DNA of 64,000 nucleotides, from NCBI RefSeq assembly GCF_017876495.1, contig NZ_JAGIOB010000001.1:992001-1056000 (forward strand), read 5' to 3'. Below, in pieces: positions 1 to 64,000 of this stretch. Origin of the DNA: Microlunatus capsulatus. Lineage in GTDB: Bacteria; Actinomycetota; Actinomycetes; Propionibacteriales; Propionibacteriaceae. A program made the position numbers and the translations under genes. How positions within the stretch are numbered: the first letter of the stretch is position 1; the number at the start of each line of letters is the position of its first letter. The notes under the pieces were generated by a model. The model did not search any database and was not told where the DNA came from. It worked only from the letters and a program-made list of their open reading frames with translations.

Positions 1-532
1 GTCGTTCTTCAACGGCGCACGGTTCGGGCTGGCCAACTCGCTGCTCCGCTCGCTGGGCTTCGAGAACGTCAACTGGCTGAGCGGCGGCAACTACGGCTAC
101 TGGGTGGTGCTGGTCAGCCTGCGGCTGTGGCTGCAGGTCGGCTTCTACATGATCTTGTTCCTCGCCGGCCTGCAGCGGATCCCGACCGACACCTACGAGG
201 CGGCCGCCATCGACGGCGCCGTGGGCTGGAAGGTCTTCCGCTGGATCACCCTGCCGCAGCTGCGCGCGACCTCCGTGGCCGTCGTCCTGCTGCTGCTCAT
301 CGCCGCGTTCCAGGCCTTCGACGAGTTCTACAACACGCTGATCTCCGTCGGCGGCTACCCGCCGTTCGCGCGGCCGCCGCTGGTCTACCTCTACCTGATC
401 TCCCTCGGCGGGGGCAGCCAGGACCTGGGCCTGGGCAGCGCGGGCACGATCATCCTCACCGCCGTGGTCGTCATCATCGGCGTGGTGCAGCTCAAGATCT
501 TCTCCGTCGGCGGCAAGGAGGACCGGGCATGA
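1..532 (+). CDS. carbohydrate ABC transporter permease (MalF type), 5' partial
   Basis: The reading frame is open from base 2, so the gene begins upstream of the window; about 176 C-terminal residues are visible. It is an inner-membrane permease subunit of a sugar ABC importer. The family EAA loop that docks on the ATPase is clear: EAAAIDGAVGWKVF followed by RWITLP. Several hydrophobic membrane segments flank it. The stop overlaps the start of the next permease (ATGA at 529-532), so the two are translationally coupled and form the usual heterodimeric channel. The binding protein is presumably further upstream; the substrate cannot be read from this fragment. Confidence 0.93.
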   Translation, partial: SFFNGARFGLANSLLRSLGFENVNWLSGGNYGYWVVLVSLRLWLQVGFYMILFLAGLQRIPTDTYEAAAIDGAVGWKVFRWITLPQLRATSVAVVLLLLIAAFQAFDEFYNTLISVGGYPPFARPPLVYLYLISLGGGSQDLGLGSAGTIILTAVVVIIGVVQLKIFSVGGKEDRA

Positions 533-1356
533 GGTCGTCGCGCCGGGTGTCCGCACTGCGCTACGTCGTGCTGAGCGTGCTGGCGCTGCTGTTCCTGCTG
601 CCCTTCTACGTGCTGCTGCGCAACGGGTTCTCCAGCGAGCGGCTGCTGGCCTCGGCGCAGTGGCGCTGGCTGCCCGACCAGGTGAACGCCGACAACCTGC
701 GGGAGCTGTTCGGCAACGACAGCATCCGGATGGCCCGCAGCATGGCGAACTCCGCCGTCGTGGCCGTGGTGCAGACGCTCGCCACCGTGGTCATCTCGGC
801 GCTGGCCGGCTACGGGCTGGCCCGGATCGACCACCGGCTCAGCCGGCTGGTGCTGGGGCTCACCGTGCTCACGCTCATGGTGCCGGCCGCCGTCACCTTC
901 ATCCCCAGCTTCGTGCTGGTGTCCTCGCTGGGCTGGATCTCCACGCTGCGCGGGCTGATCATCCCCGTGCTGTTCTCGGCGTTCGCGACGTTCCTGTTCC
1001 GGCAGTTCTTCCTCGGCTTCCCCCACGAGCTGGAGGAGGCGGCCTACATCGACGGCGCCGGCTACTGGCGGACCTTCTGGCGGGTGGTGATGCCGAACAC
1101 CTACGGCATCTGCGCCGCCGTCGGGACGATCACGTTCATCGGCTCGTGGAACGCGTTCCTCTGGCCGCTGCTGATCGGCCAGGACCGCGACTTCCGCACC
1201 GTCCAGGTGGCCCTCAGCCAGTTCATGTCCAGCCAGCGGGTCGACGTCCCGCAGCTCTTCGTCGGCGCCGCCGTGGCGATCCTGCCGGTGCTGCTCGTCT
1301 TCCTCTTCCTGCAGCGCTACCTGGTGCAGGGCGTCGAGCGCTCGGGCATCGACTGA
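529..1356 (+). CDS. carbohydrate ABC transporter permease (MalG type)
   Basis: A 275-residue integral membrane protein, second permease of the sugar ABC importer that begins upstream. About six transmembrane segments are visible, the first at residues 8-30. The EAA loop EEAAYIDGAGYWRTFW near residue 170 is the contact with the ATPase, and family length is about 270-290. The ATG is fixed by the 4-base ATGA overlap with the upstream permease. No ATPase gene follows; in actinobacterial sugar importers of this family a shared MsiK-type ATPase encoded elsewhere is common, so its absence here is not odd. Confidence 0.95.
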   Translation: MRSSRRVSALRYVVLSVLALLFLLPFYVLLRNGFSSERLLASAQWRWLPDQVNADNLRELFGNDSIRMARSMANSAVVAVVQTLATVVISALAGYGLARIDHRLSRLVLGLTVLTLMVPAAVTFIPSFVLVSSLGWISTLRGLIIPVLFSAFATFLFRQFFLGFPHELEEAAYIDGAGYWRTFWRVVMPNTYGICAAVGTITFIGSWNAFLWPLLIGQDRDFRTVQVALSQFMSSQRVDVPQLFVGAAVAILPVLLVFLFLQRYLVQGVERSGID

Positions 1357-1456
1357 GGGTCCCCGCAGCGTTGAGCCGGCACCCCGCGCCCTGAGCCTGT
1401 ACTCGGCTCCCCGAGCCTTTCGAAGGCCGCGGCGCGCTCCCGCTGGACCGCCGCGC

Positions 1457-1491
1457 CCTGAGCCCGTCGAAGGGCCTTCGACAAGCTCAGG
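1457..1491. repeat. palindromic CCTGAGC/GCTCAGG intergenic repeat hairpin
   Basis: Arms CCTGAGCCCGTCGAAGG (1457-1473) and CCTTCGACAAGCTCAGG (1475-1491) pair with two mismatches (wobbles on one RNA strand) around one unpaired base. The TGAGC-N2-GTCGAAGG core is a small dispersed palindrome I recognise from intergenic regions of many GC-rich bacteria. A decayed relative lies just upstream at about 1390-1427 (CCTGAGCCTGT ... CCTTTCGAAGG). It sits between convergent genes and could act as a bidirectional terminator. Confidence 0.7.
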
Positions 1492-1520
1492 CAGCGGTGG
1501 GGCTCAGGCAGCGGTGGGGC

Positions 1521-1525
<5 letters not shown>
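1485..1525. repeat. 17-bp tandem repeat overlapping the lepA stop codon
   Basis: The unit GCTCAGGCAGCGGTGGG occurs at 1485-1501 and 1502-1518, and the first seven bases start a third time at 1519-1525. The third partial copy contains the lepA stop codon (complement of TCA at 1521-1523). The unit begins inside the right arm of the palindromic repeat at 1457-1491, so the palindrome edge appears to have been copied in tandem. Confidence 0.85.
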
Positions 1526-3374
<1,849 letters not shown>

Positions 3375-3553
3375 GTCGTCTTCCCGGTCGGCGGCGCGGC
3401 GGTCGTGCTCCCGTGCGGCGGTCGGGCCTGCACGGCGGGCGGTGCGCCCGGCGGCCATCATCCCACGCCGGACCGCCGCACCCAATCGCGCGCGGGCGCC
3501 CCGACGTCGTCAACCCGGTGGCGACCAGGACCCGGCGCCGCGACGATGGCCCG

Positions 3554-4591
3554 GTGCCCGCCGACGTCCCCGTGACCAGCGCCCGCGGCGTCCGGCTGCC
3601 CTACCGGAGCCTGCCGGGCGCGGTGCAGGCGTGGGTCGAGGAGCAGCTCGGGGGTCCGGTCGTCCGGGTCGAGGACCGCGTCGGCGGCTTCTCCCCCGGC
3701 TGCGCCGCCGTCGTGGGCACGGCCGAGCGGTCCGTCTTCGTCAAGGCCGTCGGCTCGGTCCCCAACCCCACCTCGCTCGCGCTCTACCGGCAGGAGCGGT
3801 CCCGGCTCGCCGCCCTGCCCCTCCACCCGGCCCTGCCCCGGGCGCTCGCCGGGACCGACCTCGAGCTGCCCGACCAGGCGTGGGCCGTCCTGCTGCTGCC
3901 GGCGCTGCCCGGCGAGCCGCCGGCGCACCCGTGGACCGAGCCGGTGGCCCGGCTCGTCCTCGACCGGCTGGGCGCGCTGCAGGAGACGCTCGTCGCGGCC
4001 GCCGGCAGCCCGGCCTTGGCGGCCCTGCCCGGCAGCGACGAGCTGGTCCGCTTCTTCCGCCCCTGGTCGGAGGTGCTGGACGACCCCTCCGACGCCTGGC
4101 ACGACGACCCGTGGGTCCGCTCCCGGGCCTCCGCGCTGGAAGAGGCGGGGGCGCAACTGGCGGGGGCGCTGGTCGGCGAGGTGCCCGTGCACGCCGACCT
4201 CCGGGCCGACAACGTGCTCGTCGGCCCGCCACGCGTGGCGGGCGGTGAGCCGTCGGTCTGGTTCGTCGACTGGGCGGCCGCTCTGCGGGCCGCGGCCTGG
4301 ATCGACCCGGTGGTCCTCGCCTGCGACCTCGTGGTGTCCCGGGCCGACCACCGCCAAGGCGGGACGATGGACGTGGCCGGCTTCCTGGCGTCCCACCCGG
4401 TGACGGCAGCGGTGCCGGCGCCGCTGCGCTGGGCGATGATGTCGGGGCTCGCCGTCACGCTCCACCTCCTCGGGCGTTCACCCGACCCGCCGGGGCTCCC
4501 GACGATCCGGGCCTGGCAGCGCCGGTGCGCCGAGGACCTGCTGGGCTTCGTCCGCGCCACGGATTTGGGCTCGGGTCACCACGTTTGGTAG
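3554..4591 (+). CDS. phosphotransferase / APH-like kinase family protein
   Basis: About 345 residues with the aminoglycoside-phosphotransferase/choline-kinase fold. The catalytic loop is VHADLRADN (HxDxRxDN) and the following metal-binding aspartate is in FVDW. The N-lobe has a GGFSPG nucleotide loop. The actual substrate is unknown; members of this broad family act on aminoglycosides, hydroxy-amines, sugars or small metabolites, and genomic context (between lepA and rpsT) does not help. GTG 3554 is preferred and GTG 3518 is possible; neither has a good ribosome site. The rpsT promoter appears to lie in the last 30 bases of this gene. Confidence 0.75.
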
Positions 4592-4594
4592 CGT
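4565..4594 (+). promoter_or_regulatory. candidate rpsT promoter
   Basis: TTGGGC (4565-4570) and TAGCGT (4589-4594) with an 18-bp spacer resemble an actinobacterial housekeeping promoter. It overlaps the 3' end of the preceding gene and would give a leader of about 80 nt before the rpsT GTG. Sequence match only. Confidence 0.4.
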
Positions 4595-4682
4595 GACTGG
4601 TCGCGCCCGAGGCAGTTCCTGCTCGTCAGGACCGCGGCGTGACCCCGAGACCGAACACCGACAGTTAACAGAGGCTTGCCCC

Positions 4683-4943
4683 GTGGCGAACATCAAGTCC
4701 CAGATCAAGCGGATCAAGACGAACGAGAAGGCGCGCCAGCGCAACAAGGCGACCAAGTCCGCCCTCAAGACGTCGATCCGCCGCTTCCGCGAGGCCGCGG
4801 CCGCCGGCGACACCAAGACCGCCGAGCTGGCCCGCGTGGCCACGCGGCAGCTCGACAAGGCCGCCTCCTCCGGCGTCATCCACAAGAACCAGGCGGCGAA
4901 CCGCAAGTCGGCCATCGCCGCCCAGGCCGCGAAGCTGAGCTGA
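4683..4943 (+). CDS. rpsT: 30S ribosomal protein S20
   Basis: An 86-residue basic 16S-rRNA-binding protein. It starts [20 protein letters not shown], the family signature, and ends with the [13 protein letters not shown] helix. GTG 4683 is the start by homology (family length 86-90); an AGAGG about ten bases upstream may serve as ribosome site. S20 is rich in Lys/Arg/Ala, as here. It lies between lepA and holA, the conserved actinobacterial order. A strong hairpin follows at 5041-5075. Confidence 0.97.
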
Positions 4944-5040
4944 GCCCAGCGCCGCGCCCGGGGTGACCACCCCCGAGCCTCCGGTCCGGCACCCGCGGCC
5001 GTGACCACCGGGGGCCACCACCCTGTCCCCCAGGTCAGCT

Positions 5041-5075
5041 CGACGTCCCGATCACCTCGTGTGGTCGGGACGTCG
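5041..5075. terminator. hairpin terminator between convergent rpsT and holA
   Basis: CGACGTCCCGATCAC (5041-5055), loop CTCGT, GTGGTCGGGACGTCG (5061-5075): 15-bp stem with a single wobble-compatible mismatch. There is no U-tract, as often in very GC-rich actinobacteria. It can serve both convergent genes. Confidence 0.7.
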
Positions 5076-5144
5076 TGCGTTCCGCTGACGTCGTGCCGGG
5101 GTCCCGGCGCGCGTCCATCCGCGCTCGGTGCGCCCCCGACCGGC

Positions 5145-6116
5145 TCAGCCGCGACGGGCGCGGGCGACCGTGAGCACCGCCCGCTCGAGGGCGAAGGCCG
5201 CGTCGTCCGCGGCCCCCTTCACCTCGGCGTCGGCCACCGCCACCGCCTGCAGCGCCGTCGCCAGACCGCCCTGGTCCCAGCCCCGCGCCTGGCTGCGCAT
5301 CGTCTTGAGCTTCCACGGCGGGACGCCGACCTCGCGGGCCAGGTCGGGCTCCCGGAGCCCCGGCCCCGCCGTCACCAGCTTGCCGAGCCCGCGCAGCCCT
5401 GACGCCAGCGCGCTGGTCACCAGCACCGGCGCCACCCCGGTGGCCAGCGCCCAGCGCAGCTGCTCCATGGCGACCCCGGTGCGACCGGCCAGCGCGGCGT
5501 CGGCCACGGCGAAGCTCGTGACCTCCGAGCGGCCGCCGAAGTAGCGGCGGACCTGCACCTCCTCGATCGGCCCGCCCTCGCCGTCGGCCACCAGCTGGCT
5601 GACGGCCGCGGCCAGCGACCGCAGGTCGTGGCCGACGGCGTCGACGAGCGTCTGGGCGGCGCCCGGGTCGATCCCGGCCCCCACGCGGCGGGCCTCGGCG
5701 GCGACGAACTGGGGCAGCTCCCACGCCTTGACCGCGGGCGCGTCCACCACCTGCACCTTGGCCGCCTTGAGCTTGTCGAGCAGGCCCTTGCCCTTCTGCC
5801 CGCCGCCGTGCACCAGCACCAGGGCCAGGTCGTCCAGCGGGTGCCGGGCCAGCTCGAGCACAGCGTCGGCGAGCTCGGCCGGCAGGTTCGCCAGGTCCTC
5901 CAGGACGGCCGCCCGACGGGTGGCGAACAGCGAGGCGCTCGTCATCTCCGCGAAGCGGGACGGCTCGAGCCGCTCGGCCGAGGTCCGCTCGACCTCGGCC
6001 TCCGGGGACTCGGCGCGGATGTCGGCGAGCAGCGCGGCGACGGCCCGGTCGGCCAGCAGGCTCTCCGGTCCGCTGACCAGGGTCACCCGGCCGAAGGGAG
6101 AGGGACGCGAGGGCAC
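5145..6116 (-). CDS. holA: DNA polymerase III subunit delta
   Basis: A 323-residue clamp-loader subunit that opens the beta sliding clamp. Family features: N-terminal VTLVSGPESLLADRAV, a diverged AAA+ fold, the DLALVLVHGGGQKGKGLLDKL segment, and the C-terminal PPWKLKTMRSQAR helix bundle. The length fits. The GTG start at 6116 lies six bases after a CATGCT box, so the transcript could be nearly leaderless. The order rpsT - holA - comEC - comEA is conserved in actinobacteria; here two plus-strand genes are inserted between holA and comEC. Confidence 0.93.
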   Translation of the reverse strand: MPSRPSPFGRVTLVSGPESLLADRAVAALLADIRAESPEAEVERTSAERLEPSRFAEMTSASLFATRRAAVLEDLANLPAELADAVLELARHPLDDLALVLVHGGGQKGKGLLDKLKAAKVQVVDAPAVKAWELPQFVAAEARRVGAGIDPGAAQTLVDAVGHDLRSLAAAVSQLVADGEGGPIEEVQVRRYFGGRSEVTSFAVADAALAGRTGVAMEQLRWALATGVAPVLVTSALASGLRGLGKLVTAGPGLREPDLAREVGVPPWKLKTMRSQARGWDQGGLATALQAVAVADAEVKGAADDAAFALERAVLTVARARRG

Positions 6117-6257
6117 GGCGACAGCATGCCAGCCGCCACCGACACCCCCGTCCGGACCAGCGCCGGGCGGGACGACCGGCGTTGCTCACGGCCGCGCTGC
6201 GCCCGCGGGCCAGAATGGGCGCACCGCCCCGGGGCGGGCCGAGACGGAGGGGGACGC

Positions 6258-6989
6258 GTGGACGACGACCGCGGCACCGCCCTGCTCCGGTGGTGGGCCC
6301 GCCGCGCCCAGGAGCGCGCCGCTCGCGAGCCGGCCCGCCCGGCCGGGACGCCGTCGTCGACCGGGGCCTCGCCCGCGCCGGCCCACGCGCTGGGCCAGCG
6401 CCTGGTCGGGGCCCTGGTCCCGCTGACCCGGCTGGCGACCGTGGCGCCGGGCACGGTCGCCGTCCTGCTCCAGCCCGACGGCACGGTGACGGTCCGGCGG
6501 CCCGGTGAGCTGCTGGTCCCCCGGCTGCTGGCCCTACCGGGCGCCCCGCTGGTCCGCGCGCTGCCCGTGAGCACCGCCCCGATCCACCTCGACGTGCCCC
6601 TGACCGGGCTGGTGAGCTTCGACGGCTACCCGGTGGACACCACGACCCTGCGGTTGGAGCTGCAGCTGGACCCGGCCGACGACTTCGCCGCGCTGGCCGC
6701 GCTGGTCGCCGAGCACGGCGCCGCCGTCGAGCAGGTGCTCCTCGACCCGGTCCCCCGGGCCTGCGCGACCGCCGCCCAGGGCGCGGTGGCGATGAACCGG
6801 ATCGCGCCGCTCCAGCGGTTGGGGCTGCGCCAGGTGCTGGCCGACCGCTGGCTGCCGGCGACCTTCGGCGGGGGCCTGCTGCTGCGCCGCGGGTTCGACG
6901 TGCTGGAGGCCGACCGCACCGAGGAGGACGAGCCGACCGTCCCCGTGCTGGGTCGGCACCCCGTCGTCACCCCGGCCGGTGGGTCGTGA
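6258..6989 (+). CDS. hypothetical protein, possibly SPFH/band-7-like
   Basis: A 243-residue protein not assigned with certainty. After an Ala/Pro-rich N-terminus (to about residue 55) comes a beta-rich region with a pattern like band-7 proteins: VAPGTVAVLLQPDGTV, PGELLVPRL, LDVPLTGLVSFDGYPVDTT, LELQLDPADDF, then an amphipathic helical part. No transmembrane helix is obvious, so membrane attachment would need another means. The GTG at 6258 is supported by a very good ribosome site (GGAGGGGG). The stop overlaps the next gene (GTGA), so the pair is one operon with the membrane protein that follows. Confidence 0.65.
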   Translation: MDDDRGTALLRWWARRAQERAAREPARPAGTPSSTGASPAPAHALGQRLVGALVPLTRLATVAPGTVAVLLQPDGTVTVRRPGELLVPRLLALPGAPLVRALPVSTAPIHLDVPLTGLVSFDGYPVDTTTLRLELQLDPADDFAALAALVAEHGAAVEQVLLDPVPRACATAAQGAVAMNRIAPLQRLGLRQVLADRWLPATFGGGLLLRRGFDVLEADRTEEDEPTVPVLGRHPVVTPAGGS

Positions 6990-8398
6990 CCACCGCCACC
7001 GCCCTCTACGCCGACCCGCACGCCCCGGCGCCGACGCTGTCCCCGGTCGGGGTGCCGGAGCGGCCGGACGACCGGGCCCGGTTCGTCACCCGGGTGCGGG
7101 TCGCCGCGACGGTGCCGCTGGTCATCGGCCTCGGCACGCACGTGCTGTTCCTGGTCGCCTACTGGATCCCCGAGACCAGCGCCTTCCCCGCGCACGACTG
7201 GTGGCTCGGCCAGCTGTCGCCCCTGGTCTCGGAAGCCCTGACCAGCGACGGCGAGGCGCAGGTCGAGGCGCAGTGGCGCCAGCCGGGCCTGGGCGGCCTG
7301 CTCCTGCTGCTCGCCGCCGTCGCCCTCTTCGTCCTCGACCGTCGGCCGCGGTTGCTCGGGCCCGGCGCGGCGGTGCTGCCCGCCGCCGTCGGGACGCTGG
7401 TCGCCCTGGTCACCGCGGTCGCCCTGGTCCTCGGCGGCCGGCCGTCGGCGTCCGGGCTCACCCTCGTGCTGCTCGCGCTCTGGGTGGGTACGGCCGGCTA
7501 CGCCGCGCTGGCCGGGCTGCTGGTGGACACCGAGGCCTACCGCGAGCGCCGGTGGCGGCACGGCGTCGTCCTGCTGGCCGCCTACGCCGTCGTCGGGCCG
7601 GTGCCCACCGCCGTCGGCCGGGCGCTGTTCGGGCCGCAGCTGCGCGACGCCGCGGCCGCCCTGCAGGGCAACACCGTCGCCCTCCGGCTGGCGGCGCTGA
7701 CCAACGGCACGACGCTGCTGCTCTACCTCAGCGGTCTGCTGGTCGGCGTCGCGGTGTGGGGCGCCTACCAGTGCTGGCCGCCCCGCCGCGACCTGCGGAC
7801 CGGCCTGCGGGTGCTGGTCCTCGTCGGCGCGCTGGTGCTGACCGCCCTGGTCGGCAGCGCGGCCGCCGGCCCGGCCGAGCGGCGCGCGGAGCAGCTGCGC
7901 CAGGACAGCCCGGCCGACGCGATCCGCTTCAGCTGCGGCGCCGCCTCGCTGGACGGGAGCGGGCCGGGTGCACCGGCGCGGACACTGGTCATCACCGGCT
8001 TCACCTGCACCACGCTGACGACCTACGAGGGCTACCGGCAGCAGGTCACCCGCGAGCTGCCGTTCTCCCTCGCCCCCGTCACCGTCCGCGACCCCGACGG
8101 CCGTCGGCTGCCCGGGCGGGTGGTGAGCGCGCAGTACGGCCCGACCCTGGTGCTCGTCGGCTCCAGCCGCGTCGACACCGGCGCCGACGAGCTGCTGGCC
8201 GTCGCCGTCGACGACGGCCGCGAGCTGTGGCGCTCCAGCTGCCCCGACCGCCGTCCGCTGCGGCTCCGGTTCACCGGGGTCCCGGGCGGCGACGACCCGC
8301 AGCACGGCCGGCTCGCCGCCGGTCCCGCGGCCGTCGTCGTGACCTGCGCGGGCCGCACCACACGGCTGGACCCGGACACCGGTGCGCCGCGGCGCTGA
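6986..8398 (+). CDS. polytopic membrane protein with C-terminal beta-rich domain
   Basis: A 470-residue protein of unknown function. Residues about 35-300 hold seven or so hydrophobic segments separated by short loops; the remainder is a probable extracytoplasmic domain with PQQ/beta-propeller-like phrases (GPTLVLVGSSRVD, LLAVAVDDGRELWRSSC, CAGRTTRLDPDTG). Three cysteines (CGA, CTT, CPD) lie in the outer part. It is coupled to the upstream gene by GTGA overlap and ends five bases before the convergent comEC stop. Function not proposed. Confidence 0.7.
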   Translation: MTTATALYADPHAPAPTLSPVGVPERPDDRARFVTRVRVAATVPLVIGLGTHVLFLVAYWIPETSAFPAHDWWLGQLSPLVSEALTSDGEAQVEAQWRQPGLGGLLLLLAAVALFVLDRRPRLLGPGAAVLPAAVGTLVALVTAVALVLGGRPSASGLTLVLLALWVGTAGYAALAGLLVDTEAYRERRWRHGVVLLAAYAVVGPVPTAVGRALFGPQLRDAAAALQGNTVALRLAALTNGTTLLLYLSGLLVGVAVWGAYQCWPPRRDLRTGLRVLVLVGALVLTALVGSAAAGPAERRAEQLRQDSPADAIRFSCGAASLDGSGPGAPARTLVITGFTCTTLTTYEGYRQQVTRELPFSLAPVTVRDPDGRRLPGRVVSAQYGPTLVLVGSSRVDTGADELLAVAVDDGRELWRSSCPDRRPLRLRFTGVPGGDDPQHGRLAAGPAAVVVTCAGRTTRLDPDTGAPRR

Positions 8399-8403
8399 GC
8401 CGG

Positions 8404-10830
8404 TCACGGCGGCCGCTGGGTGACCACCCGCGGGTCGGCGTCGGTCCCGGTGACCGCCACGGAGCCGACCCGGTCGGTGGACAGCACCGTCATCCCCAGC
8501 GAGCGCGCGAGCTCGACGGTGCGCGCCGCCGGGTGCCCGTAGTCGTTGTCCTGCCCGGCGCTGGCCACCGCCAGCCGGGCCCCGGTGGCGGCGAAGAAGG
8601 CGGGCTCCTGCCGCGACGAGCCGTGGTGCGGGACCTTGAGCACGGTCGCCCGGAGGTCGACGCCCGCGGTCAGCAGAGCCCGCTGACCCGGCGGCTCGAC
8701 GTCCCCGGGCAGCAGGACGCCCAGCCCGCCGACGTCGGCGACGAGCACGACGCTGGCGTCGTTCTGCACGCCGGAGGGGTCGCCGTCCCCGCCCCGGGGC
8801 GGCAGCGGCCCGACCACCCGGAGGGCGACCTCCCCCACCCGCACCCGGGCGCCGGGCACGGGCACCACCACCGCGGCCCCCTCCGCCGCCGCGGCCGCCC
8901 GCACCGACGCCACCTCCGCCGCCGGCTCGGCCAGCGGGCTGACCCAGACCTGGCGCACGGCGCGGCCCGCCAGCACCCCGGGCAGCCCGTCGGCGTGGTC
9001 GGCGTGGAAGTGGGTGAGGACCAGCAGCGGGACCTCCCGGACCCCGAGCGCGTCGAGGCAACGCCGCATCCGGTCCGGCTCGGGACCGGCGTCGACGACG
9101 ACGGCGCTTCCCGGACCCGCCCGCAGCACCAGCCCGTCCCCCTGCCCGACGTCGCACACCACCAGCCGCCAGCCGGGCGGCGGCCACCCGGGCACCGACG
9201 GGACCCGGACCAGCGCGACGACGAGGGCCAGGGCGAGCAGCACCGTCGGCAGCCGCCGGGCCAGCACCCAGGGCACGAGCAGCGCCGCGAGCAGGCAGCC
9301 GGCGGCGAGGACCAGCACCGCGGCGGGTCCGGCCGGCCAGCCGACGTCGGCCCCGGGCAGCCGGGCGCCCACGCGGGCCACCGTCACGATGGCCTGCGCC
9401 GACCAGGCGGCGCCCCGGCCGAGCAGGGCGGCCGCCGGTGCGCTGACCAGCGAGGCCCCCGCCGCGGCGAAGCCGAGCACGGTGGCCGGCCCGACGAACG
9501 GCCCGGCGAGGGCGTTGGCCAGCAGGCCGACGACGCTCACCCGACCCGACAGCAGGACGACGACGGGCAGCGTCGTCAGGTGGGCCGCCAGGGGCAGGGT
9601 CACCGACTCCGCCAGCAGCCGGGGCAGCCAACGGGCGAGCACGTCGGCCCAGGGGCGCGCCCACCAGATGATGCCGCCGCTGGCCAGCACCGACAGCGCG
9701 AAGCCCCACGACCGGGCGAGGAAGGGCTCGACGAGCAGCAGCCCGAGCATGGCGACGCCGAGGTTGCGCAGCCCCGCCCGTCGCCCGCCGGCGCCGAGCG
9801 CGGCGAGCGCGACCAGGCCCATGGCGGCCGCCCGGAGCACGCTGGGCTCGGTCCGGCACAGCGCGACGAAGACGGCGACGCCGAGCAGCCCGACCCCGCG
9901 CAGCCACCAGCCGCGCACCCCGGACCAGCGGGCGCCCAGCAGCAGGAAGGCCAGCAGCAGCGTGAGGTTCGCGCCGGAGACGGCCGTCAGGTGCGTGAGC
10001 CCCGTCGTCTGGAACACGCCCCGGAGCTCGGCGGTGATCCCGGACGTGTCGCCGAGGACCAGGGCCGGCACCAGGGCGCGCGGTTCGGCGGGCCGGTCGG
10101 CCACCGCCGCCCGCAGGCCCGCCCGGACCCGTTCGACCAGCCGGCCGCCGGCTCCCGGCGGGAACACCGCCGTCGGCGGCGCGCGCACCCGCAGCACGGC
10201 GGCGACGTCGTCCCCGGGATCCGGGCTCTGCAGCCGCCCCGGGACGACCACGCTGGTACCCACCGGCTGCGCGGCCCACCACCCGACCTCCTCCCCGCTG
10301 ACCAGCACGGTGACCGGCACCCGGACCCGCCAGCGACCGCCGCGGCCGGTCAGCTCCAGCAGCCGGCCGTCAGCCACCAGGACGGGTGGCCGACCGGGTG
10401 CGCCGTCGACCCGCCGGGCGTCGCCGACCAGCTCCAGGCGGGCGTCCACGACGGCCCCGGCGGCGGCCAGCCGGGCCGGCGGCCCGGACCGCAGGCGGTG
10501 GGCCTGCACCGCGCCCAGCCCGCCGACGACGAGCGCGACCAGCACCGTCGCCACCAGCCAGGCGCCGCCGCGGGGACGACCGGGACGGGGACGGACCCGA
10601 CGACGCCGCAGGACCGCGGCGGCGGCCGCGAGGCCGACGCCGGCCAGTCCCAGCAGCGCCAGCCGCGGCGAGCCCCCGGTGCCGGCCCACGCCGCCGCCC
10701 ACGCGGCCAGGGCCAGGGGGACCACCCGCAGGTCCCGGACGACGTCGGTCTCCGGCTCACGCTGGGAACGGCGGGGCCGGAGCCGGGCGGCGAGCGCCGC
10801 CCCGGCGCGGCGGACCAGCGGCTCAGACAC
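8404..10830 (-). CDS. comEC: ComEC/Rec2 competence membrane channel
   Basis: An 808-residue integral membrane protein that carries transforming DNA across the cytoplasmic membrane. Order: hydrophobic N-terminal segments, an OB-like DUF4131 region, a central polytopic competence domain (THLTAVSGANLTLLL is characteristic), and a C-terminal metallo-beta-lactamase domain with VVVDAGP, LTHFHADHADG, VPHHGS and DNDYGHP metal-binding motifs; that domain may be the nuclease that degrades the non-transferred strand. Start GTG 10830 overlaps the comEA stop by eight bases, so the two are co-translated. Confidence 0.94.
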   Translation of the reverse strand: MSEPLVRRAGAALAARLRPRRSQREPETDVVRDLRVVPLALAAWAAAWAGTGGSPRLALLGLAGVGLAAAAAVLRRRRVRPRPGRPRGGAWLVATVLVALVVGGLGAVQAHRLRSGPPARLAAAGAVVDARLELVGDARRVDGAPGRPPVLVADGRLLELTGRGGRWRVRVPVTVLVSGEEVGWWAAQPVGTSVVVPGRLQSPDPGDDVAAVLRVRAPPTAVFPPGAGGRLVERVRAGLRAAVADRPAEPRALVPALVLGDTSGITAELRGVFQTTGLTHLTAVSGANLTLLLAFLLLGARWSGVRGWWLRGVGLLGVAVFVALCRTEPSVLRAAAMGLVALAALGAGGRRAGLRNLGVAMLGLLLVEPFLARSWGFALSVLASGGIIWWARPWADVLARWLPRLLAESVTLPLAAHLTTLPVVVLLSGRVSVVGLLANALAGPFVGPATVLGFAAAGASLVSAPAAALLGRGAAWSAQAIVTVARVGARLPGADVGWPAGPAAVLVLAAGCLLAALLVPWVLARRLPTVLLALALVVALVRVPSVPGWPPPGWRLVVCDVGQGDGLVLRAGPGSAVVVDAGPEPDRMRRCLDALGVREVPLLVLTHFHADHADGLPGVLAGRAVRQVWVSPLAEPAAEVASVRAAAAAEGAAVVVPVPGARVRVGEVALRVVGPLPPRGGDGDPSGVQNDASVVLVADVGGLGVLLPGDVEPPGQRALLTAGVDLRATVLKVPHHGSSRQEPAFFAATGARLAVASAGQDNDYGHPAARTVELARSLGMTVLSTDRVGSVAVTGTDADPRVVTQRPP

Positions 10831-11704
10831 GGACGTGCGGGGCGATCTCGGCGTAGATCTTCGGCCCGATCCCGTCCACCTCCTGCAGCTCCTCGACCCG
10901 GCTGAACCGGCCGTGCTCGTCGCGCCAGGCCACGATCTTCGTGGCGGTGACCGGGCCGACCCCGGGCAGCTCCTCGAGCTGGGTGGCGTCGGCGCGGTTG
11001 AGGTCGAGGACCGCACCCCCGTCGTCGCTGCCGCTCGGCCCGCCGGCACCGCCCGTCCCGGAGGTCCCGCCGGTGCTGCCCCGCACCTCCCCGTCCGGGT
11101 CGTCGCGGGTGCCGATCACCACCTGCTGGCCGTCGGTGAGCAGCTGGGCGAGGTTGAGGTCGCCCGGGTCGGCCGTGCGGGTGAAGCCGCCCGCCGCGTC
11201 GACGGCGTCCTGCACCCGGGCCGGCGCCAGCAGCCGCACCAGCCCGGGACGGCGGACCGCCCCCAGCACGTGCACCACGAGCTCCGCGGCTGGGGTGACC
11301 GCGCCGCTCGCGCCTCCCGACGTCGGCGCGGCGGTCGGCACGGGGGTGGACGGTCCTGTCCCGGAGGGGGCCGGACCCTCGGTGACGACCACCGGCGGGG
11401 TCCCGGGCGCCGCCAGCGCGACCGGCCGGGCCCGGACGAGCGTCCAGCCCGCGACCAGCACCCCGAGCAGGAGGACGACGACCACCACCCCGAGGTGCGC
11501 GCGGCCGAAGCGCCGCGGCTCGGGCAGCTCGTCGGGCACCGGCTCCGGCCGGGGGTCCGGCGGCACCGCCGGGCTCTCCGCACCCGCCGTCCCGGCTTCT
11601 GGATCCTCCGCCGCCCGCCGCGGGGCGTCCTCGGCCAGCAGCCGCGCCAGCCGTTCGCTGACGGCCTGCAGCAGGAGCGGGTCGGGGTCTCCTCGTCTGG
11701 CCAC
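10823..11704 (-). CDS. comEA: ComEA-like DNA-binding competence protein
   Basis: A 293-residue membrane-anchored DNA receptor. A cytoplasmic N-tail with acidic/Pro stretch is followed by one membrane helix (about 71-92), a Pro/Thr-rich linker, an SLBB domain (about 140-198: VHVLGAVRRPGLVRL ... VQDAVDAAGGF), a Gly/Ser linker and a C-terminal double helix-hairpin-helix (LNRADATQLEELPGVGPVTA ... VDGIGPKIYAEI) that binds duplex DNA. It forms an operon with comEC. With the tad pilus further along, the window holds part of a plausible DNA-uptake machine, although competence is not demonstrated by sequence. Confidence 0.93.
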   Translation of the reverse strand: MARRGDPDPLLLQAVSERLARLLAEDAPRRAAEDPEAGTAGAESPAVPPDPRPEPVPDELPEPRRFGRAHLGVVVVVLLLGVLVAGWTLVRARPVALAAPGTPPVVVTEGPAPSGTGPSTPVPTAAPTSGGASGAVTPAAELVVHVLGAVRRPGLVRLLAPARVQDAVDAAGGFTRTADPGDLNLAQLLTDGQQVVIGTRDDPDGEVRGSTGGTSGTGGAGGPSGSDDGGAVLDLNRADATQLEELPGVGPVTATKIVAWRDEHGRFSRVEELQEVDGIGPKIYAEIAPHVRV

Positions 11705-11790
11705 GCCGTGATCCTCGGCACGGGCGCGGCGGACGGCTCACCGGGCCGGGCGGCTGTGGACGGGGCCGCCGGCCGCCCTGGGGACAGCGC

Positions 11791-12645
11791 TCAGACGGCC
11801 GGGGAGACCACGACGCCGACGGTGCCCGGCCCGACGTGCACGGCCAGCACGGCGCTCAGCTCGCTGACCAGCACCGAACCGCCCGGGCGCTGCTCCCGGA
11901 GGGCGTCGGCCAGCCGCTCGGCGGCGGCGGCGTTGTCGAGGTGGTGGACGGCGACGTCGACGACGTGCCCGGCGTCGACGCCGGCCCGCACCGCGCCGGC
12001 GGCCAGCTGCTCGAGCCGGCTGAGCGCGCGGGCGCTGGTCCGCACCCGCTCGAAGGGCCGGATGGCGCCGTCGGCGACCGTCAGCAGCGGCTTGACCGCC
12101 AGGGCGGTGCCGAGCACCGCGGTCGCCGCGCTGACCCGGCCGCCGCGCCGCAGGTGGACGAGGTCGTCGACGCAGAACCACGTGCTGGTGGCGGCCGCCC
12201 GCCGGCTCGCCGCCGCGGCCACGGCGTCGAGGTCACCGCCGTCGCGGGCGGACCCGGCCGCCGCGAGCGCCGCGAACCCGGTCGCCATCGCCGCGCCCCG
12301 GCTGTCGACGACGCGGACCGGCACCGAGGCCCCGCGCGCGGCCACCTCGGCGGCCTGGGCCGTCCCGGAGATCCCGCCGCTGAGGTGCACGGAGACGACG
12401 CCGGTGCAGCCGCCCGCCGCCAGCTCGGCGTAGGCGGCGGCCACCACCTCGGGCGTCGGGCGGGAGGTGCTGACGCGGCGCCCGGCCCGCAGGGCGGCGG
12501 CCACCTCGGCGGCGTCGACCTCCCCCTCGGGGCGGCTGCGGCCGTCGATGACGACCTGCAGCGGGATCACGCGGACGTCGGCGCGCTCGGCCTGCCGCGG
12601 GGCGAACGACGACGTAGAGTCGGTCACCACCGCGACGCCAGGCAT
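11791..12645 (-). CDS. DegV family fatty-acid-binding protein
   Basis: A 284-residue DegV/FakB-type protein. These proteins bind a fatty acid and, in species with FakA, present it for phosphorylation. N-terminal VAVVTDSTSSF, TSRPTPE, VHLSGGISGTAQ and the VVDSRGAAMATGF segment are family hallmarks; no FakA (DhaK-like) gene is in the window. ATG 12645 is chosen over GTG 12651 because a -10 box (TAGGCT, 12652-12657) lies exactly six bases upstream, implying a leaderless mRNA. Confidence 0.9.
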   Translation of the reverse strand: MPGVAVVTDSTSSFAPRQAERADVRVIPLQVVIDGRSRPEGEVDAAEVAAALRAGRRVSTSRPTPEVVAAAYAELAAGGCTGVVSVHLSGGISGTAQAAEVAARGASVPVRVVDSRGAAMATGFAALAAAGSARDGGDLDAVAAAASRRAAATSTWFCVDDLVHLRRGGRVSAATAVLGTALAVKPLLTVADGAIRPFERVRTSARALSRLEQLAAGAVRAGVDAGHVVDVAVHHLDNAAAAERLADALREQRPGGSVLVSELSAVLAVHVGPGTVGVVVSPAV

Positions 12646-12657
12646 CTGCACAGCCTA
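12646..12657 (-). promoter_or_regulatory. leaderless promoter -10 box for the DegV gene
   Basis: TAGGCT on the minus strand (12657-12652) followed after six bases by ATG 12645. The same spacing recurs at several starts in this window, supporting transcription beginning at the start codon. Confidence 0.5.
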
Positions 12658-12738
12658 GGGCCGCGGTCGGAGGCAGGCCGCGCGGCGGGGCGCGGCGGCA
12701 GGGTGACCGCGGGGCCGGTCGGCGAGGGAAGCAGGTAC

Positions 12739-13698
12739 GTGGACGGACGGGACCGGCGGGTGTGGCGGGCGGCGCCCGGGACGCTCGCGGTGGTCGTCGT
12801 CTTCATGGTCGTCGCGGCCGTGCCCGTGCCCCTGCTGGCCTACCTGATCTGGGCCGACGACCGCGGCTGGGTGACCCCGGCGCTGCTCGCGGCCCTCAGC
12901 GTCGTCGCCCTGGCCTACGCCTGGCGCTTCGGGCTGCACCCCCGGCTGCGGGCCGAGCCCGACGGCGTCACCGTGGTCAACCCGTTCTCGGTGCACCGGT
13001 TCGCCTGGGACGACCTCCGGGTGATCGCCCCCGGCGAGAACGGGCTGGTGCTAGCCACCGTCGAGCACCGCGCGGAGGCGTGGTGCGTGCAGAAGTCCAA
13101 CCGCTCCGCGCGGAAGGGGCGCCTCACCCGCGCCGACCGGGTCACCGCCGAGCTGTTCACGCTGCTGGAGGAGCACGACCCGCCGCTGGAGGACGAGGAG
13201 ACCGGGCTGCGGATCCGGCGCGCCCGTCCCGACGAGAGCCGGGTGCTGACCCGGCTGGAGCGGGCCGCGAGCGAGGAGGCGCTCCGCCACGTCTTCCCGC
13301 CCGACCGCTACCCCTACCCCGTCGCCGAGGTGACCCGGCGCTGGCGCCGGCTGCTGCGCGACCCGCAGCTCCGCGTCGTCCTGCTGGAGAAGGAGGGCGA
13401 GCCCGTCGGCTTCGTCGCCTTCGACGAGACGACGGTGCGCCACCTGGGCGTCGTGCCCGACCACACCCGGCGCGGCTACGGAACGGCGCTGCTGGAGTTC
13501 GCCACCACCGAGGTCTTCGACGGCGGCGCCGTCCGCGCCGGGCTCTGGGTGCTCGAGGGCAACGAGGCAGCCCGGGCCTTCTACCGGGCGGAGGGCTGGA
13601 CCGAGACCAGCGACCGCCGCCCGTGCGAGTTCCCGCCCGCTCCCGTCGAGCTGCGGATGGAGCGGCGCAACCCTGCCGCCCCCCGCCGGGGCCGCTGA
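12739..13698 (+). CDS. fusion of bacterial PH-like membrane domain and GNAT acetyltransferase
   Basis: A 319-residue protein with two parts. Residues 1-130 resemble actinobacterial bPH_6-type proteins: two membrane helices (about 12-60) and a PH-like strand pattern (LRAEPDGVTVVNPFSVHRFAWDD). Residues about 150-310 are a GNAT domain with LGVVPDHTRRGYGTALL (acetyl-CoA pyrophosphate loop) and LWVLEGNEAARAFYRAEGW. The frame is uninterrupted between them. Start GTG 12739 has GAGGGAAGCAGG upstream; GTG 12703 is possible. It suggests a membrane-tethered acetyltransferase; substrate unknown. Confidence 0.8.
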   Translation: MDGRDRRVWRAAPGTLAVVVVFMVVAAVPVPLLAYLIWADDRGWVTPALLAALSVVALAYAWRFGLHPRLRAEPDGVTVVNPFSVHRFAWDDLRVIAPGENGLVLATVEHRAEAWCVQKSNRSARKGRLTRADRVTAELFTLLEEHDPPLEDEETGLRIRRARPDESRVLTRLERAASEEALRHVFPPDRYPYPVAEVTRRWRRLLRDPQLRVVLLEKEGEPVGFVAFDETTVRHLGVVPDHTRRGYGTALLEFATTEVFDGGAVRAGLWVLEGNEAARAFYRAEGWTETSDRRPCEFPPAPVELRMERRNPAAPRRGR

Positions 13699-13700
13699 GC

Positions 13701-14726
13701 GTGCCCGGTCGCACGGCGACCCGCCCCGCCGCCGGTCCCGCCTGGGACACCGTCGAGCCCGGCCGGCGCGGCCAGTCGGCGCTGGTGACCGCCGCCGTGC
13801 TGCTCGGCGTGCCCGGCCTGGTCCTCACCGGGATGCGGGTGCTGCCGCCGGCCGACGACGCCGCGGCCCTGGTCGCCTCCTTCGTCCCCTACGCCATCCC
13901 GCTGCTGGGCCTCGCGCTCGGCTGCCTGCTGGTCGCCCTGGTGCGTGCCCGCCGCCGGGCGCGGATGGCCGTCCCGCTCGCCGTCGTCGCCGTGCTGCTG
14001 GCGGCGCAGCTGAGCTGGCAGCTCCCCTACCTCGTGCCCGACGACCGCCCGGTGGTGGGGCCGGCCTTCGGCCTGCTGAGCCTCAACACCTACAAGGGCG
14101 AGGCCGACCCCGACCAGGTGCTGGCCGCCACCTCGCGGGCCGATGTCGTCGTCCTGGTCGAGGTGACCCCGGCCCTGGTCAGCGCGCTCGACGCCCGGGG
14201 CTGGCGCGACCGCTTCCCCTTCGACGCCGGCGCCTCGGGCGGCGCGGTCGCCAACACGGTCGTCTTCTCCCGCTACCCGCTGAGCGGCAGCCGCCAGTTC
14301 GGGTCCGGCTCCTTCGACCAGTGGGCCACCACCGTCGACGTCCCCGGCACCGGTCCCGTCGCCCTCGTCGCCGTGCACCCCTGCAACCCCTACTGCGGCG
14401 AGGGCCGCTGGGCCCGCGAGCACGAGGACCTCCGGCGCGTGGTGGCCGCCGAGCTGGACCGCCCGCTGGTCGTCGCCGGGGACTTCAACGCCGTCGTCGA
14501 CCACGGCCCGATGCAGCAGCTGCACCGGCTGGGCCTGCGCAGCGCGGCCGACCTGCTGGGCACCGGATGGGCGCCCACCTACCCGGCCGGCCGGGCGCTG
14601 CCGCCGCTGCTGGCCATCGACCACGTCCTCGTCGACCCCGCGCTGGCCGTCGCCGACCTCGAGCGCGTCCCCGTCGACGGCACCGACCACCTGGGCCTGC
14701 TCGCCCACGTCGGGCGGTCCTCGTGA
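13701..14726 (+). CDS. membrane-anchored endonuclease/exonuclease/phosphatase family protein (copy 1)
   Basis: A 341-residue protein. Three hydrophobic helices in the first 115 residues are followed by an EEP-fold domain: LLSLNTYKGEAD (metal/catalytic Asn), VVLVEVTP (metal Glu), VAVHPCNPY, VVAGDFNAVVDH (catalytic Asp/Asn) and IDHVLVD ... GTDHLGLLA (catalytic His). The catalytic domain is probably outside the cell; targets of this family include nucleic acids and phospho-lipids. GTG 13701 lies two bases after the previous stop. Its stop overlaps the next start (GTGA). Confidence 0.87.
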   Translation: MPGRTATRPAAGPAWDTVEPGRRGQSALVTAAVLLGVPGLVLTGMRVLPPADDAAALVASFVPYAIPLLGLALGCLLVALVRARRRARMAVPLAVVAVLLAAQLSWQLPYLVPDDRPVVGPAFGLLSLNTYKGEADPDQVLAATSRADVVVLVEVTPALVSALDARGWRDRFPFDAGASGGAVANTVVFSRYPLSGSRQFGSGSFDQWATTVDVPGTGPVALVAVHPCNPYCGEGRWAREHEDLRRVVAAELDRPLVVAGDFNAVVDHGPMQQLHRLGLRSAADLLGTGWAPTYPAGRALPPLLAIDHVLVDPALAVADLERVPVDGTDHLGLLAHVGRSS

Positions 14727-15712
14727 GCGCCCGGGGCGTGGCCGCCAGCCTGAGCACCGCCGTCGGGGGGCTCGCCCTCGCCGTCGGGGCCGGCACCACG
14801 CTGGCCCGGCTGCTGCCCGGCGTGCCCGGCGTCGCGCCCGACACCTGGGCGATGGTCACCTCGTTCACCGACGCCGGCGCGCTGGCCTACCTGGTCGCGC
14901 TGCTGGGGCTGGGCGGCGCCGTGCTGCTGCGGCACCACCGCGCCCGGCTGGCGGCCGGGGTGCTCGCGCTGGTCCTTGCCACCGTCCACCTGACCTGGCT
15001 GGTGCCCGGCTGGGTCGCCGACGACCGCCCGGCGGCCGGGACGGGCCGGCTGACGGTGCTGGCGCAGAACATGCTCTTCGGCGGCGCCGACCCCGGCGCC
15101 CTGGTTGCGGCCGCCGCCGACGCCGACGTGCTGGTGCTGACCGAGGTCACCGAGCCGGCCCGGCTGGCCCTGGAGGCGGCCGGCATCGGCGAGCGGTTCC
15201 CCCACGAGGCCGGCGACGGCTCGCTGCCGCGGTCCGGACCCTCGGGCACCCACGTCTACAGCCGGTTCCCGCTGAGCGCCGAGGGACCGCTGGACGCGCG
15301 GATCGGCGACCACCACTGGCGGGCCGACGTCGCCGTGCCCGGGCTGGGCGCGGTCACGGTCGTGGCCGTCCACCCCCAGCGCCCCGTGCGCGGGGGCGAC
15401 GACTGGGCCGGTGAGCAGGAGCAGGTGCGGCGGGCGCTGCCGCGCACCCGGGCCGTCATCGCCGGCGACTTCAACGCCGTCGACGCCCACCCGACGATGC
15501 GCCGCCTGCGGGCGGACGGCTTCCGCGACAGCGACGACCTGGTCGGCGCCGGCTGGAACCCCACCTACCCGGCGCAGGGCCTGGTGCCGCCGCTGATCGC
15601 CATCGACCACGTGCTGGTCACCGACGACCTGACGGCGACCGACTTCGGCACCGTCGACCTGCCGGGCACCGACCACCGCGGCGTGCTCGCGACCGTCGCC
15701 CTGCGCGGCTGA
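14723..15712 (+). CDS. membrane-anchored endonuclease/exonuclease/phosphatase family protein (copy 2)
   Basis: A 329-residue paralogue of the preceding gene in the same operon: three N-terminal membrane helices, then VLAQNMLFGGADP, VLVLTEVTE, VAVHPQRPV, VIAGDFNAVDAHP and IDHVLVT ... GTDHRGVLA. All EEP catalytic residues appear intact. Arrangement and motif spacing match copy 1, which indicates tandem duplication with divergence. GTG 14723 is set by the GTGA overlap. It ends at a long hairpin shared with convergent leuS. Confidence 0.87.
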   Translation: MSARGVAASLSTAVGGLALAVGAGTTLARLLPGVPGVAPDTWAMVTSFTDAGALAYLVALLGLGGAVLLRHHRARLAAGVLALVLATVHLTWLVPGWVADDRPAAGTGRLTVLAQNMLFGGADPGALVAAAADADVLVLTEVTEPARLALEAAGIGERFPHEAGDGSLPRSGPSGTHVYSRFPLSAEGPLDARIGDHHWRADVAVPGLGAVTVVAVHPQRPVRGGDDWAGEQEQVRRALPRTRAVIAGDFNAVDAHPTMRRLRADGFRDSDDLVGAGWNPTYPAQGLVPPLIAIDHVLVTDDLTATDFGTVDLPGTDHRGVLATVALRG

Positions 15713-15732
15713 GCCGCCCCGCGGCGAAGAGC

Positions 15733-15772
15733 GTGTGACCTCACGAGGTGATGTCACCTCACGAGGTCACAC
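15733..15772. terminator. long hairpin between convergent EEP gene and leuS
   Basis: Arms 15733-15751 and 15754-15772 (19 bases each, beginning GTGTGACCTC and ending GAGGTCACAC) pair except for two central bases. Each arm itself contains the small palindrome CCTCACGAGG, so the site is also a near-direct repeat. It serves both convergent genes. Confidence 0.65.
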
Positions 15773-15785
15773 GGTCCTGCCGCGA

Positions 15786-18311
<2,526 letters not shown>

Positions 18312-18355
18312 TGCTGCTCACTCCTCGGTCGCTCTCCGCGCCCGTTCCCGGGCAG

Positions 18356-18385
18356 AAAAAAACCCCCCGCCGGGTCGGCGCGAGG
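18356..18385 (-). terminator. intrinsic attenuator terminator upstream of leuS
   Basis: On the minus strand CCTCGCGCC, loop GACCC, GGCGGGGGG, then seven T (18362-18356). Stem of nine with one mismatch and one wobble. The only classic U-tract terminator I found; it lies inside the leader, 45 bases before the leuS ATG, which marks it as an attenuator rather than an end-of-gene terminator. Confidence 0.75.
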
Positions 18386-18390
18386 GGTGG

Positions 18391-18413
18391 CCGCGTAGGG
18401 ATCGCCTACGCGG
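18391..18413 (-). promoter_or_regulatory. attenuator hairpin following the leuS leader peptide
   Basis: Perfect 9-bp stem CCGCGTAGG / CCTACGCGG with a 5-nt loop, starting directly after the leader-peptide stop codon and ending five bases before the terminator stem. A ribosome at the end of the leader peptide would cover its first arm, the expected geometry for ribosome-controlled attenuation. Confidence 0.6.
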
Positions 18414-18437
18414 CTAGGCAAGGAGAGCGCGGTTCAT
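18414..18437 (-). CDS. leuS leader peptide MNRALLA
   Basis: A seven-codon frame, ATG AAC CGC GCT CTC CTT GCC TAG, with two adjacent leucine codons and a strong GGGAG ribosome site six bases upstream. Immediately downstream come a 9-bp hairpin and an intrinsic terminator. Starvation for charged tRNA-Leu would stall the ribosome on CTC-CTT. Leader-peptide attenuation by leucine is established for actinobacterial leu/ilv genes; applying it to this leuS is inference from the layout. Confidence 0.7.
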   Translation of the reverse strand: MNRALLA

Positions 18438-18560
18438 GTCTCCCATGCTAGACCAACGGCCCCGAGCGCTCGACCCCGTGGACGCCGCCCCGGGAGGGGC
18501 CCCGGAAAAAGTTCGGCGGAGCCTGTAACGAACCGCGGGCGCGTGGCGATGTGGGGGTTG

Positions 18561-18606
18561 GAAGTCGCGACCTACCTGAACCCCCGAGCAGGCAGGTCGC
18601 GACTTC
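18561..18606. terminator. hairpin terminator of the tad operon
   Basis: Arms 18561-18578 and 18589-18606 (18 bases, GAAGTCGCGACCT outermost) pair with one mismatch around a 10-nt loop. It lies just beyond the 3' end of the last tad gene on the minus strand. Bases 18438-18560 hold the leuS promoter region; no other gene is seen. Confidence 0.65.
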
Positions 18607-18652
18607 TCCTGCGTCCGGGGCCCTGCGAGGTCGTGGGCCTGAGCCCGGCGCC

Positions 18653-19549
18653 TCAGCTGAAGGCGGCCACGATGTCCATCACGGCCGGGCCCAGCAGCAC
18701 GATGAACAGCACCGGCAGGATGCAGAGCATCAGCGGGAAGATCACCTTGACGGGGATCTGCATCGCCTTCTCCTCCGCGCGCTGGCGGCGCTTCATCCGC
18801 ATCTCGGCCGCCTGCGTGCGCAGGACCTCGCCCACCGCGACGCCGTAGCGGTCGGCCTGGACCACGGCCCGGACGAAGCGTCGGAGGTCCACCACGTCCG
18901 TCCGTCCGGCCAGGCCCTCGTAGGCCTGCCGCCGCGACTGGCCGACCTGGATGTCCTGGAGGGTGCGCACCAGCTCCTCGGCCAAGGGGCCCTTCCCGTT
19001 CTGGCCAGCCTTGGCCATGGCGGCGTCGAACCCGAGGCCCGCCTCCACCGCGATGGTCATCTGGTCCAGGGTGTCGGCCAGCTCGAGCGCGATCTGCTGG
19101 CTGCGCTCCTGGGCGCGGCTGTGCAGCAGCAGCTCGGGGAGGAAGTAGCCGACGACGGTCAGCACGAGCGCGATCAGCACCGCCGTCGCGCCCGGCCGTG
19201 CGCTGAGGTAGAGAAGGCCGAGGCCGCCGAGGACCACGGGGGCCACGAGCTTGGCCACCAGCAGGCGCTCCAGCGGCCAGCCGGCGGGTCGCCCGGCGCG
19301 GCTGACCAGCCGCTCCAGCGTCCGCACCCGGCCGGCCGGGGTGAGCCTCCGCGCCAGCCCCAGCAGGGCACCGGGCCTGCCGTCGGCAGGAGCCGCGGCC
19401 GGGTCGTCGAGGCCCAGTCCCCGCTGGAGGTTGGCGAGGAGGGGTCGGTTCACCCGAGGTCGGGTCAGGAGCAGGAACGTGAGGGCGGCGACGCCGAGCG
19501 CGACCAGGACGACCGCGACGAGGGCGGCGGGCGGGAGGGAGGAGGGCAC
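18653..19549 (-). CDS. tadC: tad pilus assembly inner-membrane protein TadC (T2SSF family)
   Basis: A 298-residue type II secretion F-domain protein. One membrane helix near residue 10-30, two in the middle (about 105-140), then the cytoplasmic T2SSF core (LADTLDQMTIAVEAGLGFDAA, GRTDVVDLRRFVRAV, QADRYGVAVGEVL) and a closing helix (VIFPLMLCILPVLFIVLL). It pairs with TadB as the platform driven by the TadA ATPase. Start GTG 19549 has AGGAG upstream; it lies 12 bases after the tadB stop. Last gene of the locus. Confidence 0.93.
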   Translation of the reverse strand: MPSSLPPAALVAVVLVALGVAALTFLLLTRPRVNRPLLANLQRGLGLDDPAAAPADGRPGALLGLARRLTPAGRVRTLERLVSRAGRPAGWPLERLLVAKLVAPVVLGGLGLLYLSARPGATAVLIALVLTVVGYFLPELLLHSRAQERSQQIALELADTLDQMTIAVEAGLGFDAAMAKAGQNGKGPLAEELVRTLQDIQVGQSRRQAYEGLAGRTDVVDLRRFVRAVVQADRYGVAVGEVLRTQAAEMRMKRRQRAEEKAMQIPVKVIFPLMLCILPVLFIVLLGPAVMDIVAAFS

Positions 19550-19560
19550 GGTGCTCCTGC

Positions 19561-20511
19561 TCAGAACTTGACCTGGACGGTCTTGCGGAGCCAGAGACCG
19601 CCGACGACGAGCAGCACCGCGGCGACCACCAGCAGCGCGTAGCCGATCAGGTTCGACGTGAACCGGGCCAGGTAGGCGGGGTTGCTGAAGGCCAGGAAGC
19701 CGGCGACGCCGAAGGGCAGCGCCATCAGCACGAGGGCCGACAGCTTGCCCTCGGCGGCCAGCGCCTTGACCTGGCGACGGATGGCGTTGCGCTCGCGGAT
19801 CGTGTGGCTCACCCCGTCGAGCACCTCGGCGAGGTTGCCCCCCACCTCCCGGTTGATGGCGACGGCCTGGGTGACCCACGAGAAGTCCTCGCAGCTCATC
19901 CTCTCCGCCGCGTCGGCGAGCGCGGCGCCGAGCGGGCGGCCCACCCGGGTCTCGTTGATGATCCGGGCGAACTCCTCCGAGGACGGCTCCTCGGCCTCGG
20001 ACGCGACGGCGGCCAGCGCCTGCAGGAGGCTGTGGCCGGCCCGCAGGCTGCTGGACATCAGCTGGAGGCAGTCGTCCAGCTGGTCCGCGAACGCCCGTTC
20101 CCGCTTCGTCGTGAGGTTGGCCAGCACGACCCTCGCCACCACGGGCACGACCGCGGCCAGGAGGAGCCCCATGAGCGGCCCGGCGAGCACCTCCCCGAGG
20201 ACAGCGGCGACCGCCATGCCGACGAGGACCAGCAGCACCAGGTCGGCGAGCCGCATCCGGACGCCGGCCCGCTCCAGGGCGACGACCAGGCGCTGGCGCC
20301 ACCCGCCCCGGTGCAGGACGCCGTCGATGAGCGTGGTGGCCGCAGCCGTGGCCCCGGTCAGGGCGCCACCCGGCGCGGCGAGGTCCGGCCGGCGCCGGCC
20401 CAGCGGCAGCCGGACCGGGCGCGGGGCCACCAGGGTGACCACGGCGAGGAAGACCGCGGCCGCACAGGTGGCAAGCCCGAACCAGGCCGGCCAGGGCAGG
20501 GCGGGGATCAC
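19561..20511 (-). CDS. tadB: tad pilus assembly inner-membrane protein TadB (T2SSF family)
   Basis: A 316-residue platform protein of the Flp pilus. N-terminal helix, two central helices (about 90-130), T2SSF core with LDDCLQLMSSSLRAGHSLLQAL and FSWVTQAVAINREVGGNLAEVL, and a final helix (LIGYALLVVAAVLLVVGGLW). The ATG at 20511 overlaps the tadA stop (20508) by four bases, so translation is coupled. Paralogous to TadC. Confidence 0.93.
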   Translation of the reverse strand: MIPALPWPAWFGLATCAAAVFLAVVTLVAPRPVRLPLGRRRPDLAAPGGALTGATAAATTLIDGVLHRGGWRQRLVVALERAGVRMRLADLVLLVLVGMAVAAVLGEVLAGPLMGLLLAAVVPVVARVVLANLTTKRERAFADQLDDCLQLMSSSLRAGHSLLQALAAVASEAEEPSSEEFARIINETRVGRPLGAALADAAERMSCEDFSWVTQAVAINREVGGNLAEVLDGVSHTIRERNAIRRQVKALAAEGKLSALVLMALPFGVAGFLAFSNPAYLARFTSNLIGYALLVVAAVLLVVGGLWLRKTVQVKF

Positions 20512-21971
20512 CGTCCTGCCCTGGCCGGGGGCAGGGCGAAGACCCGCGGCGAGAGCGTGATCCCGTGGTCGGCGAACTTGTCGGTGAACTTCGGGCGGAT
20601 GCCGGTGGGCTGCGGCTTCCCGAGGAACCGGCCGTTCGCGTCCACACCGGCGGAGTAGTCGAAGAGAAAGGCGTCCTGCATGGTCACCGTCTGGCCCTCC
20701 ATGCCCTGCAGCTCGGTGACCGCGGTGACCCGTCGGCTGCCGTCCCGCAGCCGGCTGAGCTGGATCACGACGTCCACCGCCGACGCGATCTGCTCCCGGA
20801 TGGCTCGCAGCGGCAGGTCCATGCCGGCCATCAGCACCAAGGTCTCGAGCCGGGCGACGGCGTCACGGGGGGTGTTGGCGTGCACGGTGGACAGGGAGCC
20901 GTCGTGCCCGGTGTTCATCGCCTGCAGCATGTCGAGGCACTCGCCCCCGCGGACCTCCCCCACGACGATCCGGTCCGGCCGCATGCGCAGCGAGTTCTTC
21001 ACCAGCTCCCGGATGCCGATCTCCCCGCGCCCCTCGACGTTCGCCGGGCGGCTCTCGAGCCGGACGATGTGTTCCTGCTGGAGCTGGAGCTCGGCGGCGT
21101 CCTCGATGGTGACGATGCGCTCGCCCTCGGGGATGAAGGAGGAGAGGACGTTCAGCAGGGTCGTCTTCCCGGTGCCGGTCCCGCCCGAGACGATGATGTT
21201 GAGGCGGGCCTCGACGCACGCCTGCAGCAGCTCGGCCATCTCCGGGGTGAGCGTGCCGAAGCCGATGAGGTCGCCGACCTTGAACGGGTCCTTGGCGAAC
21301 TTCCTGATCGTCAGCGACGAGCCGTTGAAGGCGATCGGCGCGATCACGGCGTTCACGCGGCTGCCGTCCAGCAGCCGGGCGTCCACCAGGGGTGACGACT
21401 CGTCGATGCGGCGGCCGACCCGGGAGACGATCCGCTCGATCACCCGCCGCAGCTGCTCCTCGGAGGTGAAGCGGACGTCGCTGCGCGTGAGCTTGCCCCG
21501 CTGCTCGATGAAGACCCATTCGGGGCCGTTGACCATGATCTCGGTGATCGTGGGGTCGTCGAGGAGCCGCTGGAGGGGGCCGTGGCCGAGGACGTCGTCC
21601 TGCACGTCGCTGATCAGGCGCTGGCGCTGCTCTCCGGTGAGGGGGACCTTCTCCTCCTCGACCACGTGGTTCAGCTCGCTCCGGACCAGCGCGTGCAGCT
21701 GGTCCTCGCTCATCGTCGGGTCGTTGAGCCGGGCCCCCATGCGCTCGAACAGGGCCGCCGCCGCCCGGTCCTTGAGCTTGACGAGCGCGTCCGAGGGTCC
21801 CACCGGCGGAGCGGGCCGGACCGGGGGTGCGGCCGGGGCGGCGGGCGCGGGAGCGGTGGTCGCCGCAGCTGCAGCCGGGCGGGAGTCGGTGGTCGGACGG
21901 GTGGCCACGGCACCGGCAGCAGCGGGCGCCCCGCCCTGCCGGACCATCTGGAGGCGGTCGGCGAGGCTCAC
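20508..21971 (-). CDS. tadA: TadA/CpaF secretion ATPase
   Basis: A 487-residue hexameric ATPase powering Flp pilus assembly. A Pro/Ala-rich N-terminus (about 15-60) precedes the conserved PLQRLLDDPTITEIMVNG region; Walker A is SGGTGTGKTTLLN, the Asp box EDAAELQL, Walker B/His box GEVRGGECLDMLQAMNTGHDGSL-type motif (VRGGE, TGHDGS, VHANTPRD). GTG 21971 shares GTGA with the tadZ stop. The family is homologous to type II/IV secretion ATPases. Confidence 0.96.
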   Translation of the reverse strand: MSLADRLQMVRQGGAPAAAGAVATRPTTDSRPAAAAATTAPAPAAPAAPPVRPAPPVGPSDALVKLKDRAAAALFERMGARLNDPTMSEDQLHALVRSELNHVVEEEKVPLTGEQRQRLISDVQDDVLGHGPLQRLLDDPTITEIMVNGPEWVFIEQRGKLTRSDVRFTSEEQLRRVIERIVSRVGRRIDESSPLVDARLLDGSRVNAVIAPIAFNGSSLTIRKFAKDPFKVGDLIGFGTLTPEMAELLQACVEARLNIIVSGGTGTGKTTLLNVLSSFIPEGERIVTIEDAAELQLQQEHIVRLESRPANVEGRGEIGIRELVKNSLRMRPDRIVVGEVRGGECLDMLQAMNTGHDGSLSTVHANTPRDAVARLETLVLMAGMDLPLRAIREQIASAVDVVIQLSRLRDGSRRVTAVTELQGMEGQTVTMQDAFLFDYSAGVDANGRFLGKPQPTGIRPKFTDKFADHGITLSPRVFALPPARAGR

Positions 21972-23248
21972 GACGCCACCGCGCGCGGGCGACGGAACCA
22001 GCCGGAGGCCGCTCGCCGGGGCACGGGGGCGCCCTTGCCGGCGCGGCGGCCGAGCTGCGGCGCGGCCGTCACCTTCTTCTGACCCGGTCCGGGGGCGAAG
22101 CCCTGCACCAGGGCGAGGAGCTGCCGGGTCATCGGGTCGCGCACCCCGCTCTGCAGCAGCGGGACGCCCAGGTTGACCGACGCGGGAGCGGCCTTGGAGC
22201 GGGGCAGCACCAGGTCCACGGGCGCGCCGATCGTGGCCTCGACGTCGGCCACGGTGAGTCCCGTCGAGGGATCGGCGAAGTTGATGACGACCTGGTGCCG
22301 GCGCTGCAGCAGCGTCAGCTCCCGCAGCGTGTCGATCTCCTTGCGGAGGCCGCGCAGACCGGGGACGTCCATGCTGCTCAGCAGGACGAGGTCGGTGGTC
22401 TCGTCCATGGCCGCGAGCGTGTGCTCGGAGAGGCCCGGCGCGGTGTCGACGACGACGTAGCGGAACTCGCTCGCCAGGGTCCGCAGCAGCTGCCGGACGG
22501 CGTCCGCCGAGACGTTCTCGGCCTCCACCGGGGAGTCCGGTGCGCAGATCACGTAGAGACCGGTCTCGTGCAGGGTGAGGAAGGTCTTCAGCACCATCGT
22601 GTCCCGGCTGGCCTGGCCGGTCACCGCGGCCGTGAGGTCGTGCTCGGGGTCGAGGTTGAGACCGCTGGCCACGTCGCCGAACTGGATGTCGAGGTCGACC
22701 AGCACGGTGGCCTGCGGGGCCGAGCGCGCCAGGCCGACAGCGAGGTTCGTCGCCACGGTCGTCTTGCCCACCCCGCCCTTCGGCGAAACGACGGAGATCA
22801 CCTGCCCGGCCGCCGAGCGGTCCTCGACGACGACGGGCGGCCCGGCCTGCTGGGCCGAGCGCACCTCGGCGAGCTCCACGGCCCGCTGGACCGTGCGCAG
22901 GACCTCCTCCGCGGTAGCGCCGGGGGCCAGGATGTCCGTGGCACCCGCGCGCATCGCGGGGAGGGCCAGGTCGGGTCCCCCGTCGGTGACGAGGACGACG
23001 CTGATCGCGGGGCACTCGGCGTCGAGGCGAGCCGTCAGGTCGAGCGCCTCCGGCACCCCCAGGGCGCAGTCGAGCACCAGCACCCGCGGAGGTCCGTCGG
23101 GGTCTCCCCGCCAGAGCAGGGCCGGGTCGCCCGGGTGGGGCGGGAGCGCCACCGTCTCGACCTGGTAGGAGATCGGCGTGGCCAGGAGGGCGGCGGTGAG
23201 CCACCCCGCGAGGTCGTCGGAGCCCGAGCGGACGAGGATGCGGCTCAT
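21968..23248 (-). CDS. tadZ: TadZ/CpaE pilus-localisation ATPase
   Basis: A 426-residue MinD/ParA-superfamily protein that positions the pilus machine. Residues 1-130 resemble an atypical receiver domain (VLVLDCALG, VVLVTDGG, AGATDILAPGA); residues about 145-390 hold the deviant Walker A SPKGGVGKTTVATNLA, DLDIQFGD and VVVDTAPG. The C-terminus is a basic tail. It starts four bases into the cpaB stop region (ATG 23248 overlaps the cpaB end at 23245), typical operon coupling. Confidence 0.93.
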   Translation of the reverse strand: MSRILVRSGSDDLAGWLTAALLATPISYQVETVALPPHPGDPALLWRGDPDGPPRVLVLDCALGVPEALDLTARLDAECPAISVVLVTDGGPDLALPAMRAGATDILAPGATAEEVLRTVQRAVELAEVRSAQQAGPPVVVEDRSAAGQVISVVSPKGGVGKTTVATNLAVGLARSAPQATVLVDLDIQFGDVASGLNLDPEHDLTAAVTGQASRDTMVLKTFLTLHETGLYVICAPDSPVEAENVSADAVRQLLRTLASEFRYVVVDTAPGLSEHTLAAMDETTDLVLLSSMDVPGLRGLRKEIDTLRELTLLQRRHQVVINFADPSTGLTVADVEATIGAPVDLVLPRSKAAPASVNLGVPLLQSGVRDPMTRQLLALVQGFAPGPGQKKVTAAPQLGRRAGKGAPVPRRAASGWFRRPRAVAS

Positions 23249-23976
23249 CGGTAGAGGTTTCCCTTGGTGAGGACGGGCAGCGGGGCGTCGGAGGCGTCGT
23301 CGGGCTCGGCCGAGAGCCAGATGGAGCCGTGCTCGGCGGCGAAGACGAGCTTCTGGGCACCGGCAGGCGGGAGGGCGAGGGTCACGGTCAGGGTCTCGGC
23401 GCCCGCCGCCGCCGGTCGGGCCGCTGACCCGTCGTCGTCGGCGGCTGCGGTGCCCGCCCCGCCCTGCACCGCCGTCACGAGCACCTTGTGGAGCCCGAGC
23501 GCGGTCTTCGACACCTTCTCGTCCTGCACCGAGAGGAAGACCCCGACGGTCGCGCCGGGAACCAGCGTGCCCGCCACCACCCGCTGCGGCTCGAGCTGGA
23601 CCGCCACCTGGTGGTAGCCCTCCGGCACCTCCACACCCCGCGCCGCCTCGAGCACGGCCGGGTCGGCCAGACGGCTGCGGAGCAGCTGCTCGCCGGGCTG
23701 CAGCGCCGTGGTCGTGACCAGCCCGGACAGCTCTGCGACGCTGCTGACCACCCCGGGAGCCACCGCGACCCCGGGCAGCTCGCGCACCTCCACCGCCTTC
23801 TGGAGCTCCGCGGCCGTGGCTCCCTCGGGCACCGCCTCGGTGACGACCAGCACGCGAGCGGGGGCGAGAGCGGCTACGGCGCGCTGGTCCGCCGCCCCGA
23901 CGTAGGCCAGCAGGACCACGCCGCCGACGACGGCGAGCAGCAGAGCAGCGGCCGCGGCCAGGAGGCGACGCTTCAT
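23245..23976 (-). CDS. cpaB: Flp pilus assembly protein CpaB/RcpC
   Basis: A 243-residue exported protein. N-terminal signal anchor MKRRLLAAAAALLLAVVGG, SAF domain at about 40-110 (VLVVTEAVPEGATAAEL, GLVTTTALQPGEQLL), then the RcpC C-terminal region (VAVQLEPQRVVAGTLVPGATV). ATG 23976 is chosen because GAGGAGA lies ideally upstream; the frame extends nine codons further to 24003. It probably works at the cell wall, since actinobacteria have no outer-membrane secretin here. Confidence 0.9.
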   Translation of the reverse strand: MKRRLLAAAAALLLAVVGGVVLLAYVGAADQRAVAALAPARVLVVTEAVPEGATAAELQKAVEVRELPGVAVAPGVVSSVAELSGLVTTTALQPGEQLLRSRLADPAVLEAARGVEVPEGYHQVAVQLEPQRVVAGTLVPGATVGVFLSVQDEKVSKTALGLHKVLVTAVQGGAGTAAADDDGSAARPAAAGAETLTVTLALPPAGAQKLVFAAEHGSIWLSAEPDDASDAPLPVLTKGNLYR

Positions 23977-24094
23977 CCGGTTCTCCTCGGGAGGGGCGGG
24001 CACGCTCCCGGGCGGGAGCGCAGGGGTGCTCGGGCGGTGGAGCCGGGGACGGCCGGGGTGCGACGGCCGGCGGGGCCGCCTCAGCGGCAGAGGC

Positions 24095-24292
24095 TCAGAG
24101 CTTGCCCGAGACGGTGGTGAACAGCGTCTCGAGCTTCGGCCCGACGAGCGCGACGCCGGTGATCATCACGATGGCGATGAGACCCACGAGGAGGCCGTAC
24201 TCGACGGCGGTCGCCCCGCGCTCCTCCCGGTCCTCGAAACGGTTCGAGATGACGGTCAGAAAGGCGATCAGGTGTGCGTAGGCACCGGTCAT
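24095..24292 (-). CDS. flp: Flp/Fap-type pilin 1
   Basis: A 65-residue type IVb pilin. Short leader, then ERGATAVEYGLLVGLIA: the prepilin peptidase is expected to cut after Gly26, with Glu at position +5 and the hydrophobic assembly helix following. GAGGAG ribosome site seven bases before ATG. It lies between tadG and cpaB, with about 190 bp of its own upstream sequence including an AT-rich patch (24415-24430), so it may have its own promoter. Identical in length to pilin 2 and differing at only seven residues (11, 15, 21, 23, 55, 57, 62). Confidence 0.94.
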   Translation of the reverse strand: MTGAYAHLIAFLTVISNRFEDREERGATAVEYGLLVGLIAIVMITGVALVGPKLETLFTTVSGKL

Positions 24293-24488
24293 GGAGAGCT
24301 CCTCGGGGGATGGCCACCGCTGGTCGGCAGTGGGAGGGTGCGGGATTTCCTCCCGCAGGAGAAGTGAACAGGTCCGACGCGGCGGGGCGCAATCGCGGGA
24401 AGGCCGAAAAGCGGTATTCGGGACTATTCGGGGTCGAAAGTCCCGGCCTGGCCGGGCACGGCCGCCCGGGTCGGGCGGGGCCCGTGGA

Positions 24489-25418
24489 TCAGGCCGTGAG
24501 CTCGACGACGACGGCCCCCAGGGCCGGCGCGCCCGAGGAGTAGGTGAACGCCTCGGTGAGGTCCACGAACCTGGTGAAGTAGCCCCGGACGCAGTGGTCG
24601 TTGCCCTTGCAGGACTTGGCGTTGTAGGAGTACCTGCCGACGAAGTCGTAGCCGGTGATGGTGAAGGCGGCGTAGCCGTACACGTGGTAGAAGGCGTTGG
24701 AGCCCGTGTCGCCCGCCTGGTCGAAGACGGGCAGCAGGACGGTCTTGCCCTGGAGCGAGCTGAAGCTGCTCGGCGAGCAGCCGCTCGGGACCGCGTTCCC
24801 GGGGTCGCTGTAGAGCAGGCCGACGCGCGAGCTGGAGCTCTGGCAGGTCCCGCCGTCGGTGGTCAGCCAGCCGAAGCCGCCGGGGACCACGTTGTTGGAG
24901 GGACCGGTGCACGTGGTGCCCGAGGACTTCGTGAAGTAGATGGTGCGCTCGACGGTGCTGCTCGGCTGGCCGCCGCCGGTCTGCTGCAGCCACTCGCACC
25001 AGGAGAAGGTGAGGGGGAGGACGGCCGTGCCGCCGTCGGGGGAACCCCAGCTCGCCGTCGCCCGGGCGCTCAGCTCGGAGGAGTCCACGCCGATCACCGG
25101 GGCGAAGAGGTGGCGACGCGTGGCTGCGGCCTGGACCGTGACCTGGCCCGCGGACGTCGCCGCGGACGCCGTGGCGCCCGGTCCGACGTGGTTCGCCGTC
25201 ACCAGCCGCTGGGCCGTGCTGCCGGGGGTGCCGCAGGCGCCCGCACCGCAGTTCTGGGCGATGGCCAGCGCTGCGGCGTCGGCGCCGTTCTGCAGCTGCT
25301 GGTGCTCGGACCACATGCCGGCGACGTCGACACCGAAGGCGGCCAGGCCCATCAGCGGGACGAGGACGAGCGCGACGACGACCGCCACCGCTCCCCGCTC
25401 GTCCTTCACCCTCCGCAC
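24489..25418 (-). CDS. TadG-like pilus-locus membrane protein
   Basis: A 309-residue protein. N-terminal ERGAVAVVVALVLVPLMGLAAF is the TadG/pilin-like membrane helix, followed by DVAGMWSEHQQLQNGADAAALA, the standard Tad_G segment. The remaining extracellular part is Ser/Gly-rich with several Cys (CGAGAC, CEW, CTG, CQS, CSP, CKG, HCVRG) that may form disulphides. Part of the tad operon between tadE and pilin 1; start overlaps the tadE stop (25406-25418). Confidence 0.85.
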   Translation of the reverse strand: MRRVKDERGAVAVVVALVLVPLMGLAAFGVDVAGMWSEHQQLQNGADAAALAIAQNCGAGACGTPGSTAQRLVTANHVGPGATASAATSAGQVTVQAAATRRHLFAPVIGVDSSELSARATASWGSPDGGTAVLPLTFSWCEWLQQTGGGQPSSTVERTIYFTKSSGTTCTGPSNNVVPGGFGWLTTDGGTCQSSSSRVGLLYSDPGNAVPSGCSPSSFSSLQGKTVLLPVFDQAGDTGSNAFYHVYGYAAFTITGYDFVGRYSYNAKSCKGNDHCVRGYFTRFVDLTEAFTYSSGAPALGAVVVELTA

Positions 25419-25792
25419 TGCATGGCTCCGACGCCGCGCACCGTGACCGAGGCGCCGAACAAGCTGCTGACCAGCGGGGTCGGGAAGGTGATCGTGACCG
25501 TGGCCTGGACGGGCGCGGCCGCGGTGGACCGGCAGCCGCCGGTGCCCGGCGACACCGCGATCTGGGCGTCGCCGACCGCGACCGATCCGGCGGCCGACCG
25601 CACCGCCGCCCGGCTGGCTCCGGCGTCGTTGCGCAGGGCCATCACCCGTGCGCCCTCGCGGGCGGCGCCGGAGAGCGTGGCCTGGAGGTAGTAGATCCGG
25701 CCCATCTCGGCGACGCCGGCGAACAGCAGGACCAGCAGCGGCAGGACGAGCGCGAACTCGACGGCCGCCGCCCCACGCTCACTTCTGGTCAC
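25406..25792 (-). CDS. tadE: TadE-like minor pseudopilin
   Basis: A 128-residue protein with SERGAAAVEFALVLPLLVLLF, a TadE prepilin-like processing site and membrane helix, then EMGRIYYLQATLSGAAREGARVMAL, the family signature, and a short beta-rich tail with CRST and MQC cysteines. It follows pilin 2 by about 70 bases and overlaps the TadG-like gene, so the three are one transcript. Confidence 0.9.
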   Translation of the reverse strand: MTRSERGAAAVEFALVLPLLVLLFAGVAEMGRIYYLQATLSGAAREGARVMALRNDAGASRAAVRSAAGSVAVGDAQIAVSPGTGGCRSTAAAPVQATVTITFPTPLVSSLFGASVTVRGVGAMQCGG

Positions 25793-25866
25793 GGCGCCTC
25801 CGGGAAAGGGGCCAGCGTGGTCCGCCGGGGGAACGGACCACGCTGGACGAGCTGGCTGGACGGGGG

Positions 25867-26064
25867 TCAGAGCTTGCCGGCGACCGTGGTGAACATGGTG
25901 GACAGCTTGGGCCCGACGAGCGCCACGCCGGTGATCATGACGATGGCGATCAGACCGACGAGGAGGCCGTACTCCACGGCGGTCGCGCCGCGCTCCTTGC
26001 GACCCTCGAAACGGTTCGAGACGACGGTGAGGAGGGCGATCAGGTGTGCGTAGGCACCGGTCAT
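25867..26064 (-). CDS. flp: Flp/Fap-type pilin 2
   Basis: A 65-residue type IVb pilin, first gene of the minus-strand tad locus. KERGATAVEYGLLVGLIA contains the peptidase site (after Gly26) and Glu+5. AAGGAG seven bases upstream of ATG 26064 is an optimal ribosome site, consistent with high expression. 58 of 65 residues match pilin 1, so one is a recent duplicate. No prepilin peptidase (TadV/CpaA) gene occurs in the window; it must be elsewhere. Confidence 0.94.
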   Translation of the reverse strand: MTGAYAHLIALLTVVSNRFEGRKERGATAVEYGLLVGLIAIVMITGVALVGPKLSTMFTTVAGKL

Positions 26065-26345
26065 GGGAAAGCTCCTTGGGGGGACGGGACCCAGCAGAGC
26101 AGGTCCTTTTTCGACAGCCTTTGTGGCCGCACCCGAATTAGAGCAAGCGTGATCTTCCGGCGCAATGCGCAGAAGGGCCGCGGGACGTTCTCGGGACATT
26201 GTCGAGCCATTGGTCCCGGGAAGCCGCGGGCCCTTGTACCCGAGCGCCGACGCGCGACCGAGCGCGACCACGGGTGCACGGCTGACCCGGGCCGTCCGCC
26301 GCCGGCAGACCGGCCGGCAGGCCGGGCGCGCGCTAGCGTCGGCCC
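26065..26345. other. divergent promoter region, tad locus and winged-helix gene
   Basis: 281 bp without a gene. It holds the pilin 2 ribosome site, a relatively AT-rich stretch (26106-26150) fit for the tad promoter, and on the other side a leaderless -10 box TAGCGT (26334-26339) six bases before the plus-strand ATG. Confidence 0.5.
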
Positions 26346-27494
26346 ATGACGCGGCTGAGCACCGACGAGCTGGCCCGGCGCACGCTGGTGCGGCAGTTCC
26401 CCGCCGTCCGCGGGACGGACGGCGACGCGGTGACCGCCCTGCTCACCCACCTCGGGCCGGTCCAGTCGCAGGTGCCGCGCTCCCCCTTCCTCACCGCGTC
26501 GTCCCGGCTGCCCGGCGTCGATCGCGCGACCGTGCGCCGGCTGTTCGAGGAGCACCGGCTGGTGAAGACCAGCAGCCTCCGCGGCACCGTGCACACCGGC
26601 GTGGCCGCCCACCACCCCCTGCTCGACGCGGCCTCCCGGCCCGCCCGCCGTCAGGCCCTCACCGCCCGGCTGCGACTGGGCCGGGTCAGCGTGGACCAGC
26701 TGTGGGCCGAGCTCGAGGCCTTCGCCGCGGACGCCTGGCAGGCCCGCCCCGCGCTCGTGGAGCACGCGCGGCAGTGGCTCGCGGTGCACGAGTCCGCAGC
26801 GGCCGCCGCGGCCCTGGACGACACCTCGACGGCGGCCCTGGTCGGGAGCCACAGCGGGCTGCTCCGCCGACCGCCCGACCAGCGGTGGGAGACGCGCACC
26901 GACGTCCTGCACCGGACCGCGCGGGCGGTGCTGCCTGGGCCGGCCGCATCCTCGGCCGACGCCGCGCCCTCGGCGGACGAGGCCCTGGCCGCCCTCGTCC
27001 CGCTGCACCTCGGGGCCCTCGGGCCCGCGACCCGCGCGGAGCTGGCCCACGTCCTGGGCGCGACCCTCGGCGCCGTCGACCGCGCGGTGGCCGCCGCGGG
27101 TGACACGCTGGTCCGGCTCGACGGGCCCGACGACGAGGTGCTCGTCGAGCTGGCCGAGCCCGGAGCGGACGGCCCGGGACCGGACCCGGTGGTGCTGCTG
27201 CCCGAGTTCGACGCCCTGCTGGTCGGGCTGCACCCCGCGCACCGCACCCGGTTCCTGGGCGCCGAGCAGCTGGCCGCGGTCTGGAGCAAGGTCAACGGCG
27301 TCTGCGCGCCGACGGTGCTGCACGACGGGCGCGTCGTGGGGACCTGGCGCACCGTCGTCAGCGGGACGACGGCCCGGGTCGAGGTGCGGGCGCTGCCCGG
27401 CGCCCGGCTCCCCGACGAGGCGGCGCTGGCCGCCCCGGCGACGGCCGCGGCCACGGCCCTGGGGCTGGACCTGCGGGAGGTCCGCCTGCTCTGA
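26346..27494 (+). CDS. winged-helix DNA-binding protein, AlkZ/YcaQ-like (HTH_42)
   Basis: A 382-residue member of the HTH_42 family, which includes the DNA glycosylases AlkZ and YcaQ that unhook crosslinks. The characteristic glutamine motif is present as GPVQSQVPRSPF (QSQ) and the LVKTSSLRGTVHTG strand-hairpin is typical. Three winged-helix repeats can be imagined over the length. Whether it is a glycosylase or only DNA binding cannot be told. ATG 26346 follows TAGCGT by six bases, so the transcript is probably leaderless. Divergent from the tad locus. Confidence 0.85.
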   Translation: MTRLSTDELARRTLVRQFPAVRGTDGDAVTALLTHLGPVQSQVPRSPFLTASSRLPGVDRATVRRLFEEHRLVKTSSLRGTVHTGVAAHHPLLDAASRPARRQALTARLRLGRVSVDQLWAELEAFAADAWQARPALVEHARQWLAVHESAAAAAALDDTSTAALVGSHSGLLRRPPDQRWETRTDVLHRTARAVLPGPAASSADAAPSADEALAALVPLHLGALGPATRAELAHVLGATLGAVDRAVAAAGDTLVRLDGPDDEVLVELAEPGADGPGPDPVVLLPEFDALLVGLHPAHRTRFLGAEQLAAVWSKVNGVCAPTVLHDGRVVGTWRTVVSGTTARVEVRALPGARLPDEAALAAPATAAATALGLDLREVRLL

Positions 27495-27503
27495 GGTCCC
27501 GGC

Positions 27504-28472
27504 TCAGCGGCCGGCGGCGTGCTGCTGGGCCGCCCAGGCGCTGGCCACCATCGAGCGGAGGTCGTGCGTCATCCGCCAGCCGAGGTCGCGGGCGGCCAGC
27601 TCGCCGGAGGCGACGATCCGCGCCGGGTCGCCGCTGCGCCGCGGGGCGACCTCGGGCTCGAAGTCGACGCCGGTCACCTCGGCGATGGCGGTCATGATCT
27701 GGCGCACCGAGACGCCCTCACCGCTGCCGAGGTTGTAGACCCGCTCCAGCGGGCGGCCCTCGGCCAGCGCGTGCGCGGCGGCGAGGTGGGTGGCCGCGAG
27801 GTCCTCCACGTGCAGGTAGTCGCGCACGCAGGTGCCGTCGGGCGTCGGGTAGTCGTCGCCGTTGATCCGCGGGGTCCGGCCCTCGGCGAGCATCGAGAGC
27901 ACCACCGGGAACAGGTTGTGCGGGCTGGTGTCGTAGAGCTCCGGCGTCGCCGAGCCGACGACGTTGAAGTAGCGCAGCGAGGTGTGCCGGAGGCCGGCCG
28001 CGCGCTCCTGGTCGGCCAGCAGCCACTCCCCGATCAGCTTCGACTCCCCGTAGGGCGACTCGGGCCCGGTCGGGGTGGCCTCGGTGACCAGGTCGACGTC
28101 GGGCGTGCCGTAGGTGGCGGCGGAGGAGGAGAAGACGATCCGGTCGACGCCCGCGGACTGCATCTGCTCCAGCAGGGTCGCCGTGCCGGTCACGTTCTGC
28201 TGGTAGGTCAGCAGCGGCCTGGTCACCGAGACGCCGGCGTACTTGAACCCGGCGAGGTGGACCACGCCGGTCACCGCGTGCTCGACCAGGGTGTGCCGCA
28301 CCAGGTCGCCGTCGAGGACGCTGCCGCGGACGAAGGGCACCTCCGCGGGCACGAACTGCGGGTGCCCGCTGGTCAGGGAGTCCAGCACCACCACGGGCGT
28401 GCCGGCCTGCACGAACGCGCGCACGACGTGGGAGCCGATGTAGCCCGCCCCTCCGGTCACCAACCAGGTCAT
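27504..28472 (-). CDS. galE: UDP-glucose 4-epimerase
   Basis: A 322-residue extended SDR enzyme interconverting UDP-glucose and UDP-galactose. MTWLVTGGAGYIGSHV is the NAD-binding GxxGxxG; FSSSAATYG holds the catalytic Ser; SPYGESKLIGEW holds YxxxK; LRYFNVVG and RDYLHVEDLA are galE signatures. ATG 28472 with GGAGGACCG upstream; the open frame extends to 28652 without homology. A TAGGAT box on the minus strand (28524-28519) may be its -10. Divergent from amt. Confidence 0.95.
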   Translation of the reverse strand: MTWLVTGGAGYIGSHVVRAFVQAGTPVVVLDSLTSGHPQFVPAEVPFVRGSVLDGDLVRHTLVEHAVTGVVHLAGFKYAGVSVTRPLLTYQQNVTGTATLLEQMQSAGVDRIVFSSSAATYGTPDVDLVTEATPTGPESPYGESKLIGEWLLADQERAAGLRHTSLRYFNVVGSATPELYDTSPHNLFPVVLSMLAEGRTPRINGDDYPTPDGTCVRDYLHVEDLAATHLAAAHALAEGRPLERVYNLGSGEGVSVRQIMTAIAEVTGVDFEPEVAPRRSGDPARIVASGELAARDLGWRMTHDLRSMVASAWAAQQHAAGR

Positions 28473-28525
28473 CGGTCCTCCTCCTGCAGGCGCGGGGCGG
28501 CCCCGGCGTCGGCTCCCGATCCTAG

Positions 28526-30460
<1,935 letters not shown>

Positions 30461-30570
30461 AGCGTGACCTGACTGACGAGCGTCTCAACGTCGCGATCCG
30501 GTCCGGGTGGGCAACCACCTCCGGGCCGGATCGTCGGCGTTCGGTCACCCGCTGCGTCGAGGACGCGCTG

Positions 30571-32829
30571 GTGGCCCTGTGGACCGAGGTCGGCGGGCCG
30601 GGCAGCGGAACGGCGCTCGCCTGCGTGGGCAGCCTGGCCCGGCACGAGCTCGGGCCCCGCTCCGACGTCGACCTCGTGCTGCTGCACGACGGCCGCGACC
30701 TCGCGGCCACCGACCGGCTGGCCAACAGCCTCTGGTACCCGCTGTGGGACGCCCGGGTGAAGCTCGACCACAGCGTGCGGACCCCCGACGAGTGCGCCGA
30801 GGTGGCGGGCCGCGAGCTGAGCGCCGGCGTCGGCCTGCTGGACCTGCGCGTCGTCGCCGGGGACGCCGCCCTGGTCGCCGGCGCCCGCACCGCCCTGCTC
30901 GGGGCCTGGCGGACCGGGGCGCGCAAGCGGCTGCCGGAGCTGCTCAGCTCCCTCGACGAGCGGCTGGCCCGCTTCGGCGACGCCGCCTACCTGCTGGAGC
31001 CCGACCTCAAGGAGGCCCGCGGGGGCTTCCGCGACATGGCCATGCTGCGCGCGCTGGCCGCGACCTGGCTGACCGACCGGCCGCACTCCGGCGTCCGCGA
31101 CCCCTACGACCAGCTGCTCGACGTGCGCGACGCCCTGCACGTCACGGCGGGCCGGGCCCTGGACCGGCTGGTGGCGGCGGAGGTCGACGCCGTCGCCGAG
31201 CAGCTCGGGTTCACCGAGCGCGACGACCTGCACCGCGCCGTCAGCCTGGCGGCCCGCCGGATCGGCCACGCCGTCGACCTCACCGCCCGGGCCGCCCGGG
31301 CCGTGGTCCCCCAGCGCCGGGTGCTGGGCTTCGCCCGTCGCGAGCGCGGCCCCGTCTACACCGAGGCCGAGCACGGCCTGATCATCACCGGCGGAGAGGT
31401 GGCCCTGGGCCGCAGCGCCTCCCCGTCCGCCCCCGCCACCGGCCTGCAGGCCGGTGCCCTCGCGGCGTCGCGCGGCCTGGTGCTCTCCCCCGTCACCGCG
31501 GAGAACCTCGGCCAGCACGCGCCCGCGCTGCCGACGCCCTGGCCCGCCGAGGCGCGCGACGCGCTCCTGCAGCTGCTGTCCTGCGGGCCGCAGCTGATCG
31601 CGGTCTGGGAGGCGCTGGACCTGGCCGGCTGCATCAGCCGGTGGATCCCCTCCTGGGCGTCGATCTCGGCCCGGCCCCAGCACAACCCGCTGCACCGCCA
31701 CACCGTCGACCGGCACTCGGTGCAGACCGTGGCCGAGGCGCAGCGCCACCTCACCCAGGTGGAGCGGCCCGACCTGCTGCTGCTGGCCTGCCTCTTCCAC
31801 GACATCGGCAAGATCCCCGGGGCCGGGGTGGACCACGCGGCCGTCGGCGCCCCGCTCGCCCGCGCGGCCGTCGAGGCGATCGGGCTGCCGCCGGCCGACG
31901 CCGAGCTGGTCGAGCTGCTCGTCGAGCACCACCTCACGCTGGCCGCGCTGGCCACCAAGCGCGACCACGCGGACCCGGCCACCCAGCAGGCGCTGGTGGA
32001 GGCGGTCCGCGGCCGCGCCGACGTGCTGGACCTGCTGCGCTACCTCACCGAGTCCGACGCCCGGGCCGCCGGCCCCGCCGCCTGGTCGCCCTGGCGCGCC
32101 CAGCTGATCGGCAGCCTGGCCGAGCAGGTCGAGGGCCTGCTCGTGGAGGACGACACGGCCGAGGCGGTGCGCCGCGTCGACATCGACCGGCTGGTCGACG
32201 TCGGCTTGGCCCGCTCGGTGGCGCTGGACGGCCGACCCCGGGTGCGGGTGGAGGTGCGGCCCGGAGGCCTGGAGCTGCTGGTCGCGGCCACCGACCGGCT
32301 CGGGCTGTTCAGCGAGACCGCCGGCCTGCTGGCCAGCCACGGCGTGCAGGTGCGCTCGGCGGTGCTGCACACCGTCGACGGCGTGGCCGTGAACACCTGG
32401 CGGGTCGACAAGCAGCTCCCTGCTGACGTGCCCGACCCGGCCTTCCTGGTCCAGCAGCTGGAGCGGCTGGAGCAGGGCGACAGCACCGTGCTGGCCCCGG
32501 TCCGCCGCCGCGAGGCCCGGTCGCTGGCCGCCGGCACCGCGTCGGACCCGTGGGTCGAGCTGGTGGAGGACGCCAGCGCCAGCGCCGTCGTGGTGGAGGT
32601 GCGCACCCAGGACCGCCCGGGGCTGCTCTACGCGCTCGGCCACGCGCTCGCGGCTCAGCGCCTCTCGATCCGCTCCGCCCACGCCAGCACCCTGGCCGGG
32701 CTGGCCATCGACACCTTCTACGTCACCGAGCCCGACGGCGACCGCCCCGCCGCCGACCGCGCGCGGGTGGCCCTCGACGCCCTCGTCACCGCCGCCGGTC
32801 CCGGCCGGTCCGACGGCGCGACCGGCTGA
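30571..32829 (+). CDS. glnD: PII nucleotidylyl-/adenylyltransferase and removing enzyme
   Basis: Bifunctional enzyme that modifies and demodifies PII at Tyr51. From GTG 30571 (752 residues): nucleotidyltransferase core GSLARHELGPRSDVDLVLL, GlnD helical region (EPDLKEARGGFRDM), HD hydrolase (LACLFHDIGKIPG) and two ACT domains at about 565-635 and 675-740. The frame is open upstream, and LTDERLNVAIRSGW ... RRRSVTRCVEDAL before the GTG looks like real GlnD N-terminus, but it contains no ATG, GTG or TTG; CTG 30469 or 30457 may be the true start. Confidence 0.93.
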   Translation: MALWTEVGGPGSGTALACVGSLARHELGPRSDVDLVLLHDGRDLAATDRLANSLWYPLWDARVKLDHSVRTPDECAEVAGRELSAGVGLLDLRVVAGDAALVAGARTALLGAWRTGARKRLPELLSSLDERLARFGDAAYLLEPDLKEARGGFRDMAMLRALAATWLTDRPHSGVRDPYDQLLDVRDALHVTAGRALDRLVAAEVDAVAEQLGFTERDDLHRAVSLAARRIGHAVDLTARAARAVVPQRRVLGFARRERGPVYTEAEHGLIITGGEVALGRSASPSAPATGLQAGALAASRGLVLSPVTAENLGQHAPALPTPWPAEARDALLQLLSCGPQLIAVWEALDLAGCISRWIPSWASISARPQHNPLHRHTVDRHSVQTVAEAQRHLTQVERPDLLLLACLFHDIGKIPGAGVDHAAVGAPLARAAVEAIGLPPADAELVELLVEHHLTLAALATKRDHADPATQQALVEAVRGRADVLDLLRYLTESDARAAGPAAWSPWRAQLIGSLAEQVEGLLVEDDTAEAVRRVDIDRLVDVGLARSVALDGRPRVRVEVRPGGLELLVAATDRLGLFSETAGLLASHGVQVRSAVLHTVDGVAVNTWRVDKQLPADVPDPAFLVQQLERLEQGDSTVLAPVRRREARSLAAGTASDPWVELVEDASASAVVVEVRTQDRPGLLYALGHALAAQRLSIRSAHASTLAGLAIDTFYVTEPDGDRPAADRARVALDALVTAAGPGRSDGATG

Positions 32830-32904
32830 GCCCGGTCCGGACGACCCGAGACCGGTCCGACACGGCCCGGCACGGCACGCCCCCGGGGGGGGCGGACGTC
32901 CGCG

Positions 32905-33846
32905 TCAGGCGCGGGCGAGCAGCTCCTCGACCTCGGCCGTCGTGGGCGGCTGGGCCCCCTGGCGGGAGCAGACGATCGAGGCCGCCGCGGCCCCGCGCCG
33001 CAGCGACTCCTCCAGCCCCAGCCCGCGGGCGGCGTGGCCGTCGAGGAAGCCGGCCATGAAGGTGTCACCGGCGCCGACGGTGTCGACGACGTCGGTCGGG
33101 AACCCCGGGACGCGGGTGACGGCACCGCCCGGCTCGACGGCGACCCCGCCGCCCGGCCCGAGGGTGACGACGGCGAGCCCGAGGTCGTACTGCTCCACCC
33201 ACGAGGCCGCGATGTCGACCGGGTCACCGGCGAAGCCCGCCTGGGCGAGGAACTCGATGTCGGCGTCGCTGGCCTTGACGATCCCCCGCCGCCGGCCGAC
33301 GGCCCGCAGCCACGGCTGCACCTTCGCCCAGTAGGCCTCCGGGTCGGTGATGACCGTCGGCCGCACGTTGACGTCGTAGGAGACCCCGGAGGGCACCGTC
33401 CGCATCCAGTCGAGCAGCACCTCCGCGCCGGGGCTGACGACGCAGGACAGCGACGCGATGTGCAGCCAGTCGTCGGCGCGCAACGCGGGCAGGTCGTCGG
33501 CCTGCCAGCCGAAGTTGGCCGTGCCCGTGAAGTGGAAGGTGTAGCTGGCCACGCCCTCCTCGTCCAGGCTGACCACCGCGATCGAGGTCGCCTGGGAGGA
33601 CTCGGTGGCCAGGTCCAGGTGCACCCCCGCGCCGGTGATGTGCTCCCGGAGCTGGCCGCCGAAGGCGTCGTTGGAGATCCGGCCCAGGAAGTGGGCGTCG
33701 GCCCCCAGCTGGCCGAGCGCGACGGCGGAGTTCATCGGGCCGCCCGCGGACAGCGCCAGCCAGGTGGAGCGGAAGCTGTCGTCGGAGCTCTGCCGGTCCT
33801 GGACCAGGTCGATGAGGGTCTCCCCGCACACCACGAAGCGCGTCAT
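32905..33846 (-). CDS. PfkB-family carbohydrate kinase (fructokinase-like)
   Basis: A 313-residue ribokinase-fold sugar kinase. FVVCGETLIDLV at the N-terminus, GGPMNSAVALGQLGADAHFLG substrate-side glycine pair, and the PfkB signature DVVDTVGAGDTFMAGFL with catalytic Asp. Fructokinase is the best guess from overall look; exact sugar is inference. ATG 33846 lies eight bases after TAGGTT (33860-33855), compatible with a leaderless or near-leaderless mRNA. Start is 12 bases from the convergent-ordered DUF4192 gene end, same strand. Confidence 0.9.
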   Translation of the reverse strand: MTRFVVCGETLIDLVQDRQSSDDSFRSTWLALSAGGPMNSAVALGQLGADAHFLGRISNDAFGGQLREHITGAGVHLDLATESSQATSIAVVSLDEEGVASYTFHFTGTANFGWQADDLPALRADDWLHIASLSCVVSPGAEVLLDWMRTVPSGVSYDVNVRPTVITDPEAYWAKVQPWLRAVGRRRGIVKASDADIEFLAQAGFAGDPVDIAASWVEQYDLGLAVVTLGPGGGVAVEPGGAVTRVPGFPTDVVDTVGAGDTFMAGFLDGHAARGLGLEESLRRGAAAASIVCSRQGAQPPTTAEVEELLARA

Positions 33847-33857
33847 ACCGAGCCAAC

Positions 33858-34907
33858 CTAGTGGAGCCCCCGCACGCCCGTCACCGCGCCGACCTCGGCG
33901 CGCAGGCCGCCCACCAGCTCGTCCCACAGGCTGGGCGGCAGCGCCCGCTCGCTCAGGTCGGCGAGCAGGTGGCCCAGGGTGTAGCCGGGGTCGTCGCGCT
34001 CCAACCGCTCGACGCAGCAGTTGAGCAGCGCCCCGTTCCCGCCGACCCACGCCTCGGCGCCCAGCAGCCCGAGCGGCGCCGACGCCACCTCCGGCGGGAC
34101 GGCCGCCACCACCTGCGCCCAGAGCCGCTGGTGCTGCTCCGCCGTGGACCGGCTGACCATCGCCCAGCCGACGTCGCGGACCGCGAGGTCGAGGGCCAGC
34201 ACCGCCAGCCGCGCGGCCGCGGTCTCGTCGGGGCCCGGCGGGACCAGTCCGGCCCGCACCCCGTCGGCCAGCGCCTGCGCCGCCGCCGGCCGGCCCAGCC
34301 CGCCGACCTGCTGGCGGGCCAGGGCGACCAGCCCCCGCAGCCTCGGCACGGCGTCGGCCGCCGGCCCGGCGACCAGGGCCTCGAGGTCGGACCGGCTGCG
34401 CCCCGCGACCAGGCCGCGGTACACCGCCTCCGCGGCCAGCGGGTGGGCGTCCGGGTCGAAGACGGACCCCTCGGGCGGGCAGCAGCCGGTGCGGCAGCTG
34501 AGCGACCACCACCGCGCCCCGCTGACCAGCACCACCTCGCGCACGCCCACCTCGCCGCCCAGTGCGACGCGCACCCGCTCGAGCACCCGGCGGGTGCCGG
34601 GGCCGTCGTCGCCGTAGCCGACCAGCACCAGCTCGTCGACCTCGTGCTGGGTCCTGAGCTGCCGCACCTGCGCAGCCACCGCCGTCTCCTCCCCGGGCGG
34701 GGGCAGGTCGATCCGGGCGGTCAGCAGCACCCGGCCCCGCCGGGAGAGGACGACGACCAGCGACTCGGCCGGGTGGAAGCCCAGCAGGTAGGGGATGACG
34801 GCCAGGAAGTCCGCCGGTCGTCGCACCCGCAGCCGGTGCGGGTCGGTCGTCGGACCGGGGTCGGAGGGGTGCTGCTCGGCGGGCGGCTGGCGACGGCTGA
34901 CGGTCAT
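33858..34907 (-). CDS. DUF4192 domain-containing protein
   Basis: A 349-residue actinobacterial protein of unknown function. The DUF4192 hallmark LRVRRPADFLAVIPYLLGFHPAESLVVVL occurs in two adjoining pieces near residues 25-53. The rest alternates hydrophobic strands with helices; a Cys cluster SCRTGCCPPEGS near residue 165 is typical of the family. ATG 34907 is chosen; the frame is open to 35474 without homology. It lies just upstream of the sugar kinase on the same strand. Confidence 0.88.
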   Translation of the reverse strand: MTVSRRQPPAEQHPSDPGPTTDPHRLRVRRPADFLAVIPYLLGFHPAESLVVVLSRRGRVLLTARIDLPPPGEETAVAAQVRQLRTQHEVDELVLVGYGDDGPGTRRVLERVRVALGGEVGVREVVLVSGARWWSLSCRTGCCPPEGSVFDPDAHPLAAEAVYRGLVAGRSRSDLEALVAGPAADAVPRLRGLVALARQQVGGLGRPAAAQALADGVRAGLVPPGPDETAAARLAVLALDLAVRDVGWAMVSRSTAEQHQRLWAQVVAAVPPEVASAPLGLLGAEAWVGGNGALLNCCVERLERDDPGYTLGHLLADLSERALPPSLWDELVGGLRAEVGAVTGVRGLH

Positions 34908-35045
34908 GCCGGGACCCTCCGGACGCCGCTCCCGGAGGTGCGGCGGCCGGCCGGCCTGGGGACGACGACCCGGGGCGGCCCGCCCCTGTGGACGACGCCG
35001 CGCGGCCGGACCTCCGCACCCGGCCGCCCGCGCTACCGTGGCCCG

Positions 35046-35684
35046 ATGAGCGAGCGGCCGGACGGCGGCGAGGGGCTGGGTCGCAGCTCCGGCGGCACGC
35101 CGGACTTCGTCCAGCCCGCCCCGCCGATCCCCCCGGGTCCGCCCCCGCCCGCCGCGCCCCCGCGCCCCGCGGCGCCGTACCGACCCTCCCGCCGCCCGGC
35201 CGTGGTGACCGCCGCCGTCGTCCTCGTGGTCGCCGTGGTGACGGCGCTCGGCACGGTCGCCGCCTGGCGGGCCGACACCCGGGTCCCCCCGCCGGCCCCG
35301 GCGACGACCCGGCCGGCCGCCAGCCCCTCGACCGCCGAGCGGGACGCCATCCTGTTCACCGGTGCCCGCGGCACGGGCCGGCTCGCGGTGCTCGAGACCA
35401 GCTGGGAGCCGGGCAGCCCCGACCGGCTGCGGCTCACCGTCGAGCTGACCTGCACGACCGGCACGGTCGACCACGGCCCCGACTCGTTCCAGCTCTTCGA
35501 CGCGACCGGGCGGCTGGTCGAGCCCTCCACGGCGGGCGGGGGCGCCGGTGACCTCGGGTACGGCCGCCTCGGCCGGGGCGAGCAGGTGCGCGGCGAGGTG
35601 CTGTTCGACGTCGCCCGGCAGCCGGTCACGCTGGTGCTCAGCGACGACGCGGGCTCCGTGGCGGCGCTGCGGATCACTGGCTGA
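35046..35684 (+). CDS. membrane-anchored protein with DUF4352-like beta domain
   Basis: A 212-residue protein: Pro-rich cytoplasmic N-terminus (about 20-48), one membrane helix (VVTAAVVLVVAVVTALGTV), Thr/Pro-rich spacer, and a C-terminal immunoglobulin-like domain (LRLTVELTCTTGTVDHGPDSFQLF, VRGEVLFDVARQPVTLVLSDD) like the Telokin/DUF4352 group often found in actinobacterial lipoproteins. Role unknown. TACCGT (35034-35039) six bases before ATG 35046 implies a leaderless transcript. Confidence 0.7.
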   Translation: MSERPDGGEGLGRSSGGTPDFVQPAPPIPPGPPPPAAPPRPAAPYRPSRRPAVVTAAVVLVVAVVTALGTVAAWRADTRVPPPAPATTRPAASPSTAERDAILFTGARGTGRLAVLETSWEPGSPDRLRLTVELTCTTGTVDHGPDSFQLFDATGRLVEPSTAGGGAGDLGYGRLGRGEQVRGEVLFDVARQPVTLVLSDDAGSVAALRITG

Positions 35685-35698
35685 CCTAGGCTGCGCGG

Positions 35699-36673
35699 GT
35701 GCAGATCGAACAGCTCGACGTCCGCGACTGGGAGGTGCTCCGGCTCAGCAACGGCGCCGTCAGCCTGGACGTGGTGCCGGCCCTCGGCGGGACCGTCACC
35801 GGCCTCCGCCGGCTCCCCGACGGCGCCTCCCTCCTGTGGAGCACGCCCTGGGGGCTCCGCCGCCGCGGCGCCTGGTCGCTGCCGGGCAGCTCCGAGGCCC
35901 AGATGGTCGACACCTACCCGGGCGGCTGGCAGACGCTGTTCCCCAACGGCGGCGACACCGCCGTGGTCGGCGGCGTCGAGTGGGGCCACAGCGGCGAGGC
36001 CCGGCTGACGTGGCTGGACTGGCAGGTCGAGGGCGACAGCCTGGTGCTGACGGGGCGGCTGGTGCGCTCCCCCTTCACCCTGCGCAAGACCTTCACCCTC
36101 GACGGCGACGAGGTCGTCCTCGACGAGACGGTGCACAACGTCGGCGGCGAGCAGGTCGAGCTGATGTGGGGCTCCCAGCTGGCCCTGGGCGGCGACCTCG
36201 TGGGGCCGGGGAGCAGCGTCACGACCTCGGCCAGCACCGTCCACCCCGACCCGCGCTTCAGCACCAGCACCAGCTACGACGACCTCATGCCCTGGCCGCG
36301 CTCGCACGGCCAGCGCAGCGTCGTCAACCTCTCCCGGCTCCCCGGGCCCGAGGCCGACGAGACCCGGCTGGCCTACCTGGCCGACTTCGACACGCCGTCG
36401 GTGACCGTCCGCAGCCCCGACCGGACGGTCGGGCTGGACCTCACCTGGGACGAGGACTGGCCCTACCTCTGGTACTCGATGGAGGCCGGCGGGCGGCACG
36501 GGTTCCCCTGGTACTCCCGCGGGTACTTCCTCGCGCTGGCCCCCGGGACGGGGTGGCCGGCCCACGGCCTGCACGAGGTCCGGCGGGCCTCCGCCACCAC
36601 CGTCTGGGTCCAGGCGGACGAGGAGCGCACCAGCCGGCTGCGGCTGCGCGTGCACCCCGTGCCCGCGGTCTGA
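35699..36673 (+). CDS. aldose 1-epimerase family protein
   Basis: A 324-residue mutarotase-fold protein. LSNGAVSLDVVPALGGTVTGLRRL, GGWQTLFPNGG (conserved substrate-site region), HNVGGEQVELMWGSQLALGG (catalytic-side His/Glu replaced by the DUF4432-like pattern) and WYSMEAGGRHGFPWYSRGYFLALAPGTGWP are visible. It interconverts or merely binds sugar anomers; specificity unknown. GTG 35699 follows TAGGCT (35687-35692) by exactly six bases; the -10 box lies just past the stop codon of the preceding gene. Confidence 0.82.
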   Translation: MQIEQLDVRDWEVLRLSNGAVSLDVVPALGGTVTGLRRLPDGASLLWSTPWGLRRRGAWSLPGSSEAQMVDTYPGGWQTLFPNGGDTAVVGGVEWGHSGEARLTWLDWQVEGDSLVLTGRLVRSPFTLRKTFTLDGDEVVLDETVHNVGGEQVELMWGSQLALGGDLVGPGSSVTTSASTVHPDPRFSTSTSYDDLMPWPRSHGQRSVVNLSRLPGPEADETRLAYLADFDTPSVTVRSPDRTVGLDLTWDEDWPYLWYSMEAGGRHGFPWYSRGYFLALAPGTGWPAHGLHEVRRASATTVWVQADEERTSRLRLRVHPVPAV

Positions 36674-36746
36674 GCCCGCCCTCGACCGGCCGCGTGCCGG
36701 ACCCGGCGGGAGCCCCGGCCGGGCGGGCGAGGGCAGCCGAACCTTC

Positions 36747-37562
36747 GTGGCGCGCACGCGGTCACCGGGCTTGACTGGGGGTGTGCCACCGCTGACCCCG
36801 CCCACCCCGACCGCCGAGGCGGACCCCACCCGCACCCTCCCGGCCTCCGCCGAGCCGACCCACGCCGCCGAGCCGCACGCGTCCGGCCTCGCCAACCGCC
36901 TGAACGGTCTGCGCGCGGCCGTGCTGGGCGCCAACGACGGCATCGTCTCGGTCGCCGCGGTCGCCGTGGGCGTCGCCGGCGCCACCCCGGCCCTGGCCCC
37001 CGTGCTGACCGCCGCCTCGGCCGCGCTGGTGGGGGGCGCCGTCTCGATGGCGCTCGGGGAGTACGTGTCGGTCAGCAGCCAGCGCGACAGCGAGCGCGCC
37101 CTCATCGCCAAGGAGGAGGCCGAGCTGGCCGCGATGCCGGAGGCCGAGCTCGACGAGCTGACCGCGCTGTACGAGGCCCGCGGCCTCAGCGCCGCCACCG
37201 CCCGCGCCGTCGCCGAGGAGCTCACCGCCCAGGACGCGCTGGGCGCGCACCTGGAGGCCGAGCTCAACATCGACCGCGACGACCTCGTCAGCCCCTGGCA
37301 CGCGGCGGGCGCCTCGGCGGCCGCCTTCGTGGCCGGCGCCCTGCTGCCGATGCTCGCCGTCCTCCTGCTGCCCCAGGGCTCACGGGTCGCGGGCACGGTG
37401 GTCGCCGTGCTGGTCGCCCTGGCCCTGACCGGGGCGGCCGGCGCCCGGCTGGGCGGCAGCCCGCTGCTGCGCCCCACCCTGCGCGTCGTCGTCGGCGGTG
37501 CGGTCGCCCTGGCGGCCACCTTCGCCATCGGCCGGCTGCTGGGGACGACCGTCCTGGGCTGA
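36747..37562 (+). CDS. VIT1/CCC1-family iron/manganese transporter
   Basis: A 271-residue membrane protein. RAAVLGANDGIVSVAAVAVGVAGA and ALVGGAVSMALGEYVSVSSQRDSERALI are the VIT1/CCC1 signatures (metal-binding Asp, Met-Ala-Gly and Glu residues), followed by a cytoplasmic helical segment rich in Glu (residues 120-175) and three C-terminal helices. It probably exports or stores Fe2+ or Mn2+. Start uncertain: GTG 36747 or GTG 36783; the first 45 residues are Pro/Thr-rich and unconserved. Confidence 0.9.
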   Translation: MARTRSPGLTGGVPPLTPPTPTAEADPTRTLPASAEPTHAAEPHASGLANRLNGLRAAVLGANDGIVSVAAVAVGVAGATPALAPVLTAASAALVGGAVSMALGEYVSVSSQRDSERALIAKEEAELAAMPEAELDELTALYEARGLSAATARAVAEELTAQDALGAHLEAELNIDRDDLVSPWHAAGASAAAFVAGALLPMLAVLLLPQGSRVAGTVVAVLVALALTGAAGARLGGSPLLRPTLRVVVGGAVALAATFAIGRLLGTTVLG

Positions 37563-37570
37563 TCCCTCCG

Positions 37571-37592
37571 GGCCGGCGCCGTCGCGCCGGCC
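37571..37592. terminator. hairpin after the VIT-family gene
   Basis: Perfect 9-bp stem GGCCGGCGC / GCGCCGGCC with a 4-nt loop, ten bases past the stop codon. No U-tract. Confidence 0.55.
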
Positions 37593-37659
37593 TTGACCGG
37601 CCGGGGCACCCTGGAGGTCCGACCCCGCCGCCCGGTGGGCCCGGCGCCGAGGAGCACCG

Positions 37660-38265
37660 ATGAAGCAGGAGACCGTCCGTCCCGCCCAGGCGGCGCTCGT
37701 CATGGCGACCCTGCTGGCCGGGCTCTGGCTGCTCGAGGTCGTGGACACCCTGAGCGGCGGCGCCCTCGACGCCTACGGGATCGAGGCCCGCGAGCTCGAC
37801 GGGCTGCCGGAGATCGTCACCGCCCCCTTCCTGCACGCCGGGTTCCAGCACCTGGCGAGCAACAGCGTGCCCTTCGGCGTCCTCGGGTTCCTCATCCTGC
37901 TGAGCGGCGTCGCCCGCTGGCTGCTGTCGTCGCTGGCCAGCATCGTCTCCTCGGGCCTGTTCGCCTGGGCCCTCACGCCCGCCGACACGATCGTCCTCGG
38001 CGCGAGCGGTCTGATCTTCGGCTGGCTCACCTACCTCATCGCCCGGGGCGTCTGGTCCCGCCGGCCGGCGCAGGTGCTCGTGGGCCTGGCCGTGCTGCTG
38101 GTCTACGGGGGGCTGATCTGGGGCGTGCTGCCCGGGGCGGCCGGGATCAGCTGGCAGGCCCACCTGGGCGGGGCGGTCGGCGGCGTCCTCGCCGCCTGGC
38201 TGCTGCACCGCCGCCGGCCGGTGCCGGTGACCGGCTCCCGGGTGGGTCAGACCTCGTCCTGGTGA
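37660..38265 (+). CDS. rhomboid family intramembrane serine protease
   Basis: A 201-residue six-helix membrane protease. FLHAGFQHLASNSVPFGVLG is the helix-2 motif (His and Asn of the oxyanion hole), GASGLIFGWLTYLI has the catalytic Ser (GxSG), and ISWQAHLGGAVGGVLAAWL the catalytic His. Substrate unknown. ATG 37660 is preceded by GAGGAGCACCG. The 3' end overlaps the convergent Hpt gene by 19 bases. Confidence 0.93.
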   Translation: MKQETVRPAQAALVMATLLAGLWLLEVVDTLSGGALDAYGIEARELDGLPEIVTAPFLHAGFQHLASNSVPFGVLGFLILLSGVARWLLSSLASIVSSGLFAWALTPADTIVLGASGLIFGWLTYLIARGVWSRRPAQVLVGLAVLLVYGGLIWGVLPGAAGISWQAHLGGAVGGVLAAWLLHRRRPVPVTGSRVGQTSSW

Positions 38266-38612
38266 CCCCCGGCCAGGTCGGCCCGCAGCGCCACGACCTG
38301 CGCGCGGGCCCGGGCCAGCCGGTCGGCGTCCGCCGGGGCCGGGGCCTCCTCGCGGAACCACTGCTCGAGGCCGGCGGCCAGCTCGGAGGCGCGGTGGCGT
38401 CCGAACGTCCCCGCCGAGCCGACCACCTGGTGCGCCGCCGACTTCGCGGCCTCGCGGCGGGCGGTGTCCAGCTGACCGGCGGCGAGGGCGGTCAGGGCCT
38501 CCTCGATCACGGCGGTCCGGGCGAGGTTGGCCTCGCGCGCGGACGCGGCGAGGACGGCCATGACGGCCCCCAGGGCGTCGTCAGGATCCTCGACCGGCCG
38601 CACGGGCACCAC
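38247..38612 (-). CDS. histidine phosphotransfer (Hpt) domain protein
   Basis: A 121-residue all-helical protein. SAAHQVVGSAGTFGRHRASELA matches the Hpt consensus (phospho-accepting His61 followed by a GSxxxxG turn) in pieces around residue 58-80. Hpt proteins relay phosphate between hybrid kinases and receivers. It follows the stand-alone receiver by 15 bases on the same strand, and both are divergent from the membrane histidine kinase, which suggests they form one relay. Convergently overlaps the rhomboid gene. Confidence 0.85.
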   Translation of the reverse strand: MVPVRPVEDPDDALGAVMAVLAASAREANLARTAVIEEALTALAAGQLDTARREAAKSAAHQVVGSAGTFGRHRASELAAGLEQWFREEAPAPADADRLARARAQVVALRADLAGGHQDEV

Positions 38613-38627
38613 GCTTCGTCCTCCGTC

Positions 38628-39002
38628 TCACCACCCGAGCAGCCGCGCCACCTCGGCCGGCAGGGTCATCGGGTCGAAGGGCTTCGGTATTACACCAGAC
38701 ACCTCGAGGTGCTCCCAGAGCTGGTGGCCCTCACCGCCCACCTTGGCGGTGAGGAAGACGATCGGGATGTCGCGGGTGGCGGGGTCCTCGCGCAGGGCGA
38801 CCACGGTGCTCGGGCCGTCCATCCCGGGCATCATCACGTCCAGCAGCAGCGCGTCCGGCTGGTCCCGCAGGGCGACGGCGCAGGCCTCGGCCCCCGAGCC
38901 CGCGGTCAGCACCTGCCACCCGCCGACCATCTCCAGCGAGACCTTGGCGACCTCGCGCAGCATGTCGTCGTCGTCGACGACGAGCACCCGGTGGCTGCTC
39001 AC
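38628..39002 (-). CDS. single-domain response regulator (CheY-like receiver)
   Basis: A 124-residue receiver without an output domain. VLVVDDDDMLREVAK gives the acidic pocket, ALLLDVMMPGMDGPS the phospho-acceptor Asp, VFLTAK the Thr, and GVIPKPFDPMTL the Lys. GTG 39002 is chosen by homology; the open frame runs to 39137 across what is probably the divergent promoter (TACGAT on the minus strand near 39110). It is the likely partner of the following Hpt protein. Confidence 0.9.
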   Translation of the reverse strand: MSSHRVLVVDDDDMLREVAKVSLEMVGGWQVLTAGSGAEACAVALRDQPDALLLDVMMPGMDGPSTVVALREDPATRDIPIVFLTAKVGGEGHQLWEHLEVSGVIPKPFDPMTLPAEVARLLGW

Positions 39003-39142
39003 GGCCGGCCCCGTCCTGACGTCGCGCCCGTACCCATCGACGACCACCCCATTCTCCGGCCCGTCCGGGCCCCGGCGCACGTCCACGGGGGCCTTCGTGT
39101 GTCGATCATCGTAACGGCGCACGGGTGGTAGCGTCACCGTCC

Positions 39143-41314
39143 ATGGAGAGCCATGGGCGTCTCCAAGGTTCGGGGGCTTGGCGATTCGGTCTGTTCAGCG
39201 CGACCACGGGACTGCTGGTCCTCGTGCTGGCCGTGCTGCTGTCGAGCGACCTCCCGGCGGAGGTCCGCACCCTGCTCAGCGGGAGCGCGCTCGTCGGGGT
39301 GGGTCTCACGGCGTGCATCTCGTGCCGCTTCCGGGCGGTGCGGAGCACCGGCCTCCGACGGCGTGCGTACAACCTGTGGTCGCTCGCCTGCCTGAGCGCA
39401 GCGCTCGGCAACCTCGGGCTGATGATCAACGGGGCCCAGCGCGACCGTGAGACGGTCTCGGCCAGCGACATCACCCTGCTGGCCACCCTGGTGCTCGCCG
39501 TCGCCGGCGTCACCACCTTCCCCCTCGCCCGCCGCCGCGGCACCGACCTCGCGCGGATGCTGCTCGACGGCGTGGTCATCGGCGGCTCCATCCTGGCCGT
39601 GGTCTCGATCCGCATCTGGTCCCAGGTGGCGACCATGGACCCCACCGTCGCCGTCGCCAACCTCGCCGCCCCCGTCTTCGACATCGTCGTCGCCACCCTG
39701 GGTGCCCTCCTGTTCATGCGGACCGCGCGCGGGGACCGCTCCGTGCTGGGGGCCCTGGCCATCGGGTTCTCCCTCTACGCCGTCTCCGACCTCCTCTACG
39801 CGCTGCGGCTGGTGAACACCGGGTTCTTCGAGCTGGGCACCCCCGTCGACCTCGGCTGGGTGGCCGGCTACGCCCTGATCGCCTGGTCGGTGGCCAACGC
39901 CACCACCCCGGCCCCCGGGCAGCCGGACGGCGAGGTGGAGAGCTCGCCGGTCGTGGGCACCGCCACCGTCTTCAGCGTCTTCCTGCTGGCCGCCCTGCTC
40001 AGCCTCGTCGGGGTCGAGAACGACAGCGTCAACCTCGTCACCGCCGTGCTGTGGACCGTCGTGCTGCTGGCCGTGCTCGGCCGGCAGTTCCTGCTGGTCC
40101 TCGACAACGAGCAGCTGCGCCGCACGCTGGAGCAGCGCGTCGTCGAGCGCACGCGCTCCCTGCGCCAGGTGACCCGGCAGAGCGACCTCCTGGTGAACTC
40201 CGTCGGCGACGGCATCTACGGGGTCGACCGGTTCGGGCTCGTCACCTTCGTCAACCCGGCGGCCGCCGAGGCCCTCGGCTACGAGGCCCTGGAGCTCATC
40301 GGGCACGACGCCCACGCCACCTTCCACGCCCCCGCGCCGACCGGGCAGGCCTACCCGTCGGAGAGCTGCTACATCGCCGAGGCGATCCGCGACGGCATCG
40401 CCACCAACGCCGAGGAGGACAGCTACCTCCGGGCGGACGGGCTGGAGATCCCCGTCGAGGTGACCGCCACCCCGCTGACCGACGACGGCGCCACCCTGGG
40501 CGCGGTCGTGGTCTTCCGCGACGTCACCCAGCGCCGGGAGGTCGACCGGCTCAAGAACGAGTTCGTCTCGATGGTCAGCCACGAGCTCCGGACCCCGCTC
40601 ACCGCGATCCGCGGCTCGCTCGGGCTGCTGGCCGGCGGCGCGCTGGGACCCCTCACCCCGGCGGCCGGCCGGATGGTCGACATCGCCCTGGTCTCCAGCG
40701 AGCGGCTGACGCGGCTGATCAACGAGATCCTGGACCTGGAGCGGATGGAGGCCGGGGCCCTGCCCATGGAGCTCTCCGACCTGTCCGCCACCGACCTGCT
40801 GCGCACCGCGGTGGAGCAGGCGGGCGTCCTCGCGACGGAGGCCGACGTCTCGCTGCGGGTGATCCACGCCGAGGGCGTGGTGCGGGCCGACGAGGACCGC
40901 GTGGTCCAGACCCTGCTCAACCTGCTGGGGAACGCGATCAAGTTCTCCAGCCCCGGCCAGGAGGTCACCGTGCAGTGCGTCCGTCGCGGCAGCTTCGTGG
41001 AGTTCGAGGTCTCCGACTCCGGGCGGGGCATCCCCGAGGACAAGCTGGACGCGGTGTTCGCGCGGTTCCAGCAGGTCGACTCCTCCGACGCGCGCGAGAA
41101 GGGCGGGTCGGGCCTGGGCCTGGCCATCAGCCGCAGCATCGTCGAGCGACTGGGCGGGCGGATCTGGGCCCGCAACAACCCCGACGGGGGTGCCGCGTTC
41201 CGCTTCACCCTGCCCGTGCCGCTGGCCGTGGAACCCGTGACGGCGCCCGCGGACCGGGTGCCACCCGTCCGCGACCGCCGCGCCGTCCCCGCCCCGGCCG
41301 GCACCGCCCGCTGA
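39143..41314 (+). CDS. membrane PAS sensor histidine kinase
   Basis: A 723-residue sensor. Eight or so N-terminal membrane helices (to about residue 320) of a MASE-like type, a coiled-coil linker (EQLRRTLEQRVVERTRSL), a PAS domain (about 345-455), HisKA with VSMVSHELRTPLTAIRGS (phospho-accepting His near residue 480) and an HATPase domain with LLNLLGNAIKFSS, DSGRGIPEDK and GGSGLGLAIS. ATG 39143 lies eight bases after TAGCGT. Likely partners are the divergent receiver/Hpt pair and the OmpR-type regulator downstream. Confidence 0.94.
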   Translation: MESHGRLQGSGAWRFGLFSATTGLLVLVLAVLLSSDLPAEVRTLLSGSALVGVGLTACISCRFRAVRSTGLRRRAYNLWSLACLSAALGNLGLMINGAQRDRETVSASDITLLATLVLAVAGVTTFPLARRRGTDLARMLLDGVVIGGSILAVVSIRIWSQVATMDPTVAVANLAAPVFDIVVATLGALLFMRTARGDRSVLGALAIGFSLYAVSDLLYALRLVNTGFFELGTPVDLGWVAGYALIAWSVANATTPAPGQPDGEVESSPVVGTATVFSVFLLAALLSLVGVENDSVNLVTAVLWTVVLLAVLGRQFLLVLDNEQLRRTLEQRVVERTRSLRQVTRQSDLLVNSVGDGIYGVDRFGLVTFVNPAAAEALGYEALELIGHDAHATFHAPAPTGQAYPSESCYIAEAIRDGIATNAEEDSYLRADGLEIPVEVTATPLTDDGATLGAVVVFRDVTQRREVDRLKNEFVSMVSHELRTPLTAIRGSLGLLAGGALGPLTPAAGRMVDIALVSSERLTRLINEILDLERMEAGALPMELSDLSATDLLRTAVEQAGVLATEADVSLRVIHAEGVVRADEDRVVQTLLNLLGNAIKFSSPGQEVTVQCVRRGSFVEFEVSDSGRGIPEDKLDAVFARFQQVDSSDAREKGGSGLGLAISRSIVERLGGRIWARNNPDGGAAFRFTLPVPLAVEPVTAPADRVPPVRDRRAVPAPAGTAR

Positions 41315-41403
41315 CCGTCCCGCCCGTCCCCGCTCCCGTCGACCGCCCCCGTCGTCCCGCACCGTCGCGACCGGCGAACCGCCCCCACCTCCAGGAGGAC
41401 ACC

Positions 41404-41982
41404 GTGCCGTCACCGCAGGCCCCCGTCTCGACCGAGACCGCCCCCGACCACCGGTCCGCGCCGTCCGCGCTGACCGGGCTGCGGATCCGGATGAGCCGCA
41501 GCCGCGCCGAGGGTCCGACCCGGCTCGCGGCCTTCGACGCGGCCCTGGTCGCCGCCGGCCTGCAGAACTTCAACCTGCTCCCGCTGAGCTCGGTCATCCC
41601 CCTCGGGGCCACCGTCGACGTGGTCCCGCCCGCCGAGCAGCTCAAGGGCCGCCACGGCGACCTCCTCTACTGCGTCTACGCCGCCTCCTACGCCACGACC
41701 CCGGGCGCCGAGGCCTGGGCCGGTATGGCCTGGGCGCTGCAGACCGACGGCTCGGGGGCCGGGCTGTTCGTCGAGCACAGCAGCACCACCGAGGCCGACC
41801 TGCACGCCCACCTCGGGGCGACCCTCGGCGCGATGATGGAGAACCGCGAGCAGGACTACGTCGAGGGCGGGCGCCTGGTGGCCTCGGCCACCTGCACGGG
41901 CGCCCCGGCCGCGGCCCTGGTGGTGGCCAGCTACCAGACGGCCGGCTGGGACCCCGCCCCGGTGCCCGGCGGTGCGCGGTGA
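41404..41982 (+). CDS. pyruvoyl-dependent arginine decarboxylase
   Basis: A 192-residue PvlArgDC-family proenzyme that cleaves itself at a Ser-Ser bond to make a pyruvoyl cofactor and converts arginine to agmatine and CO2. The family line AEGPTRLAAFDAAL, GLQNFNLLPLSSVIPLGA is present, with cleavage predicted between Ser62 and Ser63; the C-terminal GLFVEHSSTTEADLHAHL matches too. GTG 41404 follows an AGGAGGACACC ribosome site. It lies 89 bases after the histidine kinase and overlaps the next gene (GTGA), an unusual place for a polyamine enzyme. Confidence 0.88.
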   Translation: MPSPQAPVSTETAPDHRSAPSALTGLRIRMSRSRAEGPTRLAAFDAALVAAGLQNFNLLPLSSVIPLGATVDVVPPAEQLKGRHGDLLYCVYAASYATTPGAEAWAGMAWALQTDGSGAGLFVEHSSTTEADLHAHLGATLGAMMENREQDYVEGGRLVASATCTGAPAAALVVASYQTAGWDPAPVPGGAR

Positions 41983-42569
41983 AGGGCCTGGCGCGCGTCT
42001 ACGACGCGGAGGACCTCGGCCAGCACGGCCAGTGGCGCTTCACGCGGGAGTACCACGTCGAGCCCGAGATGACGCTGGCCTTCTACGAGCTCTACGAGGC
42101 CGCCTTCGGTCCGCTGCGGACCCAGGCGATGGCCCGCCAGGTGCTCACCGAGTCCGAGTTCGCCGCCCAGATGGTCGACGACGCCGTCATGAAGTACGTC
42201 GCCTGGGACGACGAGGGCCGACCGGTGGGGATGTGCACCATGACGCGGCGCCTGGAGACCGTGCCGTGGATCAGCCCCCAGTACTTCGAGGCCCGATACC
42301 CCGAGCACTGGGCCCGCGACGCCGTCTGGTACTTCGGCTTCGTGCTCGCCCACCCCAGTCAGCGGCACGCCCGCTTCCTGGACCAGATGGTCGAGATCGG
42401 CATCCGGGACCCGCTGGCCGACCGCGCCGTCTGCGGCTACGACATGTGCGCCTACAACGTCGACACCCTGCCGCTGGGCCAGCGGCTGGCCGACGCCTTC
42501 GAGCGCGTCACGGGCGCCGTCCCCGAGCGCGCCGACGGGCAGTACTACTACACGCTGGACTTCACGTGA
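41979..42569 (+). CDS. GNAT-like acetyltransferase-fold protein
   Basis: A 196-residue protein with a GNAT-like layout: an N-terminal helix pair (LAFYELYEAAFGPLRTQAM), a strand VMKYVAWDDEGRPVGMCTM, and FGFVLAHPSQRHARFLDQMVEIG where the acetyl-CoA loop is expected; the canonical Q/RxxGxG/A is degenerate (SQRHAR), so catalysis is uncertain. Translationally coupled (GTGA) to the arginine decarboxylase; it may act on agmatine or another product, which is inference only. Confidence 0.6.
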   Translation: MKGLARVYDAEDLGQHGQWRFTREYHVEPEMTLAFYELYEAAFGPLRTQAMARQVLTESEFAAQMVDDAVMKYVAWDDEGRPVGMCTMTRRLETVPWISPQYFEARYPEHWARDAVWYFGFVLAHPSQRHARFLDQMVEIGIRDPLADRAVCGYDMCAYNVDTLPLGQRLADAFERVTGAVPERADGQYYYTLDFT

Positions 42570-42675
42570 GCACCCCCAACCCCGGGGCCGGTCCAGGCCC
42601 CACGTCGTCCGGTCCCCCCGGCAGCGCCCGCCGCGACGACGTGCCCACCTCCAGAACGGTCGGTACCGTATGAGC

Positions 42676-43527
42676 ATGTCCACCGGGTCGTCCCCCTCCG
42701 CCGCGCCGACGCAGGCGTCGGGGCGGGTGGCGGTCGTGATCGAGGACGACGCGGACATCCGCAACCTGCTGAGCGCGATCCTCACCCAGGCGGGCTTCAC
42801 CTGCCACGCGAGCGGGACCGGGGCCGAGGGCATCGACGCGGTGCGGACCCACCAGCCGATCGTCACCACCCTCGACATCAGCCTGCCGGGCATCGACGGC
42901 TTCGAGGTCGCCCGCCAGATCCGCGCCTTCAGCAGCACCTACATCATCATGCTGTCGGCCCGCGACGAGGAGATCGACACCTTGATGGGCCTCGACGCCG
43001 GGGCCGACGACTACCTCACCAAGCCGTTCCGCCCGCGCGAGCTGCGCGCGCGGATCGAGGCCATGCTGCGCCGCTACCACCTGCCCGGCCTCACCGAGTC
43101 GGGCGGCCCGGCTCCCGCGGCGACGCCGGCCCCGGCGGCCGCGTCCTCGGCCCCCGCGGCGGCGGCCGAGGACGACGACGAGGCCGGCTGGCTGGCGCAC
43201 AACGGCCTGCGGATCAACGAGGAGATGTGGCTCTGCGACGTCGACGGCTCCCCCGTCGAGCTCACCCGCAGCGAGTTCGACCTGCTGCTGGCGATCATGC
43301 AGGGCGCCCGCCGGGTGATCAGCAAGGACGCCCTCGCCCTGGAGCTGCGCGGGGACTACGCCACGACCGGCTACGTGTCCGACTCCGACAAGCGGGCGGT
43401 CGAGGTGCACATGGCCAACCTGCGGCGCAAGCTCAACGACCCCGTCGGCGCCCCGCGGTTCATCGAGACGGTGCGCGGGGTGGGCTACCGGCTCGCCGAC
43501 GCCCGCCGCTCGACCGCGCGGCGCTGA
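42676..43527 (+). CDS. OmpR/PhoB-type response regulator
   Basis: A 283-residue two-domain regulator: receiver (VAVVIEDDADIRNLL, TLDISLPGIDGF with phospho-Asp, MLSARDE, DYLTKPFRPREL), a long Ala/Pro linker (about 142-168) and a winged-helix DNA-binding domain (VELTRSEFDLLLAIM, VEVHMANLRRKLND, FIETVRGVGYRL). ATG 42676 is chosen because TACCGT lies exactly six bases upstream; ATG 42670 sits inside that spacer. It ends the island of kinase, decarboxylase and GNAT-like gene and is the probable output. Confidence 0.94.
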   Translation: MSTGSSPSAAPTQASGRVAVVIEDDADIRNLLSAILTQAGFTCHASGTGAEGIDAVRTHQPIVTTLDISLPGIDGFEVARQIRAFSSTYIIMLSARDEEIDTLMGLDAGADDYLTKPFRPRELRARIEAMLRRYHLPGLTESGGPAPAATPAPAAASSAPAAAAEDDDEAGWLAHNGLRINEEMWLCDVDGSPVELTRSEFDLLLAIMQGARRVISKDALALELRGDYATTGYVSDSDKRAVEVHMANLRRKLNDPVGAPRFIETVRGVGYRLADARRSTARR

Positions 43528-43557
43528 CCCTCGCCGCCCGACCGGCGGCGCACCTGT

Positions 43558-43612
43558 GAGCACGACGAACGGCCCGGGTCCTGGTGGACCCGGGCCGTGC
43601 GACGTCGTGCTC
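43558..43612. terminator. two-part hairpin terminator
   Basis: Inner perfect 12-bp stem CGGCCCGGGTCC / GGACCCGGGCCG (43570-43597) with loop TGGT, enclosed by an outer 9-bp stem GAGCACGAC / GTCGTGCTC (43558-43566, 43604-43612). It separates the convergent regulator and Hpt-like genes. Confidence 0.75.
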
Positions 43613-43630
43613 AGGCGTCGTGAGCGGTGC

Positions 43631-44077
43631 TCAGCCGGCCCGCTCGGCCGGCTCCCCCAGCCGACGGGCGACCGCGGCGGCCTCGACGGCCAGCCGGGCC
43701 GTCAGCGCCTCCAGCTCGTCGGCGCCAGCCCCGTCCAACACGCCCCGCAGCTCCCGGACGACGGCGGCCAGCTCGGCCGCCCCGACCATGGCGCTGCTGG
43801 ACTCCAGGCTGAGCAGCGCGACGTGCGCCGGCTCCACCTCGTGCTGGGCGACCAGGCGCTCGATCGTGGCCACCCGGCCGTCGAGCAGGTCCAGGTAGTC
43901 CTGCCGGAAGCAGGCCATCATGTCCTGCTCCTGCGGCGTCATCTGCCACTCGCGCGTGGGGCCGGCCGGCCGCGGCGCGTGCTGCGCCGGGGCCGACCGG
44001 TCCTGCGGGCCGTCCGGCTGGACGGCCCGGTCCCCGTGCGAGAGACCGGAGGCTCCCCCGGCCTCCCTCCCCGGCAT
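43631..44077 (-). CDS. Hpt-like four-helix protein lacking the phospho-accepting His
   Basis: A 148-residue protein; residues 47-148 resemble an Hpt domain. The turn motif is SLESSSAMVGA (90-100) against the Hpt pattern HxLKGSSxxxGA, so the phospho-His position is Leu89, Lys is Glu92 and Gly is Ser93. His85 sits one helical turn earlier. It is probably a pseudo-Hpt that binds receivers or kinases without relaying phosphate. Start ATG 44077 has GGGGGAG upstream and touches the stop of a small upstream frame (TGATG); ATG 43942 is an alternative. Confidence 0.6.
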   Translation of the reverse strand: MPGREAGGASGLSHGDRAVQPDGPQDRSAPAQHAPRPAGPTREWQMTPQEQDMMACFRQDYLDLLDGRVATIERLVAQHEVEPAHVALLSLESSSAMVGAAELAAVVRELRGVLDGAGADELEALTARLAVEAAAVARRLGEPAERAG

Positions 44078-44400
44078 CAGGCGCTCCCCCGAGCAGACCT
44101 GGTGCCCGGGCCGCGGCCGGTCCCCCCGACCGGACCGCGGCCTCGTGCCCGGTGCGTCCTCGCGGACGGACCGGTGGCCAGAGGGGAGTCCAGCGGCTGG
44201 ACCGGACTCCTCCCTGGAGGCCGCAGCAGCGCGGACCCTGGCTCCCCCGAACCGGGCCGTGCTGGCGACCACCTCTGCTCGGCCCCGTGCACGGTCGTCC
44301 CGTTGCCGCCGCTCGCGTCCCCCCGGACGTGGGCGGTCGGCCCGGACCGGACTGCGTGGGCACCACAGCGCTCGACCAGCCGGCCTGCCATGGTGTTCAT
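44077..44400 (-). CDS. possible small hypothetical protein
   Basis: A 107-residue open frame starting MNTMAGRLVERCGAH, with AGAGGA six bases before ATG 44400 and a TGATG stop/start junction with the Hpt-like gene. It is Gly/Arg/Pro-rich with no recognisable domain, and its third-position GC is lower than that of neighbours. It may be real and translationally coupled, or merely the leader region of the Hpt-like gene. Confidence 0.3.
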   Translation of the reverse strand: MNTMAGRLVERCGAHAVRSGPTAHVRGDASGGNGTTVHGAEQRWSPARPGSGEPGSALLRPPGRSPVQPLDSPLATGPSARTHRARGRGPVGGTGRGPGTRSARGSA

Positions 44401-44592
44401 CTGCAGTCCTCTCATGTGTGCACAGGACCCGAGGCCCTCGGTCGGGACCCCCCGTCCCGACATGGAGGAGTCTGCTCGGAGCCTCTCTGGCCCCTCTCGG
44501 TATTGCGGCAGGTAATCCTCAGGATCACCTCAAGATCACCTTGTCACGACCACCTGGTGCTCGCCAGCGCGGTCCGTGGTGGACTGGCGGTC
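44401..44592. other. intergenic region with direct repeats
   Basis: About 190 bp between divergent genes. It contains two 11-bp direct repeats at 44521-44542 (listed separately) and otherwise nothing I can name. If the small frame at 44077-44400 is not a gene, the empty stretch is about 515 bp. Confidence 0.5.
44521..44542 (+). promoter_or_regulatory. 11-bp direct repeats resembling an OmpR/PhoP operator
   Basis: AGGATCACCTC and AAGATCACCTT in tandem at exactly 11 bp, followed by a weaker GTCACGACCACC. Eleven-base direct repeats with a TCACC core are typical of PhoP/OmpR-family sites in actinobacteria. It lies 51 bp before the epimerase gene and next to an OmpR-type regulator gene. Motif match by eye. 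Confidence 0.4.
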
Positions 44593-45564
44593 ATGCGCGT
44601 TGCGGTGATCGGCGGCTCCGGCCACATCGGCTCCTCCCTCCTCCCCCGGCTGGTCCGGGCGGGGCACGAGGTGCTCAACCTCAGCCGGGGGTCGTCGCGG
44701 CCCTACGTCGACGACCCGGCCTGGGCCGAGGTCGTCCCCGTGGCGGTGGACCGCGAGGCCGAGGACGCCGCCGGCACCTTCGCCGCCCGGGTGGCCGACC
44801 TCGGCGCGGACGCCGTCGTCGACCTCATCTGCTTCACCCCCGCCTCGGCGCAGGCGCTGGTCGAGGGCCTCCGCGGCCGGACCGGCCACCTCCTGCACTG
44901 CGGCTCCATCTGGATGCACGGGCCGAGCACGCGGGTCCCCCTCACCGAGGACGACCCGCGCCACCCCGTCGGCGACTACGGCGTGGCCAAGGACGCGATC
45001 GCCACGCTGCTGGCGCAGGAGACCGCCGCCGGCGGGCTGGTCACCACCTCGCTGCACCCGGGGCACATCAGCGGCCCCGGCTGGGCGCCGATCACCCCGC
45101 TGGGCAACCTCGACGCCGGCGTCTGGGAGCGGCTGGCGCGCGGGGAGGAGGTGCTGGTGCCGGGCACCGGCGCCGAGCTGCTGCACCACGTGCACGCCGA
45201 CGACGTCGCCGCGGCCTTCCAGCTGGCGCTCGAGCAGCGCGACGCCGCCGCCGGCCAGGTCCTGCACGCCACCGCCGCGCGGGCCATGACCGTGCGCGGC
45301 CTGCTCGAGGTCGCCGCCGGGTGGTTCGGGCGGGAGCCTGTCACCCGGGTCGTCGGCTGGGAGGAGTACCGGGCCGCCACCCCGGCGCCGTTCGCCGACC
45401 AGAGCTGGGACCACCTGTGGCGGAGCCAGTACGCCTCGCCCGACAAGGCCCGGCAGCTGCTCGGCTACACGCCGGGCGAGCCCGACGTCGCGGTCCGCGA
45501 GGGCGTGGACTGGCTGCGCCGGCACGGCGACCTGCGCCACCTCGGGGCGCCGCCGGAAGGCTGA
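44593..45564 (+). CDS. NAD-dependent epimerase/dehydratase (extended SDR)
   Basis: A 323-residue Rossmann protein: MRVAVIGGSGHIGSSLLPRL binds NAD(P), LLHCGSIWMHG gives the Ser region, DYGVAKDAIATLL has YxxxK. C-terminal GWEEYRAATPAPF and SPDKARQLLGYTP are like sugar-nucleotide or isoflavone-type SDRs acting in small-molecule metabolism. Substrate unknown. ATG 44593 chosen by the dinucleotide motif; no good ribosome site. The following aldo/keto reductase on the same strand may share a role. Confidence 0.85.
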   Translation: MRVAVIGGSGHIGSSLLPRLVRAGHEVLNLSRGSSRPYVDDPAWAEVVPVAVDREAEDAAGTFAARVADLGADAVVDLICFTPASAQALVEGLRGRTGHLLHCGSIWMHGPSTRVPLTEDDPRHPVGDYGVAKDAIATLLAQETAAGGLVTTSLHPGHISGPGWAPITPLGNLDAGVWERLARGEEVLVPGTGAELLHHVHADDVAAAFQLALEQRDAAAGQVLHATAARAMTVRGLLEVAAGWFGREPVTRVVGWEEYRAATPAPFADQSWDHLWRSQYASPDKARQLLGYTPGEPDVAVREGVDWLRRHGDLRHLGAPPEG

Positions 45565-45626
45565 GGACGGAGGTGGTGGGCCCACCCCCTCCTCACGCTG
45601 CGCAACAAAGATGTCAGTGTGGGGGC

Positions 45627-46598
45627 ATGGAGTACACCCACCTCGGCCGCACCGGCCTCAGCGTCTCGCGCCTCTGCCTCGGCACCATGAACTTCGGTCC
45701 CCAGACCGACGAGGACGTCGCGCACGGCATCATGGACACCGCCCACACCCAGGGCGTCAACTTCTTCGACACCGCGAACGGCTACGGCGGCGAGGGCCAC
45801 CGCGGCTGGACCGAGGAGATCATCGGCCGCTGGTTCGCCCAGGGCGGCGGGCGGCGCGAGAAGACCGTGCTCGCCACCAAGGTCTACGGCGACATGGGCA
45901 CCTGGCCCAACGAGGGCAAGCTGTCCGCCCTCAACATCCGCCGCGCCCTCGACGCCAGCCTCAAGCGGCTGCAGACCGACTACGTCGACGTCTACCAGTT
46001 CCACCACATCGACCGGAACACCCCCTGGGACGAGATCTGGCAGGCGGTCGACGTCGCGATCGCCCAGGGCAAGATCCTCTACGCCGGCAGCAGCAACTTC
46101 GCCGGCTGGCACATCGCCCAGGCCCAGGCGGCCGCGGCGGAGCGCCACAGCGTCGGCCTGGTCAGCGAGCAGTCGCTCTACAACCTGCTGGTCCGCGACA
46201 TCGAGCTCGAGGTGATCCCCGCCGCGGAGCACTACGGCCTGGGCATCATCCCCTGGTCCCCGCTGCAGGGCGGCCTGCTGGGCGGCGTGGTGAAGAAGAC
46301 CGAGGAGGGCAAGCGCCGGCTCGAGGGCCGCTCCGCGCAGAGCCTCGAGGAGCACCGCGACCAGCTCACGGCGTACGAGGACTTCGCCGAGCAGCTGGGC
46401 CACCAGCCGGGCGACCTCGCGCTGGCCTGGCTGCTGCACCAGCGTGCGGTGACGGCGCCGATCATCGGCCCGCGCACCCCCGAGCAGTTCGACGGCGCCC
46501 TGCGCGCGGTCGACATCCGCCTGGACGAGGCGGCGCTCAGCCGGCTGGACGAGATCTTCCCTGGGCACAAGACCGCCCCCGAGGACTACGCCTGGTAG
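45627..46598 (+). CDS. aldo/keto reductase
   Basis: A 323-residue NADPH-dependent TIM-barrel oxidoreductase. MEYTHLGRTGLSVSRLCLGTMNFG; catalytic Asp/Tyr in FFDTANGYGG; Lys in LATKVYGDMG; His in YQFHHIDRNTPWDE; cofactor-binding IIGPRTPEQF near the end. It resembles the YghZ/GpR-like subgroup acting on small aldehydes. ATG 45627 is preceded by GGGGGC. Terminated by the hairpin at 46625. Confidence 0.92.
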   Translation: MEYTHLGRTGLSVSRLCLGTMNFGPQTDEDVAHGIMDTAHTQGVNFFDTANGYGGEGHRGWTEEIIGRWFAQGGGRREKTVLATKVYGDMGTWPNEGKLSALNIRRALDASLKRLQTDYVDVYQFHHIDRNTPWDEIWQAVDVAIAQGKILYAGSSNFAGWHIAQAQAAAAERHSVGLVSEQSLYNLLVRDIELEVIPAAEHYGLGIIPWSPLQGGLLGGVVKKTEEGKRRLEGRSAQSLEEHRDQLTAYEDFAEQLGHQPGDLALAWLLHQRAVTAPIIGPRTPEQFDGALRAVDIRLDEAALSRLDEIFPGHKTAPEDYAW

Positions 46599-46624
46599 TC
46601 GGCCGACCCGGCCCGGAGACACCT

Positions 46625-46659
46625 GTGCCTCCCGCCCCCGTCCCGGGGGTGGGAGGCAC
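46625..46659. terminator. hairpin terminator after the aldo/keto reductase
   Basis: GTGCCTCCCGCCCCC (46625-46639) and GGGGGTGGGAGGCAC (46645-46659) pair with one mismatch around a 5-nt loop. On the minus strand it would also end any transcript starting near 46781. Confidence 0.7.
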
Positions 46660-46787
46660 ACGTGCTCCCGAGCTCTGTGCCGCGGCGCCGGGCGGCGTCC
46701 GTGTTCCCTCCCCCAGGGGCGAACTCCGGACGCGCGCCCGAGCGGCGACGGGTCGCCGGGGGACGGACCCCGTCGGCGACTAAATCG
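46660..46787 (-). ncRNA. candidate small RNA between the copy-1 element and its hairpin
   Basis: If the TAAAAT box is a -10, transcription would start near 46781 and run to the hairpin at 46659-46625, giving an RNA of about 155 nt. No convincing protein frame is present. Pure inference from promoter-like and terminator-like sequences. Confidence 0.2.
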
Positions 46788-46859
46788 ATTTTAGGTCCTC
46801 GGCAGGCGTCGTTGTCGAGTCCTGTGTCCTGTTCCGGACATAGCCGATAGTGGACATCG
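46788..46859 (-). promoter_or_regulatory. copy 1 of a 36-bp element with -10-like box, convergent intergenic
   Basis: On the minus strand 46859-46824 begins CGATGTCC and ends GACAC, with nested TGTCC / GGACA dyad TGTCCTGTTCCGGACA (plus strand 46825-46840). It matches 55844-55879 at 28 of 36 positions without gaps. TAAAAT (46793-46788), within the near-palindrome CTAAATCGATTTTAG, follows 30 bp later and TCGACA is a possible -35. It lies between two genes that both end here. Confidence 0.5.
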
Positions 46860-46875
46860 GGTGGACGCCGGGGGC

Positions 46876-49800
46876 TCAGCCGGTGACGAGGGCGCGGATG
46901 TCGTCGGCCGTCAGCCGGCTGCTGGCGAGGGCGTCCTCCCCCAGCACCGAGCTGAACAGCTCGCCCTTGCGGGCCTTCAGCTCCATCACCTTCTGCTCGA
47001 TCGTGTCCTGGGCGACCATCCGGTAGACCATCACCGTCTTGTCCTGGCCGATCCGGTGCGTGCGGTCGACGGCCTGCGCCTCCGCCGCCGGGTTCCACCA
47101 GGGGTCCAGCAGGAAGCAGTAGTCGGCCTCGGTGAGGTTGAGCCCGAAACCACCGGCCTTGAGGCTGATGAGGAACACGGGCGCCGACCCGTCGCGGAAG
47201 CTCTGCACCACCGCGTCCCGGTCCCGGGTGCGCCCGTCGAGGTAGGCGTGGGGCAGCCCGGCCGCGTCCAGCCGCTCGCGCACCCGGGCGAGGAAGCTGG
47301 TGAACTGGCTGAAGACCAGCGCCCGGTGGCCCTCGGCGACCAGCTGCTCGAGGTCGGACACCAGCAGCTCGGTCTTGGCCGAGGGGACGTTCGCGTGCTC
47401 GGGGTCGACCAGGGCGGCGTCGAGGCTCAGCTGGCGCAGCCGGGTGAGCGAGCCCAGGATCGTGAAGCGGTTGGCCTCCACGTCCTCGAGCAGGCCCAGC
47501 ACCTTCTGCCGCTCCCGCTGCAGGTGGGTCTGGTAGATCCGCAGGTGCTTCGGCTGCAGGACGACCTCGACGACCTGCTCCTGCTTGGGCGGCAGCTCGG
47601 GCGCCACGCTCTCCTTGGTGCGGCGAAGCACCAGCGGTCGGATCCGGCGCCGCAGCTGGGCCAGCTTGTCCTGGTCCCCCGCCCGCTCGATCGGCCGCCG
47701 GTAGTAGGAGCTGAACCGGTCGGGATCGGGGAACAGCCCCGGGGCGCTCAGCGACAGCAGCGACCACAGGTCCATCAGGTCGTTCTCCAGCGGCGTCCCG
47801 GTGACGGCGACGGTGAAGGGGACGGCCACCCGGCGGGCGCTCAGGTAGGTCTTGGACCGGTGGTTCTTGACGAACTGGGCCTCGTCGAGAATCAGCCCGG
47901 CCCAGTCCTGGGCCGCCCACACCTCCTCGTCGATCCGCAGCAGCGCGTAGGAGGTGACGACGACGTCGGCGCCGGCCACCAGGGCGGCGAGCGAGCGCTC
48001 CGCCCCGCCGCGCCCCCGCGTCCGCTTGGCCTCGGACTCCCCGACCACCACCACCCGCAGGTCGGGGGTGAAGGTCGCGGCCTCGCGGGCCCAGTTCGTC
48101 ACCACGCTGGTGGGGGCCACGACGAGGAACGGCGGGCCCGGCGCCCGCTCGCGAGCGTGCGCCACCAGGGCGAGCACCTGCAGCGTCTTCCCCAGCCCCA
48201 TGTCGTCGGCGAGCACGCCGCCCAGGCCCGAGGCCTCCAGGTGCGCGAGCCAGCGGTAGCCCTCCCGCTGGTAGGGCCGCAGCTCGGCGCGCAGGCCCGC
48301 CGGGTCCTCGACCGCCGGCACCTCGCTGGTCCCGGCCAGGCCGCGGACGGCGGCGGTCCAGCGGGTCGAGGCGTCGAGCACCGAGCCGAGCCCGACGAGG
48401 TCCTGCCACAGGCTCGCCTGCTCCCGGCTGATCGCCAGCCCCGGCTCGTCGTCGGGCGCGTCCTCCACGAGGGCCTTCGACTCCTCGATGAGCTCGCGCA
48501 GCCGCTGCAGCTCGGGGCGGTCGAGGGCGAAGTAGACCCCGGTCTCCAGGACCAGGTACTCGTCCCCGCGGGTGAGCGCGGCGAAGAGCTGCTCGAACGG
48601 CACCGCCTCGCCCTCGATGCTCACCTCGATGTGCAGGTCGAACCAGTCGGTGCTGCCGTCGCGCTCCCGGGCGGAGACGGCGACGGCGGGCTCGGCGTCG
48701 CTGCGCCGGTAGGCGACCACCTCCCCCACCAGCTCGACGGCGACGCCGGCCTGCTCCAGGGCGGGCAGCACCCGGTCGACGAAGACCAGCGCGGCCGCCT
48801 CGGGCAGCTCGACGTGCGGGGCCGGCCGGGGCGGGGCGGCGTGCGGCGCGGCGAGCACCGGCAGCTCGTCGTAGGGCAGCGGCAGCGCCTCGACCAGCGC
48901 GGCCTCGGCGGCCGGGTCCCGCAGCCCGGGCCGGCCGGCGGGCTCGTCCAGGGCGTGCTCCCGGACGCCCTCGCCGGTGCCGTAGCGCACCGACCAGTCC
49001 AGCCGGACGCGGTGCCCGGAGCCGAAGCCGACCCGCAGGGCCAGCACCGGCAGGACGCGCTCGGGCAGGGCCACGGAGGCGTCGGCCGAGCCGAGGCCCA
49101 CCTTGTGCCGCAGCTGCGGCGCGAACTCCCCGAGGAACCGCTCCTCGTCCCGGGCCGGCACCAGCAGCGGCTTCGCGTCCACGACCAGCTGCCGGAGCTC
49201 GCGGCTGAGCAGCTGCTCCAGGCGGGAGACCACGAGGCGCTCGGCGCCCTCGGCGTCGGCCGAGACGGCGAAGATCCCGTGCGCGGGCTCGCCCAGCACG
49301 CCGACCGACGGCAGGTCCAGGCGGCGGCCGCCGAGCACCACCCGCGGACCCACGAGCAGGCCCGCGGCCCCGGCCCGGCGCACGTCGAGGGTGACGCTGG
49401 CGCGCTCGGTCGTGCGGACCGGTCCGGTGAGCGGCTTGGCCATCAGCAGGTCCAGCCCCGCGGCGGCCGCCTGGTCCAGCAGCGCCCAGAAGGCGCTGGT
49501 GACGGTGCCGAGCGACAGCCAGGGCGTCCGCGGCAGGGCGTAGCGCGCCCCGGCGCCGGCTGCGGCCCGGAACTGCAGCAGCAGCTCGCGGTGCTCGGCC
49601 CGGTAGGAGCGCGCGACGAAGTCGAGGTCCTCCCAGGAGATGCCGCTCCTGACCCAGCCGCCGCTGCGGCCCTGCCGGACCGGGCGCATCCGCAGGTCCT
49701 GGCGGCCGGCGTACCCGCGGTAGGCGGGGATCCGCTCGACCTCGAACTCCAGCGCGAGCGGGGCGGCGGTCTCCAGAGGCTCGGGGTCGGGCGCGGCCAG

Positions 49801-50175
49801 CAGCCGTTCGAGGGCCACCTCCCACTCGGGGCGGTCGACCTGGTGCCGCAGGGCGGTGCTGGTCCGGGCGACCACGAGCACGGCCGCGGCGTGCTTGCAG
49901 TCCAGCACCACCGGGCAGGTGCACTGGCCGCGGTAGACCGTCGTCGCCCCCGAGCGGGACGGGTTGAGGTGGACCGTCACCTCGTAGTCGTCGCGGTAGC
50001 TGCCGCGGACCCGCCCGGACACGGTCATCGCGTCCTCGTCCAGCCGGACGTCGTGCACCCGGCCGGAGCGGGCGTAGACCAGAGCGCGGGCGAACGCGTC
50101 GCTGCCGACCATCGCGGTGATCGCCTCGTTGCCCAGCAGCGCGTCCCAGGCGGGCACGTCACTCGGGTCAGGCAC
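46876..50175 (-). CDS. SWIM zinc-finger SNF2-family helicase
   Basis: A 1099-residue ATP-dependent DNA translocase of the HepA/Rad54-like bacterial group. SWIM finger near residue 85 (CTCPVVLDCKHAA: CxC, then CxH), a long SNF2-associated region, motor lobe 1 with DDMGLGKTLQVLAL (Walker A) and LDEAQFVKN (DEAQ box), VTGTPLEN, and lobe 2 with LVFSQFTSF, FLISLKAGGFGLNL and DRTHRIGQ. GTG 50175 lies seven bases after TACGCT (50188-50183), so the transcript is probably leaderless; the frame is open to 50313. Confidence 0.94.
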   Translation of the reverse strand: MPDPSDVPAWDALLGNEAITAMVGSDAFARALVYARSGRVHDVRLDEDAMTVSGRVRGSYRDDYEVTVHLNPSRSGATTVYRGQCTCPVVLDCKHAAAVLVVARTSTALRHQVDRPEWEVALERLLAAPDPEPLETAAPLALEFEVERIPAYRGYAGRQDLRMRPVRQGRSGGWVRSGISWEDLDFVARSYRAEHRELLLQFRAAAGAGARYALPRTPWLSLGTVTSAFWALLDQAAAAGLDLLMAKPLTGPVRTTERASVTLDVRRAGAAGLLVGPRVVLGGRRLDLPSVGVLGEPAHGIFAVSADAEGAERLVVSRLEQLLSRELRQLVVDAKPLLVPARDEERFLGEFAPQLRHKVGLGSADASVALPERVLPVLALRVGFGSGHRVRLDWSVRYGTGEGVREHALDEPAGRPGLRDPAAEAALVEALPLPYDELPVLAAPHAAPPRPAPHVELPEAAALVFVDRVLPALEQAGVAVELVGEVVAYRRSDAEPAVAVSARERDGSTDWFDLHIEVSIEGEAVPFEQLFAALTRGDEYLVLETGVYFALDRPELQRLRELIEESKALVEDAPDDEPGLAISREQASLWQDLVGLGSVLDASTRWTAAVRGLAGTSEVPAVEDPAGLRAELRPYQREGYRWLAHLEASGLGGVLADDMGLGKTLQVLALVAHARERAPGPPFLVVAPTSVVTNWAREAATFTPDLRVVVVGESEAKRTRGRGGAERSLAALVAGADVVVTSYALLRIDEEVWAAQDWAGLILDEAQFVKNHRSKTYLSARRVAVPFTVAVTGTPLENDLMDLWSLLSLSAPGLFPDPDRFSSYYRRPIERAGDQDKLAQLRRRIRPLVLRRTKESVAPELPPKQEQVVEVVLQPKHLRIYQTHLQRERQKVLGLLEDVEANRFTILGSLTRLRQLSLDAALVDPEHANVPSAKTELLVSDLEQLVAEGHRALVFSQFTSFLARVRERLDAAGLPHAYLDGRTRDRDAVVQSFRDGSAPVFLISLKAGGFGLNLTEADYCFLLDPWWNPAAEAQAVDRTHRIGQDKTVMVYRMVAQDTIEQKVMELKARKGELFSSVLGEDALASSRLTADDIRALVTG

Positions 50176-50342
50176 GACCGCGAGCGTAGTCGGCACCTCC
50201 GACAGCCCGCCCGCGCGCGGAATCCGCAGCACCCCCCGGCGTGGTGCGTGCGGGGCCGGGTGCCACAGTGGTGCCGGTGCGCCCGGCAACGGTGCGCCAG
50301 ACCCCACCCGCACCCCGGCGGGGGGAACGAGACGGAGGATCG

Positions 50343-50831
50343 ATGAGCGAATCGACGCAGGGTCCGAGCCTGGGCGCGGCGGACCTCGAGGGACCGGCCG
50401 ACGGCGGCGCTGACGGCATCACGGGCATCCAGGACGGCGGGGCCGACGGCGGCGCCGACAGCGGCTCGGAGGGTCCCGCCGACGGCGGCGCCGAGGGCAC
50501 CCCGGGCGTGCAGGACGGCGGGGCCGACGGCGGCGCCGAGGGTCCGGCCGACGGCGGCGCGGACGGCACCCCCGGTGTCTCCGACGGCGGTGCTGACGGC
50601 GGTGCTGACGGCGGGGCCGAGGGTCCGGCCGACGGCGGCGCGGACGGCACCCCCGGTGTCTCCGACGGCGGCGCGGACGGCGGCGCCGAGGGCCCCGCTG
50701 ACGGTGGCGCGGACGGCACCCCCGGTGTCTCCGACGGCGGCGCGGACGGCGGCGCCGAGGGCCCGGCCGACGGCGGCGCCGACGGCACCCCCGGTGTCTC
50801 CGACGGCGGCGCCGACGGCGGCGCGCACTGA
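50343..50831 (+). CDS. acidic Gly/Asp/Ala-rich tandem-repeat protein, possible precursor peptide
   Basis: A 162-residue protein: 15-residue head then six repeats (starting at residues 16, 43, 66, 93, 116, 139) of 23 or 27 residues that begin EGPADGGA, contain DGTPGVSD and end DGGADGGA. No Cys, Lys, Arg or aromatic residue occurs; the only His is the last residue. The last copies are nearly identical at DNA level (69-bp period from 50643). GGAGGATCG precedes ATG 50343, so translation is well supported. Followed by a hairpin and a JmjC oxygenase gene. Function unknown. Confidence 0.75.
   Translation: MSESTQGPSLGAADLEGPADGGADGITGIQDGGADGGADSGSEGPADGGAEGTPGVQDGGADGGAEGPADGGADGTPGVSDGGADGGADGGAEGPADGGADGTPGVSDGGADGGAEGPADGGADGTPGVSDGGADGGAEGPADGGADGTPGVSDGGADGGAH
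50562..50831 (+). repeat. 69-bp coding tandem repeat
   Basis: The block GACGGCACCCCCGGTGTCTC begins at 50562, 50643, 50712 and 50781; spacing is 81 then 69 then 69 bp. The 12-bp excess is one extra Asp-Gly-Gly-Ala insertion. High identity implies recent expansion or recombination-driven homogenisation. Confidence 0.9.
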
Positions 50832-50915
50832 GCGCTGGTCAGCCTTGAACCCCACCACCCCCTCAGCCGAGGACCCCACCACCGGTGCGGTCGCGGCCGG
50901 GTCGGGTGGAGCAGG

Positions 50916-50947
50916 CAGCACGCCCGGCGTCCGCGCCGGGCGTGCTG
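50916..50947 (+). terminator. perfect 14-bp hairpin between repeat-protein and JmjC genes
   Basis: CAGCACGCCCGGCG (50916-50929), loop TCCG, CGCCGGGCGTGCTG (50934-50947). It ends on the first base of the proposed JmjC GTG. Such a structure could end most transcripts after the repeat gene, allowing limited read-through, or could hide the downstream start. Confidence 0.75.
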
Positions 50948-52134
50948 TGCTCCCCCGCCTCGTCGCCGTCGACCCCGAGACCTTCGCCCGCGAGCACTGG
51001 GGCCGCAGCGCCCTGCTGTCCCCCGCCGGCGACCTGCCCCAGGACTTCAGCGACCTGCTGAGCTCCGACGCCGTCGACGAGCTCGTCTCCGAGCGCGGGC
51101 TGCGGACCCCCTTCCTGCGGGTCGCCAAGAACGGCTCCACGCTGGCCGACAAGACCTTCACCGCCCCGGGCGGCGTCGGCGCCGGCATCGCCGACCAGGT
51201 CAGCGACGACAAGCTCGTCAGCCTCTTCGCCGACGGCTCGACGATGGTCCTCCAGGCGCTGCACCGCGTCTGGCCGCCGATCATCGCGCTGTGCCAGCAG
51301 CTGGCCGCCGAGCTGGGTCACCCGGTGCAGGCCAACGCCTACGTCACCCCGCCCCAGAACCAGGGCTTCAGCAACCACTACGACGTGCACGACGTGTTCG
51401 TGCTGCAGATCGAGGGCGAGAAGCGCTGGCAGATCCACGCGCCCGTCCTGGAGTCGCCGCTGCGCGACCAGCCCTGGAGCGACCGCAAGGCCGCCGTCGC
51501 CGCCCGGGCGGCCGAGGAGCCGCTCCTCGAGGCGGTCCTCAAGCCGGGTGACTGCCTGTACCTGCCGCGGGGCTACCTGCACGCGGCGACCGCCCTGGGC
51601 GGGGTCAGCACCCACCTGACCATCGGCGTGCACAGCTGGACCCGCTACGCCCTCGCCGAGCAGCTGCTGCAGCAGGCGCTGCGGACCGTGGCCGCGGACC
51701 CCGTCGTGCGCGGGTCGCTGGCCCTCGGCGTCGACCTGGGACGGCCGGAGGACCTCGCCGGCGACGTCGACGTCGTCCGGGACGCCCTCGTCGCCGCTCT
51801 CGGCGCCGCCGACCGCGGGCGGCTGTCGGAGGTGCTCGACGCCGGCGCCCGCGGCACGCAGCGCGCCGCACCCGTCGGCCCGCTCCGCCAGCTGCGGACC
51901 GCGCAGGAGCTGGAGCCCGGCACGGTGCTGGCGCTGCGGGGCCACCTGGCCGCCCGGCTGGTGCCTCGCGGCGCCGGAGCGGTGCTGCGGAGCCGGGCCG
52001 CCGACCTGCCGCTGGTCGAGGCCGAGCTGGCCGCCGTCGGTCAGCTGCTGGAGGCCGGCAGCGCCACCACCGCCGCGCTCGGGGAGGACCTGGCCCGACG
52101 GCTGGTGCTCGCCGGGCTGGTCGTCGCCGGGTGA
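50947..52134 (+). CDS. JmjC/cupin_4-family Fe(II)/2-oxoglutarate oxygenase
   Basis: A 395-residue cupin oxygenase of the YcfD/ribosomal-oxygenase type. VDPETFAREHWGRSALL opens the family domain; NHYDVHDVFVLQIEGEKRW carries the HxD metal ligands and GDCLYLPRGYLHAA the distal His. Relatives hydroxylate Arg, His or Asp side chains of proteins or peptides. GTG 50947 is preferred because the hairpin precedes it; TTG 50845 is in frame and possible. Overlaps the next gene (GTGA). The adjacent repeat protein is a plausible substrate, which is inference. Confidence 0.85.
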   Translation: MLPRLVAVDPETFAREHWGRSALLSPAGDLPQDFSDLLSSDAVDELVSERGLRTPFLRVAKNGSTLADKTFTAPGGVGAGIADQVSDDKLVSLFADGSTMVLQALHRVWPPIIALCQQLAAELGHPVQANAYVTPPQNQGFSNHYDVHDVFVLQIEGEKRWQIHAPVLESPLRDQPWSDRKAAVAARAAEEPLLEAVLKPGDCLYLPRGYLHAATALGGVSTHLTIGVHSWTRYALAEQLLQQALRTVAADPVVRGSLALGVDLGRPEDLAGDVDVVRDALVAALGAADRGRLSEVLDAGARGTQRAAPVGPLRQLRTAQELEPGTVLALRGHLAARLVPRGAGAVLRSRAADLPLVEAELAAVGQLLEAGSATTAALGEDLARRLVLAGLVVAG

Positions 52135-53060
52135 GCCTGGCCCCCGCTCCGGGCCGGGCCGGCGGCCCGCCGCGCTGCGCCGACGCCGCCGAGCTGCGCG
52201 GCGACGCGGGCGTCGGCACCGCCCCGCCCGCCGCCCGATGGCTGCTGCTGGAGCACCCCGGGCCGTGGGCGGTCGACGCCGTCCCCGGCTCGGGGGTGGA
52301 CCCGGCGGTCCTGGTCCCCCTGGGCGCCGCCGCCGCCCGGAGCGCGACGCGCATCCTGCTGGTCCGCCGGCCCGGCCGCCGACCGGCACCGGAGCGTCGC
52401 ACCTGGCTGCTGAGCGGACCCGGCCTGGGCACCGTCGAGGGCCGCTGGCGCACCGACGCCGACCTGGTCGACGCCGTCGCCGCGCTGGGGGCGCCCGACC
52501 CCGACCCGGTGCTCACCGGGCCGTCGGCCCCCGTCCTGCTGGTCTGCGCCCACGGGGTGCACGACACCTGCTGCGCCGTCCGCGGCCGACCGGTGGCGGC
52601 CGCCCTGGACCGGGCCCACCCCGGGCTGGTCTGGGAGTGCAGCCACGTCGGCGGCGACCGCTTCGCCCCGAACGTCGTCGTGCTGCCCGACGGCTTCTAC
52701 TACGGCGGGCTGGCCCCGACGACCGCCGTCGCCACCGTGGCCGCGCACCTGGCCGGCCGGGTGGAGACCGCGCACCTGCGCGGCATGTCGCGCTACCCGC
52801 CCGTGCAGCAGGCCGCCGTCGTCGCGGCGCACGAGGCCTACGGGCCGCTCGCGGCCGGGGCGGTCGTGGTCACGGACGCCCGCAGCGTGCCGGCCACCGG
52901 GACCGCCGGTGCCCGCACGATCGTCGAGATGCGGGTCGCCGGCCTCCCGGACGCGGTCCGGGCCGAGGTGGTCGCGGAGCGCCGCCCGCCGACCCGGCTC
53001 ACCTGCCGGGCGGCCCGCGACGGCGTCGCGACCGAGTACCGGGTGGAGCGGCTCGGCTGA
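52131..53060 (+). CDS. sucrase/ferredoxin-like thioredoxin-fold [2Fe-2S] protein
   Basis: A 309-residue Suc_Fer-like protein. VCAHGVHDTCCAVRGRPVA and ECSHVGGDRFAPNVVVLPDGFYYGG are the family signatures, with Cys residues that bind a [2Fe-2S] cluster in thioredoxin-like ferredoxins. It could supply electrons to an oxygenase. Translationally coupled to the JmjC gene by GTGA at 52131-52134, so the two products are probably made in parallel. Convergent with the DUF1479 gene. Confidence 0.85.
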   Translation: MSLAPAPGRAGGPPRCADAAELRGDAGVGTAPPAARWLLLEHPGPWAVDAVPGSGVDPAVLVPLGAAAARSATRILLVRRPGRRPAPERRTWLLSGPGLGTVEGRWRTDADLVDAVAALGAPDPDPVLTGPSAPVLLVCAHGVHDTCCAVRGRPVAAALDRAHPGLVWECSHVGGDRFAPNVVVLPDGFYYGGLAPTTAVATVAAHLAGRVETAHLRGMSRYPPVQQAAVVAAHEAYGPLAAGAVVVTDARSVPATGTAGARTIVEMRVAGLPDAVRAEVVAERRPPTRLTCRAARDGVATEYRVERLG

Positions 53061-53097
53061 TCCGCACCACCCGTCCCGCCCCACCCGCCGTCGTCGC

Positions 53098-54393
53098 TCA
53101 GACCGGCGCGGGCTCCAGCCCCAGGCCGCGGCGGCCGATCGCGTTGAGGTCCTCGACGCCGAACCGGTCGGGCCAGCCGGCCTCGTAGTCCTCGACGGGG
53201 AAGTCACCCGGGCTCCGGCCCTCGAGGAACGCCTCCCGGACACCGGCGACGTAGGTCTCGTTCTTGGTGCACCGCGGCGCGGCCGGGATGTACATGACGT
53301 TGCCCCAGCCCTTCTGGTCGGTCACCGGGGCGACCGCGTGGATCATGTCGCAGTGCCACCAGACCGAGTCGCCGGGGGCGACGTCGGGGATCCCGGCCAG
53401 GCCCTCCAGCAGCAGCGGGTGCCACCTCTCGTCGACCGGGAAGGTCCGGTTGGGCTGGACGCCGCACATGTCGTCCTCGGGGACGTCGTCCAGCAGCGGG
53501 CGGAGCATGAGGTAGGCCATCGCGCCCGGGATCGGCACCGTGTGCAGCACGCCCTGGTCGTGGTCCATCTCGCTGAGGGCCGTCCAGCCCTGGAAGGTGC
53601 GGAAGGCCGAGCACATCGTCGAGCCCGGGTACTGCACGGCGTCGGTCCGGTAGGCGGCGTCCCAGGGGTCGTAGGCCGCGACGTCGCCGGAGAAGAGGTG
53701 GCGGAAGTGGCGCTGGTAGCCCTCCGACATCCACAGGTCGAGGGTGCCGGGGTCCAGGTGCGTGCCCAGCCCGCCCGAGTCGGTGCCCGGCGGGCGTCGG
53801 CGGATCCGGTCGGGGTACATGGTGTCGACGTCGGGGTCGAACCAGACCCGGCCCTCGGACTCGTGCGTCCAGCGCGCGTTGAGGAAGGACTGGACGGTGG
53901 CCATCCGCGGCGACTGGCGCGCCTCCATCTGCGAGCGCGACCAGTAGATCGGGTAGATCTCGGGCTTGGACATCGCCAGGGTGCCGAAGAAGTCGTCGGC
54001 CGGGCCGGTGTAGTGCTCGAAGAACTGGTTGCCGTCGACGTAGTCGACCGCCGCGCGGTCCCAGGCCTCGGCCTGCTCGCGCGGGAAGTGACCGCGGACC
54101 ACGACGCACCCGCGCCGCGCCAGCTGCGCGAGCTGGGCCTCGCTGACGGTGCCCGCCTCGATGTCGGCGTAGGCGATCTCGGGCCACACCTGCTCGCCCC
54201 GGGCCCGGGTGGCCACGATGTCGGCGACCTCGGCGCGGACGCCCTCCTCCACCTCGGCGAAGACGTCGGCGACGCTGCGCCCCGACGCCTCGATGCGGGC
54301 GCGCAGCGCGCGCTTGATCTCCCGCGTCGCCGCGGGGATGTCGTCGGGGATCGTCTCCCAGTGCGGCAGGCCGGTCGGGGTGTCGGTGCTCAT
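53098..54393 (-). CDS. DUF1479/YbiU-family Fe(II)/2-oxoglutarate dioxygenase
   Basis: A 431-residue protein of the YbiU group. LGTHLDPGTLDLWM gives HxD, DSVWWHCDMIHAV the distal His, and NVMYIPAAP the 2-oxoglutarate side. Length and the GCVVVRGHFPREQAEAWD opening fit the family. Its natural substrate is unknown. Start ATG 54393 with GGAGGTTCG upstream. It is divergent from a ROK regulator with dyad operators between them, so that regulator probably controls it. Confidence 0.9.
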   Translation of the reverse strand: MSTDTPTGLPHWETIPDDIPAATREIKRALRARIEASGRSVADVFAEVEEGVRAEVADIVATRARGEQVWPEIAYADIEAGTVSEAQLAQLARRGCVVVRGHFPREQAEAWDRAAVDYVDGNQFFEHYTGPADDFFGTLAMSKPEIYPIYWSRSQMEARQSPRMATVQSFLNARWTHESEGRVWFDPDVDTMYPDRIRRRPPGTDSGGLGTHLDPGTLDLWMSEGYQRHFRHLFSGDVAAYDPWDAAYRTDAVQYPGSTMCSAFRTFQGWTALSEMDHDQGVLHTVPIPGAMAYLMLRPLLDDVPEDDMCGVQPNRTFPVDERWHPLLLEGLAGIPDVAPGDSVWWHCDMIHAVAPVTDQKGWGNVMYIPAAPRCTKNETYVAGVREAFLEGRSPGDFPVEDYEAGWPDRFGVEDLNAIGRRGLGLEPAPV

Positions 54394-54426
54394 CGTCGAA
54401 CCTCCAGGTGCGGGTGGTTTGGTAAA

Positions 54427-54487
54427 GACTCCTTATCGGAGTCGTGGTGCCACCGTACCGCCGGGCCACGTCCTTCCGCAAGGAGTC
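54427..54487. promoter_or_regulatory. paired operator-like dyads between DUF1479 gene and ROK regulator
   Basis: GACTCC-N5-GGAGTC at 54427-54443 and TCCTT-N4-AAGGA at 54471-54484. The octamer GACTCCTT occurs at 54427 on the plus strand and, inverted, at 54480-54487, 53 bp apart, about five helical turns. Typical of a dimeric regulator controlling both divergent genes. Confidence 0.5.
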
Positions 54488-54544
54488 CTCACCACTAGAG
54501 TCGGGGCGACGAGCAGCAGCACGGACGCGAGGGGTGGAACGGGC

Positions 54545-55789
54545 ATGGCGGGCGAGCAGGGACGGCAGCTGCCCCGGCTGGCGCTGCTCCGCGAGCTGAC
54601 CGACCAGCACGTGCTGGGCCGGCTGCTGGACGGCTCGGCCCTCACCCGCGCCGAGATCGCGGCCCGCACCGGGATCTCGAAGCCGACGATCTCCGAGAGC
54701 GTCCGACGGCTGGTCGAGGGCGGGCTGCTGGAGGAGGCCGGGCAGCAGACCGGCCGGCGCGGACCCAGCGGCACCTACGTCCGGGTGCGACGGGCCGCGG
54801 CGTCGGCCCTGGCGGTGTCGGTGGGGCCGGACGGGGTCCGCGTCGAGCGCTACGACGTCACCGGCGAGCCGGTGGGCCACGTGGAGCGCGCGGTCCAGGT
54901 GCCGACCGACGCCGAGCAGCTCGCCCCGGTGCTCACCAGTGCCGTCCGCGACGCCCTGGCCGGGCCGGGCGGACCCGTCGGCAGCATCGCCGTCAGCGTG
55001 GCCGGGCCGGTCGACCAGGCCACCGGGCGACTGGTCGCCCTGCCCGACTCCCCCTTCGTCCTCGGCGAGCTCGCACCCGTGGAGCTGCTCGCCCCCCTCG
55101 TCGACGTCACGCCGCAGGTGGACAACGACGTCAACTGGGCCGCGCTGGCCGAGCACCACGAGGGCGCGGCCCGCGACCTCGAGGAGTTCTTCTTCGTCTA
55201 CCTGGGGCCGGGCATCGGCGCGGCCTCGGTGGGCGGGGGCGTCGTCCGGCACGGGGCGGGCGGGCTGGCCGGCGAGCTGGCCCACGTGCTGACGACCGGT
55301 CCCGACGGCCGGAGCACGCGGCTGCTGGCCGGGCTCGCCGCGGAGGGCCTGCTCGTCCCCGGCTCCTCGGCGCTGGACGTCGACCGCATCCTGGCCGCGC
55401 TGGCCGGCGCACCGGACGACGACGGGCTCGCCACCCGGCTGGCGCGCGCCGTCGCCGGCGCCCTCGCCTCGGTGACCGCCCTGCTGAACCCGCGGGCCGT
55501 CGTCCTCGGGGGGCCCTGGGGGCTGGCGCCGGGCTTCGACGCCGCCGTCCGGGTTGAGCTGGACGCGCTGGCCGTGGTGCCGACGGAGCTGCGCAGGTCG
55601 GCCCTGGGTGACGCGGCGCCGCTGGCCGGCGCCCGGGTCGCGGCCGTCCGCCGGCTGCAGGAGGGGCTCCGCGCGCCGTCGGCGGAGACCGGGGAGCAGA
55701 AGAGCGGGCCGTCCGACGTCTCCGCCGCACGACCCGCCCTCCCGACTGGCACGGTGTCCGATCCCCCGATTGTCCTCACGTCCCAGTGA
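54545..55789 (+). CDS. ROK-family transcriptional regulator
   Basis: A 414-residue regulator: N-terminal winged helix (LTRAEIAARTGISKPTISESVRRL at about 32-56, in two parts) and a ROK sugar-kinase-like domain (VAGPVDQATGRL, VDNDVNWAALAE, LGPGIGAASVGGGV, GGLAGELAHV). The CxCGxxGC zinc motif of true ROK kinases is missing after the His, so it is a sensor rather than a kinase. ATG 54545 is preferred. Likely ligand a sugar or derivative; probably controls the divergent DUF1479 oxygenase. Confidence 0.88.
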   Translation: MAGEQGRQLPRLALLRELTDQHVLGRLLDGSALTRAEIAARTGISKPTISESVRRLVEGGLLEEAGQQTGRRGPSGTYVRVRRAAASALAVSVGPDGVRVERYDVTGEPVGHVERAVQVPTDAEQLAPVLTSAVRDALAGPGGPVGSIAVSVAGPVDQATGRLVALPDSPFVLGELAPVELLAPLVDVTPQVDNDVNWAALAEHHEGAARDLEEFFFVYLGPGIGAASVGGGVVRHGAGGLAGELAHVLTTGPDGRSTRLLAGLAAEGLLVPGSSALDVDRILAALAGAPDDDGLATRLARAVAGALASVTALLNPRAVVLGGPWGLAPGFDAAVRVELDALAVVPTELRRSALGDAAPLAGARVAAVRRLQEGLRAPSAETGEQKSGPSDVSAARPALPTGTVSDPPIVLTSQ

Positions 55790-55843
55790 TCCAACGCTCG
55801 TAGCGTAGGACGGTCGCCGGGAGGGCGACAGAGGCATGATCGG

Positions 55844-55917
55844 CGATGTCCTCTATAGGACATGTCCTAAACCTGACACGGTCGGCGGCTGCGGCTCGGG
55901 GGCCGGATCGGTACGGT
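55844..55917 (+). promoter_or_regulatory. copy 2 of the 36-bp element with -10-like box, convergent intergenic
   Basis: 55844-55879 begins CGATGTCC and ends GACAC; it contains TGTCCTCTATAGGACA (55847-55862) and the perfect palindrome AGGACATGTCCT (55857-55868). It equals the copy at 46859-46824 at 28 of 36 positions. TACGGT (55912-55917) follows 32 bp later. Both flanking genes end towards this region. Confidence 0.5.
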
Positions 55918-55970
55918 CGTCGTGAGCGTCGAGGAGATGAACCCCCGAGCATCTTCTCGACGCTCCCCCA
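55918..55970 (+). ncRNA. candidate short RNA downstream of the copy-2 element
   Basis: A start near 55923 would lead straight into a hairpin at 55925-55964 (AGCGTCGAGGAGATG / CATCTTCTCGACGCT, one wobble-compatible mismatch, 10-nt loop). Transcript could be very short or extend antisense to the PQQ dehydrogenase 3' end. A GTG frame beginning at 55922 also exists but has no recognisable product. Confidence 0.2.
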
Positions 55971-56052
55971 CACGTCCACGGCTCCGGCCGACCGGGGCGC
56001 CCCGTCCGTGCGGCGCCCGCCCCGCACCGATGCCCGGCTCCGCCGCCGCTCC

Positions 56053-57249
56053 TCAGGTGAGCCGGAAGCGCAGGATCCTGTCGTCGTCACGGCCCGGCTC
56101 CACCCGGCCGTCGGTGTTGCTGGTGGTCACCCAGAGCGTCCGGTCCGGCGCGAGCGCCACCGTCCGCAGCCGCCCGTGGTCCCCGGCGAACCACGCCTCC
56201 GGCTTCCCGGCGCCGGTCCCGTCCAGCGGCACCGCGAACAGGCAGCGGCCCTGCAGGGCACCCACGAACGCCGTCGAGCCCGCCACCGCCAGGCCCGCCG
56301 GCGAGCAGGCGCTGGTCGGCGACCAGGTGGCGGCCGGCGAGGTGAGGCCCCGGACGTCGGAGCGGCCCTCGACCCGGGGCCAGCCGTAGTTGCGCCCGGG
56401 CCGGATCACGTTGAGCTCGTCGGCCTCCTTGTCCCCGAACTCCGTCGCCCACAGCCGCCCGGCGTCGTCGAGGGCCAGGCCCTCGACGTTGCGGTGGCCG
56501 TAGGACCACGTGCGGTCGCCGAAGGGGTTGCCGGCCGCCGCCCGGCCGTCGGGCCGCAGCCGGAGGATCTTCCCGGACAGCGCCGACCGGTCCTGGCCGA
56601 GCCCCGGCCGCTCGGCGTCGCCGGTGGACACCAGCAGCCGGCCGGCGCGGTCGAACAGCAGCCGCCCGCCGTGGTGGTGGGTGCTGGTGGGGATGCCGGC
56701 CAGCACGACGCGCGGCCGTCCGACCCGGCCGCCGGCCAGGCTCATCCGCACCACCCGGTCGTCGTCGGCGGTGGTGATGTAGGCGAACAGGGTGTCCTCG
56801 TCGCCGGGGGCCAGGGCCAGCCCCAGCAGGCCGCCCTCGCCGATCCCGCGCGGCGGGACGACGCCGCGCACCTCCCCGAGGGTCCGGGTGCGGCCCCCCG
56901 GGCTGACCCGGAGGAGCTTCGCCGTCCCGCGCTCCCCCACCAGGGCGTCGCCGGAGGCCAGGAAGGCGAGCCCCCAGGGGACGTCGAGGCCCTCCGCCAC
57001 GACGTCGGCCAGCTCCGGGGTGGGGTGGGTGGGGACCGCGGGCTCGGGGCTCGGGCGGGGCGTCGGCCGGCGGGGCGAGGTCGGGGCCGCCGAGTGGGAC
57101 GGCGACCCGGGACTCGACGACGCACCCGACGCCGGGCCGCCCGAGGCCGGGACCGGGGCCGCGCCGGGGGCTGCGGGGGCGCTGCAGCCCGCCACCGCCC
57201 CCAGGGCCGCGGCGGTCGAGCCGAGCAGGAGCGCGCGCCGGGTCACCAC
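56053..57249 (-). CDS. PQQ-dependent sugar dehydrogenase-like lipoprotein
   Basis: A 398-residue exported beta-propeller of the soluble glucose/sorbosone dehydrogenase family. Signal peptide with lipobox AVAGC (Cys near 22), Ala/Ser/Pro-rich linker to about 75, then LDVPWGLAFLASGDALVGERG, GEGGLLGLALAPG, HHHGGRLLFDRAGRLLVSTGD (catalytic His region) and SYGHRNVEGLALDD, NYGWPRVEG family motifs. It oxidises a sugar or alcohol outside the membrane using PQQ. Start GTG 57249 (57246 equally possible). No pqq biosynthesis genes are present. Confidence 0.9.
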   Translation of the reverse strand: MVTRRALLLGSTAAALGAVAGCSAPAAPGAAPVPASGGPASGASSSPGSPSHSAAPTSPRRPTPRPSPEPAVPTHPTPELADVVAEGLDVPWGLAFLASGDALVGERGTAKLLRVSPGGRTRTLGEVRGVVPPRGIGEGGLLGLALAPGDEDTLFAYITTADDDRVVRMSLAGGRVGRPRVVLAGIPTSTHHHGGRLLFDRAGRLLVSTGDAERPGLGQDRSALSGKILRLRPDGRAAAGNPFGDRTWSYGHRNVEGLALDDAGRLWATEFGDKEADELNVIRPGRNYGWPRVEGRSDVRGLTSPAATWSPTSACSPAGLAVAGSTAFVGALQGRCLFAVPLDGTGAGKPEAWFAGDHGRLRTVALAPDRTLWVTTSNTDGRVEPGRDDDRILRFRLT

Positions 57250-57415
57250 GACCCCATCGTGCCGGGCCCGGGCAAGGGCGCGGCGGCTGGGCGGCGGGGA
57301 CCGAGGTCTGGGACCTCCGGCCCTGGTGGGGCGTCGGGACCACTGCCTACGGTGGTGACCTCGGGGTTGATCCGCGGCCGGAACGGGCCGCTCGTCCCCT
57401 CTTGGAGACCCCGCG

Positions 57416-58396
57416 ATGACCTCCCTGCTCCGCCGGCCCGCCCGCGCGGCCGCCGCCGTCCTCACCGCCCTGGCCCTGGCCGCCGGCGTCGCCGGCACCA
57501 CGCCCGCCCTGGCCGCCACCCCGCGACCCGTGGTGCCCGCGTCGGTACCGGTCGCCGCCGAGGCGCTCCCCGGGTACGTGCCGGCGAACTCGTGCGACCC
57601 GACGGCCAAGCCCGGCACCGTCGCCCTCGGGAAGCTGCTCACGGCGACCTACCCGGGGACCAGCTACGGGATCAGCCGGACCTGCGGCGTCGACGCGCTG
57701 CCGACCAGCGAGCACTACGACGGCCGCGCGGTGGACTGGATGAACTCGGTCCGGGACAAGAAGCAGGCCGCGCAGGCGAAGGCGGTGATCAGCTGGCTCA
57801 CCGCGACCGACGCCTCGGGCACCACCTTCGCGAACGCGCGCCGGTTCGGCGTCATGTACGTCATCTGGGACGGCAAGATCTGGGGCGCCTACTCCGCCGA
57901 GCGCGGCTGGCGGCCCTACTCGAGCTGCGCCGACCACCCGGAGAAGAGCTGGGACAGCACCTGCCACCGCGACCACGTCCACCTGTCGCTGTCCTGGGCC
58001 GGCGCCATGGGCCGGACCTCGGGGTGGACCGGCCAGGTCGCCGCACCCGACTACGGCCCCTGCCGGGCGAAGGACCTGAACTGGGCCCTGCCCTACGCCG
58101 GGCCGCGCAGCACGCCGTGCCCGAAGTACCCCCGGGTCACCCCGCCGAAGGGCGCCTCGGCCACGCTGAAGGCCCTGACCACGTACTCGGGCATGCGCGT
58201 CCGCCCCGGGGCCCGCGGCCCCGTCGTCAAGGCCGTGCAGAAGGCGCTCGGCGTCACCACCACGGGCACCTACGGCAGCGCCACCAAGACGGCGGTGAAG
58301 AAGTTCCAGACCGCGCACGACCTCGGGGCCAGCGGCAACGTCAACACCGCCACCTGGCGGGCCCTGCTGAAGGCGCACGCGCCGAAGGCCTCCTGA
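57416..58396 (+). CDS. secreted peptidoglycan-binding protein
   Basis: A 326-residue exported protein. Signal peptide with ALAAGVAGTTPALAA cleavage region (about 34). The middle domain contains SEHYDGRAVDWMN, DSTCHRDHVHLSLSW and paired Cys, like a zinc-type hydrolase fold of the ARB-07466/peptidase M15 kind. The C-terminus is a PG_binding_1 domain (VRPGARGPVVKAVQKALGVTTTGTYGSATKTAVKKFQ in pieces, residues 260-322). Probably acts in the cell wall. ATG 57416, GGAG upstream. Followed by a perfect hairpin. Confidence 0.85.
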   Translation: MTSLLRRPARAAAAVLTALALAAGVAGTTPALAATPRPVVPASVPVAAEALPGYVPANSCDPTAKPGTVALGKLLTATYPGTSYGISRTCGVDALPTSEHYDGRAVDWMNSVRDKKQAAQAKAVISWLTATDASGTTFANARRFGVMYVIWDGKIWGAYSAERGWRPYSSCADHPEKSWDSTCHRDHVHLSLSWAGAMGRTSGWTGQVAAPDYGPCRAKDLNWALPYAGPRSTPCPKYPRVTPPKGASATLKALTTYSGMRVRPGARGPVVKAVQKALGVTTTGTYGSATKTAVKKFQTAHDLGASGNVNTATWRALLKAHAPKAS

Positions 58397-58404
58397 GCAC
58401 GGCG

Positions 58405-58436
58405 GGGCGTCCCGGGTCCGCCGACCCGGGACGCCC
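58405..58436. terminator. perfect hairpin between convergent genes
   Basis: GGGCGTCCCGGGTC / GACCCGGGACGCCC, 14-bp perfect stem with loop CGCC, nine bases past the stop of the secreted protein and just before the end of the permease gene. Confidence 0.75.
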
Positions 58437-58447
58437 GGCGCCGTCGG

Positions 58448-60163
58448 CTACCGCACCGCGGGCTGGGCGGGGAGCACGTGGTCGGCGACCTTGTCGGTGC
58501 TCAGGCACAGCGAGCACACCGCCGCGTCGTGGGTCTGGCAGGCGGCCATGTCGGGCCGCTCGTAGTCCTGCCGGCAGACGTGGCAGGTGAGCAGGACGTC
58601 GGACGGGTTGCCGTGCTCGTCGAGCACCGGCAGGTCCAGCCCGTCGTCGGAGCGGAGCGGGTCGGCCGGGTCGGCCCGGCGCAGGTAGTAGCGCCCCCGG
58701 GTCGCCAGCGCGAGCACCGGCGGCAGGACGAGCGCCAGGCCGATGGCGACCAGCGGCGAGTACGGCTGCACGCCCTCCCCCAGGCCGCCGAAGAACACGA
58801 GGATGGAGACACCGGCCGCCACCAGCATCGAGCCGAAGCCCACGGGGTTGACGTCGTAGAGCATCCCGCGGCGGAACTCCGGCTGCAGCGGGCTGAGCTT
58901 CAGCAGGTACTTGTTGAAGGTGATGTCGGAGGCGACGGTGACGATCCAGGCCATCCCGCAGTTGGCGTAGAACCCGAGGATGGTGTTGAGGAAGCCGAAC
59001 ATGTTCGCCTCCATCAGCACCAGCGCGATGAGCAGGTTGAAGCCGAGGAAGACCAGCCGGCCCGGGTAGCGCTTGGTGATCCGGGTGAAGGAGTTGGTCC
59101 AGGCCAGCGAGCCCGAGTAGGCGTTGGTGACGTTGATCTTGACCTGGCTGATGACCACCAGGACGACGGCGAGGCCGAGCGCGACCGGCGCCGGCATGAT
59201 GTCGCGGTAGATCTCCAGGAACTGGTGCACCGGCTGGTTGGCCACGGCCGCGCCGTCGGCCACGTTGGCGATGATGTAGACGGCGAGGAACAGCCCGATG
59301 ACCTGCTTGACCGCGCCGAAGATCACCCAGCCCGGGCCGGCCAGGATCATCGCCCGCCACCAGCGGCGGGAGTTCTCCGGGGTGCGGGCGGGCATGAACC
59401 GCAGGTAGTCGATCTGCTCGGCGATCTGGGCGATCAGGGACAGGCAGACGCCGGCGGCCAGCATCACCGAGCCGAGGTTCGGCTCCCCCTGGCCGTTCTC
59501 GCCCTGGTAGGCGAAGAACGAGGTGACCGACTCCGGGTGCGCGACGACGAGGTAGACGAACGGCACCACCATGAGCACCAGCCACAGCGGCGTCGTCCAC
59601 AGCTGCAGCTTGGTGAGCACCTTCATGCCGTAGACCACCAGCGGGAAGATGATGACGGTGGAGACGGCGTACCCCGCCCACAGCGGCACGCCGAGACCGA
59701 GCTCCAGGCCCTGGGCCATGATCGAGCCCTCGAGGGCGAAGAAGATGAAGGTGAACGTCGCGAAGATGACGTTGCTGACCACGGAGCCGTAGTAGCCGAA
59801 CCCGCTGCCCCGGGTGATGAGGTCCAGGTCGAGGTTGTAGCGCGCGGCGTAGTAGGCCACCGGGAACCCCGTCAGGAAGATGACGACGGCGAAGACCGCG
59901 ATCCCCCACAGGGCGTTGGTGGTGCCGTAGGAGATGCCGATGTTCGCGCCGATGGCGAAGTCGGCCAGGTAGGCGATCCCGCCGAGGGCCGAGATGGCGA
60001 CGACCCCGGTCGACCAGCGCCGGTAGTGCCGGGGGGCGAAGCGGAGGGTGTAGTCCTCCAGCGTCTCGCGGGTGGCAGCGCTCGCGTCGAGCGGTGGCGC
60101 GACGGCGGCGGCGACCGGCGGGGCCGTCGTCACCTCGCTCTCCGGCTTGATGTCTGAGGTCAT
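58448..60163 (-). CDS. NCS1-family purine/cytosine-type permease with Cys/His C-terminal motif
   Basis: A 571-residue transporter. Twelve membrane helices in the NCS1 pattern (LEDYTLRFAPRHYRRW start, GSGFGYYGSV, INVTNAYSGSLAWTNSF, GMAWIVTVASDITFNKYLL). After the last helix a cytoplasmic tail holds C-x2-C-x11-C-x2-H-x4-C-x2-C at residues 527-553 (CHVCRQDY ... CQTH ... CSLC), a probable zinc site not usual in this family. ATG 60163 with AGGAG upstream. Divergent from the GAF regulator; substrate unknown. Confidence 0.85.
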   Translation of the reverse strand: MTSDIKPESEVTTAPPVAAAVAPPLDASAATRETLEDYTLRFAPRHYRRWSTGVVAISALGGIAYLADFAIGANIGISYGTTNALWGIAVFAVVIFLTGFPVAYYAARYNLDLDLITRGSGFGYYGSVVSNVIFATFTFIFFALEGSIMAQGLELGLGVPLWAGYAVSTVIIFPLVVYGMKVLTKLQLWTTPLWLVLMVVPFVYLVVAHPESVTSFFAYQGENGQGEPNLGSVMLAAGVCLSLIAQIAEQIDYLRFMPARTPENSRRWWRAMILAGPGWVIFGAVKQVIGLFLAVYIIANVADGAAVANQPVHQFLEIYRDIMPAPVALGLAVVLVVISQVKINVTNAYSGSLAWTNSFTRITKRYPGRLVFLGFNLLIALVLMEANMFGFLNTILGFYANCGMAWIVTVASDITFNKYLLKLSPLQPEFRRGMLYDVNPVGFGSMLVAAGVSILVFFGGLGEGVQPYSPLVAIGLALVLPPVLALATRGRYYLRRADPADPLRSDDGLDLPVLDEHGNPSDVLLTCHVCRQDYERPDMAACQTHDAAVCSLCLSTDKVADHVLPAQPAVR

Positions 60164-60388
60164 GGGGGCTCCTGGGACGAGGGGGGACACCGGTCGGGCG
60201 GGGCCAGGAGCAGACGGGCTCGGCTGGCCGCCGCTGGCCGGGTCTCAGGTCGTCCTCAGCATGCTGACCAGGCGTTACGCACCGGTTCCGACGCGGTTAA
60301 GAGCACGACCCGACCGACGGCGGCCGGGGCGCGGGCCGGTGCGCCCGATCGGGTCCGCCGGGGGGCGGGCGCGGCTACAGTGGCCGCC
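60164..60388. promoter_or_regulatory. divergent regulatory region of permease and GAF regulator
   Basis: 225 bp. It contains the leaderless -10 box TACAGT (60376-60381) seven bases before ATG 60389 and, for the minus strand, relatively AT-rich sequence near 60273-60302 (GCGTTACGCACC, GCGGTTAAGAGC). No clear operator dyad seen. Confidence 0.4.
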
Positions 60389-61690
60389 ATGGAGCCCTCC
60401 AGCGGCCTGGCACTGCCGCCGGGCTCGGATCCGCGGTGGCTGTCGCGCTACCTGCGGACGGCGCACGACGACTTCCTGAGCACGGGGCACGTCGACCGCG
60501 GGCTGCGGCCCCTGGTGGTGGAGTCCTGGCGGCGCAGCGTCGGGCACGGGGTCGACCCCGAGCTGCCCGCCCCGCCCATCCGGCTGGTCGACGACGGCCT
60601 GGCCGACCTCCGGGCCGGCCACCCGCTGGCCGCGGCGATGCCCGTCATCCGCCGGCTGCTGCTGGAGTCCGCCTCCGACGCCGGGCTGCTCGTCGCCGTC
60701 AGCGACGCGGCCGGCCAGCTGCTCTGGGTCGAGGGCGCGCGCGCCGTGCTGAGCAAGGCCGAGCGCGTGCACTTCATGCCCGGCGCGGACTGGAGCGAGA
60801 CCGCCGCGGGCACCAACGCCCCCGGCACCGCCCTGGCCCTCGGGGCGCCGGTGCAGATCCTCGGCGCCGAGCACCTCACCCGCTCGGCCGCGGAGTGGAG
60901 CTGCTCGGCCGCGCCGATCCACGAGCCGGACACCGGCGCCATCCTCGGCGTCCTCGACCTCACCGGCGGACCCGAGGTGGTGACGCCGCAGACGCTGACG
61001 CTGGTCCGCGCCACGGTGGCCGCCGTCGAGGCCGAGCTGGCGCTGGAGCGGCTGGCGCCCCGGCGTCCACGGCGGGTGCTGGAGCCGGGCTGGAGCCCGC
61101 CCGAGCGCCAGCCCGCCGCCCTGCGGGTGCTCGGCCAGCGCGGCGCCCGGCTGGTGCACGACGACACGGCGACGACGCTGAGCCTGCGGCACAGCGAGAT
61201 CCTGCTGCTGCTGGCGGAGAGCCCCGGCGGGCTGAGCGCGGCGGAGCTGGCGGTGGCGCTGAGCGAGGAGGAGCTCTCGCTGGTCACCGTCCGGGCCGAG
61301 CTGTCCCGGCTGCGCACCCTGCTGGGCCCGCTGCGGCTGGCCTCGCGCCCCTACCGGCTGGACGGCGCGCTCACCTCCGACGTCACCGCTGTCCGCGAGC
61401 ACCTGGCCGCCGGCCGCGTCCGCCAGGCCGTGGCCGACTACCCCGGCCCCCTGCTGCCCGCCTCCGGCGCCCCGGCCGTGGCCGAGCTCCGCGACCAGCT
61501 GCACATGCTGCTCCGCTCGGCCCTGCTGGCCCAGGGCGACCCGGACGCCCTCCTCTCCTTCGCCGACACCGCCCACGGCCGCTCCGACTACGCCATCTGG
61601 TCCGCCGCCCTGGCCGCCCTCCCGCCCCGCTCCCCCCGCTACGCCCAGGTCGCTGCCCACGTCGCCCACCTGGACGAGACGCTGGGTTAG
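60389..61690 (+). CDS. GAF-domain transcriptional regulator (AcoR-like sensor with C-terminal DNA-binding region)
   Basis: A 433-residue regulator. The N-terminal half (PLVVESWRRSVGHGVDP, LLLESASDAGLLVAVSD, PGADWSETAAGTNAPGTALAL, WSCSAAPIHEPDTGAILGVLDLTG) is the GAF sensor seen in AcoR-type activators, but no AAA+ sigma-54 domain follows. The C-terminal part (LSLRHSEILLLLAESPGGLSAAELAVAL) is a helix-turn-helix. In actinobacteria this type precedes acetaldehyde/aldehyde dehydrogenase genes, as here. ATG 60389 follows TACAGT by seven bases. Confidence 0.85.
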   Translation: MEPSSGLALPPGSDPRWLSRYLRTAHDDFLSTGHVDRGLRPLVVESWRRSVGHGVDPELPAPPIRLVDDGLADLRAGHPLAAAMPVIRRLLLESASDAGLLVAVSDAAGQLLWVEGARAVLSKAERVHFMPGADWSETAAGTNAPGTALALGAPVQILGAEHLTRSAAEWSCSAAPIHEPDTGAILGVLDLTGGPEVVTPQTLTLVRATVAAVEAELALERLAPRRPRRVLEPGWSPPERQPAALRVLGQRGARLVHDDTATTLSLRHSEILLLLAESPGGLSAAELAVALSEEELSLVTVRAELSRLRTLLGPLRLASRPYRLDGALTSDVTAVREHLAAGRVRQAVADYPGPLLPASGAPAVAELRDQLHMLLRSALLAQGDPDALLSFADTAHGRSDYAIWSAALAALPPRSPRYAQVAAHVAHLDETLG

Positions 61691-62042
61691 CCCCGACTGT
61701 GCCCGGAACCCGCCGCGGCCCACCCGCGACGACCCTCACCGCACAGTCACCCGAGCAGGAGCCCCGCCCCCGCCGTTCTGCGCGCCGCCCGATGGAGGAG
61801 GAGCCGGGGTCGACACGTTCTTCGTCGGCCCCGGCGACGACGACACGGGCGGATCAGAGCGCAGAGCGCGTCCGAGCGGAGCGAGGACAGACAACACAGC
61901 CCCGCCCCCGCCTCTCACAACGTTGCTGCAACCCCGCCGGGCCTAGGGTCGCCGCAGGCGCACACCGCTCCGCCCACCGACGGACCACCGCGTGCGCCCT
62001 CGTCTCCACCGCCACCCCGTTGGCCCGACAAGGAAGTCACCG
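61691..62042. other. 352-bp intergenic region upstream of the aldehyde dehydrogenase
   Basis: Contains an inverted pair ACTGTGC (61696) / GCACAGT (61740) just past the regulator stop, which could be a weak terminator, a non-coding stretch, and the dyad/promoter listed at 61922-61949. I see no gene here. Confidence 0.45.
61922..61949 (+). promoter_or_regulatory. dyad GTTGC-T-GCAAC with -10-like TAGGGT
   Basis: GTTGCTGCAAC (61922-61932) is a perfect dyad and overlaps a possible -35 TTGCTG; TAGGGT (61944-61949) fits a -10. Distance to the dehydrogenase ATG is 94 bp. It is a reasonable binding site for the GAF regulator encoded immediately upstream. Confidence 0.35.
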
Positions 62043-63566
62043 ATGACGATCTACGCACAGCCCGGAACCGACGGCAGCGTCGTCTCCTACAAGGCGCGCT
62101 ACGAGAACTGGATCGGCGGGGAGTGGGTGCCCCCGGTCAAGGGCCAGTACTTCGAGAACCCCTCGCCGGTGACCGGCAAGACCTTCTGCGAGGTCGCCCG
62201 CGGGACCGCCGAGGACATCGAGCTGGCGCTGGACGCCGCGCACGCCGCCGCCCCTGCCTGGGGGAAGACGTCGGTCGCCGAGCGCGCGGTGGTCCTCAAC
62301 AAGATCGCCGACCGGATGGAGCAGAACCTGGAGATGCTCGCCGTCGGCGAGACCTGGGACAACGGCAAGCCCGTCCGCGAGACGCTGGCCGCCGACCTGC
62401 CGCTGGCCGTGGACCACTTCCGCTACTTCGCCGGCGCCATCCGGGCCCAGGAGGGCAACCTCTCCCAGCTGGACGAGGACACCGTCGCCTACCACTTCCA
62501 CGAGCCGCTGGGCGTGGTCGGGCAGATCATCCCGTGGAACTTCCCCATCCTCATGGCGACGTGGAAGCTGGCCCCGGCCCTGGCCGCCGGCAACGCCGTC
62601 GTCCTCAAGCCCGCCGAGCAGACGCCGGCGTCGATCATGCTCTGGATGGAGCTGATCGCCGACCTGCTGCCCCCGGGCGTGCTGAACGTCGTCAACGGCT
62701 TCGGCACCGAGGCGGGCAAGCCGCTGGCGTCGTCCAAGCGCATCCGCAAGATCGCCTTCACCGGCGAGACCACGACCGGCCGGCTGATCATGCAGTACGC
62801 CAGCCAGAACCTCATCCCGGTGACGCTGGAGCTGGGCGGCAAGAGCCCGAACGTCTTCTTCGAGGACGTGGCCCGCAGCGAGGACGCCTTCTACGACAAG
62901 GCGCTCGAGGGCTTCGCGATGTTCGCGCTGAACCAGGGCGAGGTCTGCACCTGCCCCAGCCGGGCGCTGATCCAGAACTCGATCCTCGACCAGTTCCTGC
63001 CGGCCGCGACCGACCGGGTCAAGGCGATGGTCCAGGGCAACCCGCTGGACACCGACACCATGGTGGGCGCGCAGGCCAGCAACGACCAGCTCGAGAAGAT
63101 CCTGTCCTACATCCAGATCGGCTCGGAGGAGGGCGCCCGGATCATCACCGGCGGCGAGCGCGTCGACCTCGGCGGCGACCTGTCCGGCGGCTACTACATG
63201 GCGCCGACGATCTTCCAGGGCCACAACAAGATGCGGGTGTTCCAGGAGGAGATCTTCGGCCCCGTCGTCTCCGTCACCGGGTTCGACGACTACGCCGACG
63301 CGATCGACATCGCCAACGACACCCTCTACGGGCTGGGCGCCGGCGTGTGGTCGCGCGACACCAACACCGCCTACCGGGCGGGCCGCGACATCCAGGCCGG
63401 CCGGGTGTGGACCAACTGCTACCACCACTACCCCGCCCACGCGGCGTTCGGCGGCTACAAGTCCTCGGGCATCGGGCGCGAGAACCACCTGATGATGCTG
63501 GACCACTACCAGCAGACGAAGAACATGCTCGTCTCCTACAACCCGAACAAGCAGGGCTTCTTCTGA
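62043..63566 (+). CDS. NAD-dependent aldehyde (acetaldehyde) dehydrogenase, ExaC/Adh type
   Basis: A 507-residue aldehyde dehydrogenase. [21 protein letters not shown] (cofactor side), [12 protein letters not shown], catalytic Glu in LELGGKSPN, catalytic Cys in [15 protein letters not shown], and [13 protein letters not shown]. The double Cys (CTC) and the C-terminal YNPNKQGFF are typical of the ExaC/acetaldehyde-dehydrogenase subgroup. It oxidises acetaldehyde and similar aldehydes to acids. GGAAG precedes ATG 62043. Stop overlaps the DUF779 start (TGATG). Confidence 0.95.
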
Positions 63567-64000
63567 TGGCCGAGCAGCAGCCAGCGGACCGGGCGGCGCG
63601 GGTCGCCGTCACCCCGGCAGCGGCGGAGATGATCCGCAGCCTCGCCGAGGAGAACGGCCCGCTGATGTTCCACCAGTCCGGTGGCTGCTGCGACGGGTCG
63701 TCGCCGATGTGCTTCCCGCAGGGGGACTTCATCACCGGCGACTCCGACCAGTTCCTCGGCGAGCTCGACGCCGGGACCCCCGAGCCGGTGCCCGTGTGGA
63801 TGAGCAAGGAGCAGTTCGCCTACTGGCGGCACACGCACCTGACCATCGACCTGGTGCCCGGCCGCGGGGCGGGCTTCTCGCTCGAGGGCCCGACCGGCTT
63901 CCGCTTCCTCATCCGGTCGCGGTTGCTGAGCGAGGAGGAGATGGCCGACCTGGACGTCCAGGACGGCGCCGCCGTGGGAGCGCAGCTCCCCCGGCCCGCA
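63566..64000 (+). CDS. DUF779 domain protein, 3' partial
   Basis: 145 residues are visible and the frame runs off the window. VAVTPAAAEMIRSLAEENGPLMFHQSGGCCDGSSPMCFP, given here in its key parts GGCCDGS and PMC, is the DUF779 hallmark; three Cys suggest metal or redox chemistry. DUF779 genes habitually follow ExaC-type aldehyde dehydrogenases, and here the start overlaps that stop by one base. Biochemical role unknown; an accessory to the dehydrogenase is likely. Family length is about 115-150, so little is missing. Confidence 0.9.
   Translation, partial: MAEQQPADRAARVAVTPAAAEMIRSLAEENGPLMFHQSGGCCDGSSPMCFPQGDFITGDSDQFLGELDAGTPEPVPVWMSKEQFAYWRHTHLTIDLVPGRGAGFSLEGPTGFRFLIRSRLLSEEEMADLDVQDGAAVGAQLPRPA

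Follow-up and report, generated by a model that had tools for sequence, protein, structure and literature searches.

A candidate RiPP-like gene trio of actinobacteria in which a JmjC oxygenase probably modifies an Asp-rich repeat protein

The window analyzed in the present study is a stretch of 64,000 nt from Microlunatus capsulatus (GCF_017876495.1, NZ_JAGIOB010000001.1, positions 992,001-1,056,000, forward strand). The following features of the locus all lie on the plus strand.

50334-50339, +: Shine-Dalgarno (SD) sequence GGAGGA of the repeat gene, read from the sequence
50343-50831, +: gene for a putative acidic multi-repeat precursor (162 aa, Asp/Gly/Ala repeat)
50916-50929/50934-50947, +: perfect hairpin in the precursor/oxygenase gap (14 bp, 100% complementary, 4-nt loop)
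50845 (TTG) or 50947 (GTG) to 52134, +: JmjC_2/ROX-type Fe(II)/2-oxoglutarate oxygenase (PF08007, E 1.9e-28)
51925-52128, +: winged-helix-like C-terminal domain of the oxygenase (bbb-aaa order, model residues 327-394)
52131-53060, +: Suc_Fer-like protein with a thioredoxin-like [2Fe-2S] ferredoxin domain (PF06999, E 9.5e-17)

The start of the Suc_Fer gene overlaps the stop of the JmjC gene as GTGA, and the initial annotation had thus correctly read a 162-aa repeat gene, a perfect 14-bp hairpin, a JmjC oxygenase and a GTGA-coupled Suc_Fer gene. The repeat protein consists of a short N-terminal segment and six EGPADGGADGTPGVSDGGADGGA-like units (about 50391-50825), whose starts lie 27, 23, 27, 23 and 23 residues apart. 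Its 162 residues include 59 G, 27 A, 26 D, 8 E and a single H, with no C, K, R, N, F, W or Y; the recomputed composition and spacing bear out the earlier description of six 23/27-residue units lacking Cys, Lys and Arg. Comparison of the units gave 92 synonymous versus 49 nonsynonymous differences over pairs that are not independent of one another, and the synonymous share of the possible changes between units is 27-29%. No Pfam or NCBIfam profile matched this protein.

By eye, no good SD sequence was seen before either the TTG at 50845 or the GTG at 50947 of the oxygenase gene, and the hairpin at 50916-50947 lies inside the oxygenase ORF with the former start and just 5' of it with the latter. 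The codons of the metal triad were located at 51376 (His), 51382 (Asp) and 51580 (His), and the HxD...H triad is invariant in oxygenase alignments of 25 and of 44 sequences. The predicted model (pLDDT 94.8), compared with the folds listed by Foldseek, matched NO66 over model residues 1-395 (Z 29.6, rmsd 4.9, 373 aligned residues), MINA53 (Z 26.5) and YcfD (Z 18.9). The protein is therefore predicted to have the ROX fold, with what we take to be a JmjC domain, a dimerisation domain and a C-terminal winged helix. The bbb-aaa order of the C-terminal domain is that of the RiPP recognition element (RRE), the order of elements alone being compared.

The ferredoxin-like protein carries C139-X8-C148 and H172-VGG-D176 (Asp codon 52656-52658), and both cysteines are invariant in 34 of 34 Suc_Fer sequences. 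Its top Foldseek match was Aquifex Fd4 (E 1.7e-3, probability 1.00, TM 0.67 by target), and FeSI was also matched (E 6.2e-3). The bis-histidinyl ferredoxins Apd1 and Aim32, thioredoxin-like [2Fe-2S] proteins with C-X8-C and HxGGH motifs, share with it the PF06999 family, the fold and the C-X8-C half of the motif (PMC11138216). In contrast to their HxGGH, HxGGD is found in 97 of 98 distinct cassette ferredoxins (100 of 101 rows); the window protein thus belongs to the Suc_Fer family and lies, by motif, outside the bis-His subtype. Among 28 stand-alone Suc_Fer rows taken from a larger list, 20 have H at the same position, 7 have D and 1 has neither, and four of the seven D-type proteins come from genomes that have the repeat and the oxygenase yet no adjacent ferredoxin. 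A Suc_Fer search in eight genomes gave no match in four that have the repeat and the oxygenase, three of these genomes being 95-100% complete. To our knowledge, 2-oxoglutarate oxygenases require no donor protein, and together with these four genomes this leaves the earlier proposal that the ferredoxin could supply electrons to the oxygenase unsupported in that form.

The trio recurs widely. In one species-genome scan with the oxygenase alone (tblastn, E 1e-3 or better), at least 574 relatives were found and the best 80 were examined; among these best 80 of at least 574, a repeat ORF lies directly upstream in 78 named loci and a ferredoxin downstream in 65. For these and related loci, sequence upstream of L091 is N-masked, and L097 and L126, at contig edges, were scored as repeat since the final residues of that ORF can still be seen. 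In a class survey of 296 genomes, which overlaps the named set by three species, the oxygenase was matched in 95 and the repeat was detected in 27, lying within about 160 bp before the oxygenase in 26 of the 27. A repeat match in G049 was rejected as a PTTEP-type protein read in a different frame. Other classes have a DADGTD/DADAAD-type (type B) precursor in 15 of 15 loci. Cupin_4/Suc_Fer pairs without a repeat gene, named beforehand as evidence against the cassette, were sought, and the opposite was seen in both the 78 of 80 loci and the 26 of 27 class repeat matches. Because the same gene order recurs across the phylum, it is not due to chance, and a chance or isolated repeat was ruled out by conservation of the repeat gene across the phylum. 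Cargo of phages (zero phage matches) or plasmids (22 plasmid records, all from Streptomyces and each covering less than 80% of the query) and a defence system (zero PADLOC matches) were also rejected.

Within 5 kb on either side of the 80 loci, the sole widely shared gene groups are the oxygenase (77) and Suc_Fer (58, after the ORF filter). Next in size, with 16 loci, is an ORF antisense to JmjC, then an ABC-ATPase group scattered over 11; no other group exceeds 9 loci. Neither a protease group nor a widely shared exporter is present among the 25 largest groups in this range under the crude ORF filter, so that no linked group offers itself for maturation, which unlinked enzymes may carry out.

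After hand relabelling of six rows, 159 oxygenases (156 distinct) were sorted by precursor into 110 of type A, 12 of type B, 9 of type C, 6 of type D, 3 of type E, 2 of type A0 and 17 without an assigned type, the last including L028 and L148, whose acidic upstream ORFs fit no pattern. Types C to E lie before related JmjC genes and are short precursors that have no repeats but a single Asp-rich tail. The repeat precursors differ freely in how many units they have and how their Asp residues are spaced. The core of L185 mixes DGGAD and DATD, and by pattern this row was counted as A. A pattern search found a DD-type acidic N-terminal segment in 8 of 9 precursors of type B and in 29 of 106 of type A, and reading by eye found it in all 15 loci of other classes. 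Precursor type tracks the oxygenase tree, which was made by a quick method in which long branches meet and holds 90 of the 159 sequences (a subsample of 40 type A rows in addition to the window, L185 not among them, and two contig-edge A rows excluded): the typed rows need 5 changes, the minimum for six types, and when the untyped rows are treated as one more group, the seventh, 11 changes are needed, compared with 45.2 on average after shuffling.

The layout of an abundant precursor, a hairpin and a weaker enzyme, suggested earlier for this locus, was found to generalize. The precursor SD agrees with GGAGGA at five or all six positions in 109 of 115 genes, a test biased because the precursor starts were partly picked by SD, and the best candidate SD of the oxygenase is at random level among the 68 of 115 genes with an in-frame ATG or GTG candidate, the only starts scored. 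In the window, the 120 nt 3' of the repeat stop gave a folding z of -3.33, and the 90-nt value was only -0.4 because the hairpin begins at about +85. Perfect stems of at least 10 bp were found in 18 of 79 loci by a stem scan, which is weaker than the energy test. An Rfam scan of eight loci returned two tRNAs and nothing else. In 115 upstream regions, IdeR/DmdR, Zur and Fur-like consensus patterns were not clearly more frequent than in a single shuffle of each region, and the sigB consensus with at most one mismatch occurred in 6 regions versus 1 shuffled, likewise not a clear excess; control of the trio by iron, zinc or a stress sigma factor was rejected on this basis.

Herein, we propose as the best explanation that the trio is a RiPP-like system, in which the oxygenase would iteratively hydroxylate Asp residues of a dedicated polyanionic precursor. 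That the repeat protein is the substrate is strongly supported by gene context, i.e., the pairing of the repeat ORF with the oxygenase, and we place the probability of this link at about 0.8. As in RiPP biosynthetic systems, a putative ribosomal precursor gene stands beside a putative tailoring enzyme. Several findings are in favor of this reading. First, a leader-like L-x-D-[DEA]-[DEQ]-[IMV] motif is common to precursors with different cores. Second, the NO66-like N and K positions are, like the triad, invariant in the oxygenase alignments. Third, by folding z, 69 of 79 loci (78 of the 80 named loci plus the window) have structured RNA 3' of the precursor stop; of the controls, 7 of 115 sites upstream of the precursor were structured, and two in-gene sites gave 1 of 79 each. 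Upon expression, a strongly translated gene would yield a polyanionic, presumably disordered precursor, and the stem-loop 3' of its gene may lower enzyme expression or protect the precursor mRNA. The oxygenase, which is of the JmjC_2 family and related to the ribosomal oxygenases, would then modify the precursor repeatedly, and its C-terminal winged helix could hold it. Asp is the likely target because it is the sole reactive side chain common to DGGA, DADGTD and DADAAD cores; the most likely chemistry would be hydroxylation at the beta carbon, on which our confidence is evenly poised. The ferredoxin, with Asp for a canonical cluster ligand, might be a redox partner in a later or auxiliary step, e.g. 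the reduction of a metal held by the product; such metal binding by the product is a tentative suggestion. The boldest form of the proposal, which we regard as rather doubtful, is that these are phylum-wide ribosomal polyanions, plain DGGA, DADGTD or DADAAD chains whose Asp residues are converted by the tens into beta-hydroxyaspartate by a single oxygenase, giving an encoded polymer that chelates hard metals (Fe3+ or Ca2+), and that the dedicated ferredoxin, with Asp (or a nearby Cys) for the canonical His of its [2Fe-2S] cluster, gives electrons to the loaded product or a second modification step.

Several observations count against the RiPP-like reading. The repeat search matched only 26 of the 95 class genomes with the oxygenase; in many of those without a match, reading of the ORFs gave other precursor types or missed repeats. 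Suc_Fer is absent beside 18 of 108 type A loci, most type A precursors (e.g. in Streptomyces and Arthrobacter) have no DD leader motif, and close JmjC kin in L117 and L181 are preceded by an acidic non-repeat ORF. The RRE identity has no sequence support, as PF05402 matched none of 31 oxygenase C-terminal segments and no solved RRE was matched, and no clear metal-regulator box is found upstream.

The trio was also compared with known systems. JmjC enzymes acting on peptides are known, since BipG gamma-hydroxylates Orn in biphenomycin (PMC12707348). BipG (JmjC) and PbsQ (cupin-like), both Orn hydroxylases of RiPP precursors, resemble the system proposed here in that an oxygenase acts on a ribosomal precursor, but their cores are Phe-Arg-Phe-type motifs on which an MNIO and a B12-rSAM enzyme also act (PMC12707348, PMC12257519). 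In contrast, the present cores are repeats built of Asp/Gly/Ala or Asp/Thr/Ala that have no conserved Arg, and an MNIO or B12-rSAM partner does not recur nearby. A 2025 RRE survey described RRE-PF08007 (JmjC) fusions with bacterial homologues in RiPP-like contexts, and these share PF08007 and the bbb-aaa C-terminal domain with our oxygenase; section 6 of that survey names no DGGA/DADGTD precursor, Suc_Fer partner or chemistry (PMC12710340).

These fusions (PMC12710340), together with the tandem 23-residue units, the strong SD and the structured intergenic RNA, are consistent with a secreted multi-core RiPP of the classical kind. In this special case of the best explanation, unlinked proteases would cut the repeats into small modified peptides exported as a natural product. 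It is possible but not favored, as the 5 kb on either side contain no peptidase group and, in 11 of 80 loci only, the scattered ABC-ATPase group; no cleavage residue is evident, and some cores are as plain as DADAAD. It is unlikely that the repeat protein acts unmodified, e.g. as a polyanionic metal buffer, while a separate redox or sensing module, made up of the oxygenase and the ferredoxin, uses it only as scaffold or regulator: the polyanionic composition with few hydrophobic residues, the lack of a nearby protease group (5 kb on either side, 80 loci) and the free variation of unit number and Asp spacing would fit, but the short Asp-tailed precursors of types C to E before related JmjC genes look like enzyme-substrate pairing. 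A true ribosomal oxygenase like YcfD or NO66, with the repeat protein as a co-regulated neighbour of other function, is very improbable despite the whole-length matches to NO66, MINA53 and YcfD, the C-terminal domain included, and the NAYxTPP, HYD, GEK and PRGxxH motifs aligning with NO66 besides the triad (ROX, PF08007), because the oxygenase is regularly paired with an upstream Asp-rich precursor (78 of the best 80 of at least 574 loci), its clades track precursor type, and it occurs in just 95 of 296 class genomes, where a ribosome modification would be expected to be widely kept.

In line with the initial annotation, which knew of no named system with this trio, no name or description of the trio was found in the literature searched, which extended to neither many subscription journals nor bioRxiv and supplements. 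The trio is common among actinobacteria, given that the best 80 of at least 574 oxygenase relatives have the repeat gene in 78 and the ferredoxin in 65 cases. On sequence evidence, its oxygenase probably modifies the Asp-rich repeat protein. ROX-type oxygenases would thereby gain a defined, locally encoded and highly repetitive candidate substrate, which would open chemistry, processivity and substrate recognition to direct tests. Moreover, the change from HxGGH to HxGGD, a ligand change tied to genomic context, provides a handle on the role of Suc_Fer proteins. The trio may thus represent a new and apparently undescribed family of modified peptides that is open to direct testing.

The repeat protein encoded in the window is, with a probability of about 0.8, the substrate of the JmjC_2 oxygenase whose gene follows it. 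The gene order described in the initial annotation (repeat gene, hairpin, oxygenase, Suc_Fer ferredoxin) was borne out at the following window coordinates:

50343-50831, plus strand: acidic repeat gene (ORF reading)
50916-50947, plus strand: perfect hairpin between the repeat and oxygenase genes (sequence)
to 52134, plus strand: JmjC_2 oxygenase gene (PF08007 match)
52131-53060, plus strand: Suc_Fer ferredoxin gene (PF06999 match)
53098-54393, minus strand: Gig2-like gene (PF07350), convergent with the cassette

The repeat protein matches no Pfam or NCBIfam family, and its own genome holds a single match each for it and for the oxygenase. The repeat units of the window gene differ from one another by 92 synonymous versus 49 nonsynonymous changes; because these differences are mostly synonymous, the protein sequence appears to be under selection.

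First, the repeat gene and the oxygenase gene are paired far beyond the window. Among 57 genomes (the own genome and its kin), 26 have the oxygenase and 21 the repeat protein, and 19 of these 21 matches, own genome counted, were directly upstream of the oxygenase; in G005 the pair is broken over two contig ends, and the match in G049 was rejected as false. Reading of upstream regions revealed a repeat ORF before the oxygenase in all 23 loci L002-L024 (L009 counted on the ORF's end alone, at a contig edge), repeats of a different kind (type B) in L025 and L026, an acidic, non-repeat ORF in L028, and nothing recognisable in L027 and L029. A scan of species genomes by the oxygenase alone yielded at least 574 relatives (E 1e-3 or better). 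The 80 best were retained; they come from Microlunatus, Nocardioides, Phycicoccus, Terrabacter, Arthrobacter, Streptomyces, Brevibacterium, Modestobacter and others. The repeat ORF ends at or just before the oxygenase in 76 of these 80 loci; the search for repeat genes beside cupin_4 and Suc_Fer genes suggested by the initial annotation thus gave a repeat upstream in 78 (including two seen by their end at a contig edge) and a ferredoxin downstream in 65. Of 296 genomes sampled evenly across the class, 27 gave a repeat match, which in 26 cases immediately preceded the oxygenase gene on its own strand with a gap of at most about 160 bp. In the reverse direction, the search found the repeat in 26 of 95 class genomes with the oxygenase, the remainder including other precursor types and repeats that the search missed. 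In the 80 best loci, the widely recurring genes are the oxygenase (in 77) and the ferredoxin (in 58 by the neighbour filter); less common are an ORF antisense to the oxygenase gene (16 loci) and a group of scattered ABC-ATPases (11 loci). Gene surroundings otherwise vary, and no Gig2-like gene was seen among the 25 largest neighbour groups. Two observations speak against a modified precursor: no linked protease group was found among these neighbour groups, and the close kin L117 (Arsenicicoccus cauae) and L181, with sister oxygenases, carry upstream an acidic, non-repetitive ORF, which could be either a decayed precursor or one of another kind.

Second, the proposed layout of a strongly expressed precursor, a hairpin and a weaker enzyme agreed with the loci compared. 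A near-perfect Shine-Dalgarno (SD) sequence was observed at 109 of 115 precursor starts (105 of 111 distinct precursors), and the best SD at in-frame candidate starts of the oxygenase, which 68/115 loci have, looks like random sequence. The 90 nt past the precursor stop are structured (median z -3.67; 69/79 below -2 versus dinucleotide shuffles), compared with 1/79 at each of two control sites within the oxygenase gene and 7/115 upstream of the precursor. Stem sequence is not conserved across loci, and the structure would fit partial termination of transcription, RNA processing or RNA stabilisation. In seven Arthrobacter-group loci (L073, L085, L090, L098-L100, L121), a conserved block, about TTCCCA ... 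TTAGGGTGATCACGGGCGGTG, was observed upstream of the precursor, most with an ATCAG...CTGAT inverted repeat ahead of its SD; the two loci searched there against Rfam, L073 and L099, gave no match.

Third, different precursors occupy the same place upstream of more distant oxygenases, beside the DGGA-type repeats of the window (type A):

Type B: DADGTD, DATDTTDGD or DADAAD repeats
Type C: about 36 residues, ending SDGTDSSSDFI
Type D: ending DSDGSDG, GENRDG or similar
Type E: ending GRSDGND or similar

Type C peptides, e.g. MDPIEVEVEDLAEVTSRDVTAGGDSDGTDSSSDFI, are well conserved before the JmjC gene over L199, L200, L202-L206, L208 and L212. When all oxygenase loci at E 1e-60 or better were taken from 198 genomes of other classes of the phylum, all 15 carried a type B precursor, and 13 had a ferredoxin behind (12 HxGGD, 1 HxGGC), one of the other two running into a contig edge. 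An N-terminal L-x-D-D-[DE]-[IM] occurs in both types A and B (pattern found in 8/9 type B and 29/106 type A), and a looser L-x-D-[DEA]-[DEQ]-[IMV] was read by eye in 15/15 other-class precursors; the absence of the leader-like motif from most type A precursors weighs against a modified precursor. On the oxygenase tree, the typed rows require five precursor-type changes, the minimum possible for six types, and with untyped rows included 11 changes versus a shuffled mean of 45.2. In the whole set, 17 of 159 oxygenases had no precursor type assigned. Since linked genes are inherited together, the agreement with the tree shows pairing and is not proof of chemistry. On Streptomyces plasmids, the JmjC genes at L149:2801-5057 and L151:2749-5000 have upstream a 45-48-aa peptide with the end GGGTGRSDGND and downstream an aldo/keto reductase, likely a separate RiPP type; on an S. 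clavuligerus plasmid (L148:2793-4188), a 48-aa Asp/Pro-rich peptide directly precedes the JmjC_2 gene, with an S9 peptidase behind on the other strand.

Over its full length, the predicted oxygenase model (pLDDT 94.8) matched the ribosomal oxygenase (ROX) NO66 (Z 29.6, rmsd 4.9, 373 residues); MINA53 and YcfD came next. Neither the metal ligands nor the N and K positions of the NO66-like motif vary in the alignments. The C-terminal domain of the oxygenase is predicted in the bbb-aaa order that PMC12710340 requires of RiPP recognition elements (RREs); that paper describes RREs fused to PF08007 in some eukaryotes, with bacterial homologues in RiPP-like contexts. Because sequence searches identified no RRE in this domain, the likeness is limited to the order of elements.

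The ferredoxin is a less constant partner. Among the loci of the combined set in which its presence could be judged, it was behind the oxygenase in 90 of 108 of type A and 11 of 11 of type B, and no same-strand ferredoxin followed the oxygenase in types C (0/9), D (0/6), E (0/3) and A0, a further kind (0/2), or in untyped loci (0/17); in type D, a diverged Suc_Fer can adjoin on the opposite strand (right behind the oxygenase in G151, likewise by listed places in G180). Suc_Fer had no match anywhere in four of eight genomes searched (G003, G015, G018, G345); the ferredoxin is not essential, and its absence in some cases also counts against the proposed modification. According to PMC11138216, bis-His Suc_Fer members carry C-X8-C and HxGGH; the cassette ferredoxins share C-X8-C (34/34 in alignment A3), whereas they have HxGGD in 65/65 named and 35/36 class cases, the remaining one having Cys (97/98 after removing three species common to both sets). 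Stand-alone Suc_Fer proteins (n=28) have H in 20, D in 7 and neither in 1 at this last position. A Cys two residues ahead of the His (28/34, A3) might be an alternative ligand. The fold matched thioredoxin-like ferredoxins weakly by E value (best 1.7e-3), at a Foldseek probability of 1.00. L185 and L189 have a second Suc_Fer gene, with the canonical HxGGH, placed near their JmjC gene rather than behind it. HxGGD ferredoxins away from the JmjC (L245, L248, L249, L250) were observed in genomes G144, G117, G100 and G131, where no ferredoxin adjoins the repeat/JmjC pair, and are likely trans-encoded partners.

Herein, we propose hydroxylation of precursor Asp by the oxygenase as a candidate modification. 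Type A precursors lack Cys (104/106), Trp (106/106), Tyr (101/106), Phe (97/106) and Lys (91/106), and, judged from the cores, Asp is the one usefully reactive side chain common to DGGA, DADGTD and DADAAD. Oxidation by JmjC hydroxylases of the FIH and ROX types usually takes place at the beta carbon of the target residue, and therefore beta-hydroxyaspartate is the best guess. The product may be an intracellular polyanion, or cut and exported. Judged from hydroxy-Asp chemistry, it might bind metal; no clear iron or zinc box was found upstream of the precursor. The substrate relation is much firmer than either residue or function: Asp as the modified residue has roughly even odds, and the proposed function is doubtful. 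A precedent is the biphenomycin JmjC enzyme BipG, which gamma-hydroxylates Orn in a RiPP precursor (PMC12707348). In line with the initial annotation, which knew of no named system with this trio, the literature searched gave no description of the acidic repeats, the JmjC and Suc_Fer pair or the trio, and DGGADGGA, ADGGADGG and EGPADGGA did not occur in it. PF08007-RRE fusions are already known, as is the use of JmjC enzymes in RiPP pathways, so the trio would be a variant of such systems rather than a wholly new one.
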